A program made the position numbers and the translations under genes. This document shows positions 1 to 38,791 of a DNA stretch of 38,791 bases, piece by piece. Origin of the DNA: a virus; the IMG/VR virus record IMGVR_UViG_3300043602_000141, positions 1 through 38,791 of that record. One strand, written 5' to 3'. A model generated the notes under the pieces. That model was not told where the DNA came from, did not search any database, and worked only from the letters and a program-made list of their open reading frames with translations. Numbering within the stretch: position 1 is the stretch's first letter; each line of letters starts with the position of its first letter.

Positions 1-127
1 CGAGTACACCTCGGCGACGCCGTTCGCCTATGACGACTATGCGCCGACGACGGCGGCCGATCTCTCGGTCGATCCGTCGTATCAGTTCCGGGTCGGCGAA
101 GGGCTCGAGGCGCTGACGAACAGCGCG
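1..127. repeat. Left copy of 127-bp terminal direct repeat (contig circularity)
   Basis: These 127 bases are identical to the last 127 bases of the window. Both copies lie in the same reading frame of one protein-coding gene, which is uninterrupted when the ends are joined. The exact 127-base length equals a common maximum assembly k-mer, so I infer an assembler overlap on a circular map and not a biological terminal repeat. P22-type headful packaging would give circularly permuted virion DNA that assembles this way. Confidence 0.95.
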
Positions 128-574
128 GCGGCGCGCGGGGTCGCGAACACGGGCGGGACGCTCAAGGATTTCATCAACTACGGCGAGAATGCGGCCTCGC
201 AGGAGTTCGGCGCGGTCGACGCGCGCCGGCTGCAGAACTACACGACGAACCGCGCGAACGCGTTCGCGAACTACAACCTGAACGAGACGAACCGCGCGGC
301 CGACTACACCCGGAACCGCGAGGGCGCCGTCCAGCGGTACAACACGAACTACCAGACGCAGTACGTCGATCCCTACAAGATCAGCTACACGGGGGCGGTG
401 GACGCGTTCACGCCGAAAATGACGGCCTACCAGACGCAGGCGCAGGCCGGGCAGCACGAAAGCGATCAGGATCGCTCGTACGACTACCAGACCTGGCTGC
501 AGCAGTACAACATGTGGCGGGCGAACCGGAACGACACCTTCGACGAAAAGTACCGGATCACGGCGTTGCAGTAG
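2..574 (+). CDS. Predicted internal virion/ejection protein, C-terminal part (continues from window end)
   Basis: This is the 3' part (190 residues, stop TAG) of the gene that starts at 38144. Joined across the junction, the protein is 364 residues. The part here is rich in Asn, Tyr, Gln, Thr and Arg, with many NYxTN/NRA-type repeats (residues about 60-130 of this segment), and looks helical and coiled. I do not recognise a family. Its position just before two large Ala/Gln-rich proteins in the virion block suggests an internal head or DNA-ejection role like P22 gp7, gp16 and gp20, but that is positional inference only. The next gene starts 10 bases downstream. Confidence 0.8.
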   Translation, partial: EYTSATPFAYDDYAPTTAADLSVDPSYQFRVGEGLEALTNSAAARGVANTGGTLKDFINYGENAASQEFGAVDARRLQNYTTNRANAFANYNLNETNRAADYTRNREGAVQRYNTNYQTQYVDPYKISYTGAVDAFTPKMTAYQTQAQAGQHESDQDRSYDYQTWLQQYNMWRANRNDTFDEKYRITALQ

Positions 575-583
575 GGGGCCAGG

Positions 584-2527
584 ATGCCGTTTCAATACAC
601 GCCGTACCGCAACGAGTTCGCCGGCACGATCGGCGAGCTGATGCGCGCCGGGCCGGAGGCGCAGGCGCGGGCCGCGATCGCGATCGGCAACGCGCAGGCG
701 CAAGGCGCGGTGCAAGCGGGCAACGCGTGGGCGGGCGGGATCCAGAACATCGCGCAGGCGGCGACGGGCGCGGCGAGTCAGATCGCGAAAGAGCGCGAGG
801 AGGCGCCGATTCGCGCGCAGCAGGCGGAGCTGCGCACGCTGCAACTCGGCGAGGCGAAGCGCCAGGCGTCGAGCGCCGATCAGTTGGCGGCGATGAAGCG
901 CCAAGTGGGCGGGTACCTGAACGATCCGGACGTGATCAACCCGGATGGGACGTTCAACCTCGGGGGGATGACAAAAAAGCTCTCGGGGCCGCTGCCGAAC
1001 GGCGCCAGCGGGCCGACGGAGACGCCCGACATCACGGCGCTGGCGGGGCTGCTCGAGCCGATCAATCAGCACATTACGCAGGCGCGCGAATCGCAGCGGG
1101 TGTATGCGGAGCATCAAACGAACGCGCTGGCGCGGCTGGCGTCGGGCGTGCTGACGCTCGGGGCGCCGTCGGCGGCGCAACCGGAGGGCGCCTATCTGTC
1201 GTATGCCACGGTCGGCGTGGCGGCCGCGGTCAAGGCGGGGCTGATGACGCAACCGCAGGCGGATCAGTTTCTCGCGCAGGTCGCGGCGGATCCGGAGCGC
1301 GCGCTCAAGGGGGCGGCGATGCGGTCGACGGTGGCGCCGATCAAGCTCGGGAAGGATGATCGGCTCGTGAGCGGGATCGATCCGACGCAGACCATCGTCG
1401 GCGCGACACCGGATCCGGCGGACAAGTACAAGGGCAGTTACACCGGACCCGACGGGATCCGGCGCTACGCGGACGGCACGCCGATTACGGGCCAGGTCAT
1501 GGCGCCGCAACCGCCGGCGAAAGCGGCGCCGGCCGCGGGGTCGTTCGAGGACTACGTGACGCGCGCGGCCGCGCTCGCGGGCAAGACCGTGGCGCAGCTC
1601 TCGCCGGCGGACATTGAACTCGCGCGCAAGAAGTACCAGCAGGCCGACGATCGCCCGCAAGCCTCGGTCACGATTCGGAACGAGACGAACAACGCGCTGG
1701 CGAACCTGCCGGCCTGGGCGCTCGACGACACGCGGCCGACGGGGCCGGAGGCGAACGCCGTCGATCCGGTGATCGGGCGCACGCCCAACGGGCTCTACCA
1801 GGATGCGGTGACGTTGATCCAGACGGGCGCGTATCCCAGCATGGGGCGCACGAATGACGCGCGCGGGGTCGCGCTGCGGACCGCGATCGATGCGAAGGTG
1901 GGCGCGATCGCGGCCTCGAGCGGGATGGACGTCCCGCAGCTCCGCGCGTTCTTCAAGAGCAATCAGGCCAGTCTGACCGCGCAGCAAAAGCTGTACGACG
2001 CGGCGGCGGCGAACATTGCCACGGCGGACCGCAACGCGGACCTGCTCGCGGAGGCGTTGACCAAGATGCCCGATAGCGGATCGCCGCTGCTCAATCAGTC
2101 CTTGCGGGCGTTCCAGGCGCGGGTGGCCGGCGATCCGGCGATGGCGGCGATCGGCACGTACCTGGCCTCGGTGCAAAACGAATACGGGAAACTGATCACG
2201 TCGGCGAGTGGCACCAGCGCGGCGCTCACGGAGGGCGCGCGGCATGAGGCGCAGAACCTCATCAACCCGGATGCGACGGTGAAACAGATGTTGGCGTCAA
2301 TCGCGGCGCTCAAGGCGGAGGGCGGTAACCGGCTCTTGTCGACGGGCGATCAGATCAAGTTGATCTCCGGCCGGATGACGATCGGCGGCGCCAAGCCGGG
2401 CGGCACGGGCGGCGGGCCGGATCTCACGGGGTTGACGCCAGGGCACGGGCGCACCTTCTCGAGCGGGCCGTACATGGGGCAGACCTGGACGGTCGGGCCG
2501 GACGGGCAACCGAAGCGGGTGTCGTGA
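584..2527 (+). CDS. Predicted internal virion (DNA-ejection) protein, 647 aa
   Basis: The 647-residue protein is Ala- and Gln-rich, with a long helical N-terminal segment (about residues 25-110, AQA/QAE-type repeats). It has no signal peptide and a Gly-rich C-terminal tail (about 595-647). The start ATG follows a GGGGGCCAGG purine stretch with 2-9 bases spacing. No enzymatic motif was recognised. It lies between the Asn/Tyr-rich protein and a 946-residue protein in a tight rightward run after the tail genes, the place where P22-like phages keep their ejection proteins. The role is inferred from size, composition and location; sequence alone does not prove it. Confidence 0.75.
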   Translation: MPFQYTPYRNEFAGTIGELMRAGPEAQARAAIAIGNAQAQGAVQAGNAWAGGIQNIAQAATGAASQIAKEREEAPIRAQQAELRTLQLGEAKRQASSADQLAAMKRQVGGYLNDPDVINPDGTFNLGGMTKKLSGPLPNGASGPTETPDITALAGLLEPINQHITQARESQRVYAEHQTNALARLASGVLTLGAPSAAQPEGAYLSYATVGVAAAVKAGLMTQPQADQFLAQVAADPERALKGAAMRSTVAPIKLGKDDRLVSGIDPTQTIVGATPDPADKYKGSYTGPDGIRRYADGTPITGQVMAPQPPAKAAPAAGSFEDYVTRAAALAGKTVAQLSPADIELARKKYQQADDRPQASVTIRNETNNALANLPAWALDDTRPTGPEANAVDPVIGRTPNGLYQDAVTLIQTGAYPSMGRTNDARGVALRTAIDAKVGAIAASSGMDVPQLRAFFKSNQASLTAQQKLYDAAAANIATADRNADLLAEALTKMPDSGSPLLNQSLRAFQARVAGDPAMAAIGTYLASVQNEYGKLITSASGTSAALTEGARHEAQNLINPDATVKQMLASIAALKAEGGNRLLSTGDQIKLISGRMTIGGAKPGGTGGGPDLTGLTPGHGRTFSSGPYMGQTWTVGPDGQPKRVS

Positions 2528-5367
2528 TGGCGCCACAATCCCCGTACGCCGATACGCCGCTCACGGCCGATCAGGTCGCGGCCGCGGCCTTTACGGACGC
2601 GCCGCTGTTTCGGACCACGAACGAAAAAGACGCGCTCGGCGACGCCACGATCGATCCGAACACGATCGGCACGGGGCTGCGGCATTTCGGGCAGCAGGTC
2701 AACCCGATCGCGGCGATCGGGACGATCGGCCGCGCGTTGATTCCGGAAGTGGTCGCGCGGTGGATCTCGCCGGGGCTGACGGACGCCGATGCGCAGATGC
2801 ACGGGCCACTCAATACCGTGCGCGGGATCGGTAAGGCGCAGGAAGCGGTGTACATCCGTGCGGCGCAAGCCTACAACCGGGGCGACTATCGGACCGCGGC
2901 GCGGCATTTCGTGGACTACTTGATCCCGGTGCTCGGGCCGGCGCTCGATCGGTCGTCGGATCTGTTTCAGGCGGGCAAGTGGGTGGCGGGCGGGGCGGAT
3001 GCGCTGGGGCTCGGGCTGGCGACGTTCGGGCCGCAGGCGTTCGCGGAGGCGGTCTCGGCGGGCGTGGCGCGGGCGCGGGCGGGCGCGGCGCCCAAGGTCG
3101 CGCAACCGGGCGGCGGCGCGCGGCTGACGCCGCAAGAGGCGGCGTCCAATGCGTTCGCGGATCTGGAAGGGATCCGGAAGGACGCGGCGACGGCGACGGC
3201 GAATCCGTCGGTCGCGGGGCTGCAAAAGATGGCCGGGCACACGTTGGCCGGCTCGATCCCCGCGGGCACGTTCAAGGCGCTGCAGGATGCCGATTTGACG
3301 CGCGTGGGGCACAAGCTCGCCGGCGAGGTGCATCCGGTGCCGATGACACCGGAGACCGCCGGCGCGGCCGCCAGGGGCCGGCTCGGGGCCGTGGCGCAGG
3401 CGCATGACGCCGCGCTGACGGCGGAGGGCCAGGCGCTGGCGGCCGACGTCCATCCGGTCGCGGTGACGCCGGAAACGGCCGGCACGGCGGCGCAAGGGCG
3501 GATCCAAGGCTCGATGCGCACGTTCGGGGACGACGCGACGACGCAGTACGAGACGCTCCGGACGATGGAAGCGGACCCGGCGCATGTCGAACGGGTCCAC
3601 ACGGCGCCGGCGGGCTCGGGCACGTTCCGGAAAATCCTGAACAAGCTCACGGCCGGGATCACGAAGGACGCGGCGGCGGCCGATCCGGAGATCGCGACGT
3701 GGGCGAAAACGGTCGGGGAGCGGGCGCCGACGACGGCGGAGCTCGCGGTCATGCGCCAGATCGAGGCGGAGCTCGATGCGCAACCTTACACGCCGTACCT
3801 GCTGCGACCGACGAAATACGGCGGCGGCCTCGAGCATGTGGAAGGCACGGGCGGGGCCGGCGCGGCGGTGTTTGATGACGTGCGCCAGGCGGCGCCCGGC
3901 ACGGCGCGGATCGATCGGGGCGAGATGCAAGCGGCGATCGCGCAGACGCTCGAAACGGGCGAGTGGACAAACGCCAGCCGCGGCGCGTTCAAGGTCGCGC
4001 AGGATCGGCTCCGGTCATCGGGGGCATTGCGCGGGCCGACGCTCGATCCCAGTGCACCGTTACTGGGGTCGGCCGTGGACGTCGGGATGCCGGTGCACTT
4101 GGCGACGGAAAAAGCGATGCTCGATCCACTCTATCGCCGGCTGAAGCGGGAGAGCGAGCTCGTGCCGCTGCAAGGCGACAAGGCGCGGGCGCTGGTCGCG
4201 CTCGATCGCCTCATGACCGGGCCGGATGTCGAATCGCTCTCGATCGTCGATGCGGCGCTCGGGGATCTCAAGGCGATGGCGCGGTCGGAGATCCCGGAGC
4301 TGCGTACGGCGGGGCAAGGCGTGGCGGCGGCCGCGGTCAAACGGTTGAGTGCGGCTGTCGATCGTGCGGCGGCGAAAGCGGGGCCGGCGGCGGTCGAGGC
4401 GCTTGAGGCGGGGCGCCGGGCCACGGTCGCGAAGTATGAGGCGACGGGGATTTATAACAAGCTGCGCGATGAGCCCGTGGGCACGTTCCGGCAGCTCACG
4501 CAACCGAAGGACGCCGCGATCGACTTCCTGCGCCAGTTCGCGGACCACGCGCCGGAGAGTCTGCCGGAGATGGGGCGGGCGCTGCTCGAGCAGTGGGCGG
4601 AGCTCACGCCGGCGAAGCGCGCGGACGCCTGGCGGGGGCTGGGCGCGGAGTCCAAGCGGCGGCTATTCGGGAGTGACGCGCAGGTCGCGCGGCTGGACGA
4701 TTTCATGCAACGTGCGACGGTGAACGACGCTGGCGCGATCGCGAAACAACTGCGCGATGAGCCGGTGGGGTCGTTCAATCAGTTGACGGCGCCCGATGAT
4801 GCCGGGATCGCGTTCTTGCGCGATGTGCAACGGCACGCGCCGGAGACGTTGCCGGAGATCGGGCGCGCGAAGCTGCAGGAGTGGATCACCAAGGCGACGG
4901 AGATGGGGAAGTTCCAGCACGCCGACAAACTCTATGCGGAGTGGCACGCGCTCGGGCCGGAAACGAAGCGCCTGCTGTTCGGCGGGCCGCTCCAAGTGCA
5001 ACGCCTCGAGAATTTTTTCACGCTGGCGAAGCGGATCGCGGCGAACCCGAATCCGAGTGGCACGGCGACCACGGCCGCGACGGCCGCGGCGATGGCGGTG
5101 TTTACGAGTCCGCTGATCGCGCTGCAGGCGCAGGTCGGGGGCTATGCGCTGGCGAAGTTGCTCTATACGCCGCGCGGGATCGCGCTCGTCAATCGGGCGC
5201 TCGATCTGTCGGCGAAGGCGTCGGGGAAGGCGCCGTCTATGAGCGGAGCGGCGGCGGCGCGGGCCGCCTGGGCGGAAGTGGCGAATACGGCGCAGGCGCG
5301 GCCGGCGCCGGCGGCGCCACTGGTGTTTCCACGCGCGGCGGATCGGCAAGCGGCGCCAGAGCAATAA
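2527..5367 (+). CDS. Large predicted internal virion (DNA-ejection) protein, 946 aa
   Basis: ATG at 2527 overlaps the upstream stop as TGATG; a GTG at 2524 would add one residue. This is the largest protein of the genome. Two internal duplications are visible. A short one (about residues 260-330) repeats xVHPVxxTPETAGxAAxGR twice. A long one (about residues 645-737 and 740-845) repeats an LRDEPVG(T/S)F(R/N)QLT...LPE(M/I)GRA...R(R/L)LFG...QVxRL(D/E)xF unit. A hydrophobic Ala-rich stretch (about 850-885, AATAAAMAVFTSPLIALQAQ) could insert in a membrane. No lytic transglycosylase or peptidase motif was recognised. Size and position resemble the large ejection proteins of podoviruses; this is inference. 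Confidence 0.75.
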   Translation: MAPQSPYADTPLTADQVAAAAFTDAPLFRTTNEKDALGDATIDPNTIGTGLRHFGQQVNPIAAIGTIGRALIPEVVARWISPGLTDADAQMHGPLNTVRGIGKAQEAVYIRAAQAYNRGDYRTAARHFVDYLIPVLGPALDRSSDLFQAGKWVAGGADALGLGLATFGPQAFAEAVSAGVARARAGAAPKVAQPGGGARLTPQEAASNAFADLEGIRKDAATATANPSVAGLQKMAGHTLAGSIPAGTFKALQDADLTRVGHKLAGEVHPVPMTPETAGAAARGRLGAVAQAHDAALTAEGQALAADVHPVAVTPETAGTAAQGRIQGSMRTFGDDATTQYETLRTMEADPAHVERVHTAPAGSGTFRKILNKLTAGITKDAAAADPEIATWAKTVGERAPTTAELAVMRQIEAELDAQPYTPYLLRPTKYGGGLEHVEGTGGAGAAVFDDVRQAAPGTARIDRGEMQAAIAQTLETGEWTNASRGAFKVAQDRLRSSGALRGPTLDPSAPLLGSAVDVGMPVHLATEKAMLDPLYRRLKRESELVPLQGDKARALVALDRLMTGPDVESLSIVDAALGDLKAMARSEIPELRTAGQGVAAAAVKRLSAAVDRAAAKAGPAAVEALEAGRRATVAKYEATGIYNKLRDEPVGTFRQLTQPKDAAIDFLRQFADHAPESLPEMGRALLEQWAELTPAKRADAWRGLGAESKRRLFGSDAQVARLDDFMQRATVNDAGAIAKQLRDEPVGSFNQLTAPDDAGIAFLRDVQRHAPETLPEIGRAKLQEWITKATEMGKFQHADKLYAEWHALGPETKRLLFGGPLQVQRLENFFTLAKRIAANPNPSGTATTAATAAAMAVFTSPLIALQAQVGGYALAKLLYTPRGIALVNRALDLSAKASGKAPSMSGAAAARAAWAEVANTAQARPAPAAPLVFPRAADRQAAPEQ

Positions 5368-5381
5368 AGGACAACCCGACG

Positions 5382-6185
5382 ATGAACAGGATCACGACGC
5401 ACCAAAACGAGAGCTCGACGCGGGCGGCGTGGGTGAGGGGCTGCGTCGTCGCGGGTCTGGTGGCCGCGGGCGTGATCATGATCGGGCGCTCACCGCAGGC
5501 CGCCACGGGCACGCTCGTACCGGCGCTGTATCAAACGGTGCTCGACGCGAACGGCAACCCGATCAGCGGCGCGAAAGTCTGCACCTACCTCGCGGGGACC
5601 ACGACGCCGACGCCGACGTACACGGACGTCGCGTTGACGGTGCCGAACAGCAATCCGATCGTGACGGATACCGCGGGCCGCTGGTCGGCGTTCCTGACGC
5701 CGGCGAACAGCTATAAGTTCGTGCTGCAGGATGCGACGGGCACCGCGGGCGTGTGCAACGGCGCGATCGTGCGCACGATCGACAACGTGTCCGGGACGCC
5801 GGCCGCGCAGGCGGTGATCACGGGCACCTGGTTTCCGAGTCTCGGGGGCAGCACGACCTACACCGCGCGGGAAGGCACGTATGTCCGCACGGGGGCGCTC
5901 GTGGTCGCGCGGGGGACGCTGACGGTCGGCGCGATCGGCACGGGCTCGCCCACGTTCGTGGCGGGCCTGCCGTTTCCGATCAGTGGCGACACGGTGGGCG
6001 CGATCGTGGTCACGGGGCCGGCGGCGGCGCCGTATACGCGCGCGTCGCTCCTGGCGCTCAATGGCGCCGCGCAATTCGGCGTGGTCGGATCGGCGGCGGC
6101 GTCGGCGTCGGATGCGTATCTGTCGTTCTTCGCGAACGGGACGGGGGTGTATTTCACCCTGACCTACCAGACGCTCGCGCCGTAA
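5382..6185 (+). CDS. Tail-fibre/receptor-binding-like protein with N-terminal hydrophobic segment
   Basis: 267 residues, ATG at 5382 after a weak AAAGGACA ribosome site. Residues 46-118 (ALYQTVLDANGNPISGAKVCTY, PTYTDVALTVPNSNPIVTDTAGRWSAFL, SYKFVLQDA) match the motif order found at the N-termini of phage tail spikes and fibres: XaDxxGxPLxxGkvytY, then TYtDaalTvpnpNPivtDsaGr, then YKfvLkDa. In P22 this region attaches to the particle. The C-terminal half is Gly/Ser/Thr-rich and probably beta-structured. Oddly, residues 14-41 read as a signal peptide or membrane anchor (R14, hydrophobic 18-34, then SPQA), unusual for a virion fibre. It is the last gene of the late block before the opposing brnTA operon. 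Confidence 0.7.
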   Translation: MNRITTHQNESSTRAAWVRGCVVAGLVAAGVIMIGRSPQAATGTLVPALYQTVLDANGNPISGAKVCTYLAGTTTPTPTYTDVALTVPNSNPIVTDTAGRWSAFLTPANSYKFVLQDATGTAGVCNGAIVRTIDNVSGTPAAQAVITGTWFPSLGGSTTYTAREGTYVRTGALVVARGTLTVGAIGTGSPTFVAGLPFPISGDTVGAIVVTGPAAAPYTRASLLALNGAAQFGVVGSAAASASDAYLSFFANGTGVYFTLTYQTLAP

Positions 6186-6207
6186 GGCGGCGGCGGTGCG
6201 CGCCACT

Positions 6208-6495
6208 TTAAGATGCTCGCCGTACCGGCCGCTTGGCGCGGCGGGGCGCATGCGCGGCGAGCGTGGCCGTCATCCTCGCTTGCCAGCCTTTCCCCGTGGC
6301 GCGGTACGCCGCGAGCACGTCGCGATCGACGCGGAGACTCACTGGCTGCTTGGTGGGCGTCTGCTGCGGGCCACGCGCCCGACGATACGCGGCGGCGGCC
6401 CCGGGCGGCATGATCTCGAGCGCCGGCCGCATCTGCGCGAACTCCTGCGCCGTCAGGGGCGGATTCTCGGGATCATGGACGCGTCGCTTGGGCAT
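6208..6495 (-). CDS. brnA: BrnA-type antitoxin, DNA-binding
   Basis: 95 residues. The pattern LTAQEFAQMRPALEIMPP near residues 14-31 followed by QPVSLRVDRDVLAAYRATGKGWQ (about 49-71) and an Arg-rich end is that of BrnA antitoxins. They carry a ribbon-helix-helix-like DNA-binding segment, neutralise BrnT and repress the operon. It is encoded downstream of brnT and overlaps it by 23 bases, the usual toxin-first order of this family. Here it would stabilise the lysogen or act as a defence moron. The assignment is by family pattern; binding to the palindrome at 6754-6767 is inferred. Confidence 0.88.
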   Translation of the reverse strand: MPKRRVHDPENPPLTAQEFAQMRPALEIMPPGAAAAYRRARGPQQTPTKQPVSLRVDRDVLAAYRATGKGWQARMTATLAAHAPRRAKRPVRRAS

Positions 6496-6745
6496 ACCAT
6501 CGCTCCTCTCGGGGATTCGCTTTTCGTAGGCTGATCACGCGCGTCGCCGCGCCGCGATACGTGACGACCGCGACATGCAGGCGTCCGGCAATCGGCCCGA
6601 CTTGCACCATGCGCGCCTCGCCGTGGCGGGGACTGGTGAAGGCGATCGCCGCGGCCAAATCCATCGCCGCGTAGTCGCCCAGGCTGATCCCGTTGTGGGT
6701 CGCCCGGTTCAGCGCATCCTTCACCGGGTCGAACTCAATCAGCAC
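6473..6745 (-). CDS. brnT: BrnT-type ribonuclease toxin
   Basis: 90 residues from GTG at 6745. The family signature is clear: an EFDPVKDALNRATHNGISL-like N-terminus, then SPRHGEARMVQVGPIAGRLHVAVV and a final RVISLRKANPREERWY. BrnT toxins are RelE-fold ribonucleases that stop growth by cutting RNA. A TTG at 6766 would add seven residues, but it lies inside the promoter -10/operator. The GTG is 9 bases past the -10 box, so the message would be essentially leaderless. The family usually begins at the xxFxWDPxKxxxN segment, which also favours the GTG. It is expressed with brnA as a bicistronic operon. Confidence 0.88.
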   Translation of the reverse strand: MLIEFDPVKDALNRATHNGISLGDYAAMDLAAAIAFTSPRHGEARMVQVGPIAGRLHVAVVTYRGAATRVISLRKANPREERWYAQATRP

Positions 6746-6753
6746 TGAGATAT

Positions 6754-6782
6754 ATTGTATATACAATCTGATAGGATGTCAA
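6754..6782 (-). promoter_or_regulatory. Promoter and palindromic operator of brnTA
   Basis: On the minus strand a consensus -35 TTGACA (6782-6777) is followed after exactly 17 bases by TACAAT (6759-6754). The -10 lies inside a perfect 14-base palindrome, ATTGTATATACAAT (6754-6767). A repressor bound there would cover the -10, which fits autoregulation by BrnA or the BrnT-BrnA complex. The palindrome is strikingly AT-rich against its GC-rich surroundings. Confidence 0.8.
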
Positions 6783-6805
6783 GCGGCGGACTGCGCGGGA
6801 CGTGA

Positions 6806-7000
6806 TTATTTCGTGGGTTTCTTTTTCTTCGTGCGTGCGGCCAGCTTCCGGATGTTCTCGAGCACGAACGCCTCGGGCTGCCGACGGCCCTGTTCCCAGT
6901 CTTCGATGGTGCGTCGTGACTTGAGCCAGCGGGCGGCAAACGTCGTCGTGTCCTCCTCTAGCTCTGCGCGGAGCGCGCGGATTTCGTCGGCGATCGTCAT
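6806..7000 (-). CDS. Small HTH (XRE/HigA-like) repressor
   Basis: 64 residues. Residues 18-46 (TTTFAARWLKSRRTIEDWEQGRRQPEAFV) form a helix-turn-helix of the XRE/HigA type, with the typical TIxxWExGRRxP recognition helix and turn. The Lys-rich tail (58-64) may add nonspecific DNA contacts. It is little more than the DNA-binding domain: there is no dimerisation or LexA-like peptidase domain. ATG lies 9 bases past a -10 box, so the mRNA is probably leaderless, as for lambda cI from its maintenance promoter. Two TACGGC-N3-GCCGTA operators upstream are the likely targets. An orphan antitoxin-like regulator is the alternative. Confidence 0.8.
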   Translation of the reverse strand: MTIADEIRALRAELEEDTTTFAARWLKSRRTIEDWEQGRRQPEAFVLENIRKLAARTKKKKPTK

Positions 7001-7008
7001 GCGTCTTG

Positions 7009-7038
7009 ATACTACGGCTTAGCCGTAGCGTGCGTCAA
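7009..7038 (-). promoter_or_regulatory. Leftward promoter with operator O1 for the HTH repressor
   Basis: Minus-strand TTGACG (7038-7033), 18-base spacer, TAGTAT (7014-7009), then the ATG at 7000. A perfect inverted repeat CTACGGCT-T-AGCCGTAG (7012-7028) fills the spacer and touches the -10, so bound repressor should block this promoter (autoregulation). Confidence 0.75.
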
Positions 7039-7081
7039 GCTGAGCCACACACGATATTTGATCGCTGCACGAAATGAGGGC

Positions 7082-7110
7082 TTGACAGCGTTACGGCCAT
7101 GCCGTATGAT
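7082..7110 (+). promoter_or_regulatory. Strong rightward early promoter with operator O2
   Basis: TTGACA (7082-7087), a 17-base spacer and TATGAT (7105-7110) form a near-consensus sigma70 promoter. The inverted repeat TACGGC-CAT-GCCGTA (7092-7106) sits between the two boxes. It shares both half-sites and the 3-base gap with O1 (7013-7027), 79 bp away centre to centre. It should drive the rightward genes from 7248 and be shut by the 64-residue HTH protein. Confidence 0.82.
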
Positions 7111-7247
7111 TAGTGGGTCAGCAAGAAGCGGCGCCGCCCGGTGTTAGAGCACCGAACGACGCCTAACCCGACAACCGCAGCTACCGGTCAACGGGCTCCC
7201 CGCAGCATAACAGGGGGACGCCGCGTCGACAGAAACGGCCTCCTCTC
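7111..7247 (+). other. Untranslated leader of the rightward early operon
   Basis: About 130 bases separate the promoter from the first gene. A small hairpin CGGTG-TTAGAG-CACCG (7140-7155) lies in it, flanked by GC-rich sequence. A leader this long in such a compact genome could be a regulatory site, for example for antitermination, but I see no known element. Confidence 0.4.
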
Positions 7248-7589
7248 ATGCCTTCGTCCGTCTCTCCGCAGTGCGATCCTCGTCCCTTTCTCCGTCATAT
7301 GACGCTCGCGCAGGCCTGGTGCCAGTGGAACGGCCAGCGCGGCACCGAAAAGCAATATCTGCGCGTCATGCGGCAGCTCACCGCGGCCGACCTCGAGCGG
7401 ATGCTCACGGAACGCGGCGTCGTGGTCGACGTCGCGATCGTCCCGGTCCCGGATCAACCGGCCGGGCCCGTCGTCGAGGTCGCGCTCGAGCGTCCCTCGG
7501 TGCGGCAGCCGGACGTCGCGAACCCCGCGCAGGCTGAACGGTGGTACGGCGCGAATTGCCCGTCATGGCGCAAAGGCGGTGTCAAATGA
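7248..7589 (+). CDS. Hypothetical early protein, 113 aa
   Basis: First gene after the strong rightward promoter. 113 residues from ATG 7248; the ribosome site is weak, and an in-frame ATG at 7299 (MTLAQAWCQWNGQRGTEKQY) is an alternative start. Residues 18-55 are predicted helical. No domain recognised. Its stop overlaps the next start as ATGA, so translation is coupled to a small Cys-rich protein. Position suggests an early regulatory or host-interaction role, without direct evidence. Confidence 0.65.
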   Translation: MPSSVSPQCDPRPFLRHMTLAQAWCQWNGQRGTEKQYLRVMRQLTAADLERMLTERGVVVDVAIVPVPDQPAGPVVEVALERPSVRQPDVANPAQAERWYGANCPSWRKGGVK

Positions 7590-7777
7590 ACCGCTACGAC
7601 GACGTGTACGACCTGCAGGACAATGCGACCTGTGCGGACTGCGGCGCGGACTACTCGCGCGCGGAGGACGATCCGACCACGGCGTGTGATCCCTGCAGCG
7701 ATCGGCGCGATGTGTGGGCGGCCGTGACCGAGATCCGGATGGCGCAGGCCTCGGCGCCAGTCAAGGCGGTGGCGTAA
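7586..7777 (+). CDS. Small CxxC-CxxC zinc-ribbon-like protein, 63 aa
   Basis: ATG 7586 overlaps the upstream TGA and follows AAAGGCGGTG, a usable ribosome site. Two Cys pairs, CADC (about residues 14-17) and CDPC (about 32-35), with an acidic linker suggest a zinc ribbon. It ends in a short helical segment. Function unknown; it sits in the early operon before the putative ssDNA-binding-like protein and the nuclease. The stop TAA shares its last base with the next ATG. Confidence 0.65.
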   Translation: MNRYDDVYDLQDNATCADCGADYSRAEDDPTTACDPCSDRRDVWAAVTEIRMAQASAPVKAVA

Positions 7778-8112
7778 TGCCGAATCTGAATGATCTCTTT
7801 CCGAGTCGCTACCTGAAGGCGGCCGACCTGCAGGGCAGCTCGCCGACGGTCACGGTCGCGGGCGTGATGCTCGAGGTCATGGGCCGCAACCGCGAGAAAA
7901 AGCCCGTCGTGTACTTCGTCGGCAAGACGAAGGGCTTGTTGCTCAACAAAACCAATGCGACGGCGATCGCGCGGATCGCGGGCTCGGACAATACCGATCA
8001 GTGGGTCGGCGTGCGGGTGCGGCTCGTGGCGACGACGGACACGTTCGGTAAAGAGTCGTATCCGGTCGTGCGCGTCGCGGCGCCGATCGCGGCCGTGGGG
8101 CGTGTCAGTTGA
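7777..8112 (+). CDS. Phage protein, possibly OB-fold/ssDNA-binding-like, 111 aa
   Basis: 111 residues, ATG in a TAATG overlap. The sequence MPNLNDLFPSRYLKAADLQG, then EKKPVVYFVGKTKGLLLNKTNATAIARIAG and WVGVRVRLVATTD resembles a widespread phage protein encoded next to recombination nucleases. Its alternating beta pattern and DNA-metabolism neighbourhood make an OB-like or ssDNA-binding role possible. I recognise the family shape but not a proven function. It overlaps by four bases with the downstream nuclease gene, supporting a functional pair. Confidence 0.65.
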   Translation: MPNLNDLFPSRYLKAADLQGSSPTVTVAGVMLEVMGRNREKKPVVYFVGKTKGLLLNKTNATAIARIAGSDNTDQWVGVRVRLVATTDTFGKESYPVVRVAAPIAAVGRVS

Positions 8113-8909
8113 CGCGCGAGGACACGACGCACGGGCGGTTCTACGTGATCGACGGGGTCCGCTATCCGTCGGTCACGACGATCCTCGGCGCGATCAACAA
8201 ACCGGCGCTGGTGCCGTGGGCGGCGAACCGCGAGCGCGAGAAAGTCTCGGCGGCGGCCGCGGATCTCTACGCGTCGTGGGCGGCGCAAACCGTCCGGCCG
8301 CAGCTCCCGCGCGCGGCGTTCCTGTCGACGCTCGTCGCGGGGCTCGGGCCGGTCCGGGCGCATGAGAAGCTGCTCGAGGACGCGAGCAACATCGGATCGC
8401 AAGTCCACAAGTACATCGAATGGGCGATCCGGATGCGGCTCGGCGCGGTGGCGGGGCCGGAACCCGTGATCACGGCGGAGGCGATGCACGGGTTCCGGGT
8501 GTTCGATCAGTGGGCGGCCTCGGTGCGGCTCAAGCCGGTCCTGGTCGAGCGCGTGGTGCATTCGACGGCGCACGGCTATGCGGGCACGATGGATCTCCTG
8601 GCGCGGGTCCACGGCAAGCTGGTGTTGCTCGATTTCAAAACGGGCAAGGCGGTGTATCCGGAGGCGTTGCTGCAGAATGCGGCGTACCGAATGGCGGCGC
8701 ATGACATGGGGTATCCGCCGGTCGGCGGGCTGATCGTGCGGCTCCCGAAAGTCGTCACGGATCCGGCGATGGAGGTCGTCCCCGTGCCGTCGGTGACGGA
8801 GTTATTCCCGGTGTTCCTGGCGACGAAGGCGCTCTGGCACTGGACGCAGCAGCACGCCGCGTCGCGGGTGCGCAAGCCGGGGCCGCGGCGGATCGAGCGG
8901 GTGGCGTAA
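8109..8909 (+). CDS. PD-(D/E)XK (Cas4/RecB-like) nuclease
   Basis: 266 residues, TTG start overlapping the upstream stop. The nuclease core is visible: an early His (H100 in SQVHKYIEW), GYAGTMD with D162, LVLLDFKTGK with D175 and K177 (the DxK motif), and QNAAY (Q189, Y193), the QxxxY motif of RecB/Cas4/lambda-exonuclease-like enzymes. Such phage enzymes resect dsDNA ends for recombination or degrade host DNA. No CxxC cluster of Cas4 type is seen, so an iron-sulphur centre is unlikely. It is the end of the early operon. A recombinase partner (Redbeta, Erf or RecT) was not recognised. Confidence 0.85.
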   Translation: MTREDTTHGRFYVIDGVRYPSVTTILGAINKPALVPWAANREREKVSAAAADLYASWAAQTVRPQLPRAAFLSTLVAGLGPVRAHEKLLEDASNIGSQVHKYIEWAIRMRLGAVAGPEPVITAEAMHGFRVFDQWAASVRLKPVLVERVVHSTAHGYAGTMDLLARVHGKLVLLDFKTGKAVYPEALLQNAAYRMAAHDMGYPPVGGLIVRLPKVVTDPAMEVVPVPSVTELFPVFLATKALWHWTQQHAASRVRKPGPRRIERVA

Positions 8910-8955
8910 CAACGCGGGCACAGACACGCGGGCTATTTTGTGGTAGTGGGCGCGA

Positions 8956-8990
8956 GTCTGCGAAGTCTCAGAACGTGGGGCTTCGCAGAC
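8956..8990 (+). other. 10-bp perfect inverted repeat (hairpin) after the nuclease gene
   Basis: GTCTGCGAAG (8956-8965) and CTTCGCAGAC (8981-8990) can pair around a 15-base loop. No T-run follows, so it is not a classic intrinsic terminator. It may be an RNA-stabilising hairpin or a protein-binding site. The arms share a CGCAGA/TCTCAGA word seen in several other places. Confidence 0.6.
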
Positions 8991-9028
8991 GTCGCAGAGT
9001 CGATCAGGCGAACGACCAGGAGAGCGAC

Positions 9029-9307
9029 ATGGCCGACGAGCACGATCCCGTTCCGTTAACCGCCGACGAGGAACTCAAGCGCCTCCTCCTCGGACTCGCC
9101 ACGCGGATCGTGCACCAAGCGATCGAACTGGAAACGCTCCGGGGCTACCTGGTGAACTCCCAACAGATCCAGATCGATCCGGTCGCCATGGCCGAGGAGC
9201 GCGAGCGGGTTCGGTACGCCTTTCGGCACGAGCTCGAGGCGTTGGCGCGGGGCGGCCCGGAGGATCCCTGGGCCGGGATCGCGGCGGTCACGGGGAAGCT
9301 GCACTAA
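9029..9307 (+). CDS. Hypothetical helical protein, 92 aa
   Basis: 92 residues, ATG after a good AGGAGAG ribosome site. Acidic N-terminus, then two predicted helices (about residues 15-45 and 52-75). No family recognised. Separated from the nuclease gene by 119 bases with a hairpin, so it may have its own control. Its end overlaps by four bases with the end of the convergent gene at 9304-9588. Confidence 0.6.
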   Translation: MADEHDPVPLTADEELKRLLLGLATRIVHQAIELETLRGYLVNSQQIQIDPVAMAEERERVRYAFRHELEALARGGPEDPWAGIAAVTGKLH

Positions 9308-9588
9308 CGGGTCGGCTTTTTCGCGAACGCGACCACGTCTTTCACCAGCGCCTGCATCGGGCCGATCGTGTGTGCGAGCTCCGCCAAGAACTCTGCTTCG
9401 AATTCGCCGCGGACCAGCCGGCCCTCATGCTCCAGGGTGGCCACGCCGTCCGCGACGCGGGCGGCGCGACTGAGGACGCACGCGATGCGCTCGGGCGTCG
9501 TCAACTGGAGTTCGACGGCGCAGAAGTCGATCAGGCGGCGCACGGGGCTCGTCTCGGGGAGCTCGCGGACAATCGCGGGGAGATCCAT
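9304..9588 (-). CDS. Hypothetical protein, 94 aa
   Basis: 94 residues, leftward. Mostly helical with an acidic middle (EHEGRLVRGEFEAEFLAELAH) and a basic end. No recognised domain. It is the last gene of the leftward lysogeny-side group, tail to tail with the 92-residue rightward gene, 10 bases after the membrane protein gene upstream of it. Confidence 0.55.
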   Translation of the reverse strand: MDLPAIVRELPETSPVRRLIDFCAVELQLTTPERIACVLSRAARVADGVATLEHEGRLVRGEFEAEFLAELAHTIGPMQALVKDVVAFAKKPTR

Positions 9589-9598
9589 CGGGTGCAGT

Positions 9599-9820
9599 CT
9601 ACCCGCCGATCGGCGGCGAGGGGCGCGCCCGACGACGGAGCCAGCGGGGGACCCACCGATCGAGCCAGAGCGTCACGGCCTCGTCCACAGCCGGGATCGG
9701 AGGGCGCGTTTCGGCATTCCACTCGCCGAGCTCCCACCCAATCGCGAAGATCAGCGCGCCGAGGCCCCATCGGCGATCGGGGCACAAGGCGAGGAGTTGG
9801 AGGGCGAACAGGAGCAACAT
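9599..9820 (-). CDS. Small membrane protein near attP, 73 aa
   Basis: From ATG 9820 the protein has 73 residues with two hydrophobic segments, MLLLFALQLLALC (1-13) and GLGALIFAIGWELG (about 19-32), then an Arg-rich soluble tail. An upstream in-frame ATG at 9862 would add 14 polar residues before the hydrophobic stretch and is less likely. It lies between attP and the right end of the lysogeny block, a usual place for lysogenic-conversion genes. A holin-like role is possible but unsupported. Confidence 0.5.
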   Translation of the reverse strand: MLLLFALQLLALCPDRRWGLGALIFAIGWELGEWNAETRPPIPAVDEAVTLWLDRWVPRWLRRRARPSPPIGG

Positions 9821-9867
9821 GCGAGCAGGATACACTCCCGACCATGGGAGGATCCGCGTCACGTTGT

Positions 9868-9888
9868 GTGCTACCCGCAGTGCTACCC
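9868..9888 (+). promoter_or_regulatory. Arm-type integrase sites, left of attP core
   Basis: Two copies of GTGCTACCC start at 9868 and 9880, 12 bases apart. An identical pair with the same 12-base spacing and orientation lies right of the tRNA core at 10117 and 10129. Paired 9-10 bp direct repeats flanking a core are the normal arrangement of integrase N-domain (arm) binding sites. Confidence 0.75.
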
Positions 9889-10015
9889 ATGCCGAATGAC
9901 AGGGGGTGGATTTTGCGGGAAAACCATAGAGTTTTATAGAACCTGCATCCGTCGAGCTTCATGCGCGCCGTGCGATTTCAGGCCGAAAAGCGCACGAGTC
10001 TGCGCCCGGCCGGAT

Positions 10016-10062
10016 GGTCTGCAAAACCTCCACCCCCGGTTCAAATCCGGGCGGCGCCTCCA
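10016..10062 (+). other. attP: attP core: 3' part of a tRNA-Cys(GCA) gene
   Basis: Reading 5' to 3': anticodon loop CTGCAAA (anticodon GCA 10021-10023), 3' anticodon strand ACCTC, variable CACC, T-arm CCCGG-TTCAAAT-CCGGG, acceptor strand CGGCGCC, T73 and CCA (10060-10062). U73 and GCA identify tRNA-Cys. Upstream of about 10016 the anticodon-stem pairing fails and there is no D-arm or 5' acceptor strand, so this is not a whole tRNA. Phages integrating into tRNA genes carry exactly this 3' segment to restore the gene. The integrase gene ends 18 bases away. The flank from 9889 to 10015 includes an AT-rich patch (about 9910-9945) suited to a bending protein. Confidence 0.9.
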
Positions 10063-10079
10063 AATTCCCTAACCTTTCG

Positions 10080-11225
10080 TCACGTCCACGGGAGACGCAG
10101 CTGCGGGGCTGCGTCGGTGCTACCCGTGGTGCTACCCGCGCCGAGGCCATCCAGCTTCAGGGCGGCGTCCGCCAAGTCGCCCGGACTCACGATGTTGTAG
10201 CGTTCGAACACGGACCGGGTTTTATGGCCCGTCATCTGCATCGCCACGCGTTCCGGCACGCCGCGGCGCACCATGTTGCGGACCGCCGTCCGCCGGAAAT
10301 CGTGGGGGATCTTCCCGGGCTGGCCGGCGAGGCGACACGCGGTCGTCCACGCCTTATTGAACCGCTTGATCGGCTTCGGGTACTTGGTCCCGCCGCGACC
10401 CTTCGCGACCAGGCGCACAAAGACACGGGGACAGATCAGGCCGCGCGCCGCGAGCTGGTCCCGCACCTGTTGCCGCGCGAGCAGCACCGCGCGCAGTTCG
10501 CTCGTCAGGTGGAAGACGCGCCCGTCGTCGTTTTTCGTGGTCCCGGGATCGAGCCGCACTTCGTTCGACTCGAGATCCACCTGGCGCCATTCGAGCGGGA
10601 GGATTTCGCTATCGATGCGCCAGCCGGTGATGTAGGCGAACGTCACCACGGGCTGCAGCGCGTCGGGGAGATGCGCGCGGACGCTCTCAAACGCTTCGCG
10701 CTCGAAAAACCCGGCGCGGACGTTCGACTCCTGGAGGAGCGGGATGTGTGGCCGGTGTAGGAGCTTGCCGCCTTGCACGGCGAGCGTGAACATGCGTTTC
10801 AGGATCGTGAGTTCTCGATTCACCGTCCCGACCGCCGCGCCCGCGGCGAGCCGGCGCGCCGTGTACGCGCGGATGTCGGCGGTGCTCAGGTCGGCCAGTT
10901 TCCAGCCGCCGAAGGCGACGCCGAGGTGCAGGGCGATCCGGCGCTGGACGGCGGCGAGCGACCGCCGCCCGTTCGTGCTGTAGTCGGCTTCAAGATCGGC
11001 CGCGGCGGCGTCGAATCTGATTTTCCCGACGGCCGCGCCGACGGGGAGGCCGCGGCCGCTGTCGGTCTCGCGGTCGTTGCAAATCCGCTGCGCTTTCATT
11101 TTGAGCGGAGTGCCGCTGCTCTCGATGATGGCCCGGCCGTTCCGGTAGTACTTCATCATCCAGTTCCGGCGCACGACAACCCGGCCGTCTTTGCGTGTCG
11201 TCTTCTGTCGAAAGACGGAGCCCAT
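10080..11225 (-). CDS. int: Tyrosine recombinase integrase
   Basis: 381 residues. The N-terminal part (about 1-65) carries basic, beta-rich arm-binding features; the core-binding domain is about 66-165. The catalytic domain holds all expected residues: R203 (ITGWRIDSEIL), K231 (TTKNDDGR), H308 and R311 (HDFRRTAVRNM), H334 (MTGHKTRSV) and nucleophile Y343 (FERYNIVS). It should catalyse site-specific recombination between the tRNA-Cys attP and a host tRNA-Cys gene. Its 3' end contains two arm sites, and the C-terminal GSTTGST is a by-product of them. It lies at the end of the leftward lysogeny operon, 9 bases after a coiled-coil gene. Confidence 0.95.
   Translation of the reverse strand: MGSVFRQKTTRKDGRVVVRRNWMMKYYRNGRAIIESSGTPLKMKAQRICNDRETDSGRGLPVGAAVGKIRFDAAAADLEADYSTNGRRSLAAVQRRIALHLGVAFGGWKLADLSTADIRAYTARRLAAGAAVGTVNRELTILKRMFTLAVQGGKLLHRPHIPLLQESNVRAGFFEREAFESVRAHLPDALQPVVTFAYITGWRIDSEILPLEWRQVDLESNEVRLDPGTTKNDDGRVFHLTSELRAVLLARQQVRDQLAARGLICPRVFVRLVAKGRGGTKYPKPIKRFNKAWTTACRLAGQPGKIPHDFRRTAVRNMVRRGVPERVAMQMTGHKTRSVFERYNIVSPGDLADAALKLDGLGAGSTTGSTDAAPQLRLPWT
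10117..10137 (+). promoter_or_regulatory. Arm-type integrase sites, right of attP core
   Basis: GTGCTACCC at 10117 and 10129, same spacing and orientation as the left pair. These sites lie inside the integrase 3' coding end and encode its GSTTGST segment. An adjacent inverted repeat GACGCAG/CTGCGTC (10094-10115) may be an additional protein site or a hairpin. Confidence 0.75.
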
Positions 11226-11233
11226 AGGGGCCG

Positions 11234-11530
11234 TTAGGACGCGGCGCCGTTGGTCGGTGGCGTCGACTTGCGCACGAGCTCGAGGACGAGCCCTTCGAGG
11301 CGGTGGACGGTCTCGCGCAGGTCGTCGTGTTCGTCGCGCAGGTCTTGGTGTGCGTCGTGCGCGCGCAGCGCCGCGTCGGCCATCTTCTGGAGGCCCTCCA
11401 GTGCCCGGCGCATCGCGGCGTGCCCCTGTTGGAGCGCGAGCATCGCCTGCTGATTGGCGTCGGTCACTTGGATGAGCGCGTCGGCCGTCTGCCGCAACCC
11501 CTCGAACTCCTCGCGAAACGCATCGGTCAT
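11234..11530 (-). CDS. Coiled-coil protein upstream of int, 98 aa
   Basis: 98 residues, nearly all helical with heptad-like Leu spacing (about 10-88, for example LQKMADAALRAHDAHQDLRDEHDDLRETVHRLEGLVLEL). No enzymatic motif. Its leader and first codons (MTDAFREEFEGLRQ) are copied in a truncated duplicate at 11904-11966. Function unknown; co-transcription with int is likely because only nine bases separate them. Confidence 0.65.
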   Translation of the reverse strand: MTDAFREEFEGLRQTADALIQVTDANQQAMLALQQGHAAMRRALEGLQKMADAALRAHDAHQDLRDEHDDLRETVHRLEGLVLELVRKSTPPTNGAAS

Positions 11531-11558
11531 TCGTTCAGTCCTTGCGTGTTGTCGACAG

Positions 11559-11690
11559 TCATTGGTTCCACGCCCATTTCACAAACCGAACGAGGAGGTA
11601 CAACCCTCCGCCGCTGATACCCACCGTGGCGGCCAGTAGGAGCAGCCACTTGACGATCGAGACCGGTGGTCTAGTTTGAAAAAGTTCCAA
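11559..11690 (-). CDS. Tiny single-span membrane protein, 43 aa
   Basis: From TTG 11690, one base after the upstream stop, the protein is 43 residues: a polar N-terminus (MELFQTRPPVS), a hydrophobic span IVKWLLLLAATVGISGGGLYLLV (about 12-34, glycine-rich middle) and a basic aromatic end. There is no good ribosome site, so it would depend on translational coupling to the 71-residue gene. The start is uncertain, but the span is convincing. Candidate holin-like or lysogenic-conversion peptide. Confidence 0.45.
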   Translation of the reverse strand: MELFQTRPPVSIVKWLLLLAATVGISGGGLYLLVRFVKWAWNQ

Positions 11691-11691
11691 G

Positions 11692-11907
11692 TCAAGGCGA
11701 ACGGCGTGGCGCCACTCTGATTCTGATCTCGGTTAGCTCGCCTTCGATCAGGCTTAGGCGAGTGTGGATGTGGTCGAGCGTTACGTCGATGTTGACCAAT
11801 GACTCCGCGCAACGCTTTGCTTGCCGTTCAACCTCTCCGATGGTAATCGTGACAGACCAAAAGCCGCCGCAGAGAACGAGAATTAGAACGGTCCATTCCC
11901 ACGTCAT
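11692..11907 (-). CDS. Membrane-anchored coiled-coil protein, 71 aa
   Basis: ATG 11907 overlaps (ATGA) the stop of the tiny upstream reading frame; an ATG at 11913 would add two residues. Residues 3-20 (WEWTVLILVLCGGFWSVTI) form a membrane span. A helical, coiled-coil-like tail follows (IGEVERQAKRCAESLVNIDVTLDHIHTRLSLIEGELTEI). The layout recalls small phage membrane proteins such as spanin or superinfection-exclusion proteins, but no family is recognised. The base composition is clearly more AT-rich than the rest of the genome, suggesting separate acquisition. Confidence 0.6.
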   Translation of the reverse strand: MTWEWTVLILVLCGGFWSVTITIGEVERQAKRCAESLVNIDVTLDHIHTRLSLIEGELTEIRIRVAPRRSP

Positions 11908-11966
11908 ATGCATGCTCGGCCACGTTGGTTGAGCGCCTCGAACATCGCGCGGAATGGTTCGGTCAT
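11904..11966 (-). pseudogene. Truncated duplicate of the start of the 98-aa coiled-coil gene
   Basis: A 20-residue reading frame (MTEPFRAMFEALNQRGRACI) matches the start of the 11234-11530 gene (MTDAFREEFEGLRQ). The upstream bases also match (ACTGAACGA directly before ATG, preceded by GTTGTC/GACAACACG-like sequence in both). So a gene start plus its leader was duplicated, and the body was replaced by the membrane-protein gene. It may now act as a leader peptide, because its stop overlaps the next ATG. Confidence 0.6.
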
Positions 11967-12012
11967 TCGTTCAGTCCTGCGATCGTGTTGTCCACGACGA
12001 GGCGGATCAAGG

Positions 12013-12513
12013 TCAGCCTCGAGCGTGGCGCCGTTTGTTCGGCGCGAGTTCGGCCGATGTTTGTTCAGTAGGCACGGCGTCGCGGTGACGCGTGTGCTCC
12101 TTCTCCGCCAGCTTGACGCCGCGGGCGTAGCCCCCTTGGACAGCAGCGTGCGGGTCGGTCGTGCTCGAAGGAATGAAATTCCTCATCCACGACAACATGT
12201 TCTCCCGTACGGCCCGTGGCATGGCGTTCCAGACAGCGAGAACGACTCGTTCCTCGGCGGTCATCGGATTTGACGCCTGGCCGTACAGGCGCTCAAACCG
12301 GTCTGCGAGATCGGGTTTCTTCGCCGCACGAAAGACGGTGGACGGTTGTTCGCCGAGAACCTCCGCAAGCAGGAGACAGTTCTCCGTGCTCAGCGTGCCT
12401 TGCTTCACCCCTCGCAGGAACCCCGAGAACGTGATCCCCATGGTTCTCGCGAGGTGTTGTAGCGTCCCGAACTTCCCGCGGCGTTCTTTTAAGAATTGCT
12501 GCAAAGCATTCAC
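12013..12513 (-). CDS. HTH repressor (CI-like position), non-LexA type
   Basis: 166 residues from GTG 12513 (VNALQQFLKERRGKFGTLQHLARTMG). Residues 13-53 form an XRE-like helix-turn-helix (TLQHLARTMGITFSGFLRGVKQGTLSTENCLLLAEVLG). The C-terminal half is helical and polar; no Ser-Lys peptidase dyad or cleavage site of LexA/CI type is visible, so induction by RecA self-cleavage is unlikely. A longer frame reaches upstream to 12636 but would run through the operator region. It heads the leftward operon ending in int and faces a small rightward HTH gene, the lambda cI-cro geometry. Confidence 0.75.
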   Translation of the reverse strand: MNALQQFLKERRGKFGTLQHLARTMGITFSGFLRGVKQGTLSTENCLLLAEVLGEQPSTVFRAAKKPDLADRFERLYGQASNPMTAEERVVLAVWNAMPRAVRENMLSWMRNFIPSSTTDPHAAVQGGYARGVKLAEKEHTRHRDAVPTEQTSAELAPNKRRHARG

Positions 12514-12531
12514 TATGACTTCACGGTAGAA

Positions 12532-12626
12532 GACACAGTGTCGTGACCGCCACTGTAACACGGAATTGACATGACCGACAGTGATGTGAAATAAAGGCGT
12601 GTCCGGACAGTCACTAACTACTGTCC
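12532..12626. promoter_or_regulatory. Operator cluster between the divergent HTH genes
   Basis: Several ACAGT/ACTGT half-sites crowd this gap: GACACAGTGTC (12532-12542, arms GACAC/GTGTC), CACTGT (12551), ACAGTG (12578) and the inverted repeat GGACAGT-N8-ACTGTCC (12605-12626). Such an array of related sites between two divergently encoded HTH regulators is what a lysis-lysogeny switch region looks like. Which protein binds which site cannot be read from sequence. Confidence 0.7.
12566..12595 (+). promoter_or_regulatory. Putative rightward promoter of the replication operon
   Basis: TTGACA (12566-12571) is followed after 18 bases by AATAAA (12590-12595), a partial -10 match. An operator half-site ACAGTG lies inside the spacer. 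It would start transcription about 40 bases before the GTG of the 80-residue HTH gene. Confidence 0.55.
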
Positions 12627-12641
12627 TAGGGGTCAACCGAC

Positions 12642-12884
12642 GTGAATGCAGAAACGAAAACGCTGATTAGCCGGCTGAATCAGATCCGCCTCGACGGCGA
12701 TCTGAGCTACGCCGCGCTCGCCGATCGGGTCGGCATCGACCCAGGCGGGCTCTACAAAATCCTAAATGATCGAAGCGCGCGACCCTACGATCGAACGCTC
12801 CACAAGATTCGCCGCTACCTGGACGCGCCGGCCGCTGAACAGCCGGCGAAGCCGTCGCGCAAGGCGAAGGGTCGCGCTGCATGA
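12642..12884 (+). CDS. Small HTH protein in Cro position, 80 aa
   Basis: 80 residues, GTG start. Residues 20-45 (LSYAALADRVGIDPGGLYKILNDRSARPYDRT) are a typical XRE helix-turn-helix; the tail is Lys/Arg/Ala-rich. It is the first rightward gene opposite the 166-residue repressor, with the operator cluster between them, so a Cro-like role is the simplest reading. Its stop overlaps the next ATG (ATGA). Confidence 0.75.
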   Translation: MNAETKTLISRLNQIRLDGDLSYAALADRVGIDPGGLYKILNDRSARPYDRTLHKIRRYLDAPAAEQPAKPSRKAKGRAA

Positions 12885-13105
12885 GCGCGCCCGAGCGGGC
12901 CATGACGCCGGCCGAGCTCCGCGCGGCGCTGCAGCTCGCCGTGTCGACCTTTTTCAAATATCAAGCGAGGGGGAAGTTCGAGCAGTGGGAACTCACCCCA
13001 CGCATCGGCCCGCGCCGCTACTCGCGCAAGGCCGTGCAGGCCTACCTCGATCGCGACGACCCGCCGGCCCGGGTGTTCGGCCGGAAGCGGGCGGCGATGG
13101 GGTGA
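12881..13105 (+). CDS. Excisionase/MerR-like DNA-binding protein, 74 aa
   Basis: 74 residues. Residues 9-58 (TPAELRAALQLAVSTFFKYQARGKFEQWEL, then GPRRYSRKAVQAYLD) have the winged-helix pattern of excisionase/MerR-type small proteins: helix, turn, aromatic-rich recognition helix, wing ending in RRYSRKAVxAYL. It may be Xis, or a CII-like activator by position just after the Cro-like gene. The overlap with both neighbours indicates coupled translation. Confidence 0.65.
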   Translation: MSAPERAMTPAELRAALQLAVSTFFKYQARGKFEQWELTPRIGPRRYSRKAVQAYLDRDDPPARVFGRKRAAMG

Positions 13106-13335
13106 CGCCGCCGCGGGACCGCCTGGCGGCGGGGCGGCGCCGGGATCTCGGGCGCGAAGTGCGGCGGGCGGTCGATCGGCGATTCTCCCGCGCGTTGTTC
13201 TTCGCCTTGACCGTGCCGGGGATCGAGGAGCAGGGGCAGCGGGAGATCGCGCGCGTCATGGGCGAGGAACAGGGGCGGCTGGTCGCGGAGCTGCTCTCGC
13301 TGCTCGATGACGACCAGGGGGGTGGGGGCGCATGA
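13102..13335 (+). CDS. Hypothetical protein, 77 aa
   Basis: 77 residues from GTG 13102, which overlaps the upstream stop (GTGA). Basic first half (RRRDLGREVRRAVDRRFSR), then a helix ending in an acidic DDDQGG tail. No family recognised; probably nucleic-acid-associated by charge only. It overlaps the next ATG by four bases. Confidence 0.55.
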   Translation: MTPPRDRLAAGRRRDLGREVRRAVDRRFSRALFFALTVPGIEEQGQREIARVMGEEQGRLVAELLSLLDDDQGGGGA

Positions 13336-13532
13336 AGGAACTGATGCCGGGCGTGTATGACGACGACCAGGGCGGGATCCACATCGATCTGGCCGTCCTG
13401 CTCCGCGCCAGCGGCTACCCGGACAACCCGTCGGCCCGGGAGACGATGGAAACCGTCCTCCGCCAAATGTTCGGGGACGCCGTCATCGTCACGGACGATC
13501 CGATACCCCGTGGCGGCAAGGTGCCGGATTGA
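13332..13532 (+). CDS. Hypothetical protein, 66 aa, paralogue of the 18040 gene
   Basis: 66 residues. The pattern PGVYDDDQGGIHIDLAVLL, ASGYPDNPSARETMETVL and DAVIV aligns along its length with PGVWRDRAGYVHFSVPEIL, HLGLPDTPATRDLVNRI and DATII in the gene at 18040-18294. Both thus belong to one small family present twice in this phage. The fold appears to be a beta hairpin followed by two helices. Function unknown. Confidence 0.65.
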   Translation: MKELMPGVYDDDQGGIHIDLAVLLRASGYPDNPSARETMETVLRQMFGDAVIVTDDPIPRGGKVPD

Positions 13533-13813
13533 CGTTGCCGCTCACGTCGCGCACGCCGGCGATGCCGTGTCCGCTGTGCGGCTACCTGCTGGACGCGTGT
13601 ACGAACTTCGTCGACGCCGTGCCGCCGGCGCCGGGGGATCTATCGGTCTGTGGGCGGTGTGCGGCGCTGCTCGTGTTTGCCGACGATCTGTCGACCCGGC
13701 TCTTGCGGGACGGGGAATTTTTGGCGCTCGAGGCAGACCTCCGCCGGCAGTTGACGACGCATCAGCGCATGGTGCGCTTGGTATCGGCCACGCTGCCGCC
13801 GGCGGATCGGTGA
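13529..13813 (+). CDS. Zinc-ribbon-like protein, 94 aa
   Basis: 94 residues, TTG start overlapping the upstream stop (TTGA). CPLC (about residues 14-17) and CGRC (about 41-44) form a zinc-ribbon pair, followed by a helical part (LRDGEFLALEADLRRQLTTHQRMVRLVSATL). One of many small CxxC proteins in this operon; it may bind DNA, RNA or a host protein. No known family. Confidence 0.65.
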   Translation: MTLPLTSRTPAMPCPLCGYLLDACTNFVDAVPPAPGDLSVCGRCAALLVFADDLSTRLLRDGEFLALEADLRRQLTTHQRMVRLVSATLPPADR

Positions 13814-13814
13814 C

Positions 13815-13976
13815 GTGTGGATCCTGCTCGGCGCCGTCGTCGTGACGGGGATCGTCGGCGCCGTCGTGGTGATCGCGCTGGTCGAGATCGGGGCGCGGGC
13901 CGTGCGGCGCCGGCGCGACGGGCCGCATGTGTCGGAGCGGTGGGTGAAGGACTTTCGGGACGGGAAGGAACGATGA
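13815..13976 (+). CDS. Small single-span membrane protein, 53 aa
   Basis: GTG 13815, one base after the upstream stop, opens 53 codons. Residues 2-25 (WILLGAVVVTGIVGAVVVIALV) form one membrane span, followed by a basic tail (RRRRDG...KDFRDGKER), so N-out/C-in is expected. It lies in the early rightward operon just before the replication genes. Function unknown. Confidence 0.6.
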   Translation: MWILLGAVVVTGIVGAVVVIALVEIGARAVRRRRDGPHVSERWVKDFRDGKER

Positions 13977-14014
13977 CGCGGCTGGCGACGTGACGTATCG
14001 AACCCAATAAAAGC

Positions 14015-14069
14015 AGAACGTTCATCAACGCGCTTCGCGGCCAGCTTGGTCGCGTGTGGTGAACGTTCT
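14015..14069. repeat. Inverted repeat with two GAACGTTC palindromes before the initiator gene
   Basis: AGAACGTTCA (14015-14024) and TGAACGTTCT (14060-14069) are perfect inverted copies, and each contains the palindrome GAACGTTC. They flank 35 bases containing CGCG-rich sequence. A third copy, TGTGAACGTTCACA, lies at 16837-16850. This may be an operator pair acting by looping, or part of the origin. It occupies the only sizeable gap (13977-14080) in this operon. Confidence 0.65.
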
Positions 14070-14080
14070 GAGCTCGGAGT

Positions 14081-15145
14081 GTGAGTGGTGAGCCGCTCGA
14101 AGTTATACACGAAGTCGGCCGGAGCGGGAAAGCTCGACCGTACCGGCGGGCGGGGCGGTCGGCGGTGAGCACAGCCGCCGAGCAGTACGTGCAGGCGTGT
14201 ACGCACCCGAAGGTGAGGGGCGCGACGCGGGCGCTGTTGCAGGCGATCGCGCAGCTCGTCCCCGACGGGTACACGACGACCGCGGCGATCGGGATGGACG
14301 ATCTCGCCGCGGCGGCGGGGCTCCATCGACGGACGGTGTTGAGCCGGTTGGAGGTGTTGGTGACGATCGGCCAGGTGCGCGTGATCGACGGCGGGCAAGG
14401 ACGCGTCGCCCGCTACATGATGGTCGAGCTCGACGGCGCGCGGCCGCTGCTGAACGTGCCGCTGCCGCTCCGCGCCGATCTGCAGGCCGTCCCGCCGAGG
14501 GTGTCCTCTGTCGAGGTCGATTCTGACGCCGCGGAACTTGTGATCACAAGTTGTTCGGCCGCCCCTGAACTTGTGATCACAAGTTGGTGGCGGCACGTAC
14601 TTGTGATCACAAGTACGTTTTTAAAGGGGTTTTTGACGCCCGTACTTGTGATCACAAGTTGGGGGTGTCGACAACTTGTGATCACAAGTACTTTCTTTAT
14701 ACGCCCCCTTGGCAATGCCCCGCGCGCGCGCGACGTACACACTTTAAAGAACGTACACACACACACACACGGCGCCGCGCCGCGGAACACGGGACCGCCG
14801 GCGAGCGAGCCACCCGGCGATCCGACCCCGCCGCCGATCGTGCATCCCTGGCACGCCTGGTGCGGCCCGCTGGTGTGCGTCCCGAACAAGCTGCATGAGG
14901 ATTGGCGTCGGAAGCACCCCGAGGCCTGGCTGTTCGCGTTTTACGCGCGGACGCACGCGGCGACGCCCGTCGAACGCCTGCGGTTAGTCGTTGACGAGTT
15001 CAAATTCTGGCGGACGGCGCTCGCCGCGGAGTTCACCCCGCAGGCCACAGGCGCCGCGCCGAATGCCAGAGCCGCGCCCTCGGCGGACTTATACGCCCGC
15101 GCGGCGGAGGAACGCCGACGACGACAAGGGAGTGGCTTCACATGA
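14081..15145 (+). CDS. Replication initiator (lambda O-like arrangement) with iterons inside the gene
   Basis: 354 residues from GTG 14081; GTG 14165 (residue 29) is a possible later start. Residues 35-120 form a winged helix-turn-helix (TRALLQAIAQLVPDGYTT, MDDLAAAAGLHRRTVLSRLEVLVTIGQVRVIDGG), as in phage O-type initiators. The middle (about 150-240) is low complexity because it is encoded by iterons: five LVITS units. The C-terminal part (about 265-325, HPWHAWCGPLVCVPN to VDEFKFWRTAL) could contact the helicase loader, whose gene overlaps the stop. The order initiator with internal origin then loader copies lambda O-ori-P. Initiator function is inferred from this architecture. Confidence 0.78.
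   Translation: MSGEPLEVIHEVGRSGKARPYRRAGRSAVSTAAEQYVQACTHPKVRGATRALLQAIAQLVPDGYTTTAAIGMDDLAAAAGLHRRTVLSRLEVLVTIGQVRVIDGGQGRVARYMMVELDGARPLLNVPLPLRADLQAVPPRVSSVEVDSDAAELVITSCSAAPELVITSWWRHVLVITSTFLKGFLTPVLVITSWGCRQLVITSTFFIRPLGNAPRARDVHTLKNVHTHTHGAAPRNTGPPASEPPGDPTPPPIVHPWHAWCGPLVCVPNKLHEDWRRKHPEAWLFAFYARTHAATPVERLRLVVDEFKFWRTALAAEFTPQATGAAPNARAAPSADLYARAAEERRRRQGSGFT
14535..14690. repeat. ori: Origin-like array: five palindromic iterons
   Basis: ACTTGTGATCACAAGT, a perfect 16-base palindrome, occurs at 14536, 14569, 14599, 14644 and 14674. Start spacings are 33, 30, 45 and 30 bases, all multiples of three. Copies 1 and 2 extend to 18-base palindromes, and copy 3 to 24 bases (14595-14618). 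Between copies 3 and 4 lies a T/A-rich patch (TTTTTAAAGGGGTTTTT), and another AT-rich stretch follows copy 5, both candidate unwinding elements. This is the expected look of a replication origin bound by the protein encoded around it. Confidence 0.88.
14721..14770. repeat. Simple repeats beside the iterons, including (AC)8
   Basis: A CGCGCGCGCGCG run is followed by two copies of ACGTACACAC (14733 and 14751) separated by CTTTAAAGA, and then an (AC)8 tract at 14755-14770. It encodes the Thr/His tract of the initiator. Alternating purine-pyrimidine DNA of this type melts or forms Z-DNA readily and may belong to the origin. Confidence 0.7.
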
Positions 15146-16014
15146 CGACGCAGGACTGTCCGTTCTGTGAGGCGCATTTCCGCGGGTGGCGGTATCAGTA
15201 CACGCCGTGGGTGGAACCGCGCGTGACGCGCTGTGTCTGCTATCGCGCCGCGCAGGATCGCGCGCGGCTCGAGCGGGCCGGCATTCCGGCGCGGTATCGC
15301 GCTGCGACGTTCGAGACGTTCGAGGCGTACAACGACAGCTTGATGGAAGCGCGACGGATCGCGCAGTACTGGGCCGACAGTTATCCGGAAATTCCGCGGC
15401 GCGTGGGGGACAGGGCCGGCCGCGGCCTCGTGTTGATGGGGCCGGCGGGGATCGGGAAGACGCATCTCGTCGCGGTCCTACTGAAGCAGGTGATCACACA
15501 GGCCGGCTGTCGGGGGCTCTTTTATTCGACGAAGGATCTGTTACGCCTGATCCGCGGGAGCTACAACGCGGAGACAAAGACGACCGAAGCGCAGGTACTC
15601 GATCCGGTCCTGACGTGTGAGCTGCTCGTGCTCGATGATCTCGGGGAGGAGCGCGTGACGGATTGGGTCGCGGAGATGATGAACACGATCGTCAATACCC
15701 GCTACAACACGGGCCGGCCGATCATCTGTACGACGAACTACGCCGACGTCGACGATCCGGACGAAATGAACGGACTGCTGTGGCGGATCGGGTTTCGGAT
15801 GCAATCCCGATTGCACGAGATGTGCGAGTTTATCGACCTCGCGGGCGCCAGTTATCGCGACCTGCCGCCGAACGGCACCGTGGCGGACCTGCGGCGGCTC
15901 GCGAAACAGCCGCGGAAGGCGACGCCCGCGCGCGCGCAACAGCGCCGGCCGCCGACGCCACACGACGGCAAGGCGGATCTCAAATGGTCCGGCGGCAAAG
16001 GCGGCAACACATGA
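15142..16014 (+). CDS. DnaC/IstB-like AAA+ helicase loader
   Basis: 290 residues, ATG overlapping the initiator stop. N-terminal Cys cluster (C6, C9, C31, C33) typical of phage and Gram-positive DnaC/DnaI-type zinc modules. Walker A GPAGIGKT (100-107), Walker B LLVLDDLGEE (161-170), sensor-1 CTTN (196-199), and an Arg-rich segment MQSRLHEM (220-227) that could hold sensor/finger arginines. It should load the host replicative helicase at the phage origin, as lambda P or DnaC do. The basic, Pro-rich tail (250-290) is probably disordered. No phage helicase is encoded. Confidence 0.88.
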   Translation: MTTQDCPFCEAHFRGWRYQYTPWVEPRVTRCVCYRAAQDRARLERAGIPARYRAATFETFEAYNDSLMEARRIAQYWADSYPEIPRRVGDRAGRGLVLMGPAGIGKTHLVAVLLKQVITQAGCRGLFYSTKDLLRLIRGSYNAETKTTEAQVLDPVLTCELLVLDDLGEERVTDWVAEMMNTIVNTRYNTGRPIICTTNYADVDDPDEMNGLLWRIGFRMQSRLHEMCEFIDLAGASYRDLPPNGTVADLRRLAKQPRKATPARAQQRRPPTPHDGKADLKWSGGKGGNT

Positions 16015-16604
16015 GGGTGATCGGCGGCGGCGCGCAGACGTCGCAGACTTCTCCGATCGACTATGCGCAGTGGCTCACCAAAGCGGTCGCGGCGCGACGG
16101 CTCGACGTCTCGACGAAAACGATCGAGCAGTGGGATAAAGCCGGGACGTTGCCGGGGACGCTGTATCGGCGCCCGACGGGCGGGCCGCGGCTCCGGGTGT
16201 ATAACCCGGCGCGGGTCGCGGATCTCGTCGCCGCGCGCCGGCTCGGGCGTCCGGTGACGGTGTTAGGACCGGATTCGGACGGGGCGCCGGCCGGGGCGCA
16301 GGACGTGGGCCCGTTTCTGGCGCGGGCGCCACTCGAGCCGGCGCCGGCGCTCGAGCCGCGCGCGGCCTCGGCGATCGGCGCGTTGGTCGAACTCCTGACG
16401 GCGGTCAAGGCGGCTTCTGAGAGTTCTCAGACGTTGGTGCTCACGCTCGAGCAGGCGGCGGCCGTGTCGGGGTGGTCGGTCGGGTTCCTGCGGCGGGCGC
16501 GGGCGGCGGGGCGGTTGCCGGCGGATCGCGATCGGTGGCGCGGGCCGGAGGGGCGCTGGCATGTCGGGTGGAAAATTCGGCGCAAGGACCTGGAGGCGCT
16601 GTGA
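16011..16604 (+). CDS. DNA-binding protein with two MerR/excisionase-like HTH domains, 197 aa
   Basis: 197 residues. First HTH at about 19-75 (WLTKAVAARRLDVSTKTIEQWDKAG...PRLRVYNPARVADLVAARR); second at about 143-195 (LTLEQAAAVSGWSVGFLRRARAAGRL...WKIRRKDLEAL). An Ala/Pro-rich linker joins them. The N-terminus has a QTSQTS element encoded by a CGCAGACGTCGCAGACTT repeat. Two related DNA-binding modules on one chain suggest binding of spaced sites or bridging. The last codons (KDLEAL) and the bases around the stop are copied at the ends of the next two genes. Confidence 0.65.
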   Translation: MRVIGGGAQTSQTSPIDYAQWLTKAVAARRLDVSTKTIEQWDKAGTLPGTLYRRPTGGPRLRVYNPARVADLVAARRLGRPVTVLGPDSDGAPAGAQDVGPFLARAPLEPAPALEPRAASAIGALVELLTAVKAASESSQTLVLTLEQAAAVSGWSVGFLRRARAAGRLPADRDRWRGPEGRWHVGWKIRRKDLEAL

Positions 16605-16605
16605 A
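16586..16605 (+). repeat. Gene-end repeat, copy 1 of 3 (carries ribosome site for next gene)
   Basis: GGACCTGGAGGCGCTGTGAA encodes the C-terminal DLEAL plus stop of the 197-residue protein and supplies a GGAGG ribosome site 9 bases before the next ATG. Identical copies lie at 16823-16842 and 17050-17069. Copies 1 and 2 also share the preceding GGAAAATTCG-type sequence. Confidence 0.9.
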
Positions 16606-16841
16606 TGCGCTGGTTTGAGCAGTATCGAATGGACTGGATCGCCGAGACGCTCCGGGTCTTCGGCTTCATCAACCGCGAACATCTAGAACGCAAGTTCGGG
16701 ATGTCGACGCCGCAGGCCTCGAACGATCTCGCGCGGTTCCGGCGGGCGCATCCGACGGCGATGACCTACGACATGACCGCGAAACGCTATGTGGTGAACG
16801 AGGGCGGGAAAATTCGCGGCAAGGACCTGGAGGCGCTGTGA
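16605..16841 (+). CDS. Winged-helix DNA-binding protein, 78 aa
   Basis: 78 residues. IAETLRVFGFINREHLERKFGMSTPQASNDLARFRRAHPTAMTYDMTAKRYV (about 12-63) matches a winged HTH: helix, LxxxF turn, recognition helix STPQASNDLARFR, then wing. It begins inside gene-end repeat copy 1 and ends in copy 2 (KDLEAL). Regulator of unknown target. Confidence 0.65.
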   Translation: MRWFEQYRMDWIAETLRVFGFINREHLERKFGMSTPQASNDLARFRRAHPTAMTYDMTAKRYVVNEGGKIRGKDLEAL

Positions 16842-16842
16842 A
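16823..16842 (+). repeat. Gene-end repeat, copy 2 of 3
   Basis: Same 20 bases as copy 1, at the 3' end of the 78-residue gene. It provides GGAGG for the gene starting at GTG 16838. Upstream identity reaches back to about 16806 with one two-base swap (CGGCGC against CGCGGC). Confidence 0.9.
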
Positions 16843-16850
16843 CGTTCACA
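16837..16850. promoter_or_regulatory. 14-bp palindrome TGTGAACGTTCACA at a start codon
   Basis: A perfect palindrome covers the GTG start at 16838. Its GAACGTTC centre also occurs in the inverted repeat before the initiator gene (14015-14069). A protein bound here, or the RNA hairpin formed, could control translation or local transcription. Confidence 0.6.
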
Positions 16851-17068
16851 AGATCATAGTGAGCATCACTGAGGAAGAACGTCAGATGCTGCTTTTGGCG
16901 TTGGCGAAGCTGTCGCTCGACCGCCCAGGCTGGCATTGGGCGCTTGGCGAGCTCGCCGCGAAGTTCTCGACGGCGCCGAACGTGGAAGACGGGCGCGCAA
17001 TGTTCGAAGCGTTCCATCGGCTGAACAGCGATCAACCCCCAGCCGCCCAGGACCTGGAGGCGCTGTGA
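16838..17068 (+). CDS. Hypothetical helical protein, 76 aa
   Basis: 76 residues, GTG overlapping the upstream TGA. Predominantly helical (ITEEERQMLLLALAKLSLDRPGWHWALGELAAKFS and VEDGRAMFEAFHRLN). No recognised family. Start codon lies within the 14-base palindrome. Ends with the third copy of the DLEAL gene-end repeat, although the rest of the protein is unrelated to its neighbours. Confidence 0.6.
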   Translation: MNVHKIIVSITEEERQMLLLALAKLSLDRPGWHWALGELAAKFSTAPNVEDGRAMFEAFHRLNSDQPPAAQDLEAL

Positions 17069-17069
17069 A
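17050..17069 (+). repeat. Gene-end repeat, copy 3 of 3
   Basis: Third identical 20-base copy, at the end of the 76-residue gene, 9 bases before the ATG at 17069. Identity starts abruptly at the word AGGACC, while the preceding sequence is unrelated to copies 1 and 2. Confidence 0.9.
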
Positions 17070-17515
17070 TGAATCGACATCAACAGATCGCGCTTGATCA
17101 TCCCTGTCGGCTGGCGGTCGAAACCGCGCATCCGCGCTTTGGGTTCGTCCGGTCGGGGTACACGGTCGTGCTCACGGTGAATAGTGGTTACGAGTGACTC
17201 GACGCGGGGTTTGGCGGGCCTGTATGGCACGTCTCGATCGTCGGCGGACGGGTGCCGCGGTGGGCGCTCTGGGAAACGTGGGCGCGGCACGAATTACGGG
17301 GCGTCGGGGATGTGATCGCGGGGGAATGGCTCGAGCGGGGCGACCTGGCGCTGCATCTGCGGCGCCGGCTGCGTGGCGCGGAGGCGCGAAGCGTCGGGCC
17401 GGTGGTCGACGTGCGGGGCACCGCGGAACAGCAGGCGCGGCTGGCGCGGCTGCAACCGGCGTTGCGCGGCCCGCTCTGCGGCTTCTCGCTCGCGGCCTTG
17501 CGCGCGATCGGGTAA
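17069..17515 (+). pseudogene. Gene interrupted by one in-frame TGA (readthrough candidate or nonsense mutation)
   Basis: ATG 17069, placed 9 bases after a GGAGG, opens 42 codons ending in NSGYE and TGA (17195-17197). The same frame continues without another stop to 17515: LDAGFGGPVWHVSIVGG, WALWETWARHELRGVGDVIAGEWLERGDLALHLRRRL, VGPVVDVRGT. The continuation has no ATG, GTG or TTG before its conserved PVWHVS segment (first GTG at 17252), so the two parts read as one protein of about 148 residues. The stop context is TGA-C, the leakiest type. Options are readthrough, a real inactivating mutation, or a sequencing error (for example TGG). The full-length form resembles phage proteins with a GPxWHxS...GVGD...GEW pattern; function unknown. 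Confidence 0.65.
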
Positions 17516-17546
17516 ACCGATGTCGAGGTGTTCTGAGGGCGCGACG

Positions 17547-17807
17547 ATGAATCAATGCCCCGGCTGCGATCGCACGTTCGATCAACTCGATGTGTTGCTC
17601 CTGGCGTGTGTCCACGGGGAGCGGGCGCGGTCGGGCGACGATGATCACACGGCGCGGCTGCATGTGCTCGCGGCCGTGATGTCCTGGTGGGCGGATCGCA
17701 CGCTGGCGCAGTTCCCCGATCGCAACGAAGGCGCGGCGGCGATCGGGTGGTGCCTGTTGAACGTCTTCGACGAACAGGGGTTCGATCTGTTTCGGCGGGG
17801 GGCGTAA
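17547..17807 (+). CDS. Hypothetical protein with CPGC motif, 86 aa
   Basis: 86 residues; ATG 17547 after CTGAGGGCGCGACG. CPGC (4-7) and C31/H33 could bind a metal. The rest is helical (ARLHVLAAVMSWWADRTLAQF, GWCLLNVFDEQGFDLFRRGA). Unknown family. The stop shares a base with the next ATG (TAATG). It lies in a run of nine short genes (17547-19767), several of them Cys-paired. Confidence 0.6.
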   Translation: MNQCPGCDRTFDQLDVLLLACVHGERARSGDDDHTARLHVLAAVMSWWADRTLAQFPDRNEGAAAIGWCLLNVFDEQGFDLFRRGA

Positions 17808-18043
17808 TGTCCAGGAGTGATCTCGAGGTGTTTCTCCGGCGGGGACTGGCCGCCCAGCGGGCTGTGGATACGGTGCTGTCGAAAGAGGCGCAAGCGCGCG
17901 AACTGCTGCCGGATGATACATACCGGGTCCGTTGCTACAGTTGCGGCAAGTCCGTGAGTAATCCGCTGCCGGTGCCGGTGATCGTGCGGGCACAAGTCGA
18001 ATGCCCGGAATGCCTGATGGACCGCGCCAGGGGGCGGACGTGA
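17807..18043 (+). CDS. Zinc-ribbon protein, 78 aa
   Basis: 78 residues. Helical N-terminus (SDLEVFLRRGLAAQRAVDTVL), then CYSC (about 43-46) and CPEC (about 67-70) spaced as a zinc ribbon with beta strands between (VPVPVIVRAQVE). No specific family. Stop overlaps the next GTG (GTGA). Confidence 0.6.
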   Translation: MSRSDLEVFLRRGLAAQRAVDTVLSKEAQARELLPDDTYRVRCYSCGKSVSNPLPVPVIVRAQVECPECLMDRARGRT

Positions 18044-18294
18044 GCAACCGCCACGAACGGCGCACGATGACGCGGGCGCAGGTCCGCGACCAAATGGCGG
18101 GCGCGCAGCAGCTCGCGCCGGGGGTGTGGCGCGATCGGGCGGGGTACGTGCATTTCTCTGTGCCGGAGATCCTCGCGCATTTGGGGTTGCCGGATACGCC
18201 CGCGACGCGCGACCTGGTGAACCGGATCGCGGCGGAGACGATCGCGCGCGTGGCGCCCGACGCGACAATTATCGAGAACGAGTTGGAGTCATGA
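18040..18294 (+). CDS. Hypothetical protein, 84 aa, paralogue of the 13332 gene
   Basis: 84 residues from GTG 18040; ATG 18067 is an alternative. The C-terminal 60 residues (APGVWRDRAGYVHFSVPEILAHLGLPDTPATRDLVNRIAAETI...DATII) align with the 66-residue protein at 13332-13532, so a duplicated small gene flanks the replication genes. The first part (MTRAQVRDQMAG) resembles the start of the next gene (MTRAQIIEGLEV), perhaps a second local duplication. Confidence 0.6.
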   Translation: MSNRHERRTMTRAQVRDQMAGAQQLAPGVWRDRAGYVHFSVPEILAHLGLPDTPATRDLVNRIAAETIARVAPDATIIENELES

Positions 18295-18464
18295 CGCGGG
18301 CACAAATCATAGAGGGGCTCGAGGTGATCGCGCTGCGGCTCGCGAAGGCAGAGGCGGAGACGCCGGCGGGGTTTGCGGCGCATGAATGGGCGTACGTGAA
18401 GGGGCTCGCGGCCGGCGCGATCATGCGCGTGCGGGATGATCTCGCGCGGGTGGCGTCGTCGTGA
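18291..18464 (+). CDS. Small helical protein, 57 aa
   Basis: 57 residues, ATGA overlap with the preceding gene. Two predicted helices (QIIEGLEVIALRLAKAEAET and AHEWAYVKGLAAGAIMRVRDDLARV). No recognised family. Overlaps the next GTG by four bases. Confidence 0.55.
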   Translation: MTRAQIIEGLEVIALRLAKAEAETPAGFAAHEWAYVKGLAAGAIMRVRDDLARVASS

Positions 18465-18751
18465 GCGACGAGCGCGAGGCCGACGCGCGGGCGCAGGCGT
18501 TGGCGCTCGAGCTCTACACGCTCGATCAGCCGATGGAACTCTACTTGCGCCCGGAAACGGTGTTGCACCTGGTCGGGCTGCTGCATCTGGCGTTGCGGCA
18601 TCCGAACATCGACGCGCGCTCGAGTCATGCGGGGCTCGCGGCCAACTTCATCACGGCGGCGCGGGCGTACTTCGCGGCGTGTCCGCTGGTGCTCGAGCTG
18701 ATCCGCCAGGGCGAGGATCCGGCCTGCGATGTGCCGGGGACGGGCGGATGA
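18461..18751 (+). CDS. Hypothetical protein, 96 aa
   Basis: 96 residues, GTG start. Helical throughout (ETVLHLVGLLHLALRHPNI, LAANFITAARAYFAACPLVLELIRQ). A pattern of this kind occurs in small phage early proteins, but I cannot name it. Coupled at both ends by four-base overlaps. Confidence 0.55.
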   Translation: MSDEREADARAQALALELYTLDQPMELYLRPETVLHLVGLLHLALRHPNIDARSSHAGLAANFITAARAYFAACPLVLELIRQGEDPACDVPGTGG

Positions 18752-19026
18752 CCACGCGATTCGTGATCACGCCGGCGGTGTGGGCGGACCTGGAGGCGCG
18801 CGGGCAGACGGGGCCGGCGGGCGTCGACGTGGTGAGCGCGGCGCAGGCGGAGGCGGCCGATCTGGTCGTCTGTGGCGATCCGCCGTCGCACTATCCGGGC
18901 GAGGATGTCTTGACGTGGTGTCACGACTGCCGGTGCGCGATCGTGCATCGGCCGCATATGCCGCGGGCGCCGATCAAGGTCTGCCAGCGGTGTGCGGCGC
19001 GGCGCCTGGCGGGGTGGGACCGATGA
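18748..19026 (+). CDS. Zinc-ribbon protein, 92 aa
   Basis: 92 residues. A beta-rich N-terminus (FVITPAVWADLEARGQ) precedes a zinc-ribbon module: CHDC (about 58-61) with CAIVHR, and CQRC (about 79-82). Function unknown. It directly precedes the NrdR-like zinc protein, so these metal-binding proteins may be co-produced. Confidence 0.6.
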   Translation: MTTRFVITPAVWADLEARGQTGPAGVDVVSAAQAEAADLVVCGDPPSHYPGEDVLTWCHDCRCAIVHRPHMPRAPIKVCQRCAARRLAGWDR

Positions 19027-19274
19027 GCGACGAAGATACCCGCGCGACGTTCAGTTGTCCCGCGTGCGGCGTGCGGCGCGATCATGTCGTCGATTCGCGC
19101 GGCAATGAGGCGGGCACGCTGGTGCGGCGGCGCCGGGAGTGTGACGCGTGCCGGCACCGCTGGACGACGCAGGAGCGGATCGAAACGGACGTCGACGCGG
19201 AGTTGTGGCACACGCGGGCGGGCGAGATCGCGGCGGAGCTGCGCACGATGGCGGAGGCGCTCGAGCGGTGGTGA
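19023..19274 (+). CDS. NrdR-type zinc-ribbon protein lacking the ATP-cone, 83 aa
   Basis: 83 residues. Residues 11-53 (CPACGVRRDHVVDSRGNEAGTLVRRRRECDACRHRWTTQERIE) closely follow the N-terminal zinc ribbon of the bacterial repressor NrdR: CPxC, VxDSRxxxxGxxxRRRRxCxxCxxRFTTxER. C12, C15, C40 and C43 bind zinc. NrdR needs an ATP-cone after this domain to sense dATP; here only about 30 helical residues follow. It could occupy NrdR boxes of host ribonucleotide-reductase genes and alter nucleotide supply. That role is inference; the domain match is what I see. Confidence 0.75.
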   Translation: MSDEDTRATFSCPACGVRRDHVVDSRGNEAGTLVRRRRECDACRHRWTTQERIETDVDAELWHTRAGEIAAELRTMAEALERW

Positions 19275-19504
19275 GCGCGATCCTGCTAGCTGGTATTTTA
19301 CCCGCGGCCGTCCGAGTAAAATCCGCGGCCTGGTTCTTTAACTCGGCGATCTGCCGGCGGAGCTCGCGCGGGTCGTCGGCCTTGGCGCTGCCAGATTGTG
19401 ACTGCCGTACGCCCGGCTGCGGGCATAAAGGATCCAAGCACGTCGGGCCGGCCGGCGCGTGCGTCGTGCCGGGCTGTGGCTGCGGGCCTGGCGGGTGGTC
19501 ATGA
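19271..19504 (+). CDS. Cys/His-rich zinc protein, 77 aa (start uncertain)
   Basis: From GTG 19271 (overlapping the upstream TGA) 77 residues; TTG 19382 would give only the Cys-rich part (40 residues). The end CDCRTPGCGH, SKHVG and CVVPGCGC is a repeated C/H motif like small phage CxCGHxxxxH...GxCxxxxCxC proteins. The stretch before it is odd: ATTTTAC/GTAAAAT inverted repeats and a duplicated CCGCGGCC (about 19294-19333), lower in GC and possibly non-coding. So the shorter form may be the real protein. Confidence 0.5.
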   Translation: MSAILLAGILPAAVRVKSAAWFFNSAICRRSSRGSSALALPDCDCRTPGCGHKGSKHVGPAGACVVPGCGCGPGGWS

Positions 19505-19767
19505 CGCGCGGGCGGCGGGTCAACAGCGGCGAGTATTACCGGCGGACGCCCGGCGGGCCGCTCGAGCCGGCGGCGCCGGGGGTGCCCGATGCCGTGATCT
19601 GCCGGCGGGTCGCGGACTACGCGTCGGCGCCGGTGCCCGTGGGCGGGTGCGTCACGGTCTGCCGGGACTGTGGCGCGTCGGTTGTCACGAATATCGCCAA
19701 GTATCCCGAACGCCCGCGGATCTGTATGCAGTGCGCGCAGATCCGGCCGTTACCGATCGAGTCCTGA
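19501..19767 (+). CDS. Zinc-ribbon protein, 88 aa
   Basis: 88 residues, ATGA overlap. CRDC (about 56-59) and CMQC (about 77-80) make a zinc ribbon after an unstructured N-terminus (RVNSGEYYRRTPGGPLEPAAPG). Last gene of the rightward early operon; its end overlaps by 18 bases with the end of the convergent gene at 19750. Function unknown. Confidence 0.6.
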   Translation: MTRGRRVNSGEYYRRTPGGPLEPAAPGVPDAVICRRVADYASAPVPVGGCVTVCRDCGASVVTNIAKYPERPRICMQCAQIRPLPIES

Positions 19768-20193
19768 TGATCGCGCGAGCGCGGCGAGGTACCGCCGGCG
19801 CGCGACGATAAACCCGATGTGTGATCCGCCCACGTCCGGATGCGCGCGGAGCATGGCCGTCTTGAGGGCGGCCAATTTCTTGGCCTGGTGCGCCGTCCAG
19901 CGGCGCCGGTGCTGCTCGACCTGTCGGCAGGCGCGGCAGCGTTGTTTACGGTCCGGGCCGCGGTAGGTGTTGGCGAGGGTGTATTTATGGCCCCGCAGGC
20001 AATGCGTGGCGCGTGGGTGCGGCCGGCGGCGGGTCGCGTCGGCGATTCGCTGGAGCGTCTCGGGGCTGAACCCTTTCGGCCCGTAGCGGTCGCGCTGTCG
20101 CGCCATCAAGGCGCGGGTGGCGGCGGCGCGCGGCGAGTCGCCCGCGAGGATCAACCCGGGGATCGGGACGCGTCGATGCGGGCGCCGCGGCAT
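19750..20193 (-). CDS. HNH-like zinc-motif protein with C-terminal HPD-GG element (paralogue 1)
   Basis: 147 residues from ATG 20193; a longer frame upstream has no better start. Residues 64-90 (HCLRGHKYTLANTYRGPDRKQRCRACR) match the C-x3-H...CxxC motif of phage HNH-type homing-nuclease-like proteins (HCxxGHxxtxeNty...rxCraC). C65, H69, C86 and C89 bind zinc. Residues 114-137 (MLRAHPDVGGSHIGFIVARRRYL) look like the HPD loop and following helix of a J-domain. The paralogue at 20199 has the same order. A mobile or host-targeting nuclease is possible; catalytic residues are not certain. Confidence 0.65.
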   Translation of the reverse strand: MPRRPHRRVPIPGLILAGDSPRAAATRALMARQRDRYGPKGFSPETLQRIADATRRRPHPRATHCLRGHKYTLANTYRGPDRKQRCRACRQVEQHRRRWTAHQAKKLAALKTAMLRAHPDVGGSHIGFIVARRRYLAALARSSGLDR

Positions 20194-20198
20194 GGGGG

Positions 20199-20615
20199 TT
20201 ACGCGGGGACGTGTTTCGCCGCGGCGAGGTACCGCCGGCGGGCGTGGATAAAGGCGGCGGATGTCCCGCCGGCGTCCGGATGCGCGCGCAGCATGGTCCG
20301 TTTCAGTCGGGCGAGTTTCTTCGCGAGGTGGGCCGCCCAGCGGCGCCGGTGGCGCCGGAGCGTCCGGCACGCCTGACAACAGCGCTTGCCCTGTGAGCTC
20401 AGATACGTGTTCTCCGCGGTGTAGCGGTGCCCGTGCGTGCAGTGGGTGACGCGGGGGCGGGACTGGCGCGCGTTCGCCGCGCGCTTGCGCTCGACGCCGG
20501 CGGGACTACAGAGCGACGGCCCCCATTGCTCGCGGCGTCTGGCGTTCATGGCGCGGGCGCCGGCCTGGCGCGGCGAATCGCCCGCGCGAATCAGGCCGGG
20601 GGGGTGGGGCGGCAT
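20199..20615 (-). CDS. HNH-like zinc-motif protein with C-terminal HPD-GG element (paralogue 2)
   Basis: 138 residues. Same layout as its neighbour: GLIRAGDSPRxA N-terminus (7-18), a zinc motif HCTHGHRYTAENTYLSSQGKRCCQACR (58-84; C59, H63, C80, C83) and MLRAHPDAGG...ARRRYLAA (108-132). Tandem duplication is clear at DNA level too (GCGAGGTACCGCCGGCG at both 3' ends). Only five bases separate the two genes. Identity is highest in the HPD-GG region, suggesting that this part matters functionally. Confidence 0.65.
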   Translation of the reverse strand: MPPHPPGLIRAGDSPRQAGARAMNARRREQWGPSLCSPAGVERKRAANARQSRPRVTHCTHGHRYTAENTYLSSQGKRCCQACRTLRRHRRRWAAHLAKKLARLKRTMLRAHPDAGGTSAAFIHARRRYLAAAKHVPA

Positions 20616-20629
20616 CGGGGCGGGGGCGG

Positions 20630-20809
20630 CTACGGCTGCGGGGTCGGGCGGGGCGTCGTGTCCGGGAGCTCCTGATCGGGGTGCGGGCCGGCGTCCGGGC
20701 GGCCGGGGAGCTCGTGATCCGGGCGATCGGACGGGTCCGGCCGGCCGGGGCGATCGGGGCGGTCGGCGATCGGGTGCTCGGGGCGGTCGGGGGGCGTCGG
20801 TTTGGTCAT
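20630..20809 (-). CDS. Low-complexity Asp/Pro/Arg protein, 59 aa
   Basis: 59 residues made of DRPD/GRPD repeats (DRPEHPIADRPDRPGRPDPSDRPDHELPGRPD). Disordered, no domain. ATG overlaps the stop of the membrane-protein gene (ATGA), which supports real translation. The repeat is encoded by CGATCGGG-type words and could arise by slippage. Its place after a membrane protein recalls overlapping spanin-like or tail-extension arrangements, without further support. Confidence 0.45.
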   Translation of the reverse strand: MTKPTPPDRPEHPIADRPDRPGRPDPSDRPDHELPGRPDAGPHPDQELPDTTPRPTPQP

Positions 20810-21192
20810 GGGCGAGGCTCCTGGGGTGACGGGTGGACGGGGCGACGGGTCGGGAAGCGGACCACGCCGACGGCGCCGATCGCGTGCGGGCCGATCGCCG
20901 GCGCGATCGTGACGGTCCGGGAGCGGAGTCCGAGCCACGTCATGGTCACGCCGGCCGCGACGACGGCGACGCCGCCGATCAGCAGGCCGGGCTCGGCGGG
21001 GCCGCGGCCGTCGTGGGCAAAGAGCATCATCGAAAAGCCGGCGCCCACGACGACGATCCCGGACATGGCGACCGTGAGCCGGGCGGCGTCCCCGGAGGCG
21101 CTCGCGGCCGGCGGCGGGTCCGCGGTTTGCGCCCACGCCGGGCCGGCGAGGATCAGCAGCGCCAGGCACACGCGGGCGATCGTCGGGATCAT
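20806..21192 (-). CDS. Secreted/membrane protein with signal peptide, 128 aa
   Basis: 128 residues from ATG 21192, which overlaps the upstream stop (ATGA). Residues 1-22 (MIPTIARVCLALLILAGPAWA, then QT) form a clean signal peptide. Two more hydrophobic spans follow (about 39-56 VAMSGIVVVGAGFSMMLF and 67-87 GLLIGGVAVVAAGVTMTWLGL), then a basic Pro-rich tail. An envelope protein, possibly lysogenic conversion or part of an unrecognised lysis module with the adjacent 44-residue protein. Confidence 0.6.
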   Translation of the reverse strand: MIPTIARVCLALLILAGPAWAQTADPPPAASASGDAARLTVAMSGIVVVGAGFSMMLFAHDGRGPAEPGLLIGGVAVVAAGVTMTWLGLRSRTVTIAPAIGPHAIGAVGVVRFPTRRPVHPSPQEPRP

Positions 21193-21323
21193 CGCGGCAA
21201 GACCTGGAGCATCATCGCGAGGACGATCAGGATCACGCTCACCCACAACGGCGCCTTACCAAGGGCGGCGGCGAGGGTCACGACGAACGCGCCGACGATG
21301 AGCAGGGTTGTCACGGTCAGCAT
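21189..21323 (-). CDS. Tiny two-span membrane protein, 44 aa (holin candidate)
   Basis: MLTVTTLLIVGAFVVTLAAALG and KAPLWVSVILIVLAMMLQVLP give two hydrophobic spans with a short basic turn between (GKAP), 44 residues in all. The stop overlaps the next ATG (ATGA), and the gene sits between the 239-residue protein and the signal-peptide protein. Size and topology are compatible with a small class II holin or another membrane peptide. No sequence family supports this, so it remains a candidate. Confidence 0.5.
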   Translation of the reverse strand: MLTVTTLLIVGAFVVTLAAALGKAPLWVSVILIVLAMMLQVLPR

Positions 21324-21337
21324 GGGCGGCCTTTCGA

Positions 21338-22057
21338 TCAGCGCGCGCCGTCGGGACGGGTCGCGAGCAGCTTCAGGAGCAACGCCAAGAGCAGATTCCC
21401 ATCGCCGGCCGGCGGGAGGTCGGGATCGATGGGCGGCGCGGTGTCGGGCCGCTGTTGCATCGCCAAATACAACATGAGCGCCTTTTTCGCGCTCTCCTCG
21501 GCGTTGGTCACGATTTGATCGAGCCGCTCGAGGATCCGATCGGTGTTGAGGTCGGATCGCGCGAGGATCATCGCGGTATCGCGGGCCTGGGTCTCGCGGG
21601 CGCGCTCGAGCATGGCAATGATCTGATTGAGCAGCTCCATGATCTCGTCGACGTCGGGCGCCGGGTCGGGGCCGGGGCCGGGGCCGGGCGCCGGCGTCTC
21701 GTCAATCTGCGCGAGGTCGGCCGTCGGCGGCGCCCAGCGGGCGGCGAGGGCCGGATCGTACCGTTCTTCCCCGTCGACCGGCTGCGCCATCCCGTTGGCG
21801 TCGGTGGCAATATCCCAGAACCGGCCGTCCTGCGCCAATAGGATGTCGACCGAGTATCCCGCGCTGTGGTTGCCGGTGGTCTTGACCAGCAGGCCGATCG
21901 ACGGGTCGCGCTCGACGGAGGAGTAGTACCCGGCCCGGCGGGTGAGCAAGCCCTTGTCCTGCTCGACCAGTTCGGGGTCGGTCCGCCGGCGGATCAACCC
22001 TTCGGCGATCAGTTCGCTGTGCGCGCGTTGGACGAGGTCGAAGTGGGGATAACCCAT
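21338..22057 (-). CDS. Conserved-looking phage protein, 239 aa, function unknown
   Basis: 239 residues. N-terminal domain (1-115): FDLVQRAHSELIAEGLIRRR, DKGLLTRRAGYYSSV, SIGLLVKTTGNHSAGYSVDILLAQDGRFWDIATDANG; this compact alpha/beta pattern with conserved Gly/Tyr/Asp resembles uncharacterised phage proteins. A Gly/Pro linker (118-132) leads to a helical coiled-coil region (135-195) and a Leu-rich end (LLLALLLKLL). It could be virion-associated or lytic: the GYSVDIL...DG...WDI region would fit a hydrolase-like or binding fold, but no catalytic motif is clear. Confidence 0.6.
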   Translation of the reverse strand: MGYPHFDLVQRAHSELIAEGLIRRRTDPELVEQDKGLLTRRAGYYSSVERDPSIGLLVKTTGNHSAGYSVDILLAQDGRFWDIATDANGMAQPVDGEERYDPALAARWAPPTADLAQIDETPAPGPGPGPDPAPDVDEIMELLNQIIAMLERARETQARDTAMILARSDLNTDRILERLDQIVTNAEESAKKALMLYLAMQQRPDTAPPIDPDLPPAGDGNLLLALLLKLLATRPDGAR

Positions 22058-22065
22058 AGGTCGGC

Positions 22066-22356
22066 TCAGTGGGATGTCGGGGACGAACGGCCGACCGCCG
22101 CGCGGAGCACGGGCCGCGACATGTCGGCACGGGGGTCGGCTGTTCGTGGGGAGGGGTCCGCGGGGGTGCGGGTGCGGTCAATGAACGCCTGCAGGTCGGT
22201 CCACTTCACGCGCCAATGCCGATTCGGCAACCGGTGGCCGGGGAGGTGGCCGTCATGGATCAGCGCATACACGTAGTCGCGCGAGACGCTCAAGCGATGC
22301 GCCACGGCGGCAATTTCCAGCAAGCGTTCGTCCATCGGGACGGGATCGATCGCCAT
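22066..22356 (-). CDS. Excisionase/AlpA-like HTH protein, 96 aa
   Basis: 96 residues; a strong GGAGG ribosome site (minus strand, 22372-22368 region) precedes the ATG. Residues 12-60 (LLEIAAVAHRLSVSRDYVYALIHDGHLPGHRLPNRHWRVKWTDLQAFIDR) are the standard excisionase-family winged HTH. It heads a leftward seven-gene cassette (22356 to 19750) inserted between two rightward blocks, so it may be the cassette's own regulator, or Xis for the distant integrase. Confidence 0.75.
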   Translation of the reverse strand: MAIDPVPMDERLLEIAAVAHRLSVSRDYVYALIHDGHLPGHRLPNRHWRVKWTDLQAFIDRTRTPADPSPRTADPRADMSRPVLRAAVGRSSPTSH

Positions 22357-22484
22357 AGGTGAGCCTCCAAGTCTGTGACAGCAGAGGTCAGTCTACGGCC
22401 GGGCTGCGGGGCCGCTTTCACACGGTTTCGCCGGTTTTCGGCGCGGGGGCCGTTGCCGGGGGCCGGGGCGGACGCGCACGCTAG

Positions 22485-22847
22485 GACATTCCCACGGGCC
22501 TTCGTCCTGACGCTGGCGACGTCCCGCGGCCGCACGCGGCGCGGGCCACGTATCAAGCCGGGTGCCGGTGTGCGCGCTGCACGGCGGCCAATACCGCCTA
22601 CGTCAAGGCATGGCGGGGCGATCGGCGGGCCGGGCGGGTGCGGCTCGGGACGGTGATCAGCCCGCAGGAAGCGCGGCGGCATCTGCGGGCGCTGCGGGCG
22701 GAGCGGATCCCGCTGCAGGCCGTGGCGGCCGGGCTCGGGCTGCGGGCGCGGTCGCCCCGGGTGCATCCGACGGGGATCACGCTGCGGCGCACGCTGGCGC
22801 TCCGGCTGCTCCGGCGGCGGTTCTTGCGGCTCGCGCAGGGGGAGTGA
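22485..22847 (+). pseudogene. HTH/Cys-motif gene without a usable start codon
   Basis: An open frame follows TAG (22482-22484) and encodes PHAARATYQAGCRCARCTAANTAYVKAWR then VISPQEARRHLRALRAERIPLQAVAAGLGL and TGITLRRTLALRLL. This order matches small phage/actinobacterial proteins with a YxxGCRCxxCxxA motif followed by an HTH. But no ATG, GTG or TTG exists before the Cys motif; the first is GTG 22638, after it. ATT 22488 (behind AGGA) is the only near-start. Either a rare start, a 5' frameshift, or a decaying gene. Confidence 0.5.
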
Positions 22848-22925
22848 TGGCGCGCTGGCTGGCGACGGCGACACGCAGATTCCGGATGGTCAAAGCGACG
22901 TACACGCGCGTCGTAGGGGGCTCAG

Positions 22926-23453
22926 ATGGCACGCAAGCCGGCCGCACCCACGCGGCCACGGCGCAAACTGAAAGAACTGAAAGAATCCGGGCGCCCAAAT
23001 GGGGGCACGCGGCCGGGCGCGGGGATGCCGAAGGGCTACCAGACGCGCAAGACCCGGGCGAAGCGGGCCGCGGAGGCGAAGGCGATCGCCGACGCCGGCC
23101 TGACGGCCGCGCGGGTGCTCGAGGAGCTGCGGCGGGTCGCGTTCTGTGACGCGGGCGCGTTCTGGACGGCGCGCGGGGCGCTGCTGCCGATCGTCAAGCT
23201 GCCGGCGGCGGCGCGGAGTTGCCTCGCGGGATTCGAGGCGGTGATCAAGAACGTCGAAGCCGGCGACGACAAGGTGGATCTCGTCCACAAGATCAAGTTC
23301 TGGGACAAAGTGAAGGCGCTCGAGTTGCTCGGGAAGCACTTCGGGTTGTTCGTCGAGAAGATCGAGTTGAAGGACGTCACGGCGGAGGCGCGGGTGGCGC
23401 GGCTCACGGCGGCGCGGCGCCGGGTGGGGGATCTGCCGGCGGTGGCGCCATGA
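22926..23453 (+). CDS. terS: Terminase small subunit
   Basis: 175 residues; ATG 22926 after AGGGGGCTCAG. Basic N-terminal tail with a GGTRPGAGMPKGYQTRKT segment, then ADAGLTAARVLEELRRVAFCDAGAFW (about 56-81), LPIVKLPAAARSCLAGFEAVIKNVE and IKFWDKVKALELLGKHFGLFVEKIE (about 122-147), the pattern of phage TerS of the Terminase_2/P22-like type. It should form a ring recognising the packaging site and regulate TerL. Eight small genes separate it from TerL, whereas TerS and TerL are usually adjacent. It opens the late block. Confidence 0.82.
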   Translation: MARKPAAPTRPRRKLKELKESGRPNGGTRPGAGMPKGYQTRKTRAKRAAEAKAIADAGLTAARVLEELRRVAFCDAGAFWTARGALLPIVKLPAAARSCLAGFEAVIKNVEAGDDKVDLVHKIKFWDKVKALELLGKHFGLFVEKIELKDVTAEARVARLTAARRRVGDLPAVAP

Positions 23454-23662
23454 CACGCGACGCGCGGACGGTCACGCGGCGGGCGCGGGCGCTGGCGGCG
23501 CGGCGCGAGACGCAGGTCTGGATCCTCGCGAATCTGGCGGAGTGTCTCGCGCTGTCAGCGGGGCGCGTCCCGCCGGTGATCCGGCGCCAGGCGGCGCGGG
23601 CGGCGGAGGATGGGGCGCCGGCGCCTGGGCGAGACGTGCGGAGTAAAAGGGGGACAGGATGA
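23450..23662 (+). CDS. Basic hypothetical protein, 70 aa
   Basis: 70 residues, ATGA overlap with TerS. Arg-rich, helical (ARTVTRRARALAARRETQVWILANLAECLALSAG). No family. It may bind DNA by charge. It overlaps the next ATG by four bases. Confidence 0.5.
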   Translation: MTRDARTVTRRARALAARRETQVWILANLAECLALSAGRVPPVIRRQAARAAEDGAPAPGRDVRSKRGTG

Positions 23663-24033
23663 CGTTGCCAGCGATCGATCGCGTGGCGGAAGTGGTGCAT
23701 GAATCGTGGCGGGCGCGCAAGCTCGCGGAGGGCGTGACGTCGCGGCCGCACGCCGTGACGGGCGACGAACAGATCGCGCCGTGGGCGGAGGTGTCGGAGC
23801 GGGTCAAGGAGGAAAACCGCGCGCTGGTGCGGACGGTCTACGCGGCGCTCGAGCACCTGACGCCGGCGGAGGGGTTCCCGGAACCGCCGGACGGGAAGCG
23901 GTCGTATCCGCCGCGCGGGCCGATCGCGCCGGTGTGGGTCGCGCATACTTGCCCGAATTGTCAGCGGGACCTGCTGATCGATCGGACCAGTCTGACGGTG
24001 ATACGCGCGACCGATCGGCCGCCGGAGGCCTGA
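23659..24033 (+). CDS. RyR-domain-like protein, 124 aa
   Basis: 124 residues, ATG after AAAGGGGGACAGG. Residues 6-62 (IDRVAEVVHESWRARKLAEGVTSRP, EQIAPWAEVSERVKEENRALVRTVYAAL) follow the RyR-repeat pattern seen in short phage and bacterial proteins: VHExWxxxK...LxPWxxLxxxxKExNR. A CPNC pair (about 98-101) follows in a beta segment. RyR modules in bacteria and phages have no settled role. Assignment by pattern, moderate. Confidence 0.6.
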   Translation: MTLPAIDRVAEVVHESWRARKLAEGVTSRPHAVTGDEQIAPWAEVSERVKEENRALVRTVYAALEHLTPAEGFPEPPDGKRSYPPRGPIAPVWVAHTCPNCQRDLLIDRTSLTVIRATDRPPEA

Positions 24034-24242
24034 TGCCGCGGCCGCGGATCGACTACGAAGCACGCTTCCGCGCGGCGCTGCAGCGGATCGCGCGCTATGA
24101 CACGACGGGGGCGCTGCGGCGGTCGGCGGAGAAAGGCGGCGTGCTTGCGTATGAGGAGCTGCTCGAGATGGCGTATGAGAACATGCGCGACGAAGCGGTG
24201 ACGGCGTTGAAGGGGTACCGCCGGCCGCGGCGGATGTCATGA
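24033..24242 (+). CDS. Hypothetical helical protein, 69 aa
   Basis: 69 residues, TGATG overlap. Helical and charged (YEARFRAALQRIARYDTTGALRRSAEKGGVLAYEELLEMAYENMRDEAVTAL). No recognised family. Part of the insert between TerS and TerL. Confidence 0.5.
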   Translation: MPRPRIDYEARFRAALQRIARYDTTGALRRSAEKGGVLAYEELLEMAYENMRDEAVTALKGYRRPRRMS

Positions 24243-24424
24243 GCGACGACGCGAACGATCGGCACGTCGGCGTGTCGCTGCGGGTCATTCGCGCGTGGCG
24301 CGAACCGACGCCAGAGGAGCGACGGCAAGACCGTGAGCAGTTCGCGGCGCAGCTCGCGGCGGCGCTCGAGCATCGGGCGCGGGTGGAGCTGCTCGCGCTC
24401 GAGGTCGTGGGGTGGGTGCAATGA
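24239..24424 (+). CDS. Hypothetical helical protein, 61 aa
   Basis: 61 residues, ATGA overlap. Acidic start, then a long helix (TPEERRQDREQFAAQLAAALEHRARVELLALEVV). Unknown. Overlaps the next gene by four bases. Confidence 0.5.
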   Translation: MSDDANDRHVGVSLRVIRAWREPTPEERRQDREQFAAQLAAALEHRARVELLALEVVGWVQ

Positions 24425-24651
24425 CGTACGCGATCACGTATCCAAGCGGCCGGCAGTTCGCGCTGACGGGCACGCTGAAAAGTTTCACGGTCCCGATCAG
24501 TGGGCTGTGCGCGCCGGCGATCGATCAGGGGCGCGGCCTGGTGACGGTGCTCGATCCGCGCGCCGTCATTCGCGACGATCGCGGGATCGTGGTGTTCGAC
24601 GGCGGGCCGCCGGCGCGGCGTGAGCGGGTGTATAGCGAGCCGACCCCATGA
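24421..24651 (+). CDS. Hypothetical beta-rich protein, 76 aa
   Basis: 76 residues, ATGA overlap. Alternating strands (TYAITYPSGRQFALTGTLKSFTVPI, LVTVLDPRAVIRDDRGIVVFDG). No Cys or enzymatic motif. Unknown family. Confidence 0.5.
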   Translation: MTYAITYPSGRQFALTGTLKSFTVPISGLCAPAIDQGRGLVTVLDPRAVIRDDRGIVVFDGGPPARRERVYSEPTP

Positions 24652-24833
24652 CGCGCGCCGCGCACAACACGTTCGTGGTCCCGACGTGGCTGAAGCGTGA
24701 AACCATTGCGACGCTGCTCGACCTGGCCGGGAGTCCGCCCGCGATCGCAGACCGGGCCACGGACGAGGAGATCGAGGCGATCGCCGACGCACTCGCGCAG
24801 ACCTTCGCGGAGGCCGGCGAGGACGACGCATGA
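24648..24833 (+). CDS. Hypothetical acidic protein, 61 aa
   Basis: 61 residues, ATGA overlap. Starts with NTFVVPTWLKRETIATLLDLAG, ends strongly acidic (TDEEIEAIADALAQTFAEAGEDDA). Unknown; the acidic helix could mimic DNA, but that is speculation. Confidence 0.5.
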   Translation: MTRAAHNTFVVPTWLKRETIATLLDLAGSPPAIADRATDEEIEAIADALAQTFAEAGEDDA

Positions 24834-25033
24834 TCCTGTTCAGTGCGCGGACGGCGGCGCGGCTCGGGTGCGATCGCGAGGGGTTCACGCCGGCGGAGCG
24901 TCGGGCGCTGGCGCGCAAGCAACGCGAGTCCGCGCGGGCGCGGGATCGGGGCTCGGTGGCGGATGCGTGGGGCGTGTGGCGCTGCGGGTGCTGTGGCCTC
25001 GTCGAACCGTGCGGGCAGGCGCATGGGGGCTGA
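24830..25033 (+). CDS. Hypothetical Cys-containing protein, 67 aa
   Basis: 67 residues, ATGA overlap. N-terminal SARTAARLGCDREGFTPAERRALARKQRESARAR helix and a C-terminal CGCCGLVEPCG cluster that may bind zinc. It overlaps the next small frame by 11 bases. Unknown family. Confidence 0.5.
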   Translation: MILFSARTAARLGCDREGFTPAERRALARKQRESARARDRGSVADAWGVWRCGCCGLVEPCGQAHGG

Positions 25034-25145
25034 GTCCTTGACGCGGCTGCGCGATCGGTTGATCTATGGGCTGACGTCGCTACAGGCGTCGTGGTCGTCG
25101 ACGAAGCTCCGGCGGATCGTGCGTGACAAGCGATACGCGCGCTAG
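25023..25145 (+). CDS. Very small basic protein, 40 aa
   Basis: 40 codons from ATG 25023, overlapping the previous gene by 11 bases: basic and helical (LTRLRDRLIYGLTSLQASWSSTKLRRIVRDKRYAR). It overlaps the extended TerL start by 23 bases. Weak evidence beyond an open frame filling the gap. Confidence 0.35.
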   Translation: MGAESLTRLRDRLIYGLTSLQASWSSTKLRRIVRDKRYAR

Positions 25146-26676
25146 GCGCGCAATCACTTTTACGCGGCGCTGCTCGCGCGCCGGCGGCGTCGTGCCTGAG
25201 TCTCTCACGCCGGCGACGATCGAGGCGGAGATCGACGCGTGGGTGGCGAGCTGCTACGCGGATCCGCTGCGGTTCGTCCTGGGCGCGTATCCGTGGGGGG
25301 AGCCGGGGCCGCTCGAGCGTGAAACCGGGCCAGACGACAATCAACGCGAGTTCCTGATCTCGCTCGGCGAGGAGATCCGCGCGCGCAACTTCGACGGCGA
25401 GACGCCGGCGATGCCGGTGATGATGGCGGAAACGTCAGGTCACGGTACCGGAAAATCCGCGCTCGGGGGCTGGCTCGTGGATTTCATCATGTCGACGCGG
25501 CCGCATTGCGATCTGACGGTCACGGCCGGCACCTATACGCAGCTCGAGGCGCGGACCTGGCCGGCGATTAAGTTCTGGAAAAAACTGAGCCTCACGGCGC
25601 CGTGGTTCGACGTCATGGAAGGCGGGATCTACAACAAAGATTTCCCCGACACCTGGAAGTGCCAGATCCAGACGTGCAAAAAGCAGAACGCGCAGGCGTT
25701 CGCCGGGCAGCACGCCAGGCGCTCGACGTCCGGGTACATCTTCGATGAGGCGTCCGAAGTGCCCGACGAAGTGTGGACGACGGCCTATGGCGGGCTCACC
25801 GATGGCGAACCGATGATTTTCGCGTGGGGGCAACCGGTCCGGAACACGGGCGAGTTCTATCGCGTGTGTTTCGGGAACCAGGCGGCGCGCTGGAACCATC
25901 GACGCGTCGACGGCAGAACCTCGAGGTTCACGAACAAACAGCTGATCGCGCAGTGGATCGCCGACTACGGGATTGACTCGGATTTCGTCAAGGTCCGGGT
26001 GCTCGGCCTGCCGCCGTCGGCGTCGGAGCTCCAGTACATCGACAAGGCGCGGGTCGACGCGGCGCGCGCGCGCGTCCAGCGGGCGTTGCCGGATGATCCG
26101 CTCGTCGCGGGGTTCGATGTGTCGGGCGGGGGCAAGGCGTGGAACGTGATCCGGTTCCGCCGCGGGTTGGATGGGCGGGTCCGGGATCCGATCCGGATGC
26201 CGGGCGACAAGGATCCCGATCGGTCGGCGCGGGTCGCGCTGTGCGCGGAGCTGCTCAACGATCGCCGGCCCGGGCATGAGCTCGCGGCGCTGTTCGTCGA
26301 TGCGGCGTTTGGGGCGCCGATCGTCGCGCGGCTGCAGGCGCTCGGGCACACGAACGTGTTCGAAGTGAATTTCGGGGGCGACAGTCCGGACGTCCATCAA
26401 CTCAACATGCGGGCGTTCATGCACGCGCAAACGAAACAATGGCTGCTGCTCGGGTCGGTGCCGGATGAGGATCAGCTCTGCGATCAACTCTGCCTGGCGG
26501 GGTATCACGTCAACAGCAGCGGCAAGCTCGTGATCGAGTCGAAGGCGTCGATCCAGAAGCGCGGCGAAGTCTCACCCGACGATGCGGACGCGCTGATGCT
26601 GACGTTTGCGCAGGCCGTGGCGCCGGCCGTCGTGGCCCCGCCGCGGCCGCCGGTGGCGCGGTCGAAGTGGGGGTGA
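25123..26676 (+). CDS. terL: Terminase large subunit (ATPase and nuclease)
   Basis: 517 residues from GTG 25123; GTG 25192 (residue 24) may be the true start and would avoid the overlap. ATPase: Walker A GHGTGKS (106-112), Walker B GYIFDEAS with D208 and E209. RNase H-like nuclease: D332 (AGFDVSGGG), D393 (FVDAAFG) and the DDADAL cluster (486-490). The motor drives DNA into the prohead and cuts concatemers; a headful mechanism is inferred from the P22-like partners. Strong, complete motif set. Confidence 0.93.
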   Translation: MTSDTRARRAITFTRRCSRAGGVVPESLTPATIEAEIDAWVASCYADPLRFVLGAYPWGEPGPLERETGPDDNQREFLISLGEEIRARNFDGETPAMPVMMAETSGHGTGKSALGGWLVDFIMSTRPHCDLTVTAGTYTQLEARTWPAIKFWKKLSLTAPWFDVMEGGIYNKDFPDTWKCQIQTCKKQNAQAFAGQHARRSTSGYIFDEASEVPDEVWTTAYGGLTDGEPMIFAWGQPVRNTGEFYRVCFGNQAARWNHRRVDGRTSRFTNKQLIAQWIADYGIDSDFVKVRVLGLPPSASELQYIDKARVDAARARVQRALPDDPLVAGFDVSGGGKAWNVIRFRRGLDGRVRDPIRMPGDKDPDRSARVALCAELLNDRRPGHELAALFVDAAFGAPIVARLQALGHTNVFEVNFGGDSPDVHQLNMRAFMHAQTKQWLLLGSVPDEDQLCDQLCLAGYHVNSSGKLVIESKASIQKRGEVSPDDADALMLTFAQAVAPAVVAPPRPPVARSKWG

Positions 26677-26681
26677 CGGGG

Positions 26682-26996
26682 ATGCGGACGTATTGGTTGT
26701 CGTTTTGTGACGGTACGCGGCCGGAGGGGCAACAGTTCTTGGGCGTCGCGATCGTGGACGTGACCGACGCGCAGGCGGCCGCGGCGCTCGAGTTCCTGGA
26801 TCTGACGTTCCCGGCACACGCCGACGACGGGGGATGGATCGCGGCGGCTTGCATGATCGCGCATGAGATGGGCTGTAATCCGGGCGGGGAGATCGCGGCC
26901 GCCGCCTTTCCCGATCCGGTGCCGGCGGCGCTGGCGGCGCTGCCACGGGGCCAACTCCTGCAGCGCGTCGAGCTCGCGGCGCTCGGGGTGGTGTGA
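26682..26996 (+). CDS. Hypothetical protein, 104 aa
   Basis: 104 residues; ATG 26682 chosen over GTG 26673, which overlaps the TerL stop. MRTYWLSFCDGTRPEGQQFLGVAIVDVTDAQAAAALEFLD looks like a small alpha/beta domain that recurs in phage proteins next to terminases, ending with a helical part. No function known. Confidence 0.55.
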   Translation: MRTYWLSFCDGTRPEGQQFLGVAIVDVTDAQAAAALEFLDLTFPAHADDGGWIAAACMIAHEMGCNPGGEIAAAAFPDPVPAALAALPRGQLLQRVELAALGVV

Positions 26997-26999
26997 CCG

Positions 27000-27200
27000 A
27001 TGCGGTCCTTCTCGATCAAAGAAGCGGCGCGGGCGCTGGACTGTTCCACGCGGACGATCTACAGCCGGATCCGCGACGGGCGCCTGCTGACGATTCGCCG
27101 GCAAACGTCGCAGCGCGTGACGGCGGGATCGTTGTGGCGCGAATGCCAGCGGCGCGATCGCCCGGTGCCGGCGTCGTGGACGGAGGGGGCCGACGGATGA
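27000..27200 (+). CDS. MerR/excisionase-like HTH protein, 66 aa
   Basis: 66 residues. FSIKEAARALDCSTRTIYSRIRDGRLLTIRRQTSQRVTAGSLWREC (4-49) is a standard HTH of the excisionase family. Placed between TerL and portal, it may regulate late genes. Directly after it a 15-codon frame (27197-27244, ATGA overlap) ends quickly and is probably not a gene. Confidence 0.65.
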   Translation: MRSFSIKEAARALDCSTRTIYSRIRDGRLLTIRRQTSQRVTAGSLWRECQRRDRPVPASWTEGADG

Positions 27201-27257
27201 CTGTACCCTCGCGTCACACGGCCGATCTGGGGGGACTGGCATAGGAATGCCATTGTT

Positions 27258-27476
27258 ATGGGGTCCGCCTCGAGCCGTCGGCACCGTTGCAGCGGCCATC
27301 CTGACTCTTTCATCCTGACCGGCACGCAGACCACTACTAGGCCCGTCCGTGCTGCCTGGGGGCGTCCACGCGCCCGGCGGCGGGCGTTCGCCTGTCTGGG
27401 GGTCTGCGCCCGGTGGTACGACGTCCTGGCGCTCTGTGACCTCGAGGATCCGCTCGGCGAGGACGGCGGCGTATGA
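27258..27476 (+). CDS. Hypothetical basic protein, 72 aa
   Basis: 72 residues with a weak ribosome site. The C-terminal half (AWGRPRARRRAFACLGVCARWYDVLALCDLEDPLGED) looks like real protein, with Cys/Trp and acidic residues; the first 30 residues are low complexity. The stop overlaps the next ATG (ATGA), which supports translation. Unknown function. Confidence 0.45.
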   Translation: MGSASSRRHRCSGHPDSFILTGTQTTTRPVRAAWGRPRARRRAFACLGVCARWYDVLALCDLEDPLGEDGGV

Positions 27477-27739
27477 GCGAGGCGGCCGGGTGGGGCGCGC
27501 GGCCGTCGGGGCTCTATGTCCCGCCGGAACTCCAACGCGATCGCGAGGTGTGGCCGTGGGCGGACGTCCGGGATCTCAACAAAGTGATCAAGGCGCTGGG
27601 CGCGCGGGGGATCACGCTCTTGCTGCGCTGTGAGCACGCCGGCTGCGCGGGCACGCCGATGGAGCGGATCGTCAATCCCGACGGCGGGTTCACGCTGCGC
27701 TGTGCGCACCTGGATCGCGTCTTTACGAAGGCGATTTAG
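27473..27739 (+). CDS. Hypothetical protein, 88 aa
   Basis: 88 residues. DVRDLNKVIKALGARGITLLLRCEHAGCAGTPMERIVNPDGGFTLRCAHLDRVF (about 30-85) has Cys/His residues (C53, H55, C58, C77, H79) that may hold a metal, with a short beta pattern. It directly precedes the portal gene by three bases. No family named. Confidence 0.55.
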   Translation: MSEAAGWGARPSGLYVPPELQRDREVWPWADVRDLNKVIKALGARGITLLLRCEHAGCAGTPMERIVNPDGGFTLRCAHLDRVFTKAI

Positions 27740-27742
27740 CCG

Positions 27743-29998
27743 ATGGCGCGCACGCATGACGACGTCCTGGACGAACTCAAGGAACGCTACACCGACGCAT
27801 CGACGCAGTGGGATGAGATCCGCCGCGAGGGCACGCTCGATATGCGCGCGGTCGCGGGGGATCCGTGGGATCCGACGGACCGCGAGGCGCGCGAAAAGGC
27901 CGGCCGGCCGTGTCTGAGTCTCGATGAGCTCGGGCAGTACAGCAATCAGGTCATCAACGACATTCGATCGAACAAGCGCGGGATCACGGTCTCGCCGAAG
28001 GGCCGCGGCGCCAATGATCTGACCGCGCGATTCCGCCAGGGCAAGATCCGGGACATCGAATATCAGAGCAACGCGCAGCAGGCGTACACGACGATGCTCG
28101 AAAACGCCGTGCAGCGCGGCTATGGGTTCCTGCGGATCAAGGCGCAATTCTGCTACCCGGACAAAGGATTCGATCAGGATCTGGTGATCGAGCCGGTGGT
28201 CAATCCGGACCTGGTGACGCCGGATCCCGATCATGTGCGGACCGACGGCGCGGATCTGGGGTTCCTGTTCTACGAGGAACGCCGATCGGTGAAGGCGTTC
28301 GCGCGCGACTTTCCGGACGCCACGGTCCGCAGCTTCGACACGGCGACGATCAACGCCTCGTCGGGGTGGGTCAACGGGGTCGATCTCCGGCTGGCGGAGT
28401 ACTGGACGAAGGAACCGGGGGCGCCGCGCACGCTGCTGCTGCTGAAGCCGGGGCCGCGCACGGCCGCGGACCCGAATCCGCAGCCGATTGAACTCTACGC
28501 GGACACGATCAACGGCCATCAACCGTCGTCGGAGCAGATCCTCAAGTCCCGCGTCGTCACGCCGCTGCAGGTCACGCAGTACCTGACGAACGGGGTCGAG
28601 ATCCTCTCCGAAACCCCGTGGCTGGGGGCGTCGATCCCGTGGGTGTGCTGCTACGGCAAGGTGATCTACCTGAAGGACGCGGCCGGGCGCCAGGCGCGGC
28701 AGCTTCTGAGCATGATCCGGCTCGCGCGCGATCCGTACATGCTCTATTGCTACTACCGGACCTGTCAGGCGGAACTCGTCGGCATGACGCCGAAGTTTCC
28801 GTACTTCGTCGCGAAGGGGCAACTCGACGCGGCGAACCTCGCACTGCTCGTGCAGTCGCTCAGTCAGCCGGTCGCGGTCGTCGAGTACCTGAGCAAGACC
28901 GCGGCGCAGCCAGAGGGCGGGCTCGGGCCGCCCACGCGGCAACCCTACGAACCGCCGATCGCGGCGCTCGAGATGGGCGCGGAAGGCGCGCGGCGGGCGA
29001 TTCAGGCGGCGATCGGCGCGTCCCCGCTGCCGACGTCGGCGCAACGCCGGAACGAAAAGAGCGGCGTGGCGCTGAAACAGATCGAGGACACCGCGCAGAA
29101 GGGCTCGTTTCACTTCGTCGACCATCACGACGAAGCGGTCATGCGCGCCGGCGCGATCCTGAACGAGTGCATTCCGAAGTACTACGACACGGCGCGGGAG
29201 ACCAGTCTGCGCGACGCGAAGGATCAGCCGCAGATGGTCCGGATCAACGATCCGGCCGCCCAGAATCCGGAGGGGTTCGCCGGGCTCATCGACACCGCGC
29301 GCGGCGAACATGACGTGACGATCTCGGTCGGGCCGAAGAAGGACAGCGAACGCGATGCGGCGTCCGATTTCGCCGATCAGGTGATCGGGAATCCGCAACT
29401 GGCGCAAGTCGTCGGCCCGCAGAAAATGACGGAACTGATCGCGTCGGCGATCCGGCTCAAGAACCTGGGGCCGATCGGCGATGAGATGGCGGACACGATC
29501 AGCCCGCAGGATAAGCAGAAGGCCGATCCGCGCCAGGCGCAGCAGCACATCGGCGAGCTCGAGGGCCAACTCCAGAAGCTGCAGCAGATCGCGGGACAGC
29601 AAGCGAAAATGATCGAGACGGATCAGATCAAGGGGAGCGTGCAGGTCAAGCTCAAAACGCTCGAGCTCGCCTTTGAGCGGTGGAAAACGATCGCCGATAA
29701 CGCGACCAAGCTGGAAGCGGCGCGGATCAGTGCCGCCAAGGGCACGACCAACGCGGCGCTCGAGGCGCAGGAGGAGGCGATCGCGCTCGATCGGGAGCTC
29801 GCGGCCGATGCCGCCGGCGCGCAGCGCGACGCGGCGCACGACGTCGGCATGGCGGCGCTCGAGCATGCGCACGCGCTCGAGCAGGGGCAGCAGGCGCACG
29901 ATCAGGCGCTCGAGCAGGGGGCGCAGCAGGCTGAGTTGTTCGCGCAGGCGGCGCCGCTCGAGGCACCCGCGGGGACCGCGGACGCGGGCGCGCTGTGA
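27743..29998 (+). CDS. P22-type portal protein
   Basis: 751 residues (P22 gp1 has 725). The start MARTHDDVLDELKERYTDASTQWDEIRREGTLDMRAVAGDPWD, then RPCLSLDELGQYSNQVINDIRSNKRGITVSPKG and AYTTMLENAVQRGYGFLRI, is the P22-like portal signature. The middle (about 400-520) has EPPIAALEMGAEGARRAIQAAIG and GVALKQIEDTAQKGSF. The C-terminal 150 residues are a long Gln/Ala/Glu coiled coil, like the P22 portal barrel. The portal forms the dodecameric DNA channel at one vertex and is the packaging sensor in headful phages. Confidence 0.92.
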   Translation: MARTHDDVLDELKERYTDASTQWDEIRREGTLDMRAVAGDPWDPTDREAREKAGRPCLSLDELGQYSNQVINDIRSNKRGITVSPKGRGANDLTARFRQGKIRDIEYQSNAQQAYTTMLENAVQRGYGFLRIKAQFCYPDKGFDQDLVIEPVVNPDLVTPDPDHVRTDGADLGFLFYEERRSVKAFARDFPDATVRSFDTATINASSGWVNGVDLRLAEYWTKEPGAPRTLLLLKPGPRTAADPNPQPIELYADTINGHQPSSEQILKSRVVTPLQVTQYLTNGVEILSETPWLGASIPWVCCYGKVIYLKDAAGRQARQLLSMIRLARDPYMLYCYYRTCQAELVGMTPKFPYFVAKGQLDAANLALLVQSLSQPVAVVEYLSKTAAQPEGGLGPPTRQPYEPPIAALEMGAEGARRAIQAAIGASPLPTSAQRRNEKSGVALKQIEDTAQKGSFHFVDHHDEAVMRAGAILNECIPKYYDTARETSLRDAKDQPQMVRINDPAAQNPEGFAGLIDTARGEHDVTISVGPKKDSERDAASDFADQVIGNPQLAQVVGPQKMTELIASAIRLKNLGPIGDEMADTISPQDKQKADPRQAQQHIGELEGQLQKLQQIAGQQAKMIETDQIKGSVQVKLKTLELAFERWKTIADNATKLEAARISAAKGTTNAALEAQEEAIALDRELAADAAGAQRDAAHDVGMAALEHAHALEQGQQAHDQALEQGAQQAELFAQAAPLEAPAGTADAGAL

Positions 29999-30261
29999 CG
30001 CGGTTGCATCCGGTGATCACAAGTCTGCAGACTAACGGGCACCGATGACGATGTAAGAGTTTCACCCGGACGGCGTCGCTAGGCTTGCAACCGAACGCGG
30101 AGATCATCCGACCGCTGCGACGCTGACACGGATCACACGACGCGATGGCGTGTGTTCGCACCCTCGAGTACTCGGAGGGCCGCGGGCCACGCCATTTCGC
30201 GTTGTGGGATCACTCGGACGGGGATGCTTCGCGCGGCGGGGTGACGTGCGCGGGGTGGACG
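29999..30261. other. Gap between portal and scaffold genes, with a partial iteron
   Basis: 263 bases with no convincing gene. GTGATCACAAGT (30013-30024) equals the right 12 bases of the origin iteron. CGGTTGCA (30001-30008) and TGCAACCG (30086-30093) are inverted copies 78 bases apart. An in-frame extension of the scaffold gene reaches 30145 but lacks a ribosome site. A promoter, pac-like site or stray iteron could lie here; nothing more specific is visible. Confidence 0.45.
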
Positions 30262-31332
30262 ATGGACGACGGCACTGGGGCTGCACCCGCGCAGCCGGGG
30301 ACGGGCACAGCGGCGGCGACGGGATTGCCGGTCGCGGTCACGCCGGCCGACACGGCGGTGGCGACGAACGACGTCGCGGCGTATCGCGAGGCGCGACGCG
30401 CCGAACGCGGCGATCCGGAGCGGCACGCGGCGTTGCAGCGGGCGCAGGGGACCGCCGCGGCCCGGAAGGGCGACGCGGAGACGAACGGCCCCGCGGCCAC
30501 GCCGCCGGCGCCGGGCGCCACGCCCGATCGCCAGGTCTCCAAGCGGCAGCAGACCATCAACGAGTACGAACGCACGGTCGCGGAGCTGAAAGCCGAAAAC
30601 GCGCGGCTCAAGGGCGGCACGGCGCCGGCGGGCGATCCCCGCAACGGCCACGACACGCGGCCGGAGGCGGGGGCGCCGAAGGCGGGCGCGGTCCCGGTCG
30701 ACATCACGCGCCCGGCGCTCGAGGAAGCGGCGTTCTATACCACGCATCCGGAGGCGTCGACCGCGGATTATTTCCGGTACCTCAACCGCTTCGATCGCGA
30801 AGTGGAACGGGCCACGGAACAAATGCAGCAGTCGCAGACCGCTGCGCAACGCGCCGCGCATGAGCGCGCGACGAAGTTTCACGATCAGATCAAAGCCGTC
30901 GGCGATCCGGCGGAGGTGATCCAGCGGATCGATCCGGACCTCACGGCGTTAGAAACCCGCGCTTACGCGCAGGCGCAGGGGAAACACCCGACGGCCGCGA
31001 ACGATCTCGCGGATGAAATCCTCGATTCCGACGTCGCGCTGCAAGTCCTCGAGCATCTGACCGCGCATCCGGAGGAGAAGGCGAAGCTGCTCGCTCTCCC
31101 GAACCGGCGGGCCGTCGTGCGCGAGTTCTCGCGGCTCGAGGCCAGATTGACGCCGACGGCCGCGGGAGCGGCCGCGGCACCGAAAACCATCACCGACGCG
31201 CCGACGCCGGCCGTCACGCTTGGCAACCGGGCCGCCCACATGGCGGATCCGGTCGACAGTGCCGTGGCGCGCGGCGACGTCGCAGCGTATCGGGCCGCCC
31301 GGCTGCAACAGCGGGCCGCCGCACTGAGGTAA
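30262..31332 (+). CDS. Predicted scaffolding protein, 356 aa
   Basis: ATG 30262 follows GGGGTGG; an upstream ATG at 30145 is open but lacks a ribosome site. Acidic/Ala-rich and largely helical: a coiled coil (about 95-120, QQTINEYERTVAELKAENARLKGG) and helices around 205-300. The motif (R/N)GDVAAYRxAR-like occurs near both ends (ATNDVAAYREARRAERG and ARGDVAAYRAARLQQRA). Between portal and coat is the standard place of P22-like scaffold, which guides coat assembly and leaves the prohead. Assignment is by position and composition. Confidence 0.75.
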   Translation: MDDGTGAAPAQPGTGTAAATGLPVAVTPADTAVATNDVAAYREARRAERGDPERHAALQRAQGTAAARKGDAETNGPAATPPAPGATPDRQVSKRQQTINEYERTVAELKAENARLKGGTAPAGDPRNGHDTRPEAGAPKAGAVPVDITRPALEEAAFYTTHPEASTADYFRYLNRFDREVERATEQMQQSQTAAQRAAHERATKFHDQIKAVGDPAEVIQRIDPDLTALETRAYAQAQGKHPTAANDLADEILDSDVALQVLEHLTAHPEEKAKLLALPNRRAVVREFSRLEARLTPTAAGAAAAPKTITDAPTPAVTLGNRAAHMADPVDSAVARGDVAAYRAARLQQRAAALR

Positions 31333-31336
31333 CGCG

Positions 31337-32584
31337 ATGGCAGGCAATCAATTCGAGTACGCCGATTGGCTCGCGATGGAGTGTCTCGATCTCCTCGAGA
31401 ACAAGCGCGCGGTCAGCCAGTTTTTCAATACCGACTACAGCAAAGAGTTCAAGCTCAAGTTCCCGGTCGGCGACACGATCCGCGTCCCGTACCCGCAACG
31501 CTTCACGGTCGCGCGCGGCCTGCCGTATCAGCCGCAGGCGATCAACCGCTTGCACGCGAATATCTCGTTTCTCGAGCCGTTCCAGATCGCGTTCGATTGG
31601 GATTCGGCGGAGCAGGCGCTCAAGGCGCCGCGGGGCCGCGAGAAAGTCAGTAAGGAGATCCTCGCGCCGTGCATGGCCTACGCGCAGCAGTCGATCGACG
31701 ACGCGTGCGCGATGTGGGCGTATCAGCACGCGGCGAGTATGGGCGGGATCCTGGGGACGGATCCGGTCGATTTCGATTCGGTGTCGGCGCTCGCCAAGCA
31801 AAAGATGGACGAGCTCGGGGCGCCGTCCGAAGACCGCGCGATGATCATCACGCCGGCCGTCAATCGGGCGCTCAAAAAGTCGTCGGTGACGTACTTCAAC
31901 CCGGTCACGACGCTGTCGAAACAGTGGCGGACGGGCATTGTCGGCGAGGCGGACGGGTTCGAGTTCTACACGTCCATGTCGCTGTTCCGGCACACGTCGG
32001 GCGTCTGGGCCGGCGCGGTGACGGTGACCACGGCGGTCACGGATGGCGCCACGTCGATGACGGTGACGTGCGCGAACGGGGACACGGTGAAAGTCGGCGA
32101 CAAGTTCGCGGTCAACGCCGTCCTGCCGACCAACCCCATGACGCGGCGCACGTTCGGCACCGCGACGAAGACGTTCACCATCCTGGCGGCGGCGACGGGC
32201 GCGGCGACGTCGATGGTGATCCAGTTCTCGCCGGCGATGTACGGGCCGGGCTCGCAGTATCAGAACGTCGACGCGCTGCCGATTGCCGGCGCCGCGCTGA
32301 CGATGTGGCCGGGCACTGCGGCGCCCACGGTGGCGCATTCCGGGACGATCCAGCTCGCGCTGCAGCGCAACGCGTTCGCGCTGGTCGGCGTGGAACTCGA
32401 GGAGCCGAAAACCTCGAGCGTCGAGCTGGTCTCGCAGAAACGGGATCCCGATAGCGGGCTCACGATCCGGTTCATTCGCGAATGGGACGGCAACCTGTCG
32501 CGGTTCATCAATCGGTTCGACTGGATGATCGGGCTCGGGGATTTCTACAACGACGCGTGCGCGGTGGCGATCGCCAGCGCGTAG
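31337..32584 (+). CDS. P22-type major capsid (coat) protein
   Basis: 415 residues (P22 gp5 has 430). ATG after GAGGTAACGCG. N-terminal LAMECLDLLENKRAVSQFFNTDYSKEFKLKFPVGDTIRVPYPQRF, then LEPFQIAFDWDSAEQAL and YAQQSIDDACAMWAYQHA match the P22 coat family. Residues about 225-330 (VTVTTAVTDGATSMTVTCANGDTVKVGDKFAVNAV...) form the extra beta I-domain typical of this family. The C-terminus ends RFINRFDWMIGLGDFYNDACAVAI. HK97-fold subunit of the icosahedral head. Confidence 0.92.
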   Translation: MAGNQFEYADWLAMECLDLLENKRAVSQFFNTDYSKEFKLKFPVGDTIRVPYPQRFTVARGLPYQPQAINRLHANISFLEPFQIAFDWDSAEQALKAPRGREKVSKEILAPCMAYAQQSIDDACAMWAYQHAASMGGILGTDPVDFDSVSALAKQKMDELGAPSEDRAMIITPAVNRALKKSSVTYFNPVTTLSKQWRTGIVGEADGFEFYTSMSLFRHTSGVWAGAVTVTTAVTDGATSMTVTCANGDTVKVGDKFAVNAVLPTNPMTRRTFGTATKTFTILAAATGAATSMVIQFSPAMYGPGSQYQNVDALPIAGAALTMWPGTAAPTVAHSGTIQLALQRNAFALVGVELEEPKTSSVELVSQKRDPDSGLTIRFIREWDGNLSRFINRFDWMIGLGDFYNDACAVAIASA

Positions 32585-32592
32585 CAGTCCGC

Positions 32593-32627
32593 CGGGCGGC
32601 CGTTGACGGGCCATTGGCGGCCGCCCG
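32593..32627 (+). other. 10-bp hairpin after the coat gene
   Basis: CGGGCGGCCG (32593-32602) and CGGCCGCCCG (32618-32627) pair perfectly around 15 bases, starting 9 bases after the coat stop. There is no T-run. It may protect the abundant coat mRNA or attenuate downstream transcription. The stem and loop lengths equal those of the hairpin at 8956-8990. Confidence 0.65.
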
Positions 32628-32694
32628 CGCGTCGGTCGCAGAGTTCTGAGAGTTCGCAGAAACGTCTGTTTCCCTTTGTGAAGGAGTGCCGTGT

Positions 32695-33156
32695 ATGCCG
32701 ATCAATCAACCCCTCACGCCGGCGCGGGGGATGCCGCATTTCTCGTCGCTCGTGTTCCCGAAGATCGTCCCGACGCCGCTCGTGTTGTCCACCGCGGGCG
32801 GCGTGCGCGTGTTGACGCCGGCGGAGCTGCTCGGCGGCCTGCTCCTCGTCGACTGTCAGGACGCGCAAACGCTCACGCTGCCGACGGCGGCGCTCCTGAG
32901 TGCGGCCATTCCGGGCGTCGCGGTCGGGACGTCGTTCGACGTCAACGTGGTCAATTACGGCGATTCGCTCTTGACGGTCGGGCTCGGCGTCGGCATCACG
33001 AAACCCGCGATCGCCGGCGTCTCCCCGCTCCTGACGATCGCCACGCTCTCGAGCAAGCAACTGAAGCTCGTGTGCTTGGCCGTCGCGCAAGGCACGACGG
33101 CGGATGCGTGGGGCGTGTACGCGTTCGGGACGATCGCGGCCGCGGTCGCGCTGTAA
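32695..33156 (+). CDS. Predicted head decoration/structural protein, 153 aa
   Basis: 153 residues; ATG 32695 with a strong AAGGAG ribosome site. Beta-rich, hydrophobic and Gly/Thr-rich (TPLVLSTAGGVRVLTPAELLGGLLLVDCQDAQTLTLPTAALL, VGTSFDVNVVNYGDSLLTVGLGVGI). It has its own leader and strong ribosome site, which fits an abundant head protein next to coat. The LLLVDCxxAQTLTLPTA pattern also occurs in fibre-like proteins. Structural role inferred. Confidence 0.65.
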   Translation: MPINQPLTPARGMPHFSSLVFPKIVPTPLVLSTAGGVRVLTPAELLGGLLLVDCQDAQTLTLPTAALLSAAIPGVAVGTSFDVNVVNYGDSLLTVGLGVGITKPAIAGVSPLLTIATLSSKQLKLVCLAVAQGTTADAWGVYAFGTIAAAVAL

Positions 33157-33232
33157 GCCGGAGTAGTCAACCGTTCGCCTGGGGCGTCGCGTGGGCGGCG
33201 CTCCGGGCGGGATTCCTGTAGGAGTGACGACG

Positions 33233-33442
33233 ATGGCACTGATGTCTGACCGCACGAAGGACGAGGCGCCGGCGCCGAAGGCGCGCGTGCGCGATGCACT
33301 GATGACGCTCGAGTATCCGCGGCAGCTCCACAAAGCCGGCGGCCTGTTTCTCCGGGTCGAGAACGAGACGGAGGCGCGGGCCGCGGTGGCCGACGGGTGG
33401 TGCGTCGACGCGAACGAGGCGAATAAGCCGGCGGGGAAATAG
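33233..33442 (+). CDS. Small head-module protein, 69 aa
   Basis: 69 residues from ATG 33233, 8 bases after AGGAG; a longer frame from 33191 lacks a ribosome site. RDALMTLEYPRQLHKAGGLFLRVENETEARAAVADGWCVDANE resembles the small YPRxLHKxGG-type proteins found beside head-completion genes in many phages. Function unknown, probably structural or assembly-related. Confidence 0.6.
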   Translation: MALMSDRTKDEAPAPKARVRDALMTLEYPRQLHKAGGLFLRVENETEARAAVADGWCVDANEANKPAGK

Positions 33443-33446
33443 CGCC

Positions 33447-34154
33447 GTGGCGCCGGTCGTGATCACGGCGCGCGACGTCTGCGAGCGGGCGCTGCTGGAT
33501 CTGAATGTGCTCGCGGCCGGCGAAGTCCTGGGCGCCGACGATGCGGTGTTCGTGCTGGGGGAACTCAACACGTACCTGGACGAACTGAACGCGGAGCGGG
33601 CGGCCGTGTGGGCGCAGGTCTATTCGGGGTGGACGCTCACGCCCGGCCTGCAGCCGCACCTGATCGGGCCGACAGGTACGTTCGTGGTGGCGCAGCGTCC
33701 GGAAACGATCGAGGGGGTGGCGATCACGGTCGGTCAGCAACGCGTCCCGATCACGATCCGCGATCGGGCCTGGTTTCAGGCGCTCACGGCGCCGGCGCAG
33801 ACCGCGCCGCAACCGACCGACGTCTGGTACAACCCGGTCTGGCCGAATGGGCATCTGTATTTCGTGCCGCGGCCGTCGGCGCCTGGCCTGATCGATCTCT
33901 CGACGCGCCAGGTGTTGACGGATCTGATCCTCACGGACACGTTCAGTCTCCCGCCGGGGTATCGGTCAATGCTGCAAAAGACCCTGGCGGAACGGGTCGC
34001 GGCGGCGTACGAAAAGTCGGTCCCGCCGCAACTCGCGCGGGATGCCGCGGCGGCACGGGCGCGGGTGTGGGCGGCGAATACGGAGATCCCGCGGCTGCGC
34101 ACGGCGGACGCGGGGATGCCGGGGACGTGGCGCCGCGGCCGGGCGGGGTTCTGA
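33447..34154 (+). CDS. P22 gp4-like tail accessory / head completion protein
   Basis: 235 residues, GTG start. VVITARDVCERALLDLNVLAAGEVLGADDAVFVLGELNTYLDELNAERAAVWAQVY (5-60) has the helical start shared by gp4-type proteins; later LTPGLQPHLIGPTGTFVV, DVWYNPVWPNGHLYFVPRP and SLPPGYRSMLQKTLAERVAAAYEK complete the pattern. In P22 gp4 binds beneath the portal, closes the packaged head and starts tail assembly. Order portal-scaffold-coat-gp4-gp10 is as in P22. The stop overlaps the next ATG. Confidence 0.82.
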   Translation: MAPVVITARDVCERALLDLNVLAAGEVLGADDAVFVLGELNTYLDELNAERAAVWAQVYSGWTLTPGLQPHLIGPTGTFVVAQRPETIEGVAITVGQQRVPITIRDRAWFQALTAPAQTAPQPTDVWYNPVWPNGHLYFVPRPSAPGLIDLSTRQVLTDLILTDTFSLPPGYRSMLQKTLAERVAAAYEKSVPPQLARDAAAARARVWAANTEIPRLRTADAGMPGTWRRGRAGF

Positions 34155-35590
34155 TGCCGCCGTTCCCGGGCTTCATTTTCGGCTCGAATCCCTCGCAAAG
34201 TCTGATCGCCGACAACGAACAGACCATGAACCTGTACGTCGAGCCGATCGATTCGGCCGGCGCGTCGACGAAAGCGGCGCTCTATCCCACGCCGGGGTTC
34301 GTGCCGCGGATCACGGTGCCGGATGTCGGGGCGCGGGCGCTGTTCGACATGGCGGCGCGCACGTTCGGGGTGGTCGGCGGGGTCTATTACGAGTTCTTTC
34401 CGCTGCAGGGGGGCTTTGCGGCGCGGGGCACCGTGCAGGAGGATGCGCGGCTCGCGCAGATCGTGAGCAACGGGCCGGCGGGGCAGCTCCTCGTCTCGAG
34501 CGGGGGGCACGCGTACCTGCATGTCCTGGCGTCCAACGTCGTCACGCTGGTGCTCGCGGGCGAGGCGACGCAGATCGGCATGTTGGATACGTTCTTTCTC
34601 GCGTTCAACGCGGCCTCGGGTCGGCTGCGGATCTCCGCGAGCAACGACGGCGCGACGTGGGCGCCCACGCAGTTCGTGGCGCGCAGTCAGCAGCCGGACC
34701 CGTGGCGGGCGATGATCGTCAACGCGCCCGACATCTGGTTGTTTGGCGAGCAAACGTCCGACATCTGGTATGACTCGGGCGCGACGCCGTTTCCGTTCGT
34801 CCCGCGGACGGGGCTCAGTATTCCCTACGGGATCGCGGCGCCGTTTTCGGTCGCGGCCTCGGGCGGCAACCTGTTCTGGCTGGCGAAAAACCGCGACGGC
34901 GCCGGCCTGGTCGTCCTGGCCGCCGGCTACGCGCCGGTGCCGATCAGCACGCCGGAACTCAACACGACGATCGCGGAGTACGCCCGGACGTCGAGTATCA
35001 CGGACGCGGAAGGGCTGATCTATCAGGATGCCGGGCATGTGTTCTATGTGCTGCGGTTTCCGAGTGCGGGCGCGACGTGGGTGTATGACCTGACCACGAA
35101 GCTCTGGGCGGAGCGCGGGAAGTGGATCCCGGCGGCGAATCGGTACGAGGTGTGGGCGCCGCGGGTGCGGTGTTACAGCAACGGGCTGCAACTCACGGGC
35201 GACGCGACGGGCGTGATCTCCGCGATGGATGTCACGTTCGGCACGGAAACCGACGGCACGGCGATCCGCCGGCTGCGGCGGGCGCCGGTCCTGGTGAACG
35301 AACAGAAACGGATCAGCCTGGGGCGGTTCGAACTGCTGATGGAGGTCGGGCTCGGCGTCGCGGTCGGGCAAGGCGTCGATCCGCAAGTCATGTTCCGCGC
35401 GTCGGCCGATGGCGGGCAGACCTGGGGCAACGAGCGCCAGGCCAGTGCCGGCCGGATGGGCGAGTATCGGCGCCGGGTGTTCTGGACGCGGCTGGGCTCG
35501 CCGCGGCTGTGGGTGCCGGAGATCACCATGACGGATCCGATCGCGTGGCGGATCATGGGCGCGTCGCTGAACAATGAGGCGGCGGCGTGA
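34154..35590 (+). CDS. P22 gp10-like packaged-DNA stabilisation (tail hub) protein
   Basis: 478 residues (P22 gp10 has 472). TGATG overlap. The start FPGFIFGSNPSQSLIADNEQTMNLYVEPIDS...KAALYPTPGF is the family hallmark. Repeated beta segments follow, including DIWLFGEQTSDIWYDSGATPFPF, WLAKNRDGAGLVVLA, RFPSAGATWVYDLTTKLWAERG and a C-terminal SADGGQTWGNERQ...RVFWTRLGSPR. It forms the hexameric tail tube/hub below gp4 to which tail spikes attach. Confidence 0.88.
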   Translation: MPPFPGFIFGSNPSQSLIADNEQTMNLYVEPIDSAGASTKAALYPTPGFVPRITVPDVGARALFDMAARTFGVVGGVYYEFFPLQGGFAARGTVQEDARLAQIVSNGPAGQLLVSSGGHAYLHVLASNVVTLVLAGEATQIGMLDTFFLAFNAASGRLRISASNDGATWAPTQFVARSQQPDPWRAMIVNAPDIWLFGEQTSDIWYDSGATPFPFVPRTGLSIPYGIAAPFSVAASGGNLFWLAKNRDGAGLVVLAAGYAPVPISTPELNTTIAEYARTSSITDAEGLIYQDAGHVFYVLRFPSAGATWVYDLTTKLWAERGKWIPAANRYEVWAPRVRCYSNGLQLTGDATGVISAMDVTFGTETDGTAIRRLRRAPVLVNEQKRISLGRFELLMEVGLGVAVGQGVDPQVMFRASADGGQTWGNERQASAGRMGEYRRRVFWTRLGSPRLWVPEITMTDPIAWRIMGASLNNEAAA

Positions 35591-36070
35591 ATGGCGACCT
35601 ATCTCGAGCCGCTCCCGAACGAGGCGCCGGTGGTCGAGGCGGAGACGCTCCGGATCACGTCGGTCTGGTATCGGTACTTGTCGGTCGCGTTGATCGGGCG
35701 GGTGCAAGCGTCGGCGTATGTCGCGAAGTCCCTCACGCTCGTGAATCAGGCGGCGGCGATCGGGGCGACGGCGCTCGTCGCGCAGGGCAGCTTCGGCGTG
35801 TATCGGGTGTCGTGGAATGTGCGGATCACGCAGGCGGCGGGCGTCTCGAGTGCGGTGACGGTGACGGTCGCGAATACCGACAGCGGGGTGAACGTGGCGC
35901 AGGTCGGGCCGGCGCTGACGGGCAACACGCCGACGAGCGTGCAGAGCGGATCGTTTCTGGTGCGGGCGGACGCGGCCACGGCCATCACGTATGCGGTGGC
36001 GTACACCTCGGTCGGGGCGCCGGCCATGACCTACACGATCAGCGTCGTGATTGAAACGGTGAACACGTAA
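35591..36070 (+). CDS. Predicted beta-rich virion protein, 159 aa
   Basis: 159 residues, ATG adjacent to the preceding stop. N-terminal 30 residues (LEPLPNEAPVVEAETLRITSVWYRYLSVAL) resemble the start of small phage tail proteins. The rest is Val/Thr/Ala beta structure with repeating TVT/VAN elements. It lies between gp10-like and the GNAT-oxygenase fusion. Tail or head fibre is the best guess. Confidence 0.6.
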   Translation: MATYLEPLPNEAPVVEAETLRITSVWYRYLSVALIGRVQASAYVAKSLTLVNQAAAIGATALVAQGSFGVYRVSWNVRITQAAGVSSAVTVTVANTDSGVNVAQVGPALTGNTPTSVQSGSFLVRADAATAITYAVAYTSVGAPAMTYTISVVIETVNT

Positions 36071-37294
36071 ATGGCCTTTGTCGCGCGGTCGACCTATGAG
36101 TTCGACGATCCGCCGGCGGTGGCGCCGGCGCACGGGATCCGGGTCGCGACGCTGGGCGACGTGCCGCGGCTGGTCGCGATGGGGCAGCGGTTCCGGGGCG
36201 CGAGTGCCTACGCGGCGACGCTGACCGACGATCCGGCGGCGATGGCGGAGGCGGCGACACGGGCGATCACGGACCCGCGCGGCCTGCTGCTGGTGTCGGA
36301 GGCGGCCGATCAGATCACGGGCATGTTGGGGATGCAGATTTTCCGGCCGCTGTTCGGCGGCGAGCTCGTGGCGGGCGAGCTGTTCTGGTGGGTCGAGCCG
36401 GAGGCGCGCGGCGCCGGGCTGCGGCTGCTGCGCCAGGCGGAGGCGTGGGCGGGGGCGCAGGGCGTCACGCGGATCCAGATGGTGGCGCCGGTCTCGACGC
36501 CGGCGCTCGCGCGCGTCTACCAGCGGCTCGGCTACACGCCGATCGAAACCACGTACGCGCGGACGCTGCCGGCGGGGGCGGCTGATCCGCCTGAGACCTC
36601 TCAGACCTCTGAGACCTCTCAGATCGACGACGTCGCGGCCGCGTGTCGGGATCGGGTGGCGTTGGGGGCACCGCCACTCGCCTCGATCGCGGCCGCGTCG
36701 GCGGTCGTGGGCGTCGACGCGATCCGCGTGCATGATGACGTGTTGCCGGCCGACTATGCGGCGTTCGCGCGCGATCGGCCGTTCGGGTCGGTGGCGATCG
36801 GCGGGGCGACGTTCCACGGGATCGCGGAGTGTCCCGATCAGACGCTCGTCGACTGGATCCGGGCGCGCTACCCGCAGGCGCGGCCGACGCTCACGTTCTT
36901 TCGGCAATCGCCCGCGGGGCAGCTCGAGCCGAATTACGTCCATACCGACCGCGATATGGGCGACTGGACCGCGATCCTGTACCTGACCGACGCGCCGGCG
37001 CCTGGGGACGGGACGACGTTTTGGCGGCATCGGGACACGGGCGCCACGGCGTCGACGGCGACCACAGAGGCGGAGTTTCGCGCGGAGTGGGCGCAGTGGC
37101 GGGATCTCGACCGCTGGGCGCCGTGGCATACGGTGCGCGCGGCGCCGGGCCGGCTGGTGCTCTTTCCGGCGCCGTGCTTTCACTCGCGCGCCATCCTCGA
37201 GAACTACGGCACCGCGGGCCAGGATGCGCGCTTGATCCAACTCGTGTTCGGGACGGGCTCGCTCGAGCCTGCAGAGGGGGCGCCATGTGTGTAG
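36071..37294 (+). CDS. GNAT acetyltransferase fused to 2OG-Fe(II) oxygenase-like domain
   Basis: 407 residues. Residues 22-165 are a GNAT domain: FWWVEPEARGAGLRLLRQAEAWAGAQGVTRIQM (105-137) contains the acetyl-CoA loop RGAG (113-116), and ARVYQRLGYTPIETTY closes it. A linker with ETSQTSETSQ (175-184) leads to residues 190-395, which look like a 2-oxoglutarate/Fe(II) dioxygenase: H291 and D293 (YVHTDRD) as the HxD pair, PGDGTTFW, then H371 (CFHSRAI) and R387 as possible distal ligands. GNAT genes occur in phage tail modules, but this fusion is unusual. It might modify virion or host components. Activity is inferred from motifs. Confidence 0.78.
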   Translation: MAFVARSTYEFDDPPAVAPAHGIRVATLGDVPRLVAMGQRFRGASAYAATLTDDPAAMAEAATRAITDPRGLLLVSEAADQITGMLGMQIFRPLFGGELVAGELFWWVEPEARGAGLRLLRQAEAWAGAQGVTRIQMVAPVSTPALARVYQRLGYTPIETTYARTLPAGAADPPETSQTSETSQIDDVAAACRDRVALGAPPLASIAAASAVVGVDAIRVHDDVLPADYAAFARDRPFGSVAIGGATFHGIAECPDQTLVDWIRARYPQARPTLTFFRQSPAGQLEPNYVHTDRDMGDWTAILYLTDAPAPGDGTTFWRHRDTGATASTATTEAEFRAEWAQWRDLDRWAPWHTVRAAPGRLVLFPAPCFHSRAILENYGTAGQDARLIQLVFGTGSLEPAEGAPCV

Positions 37295-38130
37295 GCACGG
37301 GCACGGCGATCGCGATCGCGGTGGCGGCGGGCACGTCGGCCGCGAGCATCTACTCGGCGAATAAACAAGCGGGATCCGCGCGCGAGGCGGTGGGCGCGCA
37401 AACGACCGCGGCGGAGAAAGCGGCGGATCTCCAATCGACGTCGGCGGCGGAGGCGCTCGCGTTCACCAAAGAGCAGGCGGCGCAGGCGCGGATCGATGCG
37501 GACGTGGCGCAGCGCGGCAACTACGACCAATGGAAAGCCGCGCAGGTCTACCAGAACGCGGGCAGCGCGGCGCGGGCGCGAAACATCAACGCCTTGGGCG
37601 CCCAGTACGGCGTGGCGGCGCGCGATATTCCGGAGATGGAGATTCCCGAGTATCGCAGCACGATCGCGGGCGCGGCGGCGGGGCCGGCGGCCGGGGCGGG
37701 GACACCGGGGACACCGGGGACGGCCGCGGCCGGCGTGCCGAATGGCGATTACCAGGCGTGGTTTCAGTCGCAAGTGGCGGGCAAGCCGGTCACGCAGCAA
37801 ACACTGCTCGATCTCGAGCAGTCGGGGGCGTTGTCGAAGGCCGGGATCACCCTGACGCCCGCGAACCAAGTCGGGGAACGCACCAAGATCAACGTGCCCG
37901 GGCTCGGGTGGGTGCGCGTGGGGTTCGGCGAGGGCGATTGGGTGTGGAAACCGCAGCCGGTGGGCGGTGCGGCGCCGGCGGCGGCACCGGGCACGGTGGG
38001 CGCCGCGATGCGCTACGCGCAACCGTCGACGGTGCCGGCGGTGTCCCCGGCGGCAACCTCGCCGGTCAATCCGGCGCTGACGGTCGATCCGTATCAGCGG
38101 CGCACGGTCCGCGACTATTTCGCCGCGTAG
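37285..38130 (+). CDS. Predicted internal/ejection protein with N-terminal hydrophobic segment, 281 aa
   Basis: 281 residues, overlapping the previous gene by 10 bases. MCVGTGTAIAIAVAAGTSAASIYSANKQAGSAREAV at the N-terminus is the MC...G...A...SIYSANK pattern common to small internal proteins of P22-like and other podoviruses: a Gly/Ala membrane-active helix followed by a coiled coil (about 35-100). A Gly/Pro/Ala linker and a YQAWFQSQVAGKPVTQQTLLDLEQSGAL helical motif follow. Likely released into the host envelope with the DNA; inference from pattern and place. Confidence 0.7.
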   Translation: MCVGTGTAIAIAVAAGTSAASIYSANKQAGSAREAVGAQTTAAEKAADLQSTSAAEALAFTKEQAAQARIDADVAQRGNYDQWKAAQVYQNAGSAARARNINALGAQYGVAARDIPEMEIPEYRSTIAGAAAGPAAGAGTPGTPGTAAAGVPNGDYQAWFQSQVAGKPVTQQTLLDLEQSGALSKAGITLTPANQVGERTKINVPGLGWVRVGFGEGDWVWKPQPVGGAAPAAAPGTVGAAMRYAQPSTVPAVSPAATSPVNPALTVDPYQRRTVRDYFAA

Positions 38131-38143
38131 AAGGGGGCTCCTG

Positions 38144-38791
38144 ATGGCGTTTGACGATTCCCTCGCGCCGGATCCGGACACGACGACGGATCCGTGGACG
38201 GACGATGAGCTGAACGCGACGCGGACGTTCGGCGCCGATTGGATGGCGGCGCATAGCATCCCGGACAGCTACGGCACGCCCGACGACGTCGTGAGCGTCT
38301 ACAAAGATTTCCGCCGCCAGGGCATGTCGCACGATGACGCGCGGCAGGGCGCGATCAACTACCTGGGGTGGGATCAACCGGTGCCGGGCGCGGTGCCGGA
38401 ACCGCCGCCGGCGACGGAGCCGCCCGCGCCGACCGCGCCGGCCGTGACGCCGCCGACGGGGCCGACCGCGCCGGCCTACGTCCCGCCGCCGGTCTCGACG
38501 GTCGGGGGCGGGTTCGACACGCCGCCGCCGGCCACGGCGGCGCCGGGGTATACGCCGGCCCCGCCGCGCGACCTGGGCACCGGGGTGCAAGTGCCGGGCT
38601 ATGTGCCTGACACGCCGGTGTTCGTGCCGCCGGCCTACGTCCCGCCGCCGGAGTTCGCGTACGACGAGTACACCTCGGCGACGCCGTTCGCCTATGACGA
38701 CTATGCGCCGACGACGGCGGCCGATCTCTCGGTCGATCCGTCGTATCAGTTCCGGGTCGGCGAAGGGCTCGAGGCGCTGACGAACAGCGCG
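38144..38791 (+). CDS. Predicted internal virion/ejection protein, N-terminal part (continues at window start)
   Basis: ATG 38144 follows AGGGGGCTCCTG. The part up to the window edge repeats the first 127 bases; joined at 38664/1, the gene ends at 574 and encodes 364 residues. Residues 1-80 are acidic and compact (DPWTDDELNATRTFGADWMAAH, VYKDFRRQGMSHDDARQGAINYLGW). Residues about 85-175 are Pro-rich and disordered (PPPATEPPAPTAPAVTPPTGP, YVPPP twice). The rest is Asn/Tyr-rich (see the entry at 2-574). Unknown family. Confidence 0.8.
   Translation, partial: MAFDDSLAPDPDTTTDPWTDDELNATRTFGADWMAAHSIPDSYGTPDDVVSVYKDFRRQGMSHDDARQGAINYLGWDQPVPGAVPEPPPATEPPAPTAPAVTPPTGPTAPAYVPPPVSTVGGGFDTPPPATAAPGYTPAPPRDLGTGVQVPGYVPDTPVFVPPAYVPPPEFAYDEYTSATPFAYDDYAPTTAADLSVDPSYQFRVGEGLEALTNSA
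38665..38791. repeat. Right copy of 127-bp terminal direct repeat
   Basis: Identical to bases 1-127. Collapsing one copy gives a 38,664-bp circle with no broken gene at the join. Confidence 0.95.

Follow-up and report, generated by a model that had tools for sequence, protein, structure and literature searches.

The putative initiator locus and its palindrome array

The window, meaning the whole 38.8-kb stretch of virus contig analysed here, encodes a tyrosine integrase, a Cro-type gene, P22-type portal and coat proteins and an exonuclease. Judged from these genes and their arrangement, the record is that of a temperate, P22-like phage whose genes follow the lambdoid order. Within its early region lies a gene for a putative replication initiator that adjoins a gene for a DnaC-like helicase loader (Table 1). 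Alignment with homologues favours GTG at 14165 over 14081 as the initiator start.

Table 1. Features of the initiator region, in window positions
Feature	Positions	Strand	Basis or remark
Possible repressor gene, divergent from the Cro-like gene	12013..12636	-	Placement and HTH-like appearance; no family match
Cro/C1-type HTH gene, head of early rightward operon	12642..12884	+	HTH_26, E 7.7e-6
Putative initiator gene, 326 aa, GTG start by homology	14165..15145	+	Five IMG/VR homologues; ORF open from 14081
N-terminal winged helix-turn-helix domain, aa 1-88, presumed iteron-binding	14165..14428	+	AlphaFold2, Foldseek
Iteron 1, ACTTGTGATCACAAGT	14536..14551	.	18-bp perfect palindrome, 14535-14552
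Iteron 2	14569..14584	.	18-bp perfect palindrome, 14568-14585
Iteron 3	14599..14614	.	24-bp perfect palindrome, 14595-14618
AT-rich patch TTTTTAAAGGGGTTTTT, candidate unwinding element	14618..14634	.	Between iterons 3 and 4
Iteron 4	14644..14659	.	16-bp perfect palindrome
Iteron 5	14674..14689	.	16-bp perfect palindrome
Second AT-rich patch ACTTTCTTTATA	14690..14701	.	Immediately after iteron 5
(CG)6 tract	14721..14732	.	(CG)n follows the array in all six homologous genes
ACGTACACACTTTAAAGAACGTACAC(AC)n tract	14733..14772	.	Short-repeat tract, candidate unwinding or loading site
DnaC-like helicase loader gene	15142..16014	+	Overlaps initiator stop (ATGA); PHROG 50, E 3.5e-47; IstB PF01695, E 3.1e-14

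Five exact copies of a 16-mer, each the core of a perfect palindrome, sit 370-525 bp into the initiator gene, where they fall within codons 125-175 counted from GTG 14165. All five are read in one frame of ORF 14081-15145, each as LVITS, and their start-to-start spacings are 33, 30, 45 and 30. An earlier note on this DNA had described these palindromic in-frame repeats, their spacings in multiples of three, the repeated LVITS and an AT-rich patch between copies 3 and 4. All of this holds, and only the span that it assigned to the array, 14535-14690, has to be trimmed by one base on each side. Dinucleotide shuffles yield 0.03 matches, and the real array is far above chance. With up to two mismatches allowed, the 16-mer is found nowhere else in the window; with up to three, a single extra site appears at 30009 and is unrelated.

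Related initiators and their arrays

Five homologues were found on IMG/VR contigs (L029, L100, L102, L109 and L110) through the loader, the half-site pattern and a four-sequence profile. All five carry a repeat array at the same position in the gene. L029, whose loader is 85% identical to that of the window, has 12 half-sites CTTGTGATC/GATCACAAG there, and L100 and L102 have 10 and 6 half-sites of the window word. In these three phages the half-sites are separate, lie in both orientations and use two reading frames, and overall initiator protein identity in this comparison is only 43-46%. Among homologues the word is read as LVI, ITS, ITRITS or TCDP.

The two remaining relatives use other words. 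L109 has four 25-nt palindromes of the form AACCTGTG-CAGATCGTT-CA(C/T)AGGTT at spacings of 34, 32 and 43, so placed that the repeats shift reading frame. L110 has six palindromes, AACGTCGGCA-ACTTC-TGCCGACGTT, some with degenerate arms, at spacings of 42, 43, 33, 53 and 42; its array includes a 71-nt duplication. Only in the window are two half-sites fused so that they share GATC and make up a perfect palindrome. The array words were not found elsewhere in the homologous loci. By sequence comparison, a repeat array at this gene position is a family feature whose word, layout and frame vary.

The predicted recognition helix varies as well. It reads (H/D/N)RRTV in the four phages with CTTGTGATC, SLRTV in L109, where the arm is ACCTGTG, and VDRTA in L110, where the arm is CGTCGGCA. 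This pattern fits a joint change of helix and DNA word, for which six sequences are too few to serve as proof. It is surprising that iteron rearrangement and word switching occur within one initiator family, as are the (CG)n and short-repeat tract that its members keep beyond the array and the DnaA domain I at the end of one relative.

In L110 (IMGVR_UViG_3300009174_000001, positions 5986-7206), the C-terminus of the initiator is a DnaA N-terminal domain (domain I; PF11638, E 2.3e-10), which stands in for the C-terminal part of the other five proteins. A DnaA_N match at the end of this protein points to a function in replication initiation.

Selection on DNA and the spacing of the repeats

Because the homologues vary the orientation, frame, palindromic form and spacing of the word, selection must act on the DNA. 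Read in this way, the sequences identify the half-site as the selected unit and the reading frame as mostly a by-product. Codon use can be set beside this: CTT, ACA and AGT are rare choices in this phage (0.8%, 3.5% and 11%), and the exact synonymous choice in each LVITS copy has a probability of about 1.4e-5. The only hard frame rule visible is exclusion of the frame that gives TTG-TGA, since TGA is a stop.

The earlier note had proposed that a frame constraint shapes the protein. The five window copies do share one frame, but the constraint is weak, as relatives read the word as LVI in one frame and as TCDP in another, and the L109 and L110 spacings break the multiples of three (all three spacings in L109 and two of five in L110). 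Seven of the 12 palindrome spacings are multiples of three, which is not a significant enrichment over one third (p 0.07), and the idea that the reading frame sets the spacings is unsupported across the family. The spacings fit whole helical turns better than a frame rule: phasing of the 12, which are partly non-independent because part of the L110 array is duplicated, gives p of about 0.002 at 10.5 bp per turn and 0.0004-0.012 for 10.6-10.4.

AT-rich DNA and the tract beyond the array

The duplex-stability minimum of the window, taken over 100 bp, falls at 14603-14702, within the array, and takes in the AT-rich patch between iterons 3 and 4. A minimum of GC skew near 14.6 kb, suggested earlier as a check, is absent; cumulative skew in the window climbs almost steadily through the region. 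GATC is over-represented, for which a second-order Markov model mostly accounts.

Among the six genes, the (CG)n tract is shortest in L109 (CGCGCGCG) and reaches seven CG in L029, and short repeats follow it in every case. The window has an AC repeat here, together with CTTTAAAG. In all relatives but L110, a trinucleotide tract of TAC, CTA, CCA or ACA takes the corresponding position, with a CTTAAAGAA-like core except in L102, where the core is absent; in L029, L100 and L109 it contains CTTAAAG or CTTATAAG. L110 has TAG/GAAG repeats. The tract is read as LLLKELLL in L029 and as PPLKETTTTT in L100, and because these frames differ it looks like a DNA element, possibly a site of unwinding or loading.

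The predicted initiator protein

An AlphaFold2 model run with the six homologues predicts an N-terminal winged-helix domain (pLDDT mostly 84-94 across aa 1-70; 80 overall for the domain, pTM 0.74), a disordered stretch at aa 90-226 that includes the array-encoded residues, and a helical C-terminal part. Foldseek searches with the N-terminal domain against the PDB returned only generic winged-helix repressors, all with E >0.01, including 4pql/5kbj, which we take to be structures of the pSK41 RepA_N N-terminal domain. The domain resembles MarR/Fur/ArsR-type repressors, and TubR is also among its neighbours. A viral set yielded numerous phage HTH proteins, among them a lambdoid replication protein O (E 3.5e-5). 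These matches indicate likeness at the level of the predicted fold.

The window protein itself gave no significant match to a known family. Pfam has no family for it or for its DNA-binding domain; neither the replication protein O family of phages nor a RepA_N domain was detected. The PHROG 6643 'replication initiation protein' profile gives E 6.3e-4 for L029, 0.013 for L100, 0.028 for L102 and 0.19 for the window. No match was obtained by tblastn of the window initiator and the L102 N-terminal domain against phages and plasmids, or when IMG/VR was scanned with the initiator as a lone query sequence. By the tests run, it belongs to neither the lambda O nor the pSK41 Rep sequence family.

The loader and the probable host

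A DnaC-like gene adjoins the initiator in L029 and L100 too, and was not found on the L102, L109 and L110 contigs, which may be fragments. Over most of its length, the window loader is 44-51% identical to DnaC-like genes in about 55 acidobacterial genomes, the nearest in species genomes, and both share the tail DGKADLKW-GG. Initiator and half-site are both absent from these acidobacterial loci, and an initiator profile run across 396 acidobacterial genomes gave one weak match, which contains a stop. The breadth of the acidobacterial genes suggests that they are chromosomal rather than carried by prophages. The host likely belongs to the Acidobacteriota, judging by these sequence matches. The closeness of the loader at 15142-16014 to the genes at L031-L092 points to loader exchange between phage and host lineage.

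A probable origin within the initiator gene

We consider it highly probable that the product of 14165-15145 is the replication initiator of this phage, that the five palindromes inside the gene are its binding sites and that replication therefore begins at an origin in mid-gene. The earlier proposal of a lambda-like origin inside the initiator gene is well supported by the homologues, the predicted winged helix, the disordered array-encoded linker, the adjoining loader gene, the lambdoid gene order and the stability minimum.

We infer the following course of initiation. The winged-helix domain, probably as a dimer, would bind each palindrome. As the palindromes lie roughly whole helical turns apart, the bound proteins would share one face of the DNA and assemble into a nucleoprotein complex, which could open the AT-rich DNA in the array and just beyond it. 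The helical C-terminal domain, the complex or both would then recruit the DnaC-like loader encoded next door, which would deliver the host replicative helicase. The linker encoded by the array would be disordered, its exact residues being of little importance. This course follows the scheme of lambda and pSK41 (PMC7466680, PMC5703833).

This type of arrangement is already known from lambda and pSK41; the initiator protein family is newly recorded. The six related candidate origins, with initiator and putative target in one gene each, make a compact and testable set from phages whose hosts are probably Acidobacteriota. Since the target lies inside the gene of its own reader, joint change of initiator and iteron, and the orientation and fusion of half-sites, are open to direct study. 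The first virus isolates of Acidobacteriota were reported only in 2025 (PMC11924767). The region could also serve as a replicon in hosts for which genetic tools are scarce.

Comparison with known origins

In lambda, the helicase-loader gene P lies directly downstream of O, in an early operon that follows cro. The window shares this order, with a loader gene directly downstream of the initiator and an early operon after the Cro-type gene; unlike P, its loader is a DnaC-like AAA+ protein. In the O genes of lambda and Stx phages, iterons lie in the middle of the initiator gene with AT-rich DNA adjacent, and extra iterons just lengthen the linker (PMC7466680). The window likewise has inverted-repeat sites, presumably bound by the initiator, within the initiator gene (all six homologues carry repeats) and easily melted AT-rich DNA by its iterons, although its main AT patch is inside the array and that of lambda beside it. 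Lambda iterons are imperfect inverted repeats of 19 bp (PMC7466680), and those of the window are perfect over 16-24 bp. The perfect palindrome was thus rightly called unusual in its perfection; inverted symmetry as such is not, as lambda iterons have it too. Nor is the palindrome the unit that the family conserves: relatives with the window word use separate half-sites of mixed orientation. The window further differs from lambda in its extra (CG)n and short-repeat tract, and a Pfam scan finds no relation.

The pSK41 Rep protein binds four Rep boxes, central in rep, through a winged-helix N-terminal domain; its central segment is a dispensable linker and its helical C-terminal domain acts on the replication machinery (PMC5703833). 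The predicted fold of the window protein has the same plan of winged-helix domain, central origin-encoded linker and helical C-terminal domain. Unlike the RepA_N proteins of plasmids from Gram-positives, it lacks the Pfam RepA_N domain, is accompanied by a separate loader gene and has another box sequence.

The basal unwinding system of bacterial oriC consists of a DnaA-box, a GC-rich spacer and a DnaA-trio, in this order (PMC8287927). Binding sites, GC tract and short repeats follow each other similarly here, the L110 initiator carries DnaA domain I, and CTACTACTA in L029 is the complement of the 3'-GAT-5' trios of oriC. In contrast to oriC, no DnaA box was noticed, the window tract is an AC dinucleotide repeat with no trios, and the distance to the tract reaches about 50 bp. 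The resemblance is a lead only. A more elaborate account, which we think rather unlikely, would make the family one of exchangeable words: helix and in-gene iteron would evolve as a pair, the six phages having three types of word, scattered half-sites of mixed orientation would be re-packed into fused palindromes, and (CG)n plus the short-repeat tract would be an oriC-like opening element used with host DnaA or an initiator-borne DnaA domain I.

Alternative explanations

The palindromes might instead be operators, at which the winged-helix protein or another repressor binds within the gene and, by autoregulation, shuts off transcription of the early operon while replication starts elsewhere. 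The repressor-like fold of the N-terminal domain agrees with this, perfect palindromes are typical operator shapes, and similar words occur outside genes in unrelated phages (see below). Yet the sites lie deep inside the gene rather than at a promoter, number 5-12 per gene and occupy the linker-encoding segment in every one of the six homologues; the adjoining helicase loader and the DnaA domain I of one homologue also speak against operators. We therefore regard operators as improbable.

Still less probable is a centromere-like partition or segregation site with a TubR/ParR-like adaptor. Centromeres are iteron arrays and TubR is a Foldseek neighbour, but the integrase found in the window and four of five relatives argues for integrated prophages, the neighbour of the array gene is a helicase loader, and no TubZ or ParM gene was recognised among those beside the array.

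A further reading, in which the repeats serve the protein through a functional LVITS peptide and the palindromic DNA is incidental, is largely refuted, despite the single frame of all five window copies: homologues read the word differently, the codon choice is exact and rare, the segment is predicted to be disordered and the L109 repeats change frame. A spreading palindromic element or hairpin repeat with no cis role in replication, for which the 24-bp palindrome of copy 3, a potential cruciform, might speak, is scarcely credible given the lack of further copies in the window or homologous loci and of paired CTTGTGATCACAAG in GTDB species genomes, and the units in relatives are not hairpins.

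Similar words and other repeats

Pairs of TTGTGATCACAA, 22-54 bp apart from start to start, recur in several groups of marine phages that are unrelated to one another (L002-L024). They are mostly extragenic and have no linked initiator homologue, and were treated as unrelated. Half-site matches in L098, L099, L101 and L104-L106 also have unrelated contexts. Across the 396 acidobacterial genomes, the half-site pair gave one chance-like intergenic match, ACTTGTGATCGACTTGTGATC at L097:1501-1521, which lies amid further ACTTGTACTT-like words and is possibly a host regulator site or a product of chance.

The window has other repeats too. An inverted repeat CAGAACGTTCATCA/TGGTGAACGTTCTG lies just upstream of the initiator gene, at 14014-14070, and a palindrome TGTGAACGTTCACA marks the start of a later small gene, at 16837-16850; GTGAACGTTC may be an operator common to both sites. 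Consecutive small ORFs (at 16604, 16841 and 17068 in the window, and at 8938 and 9251 in L109) finish with RKDLEAL or QDLEAL, a pattern that copying of a short 3' end from one gene to its neighbour could give.
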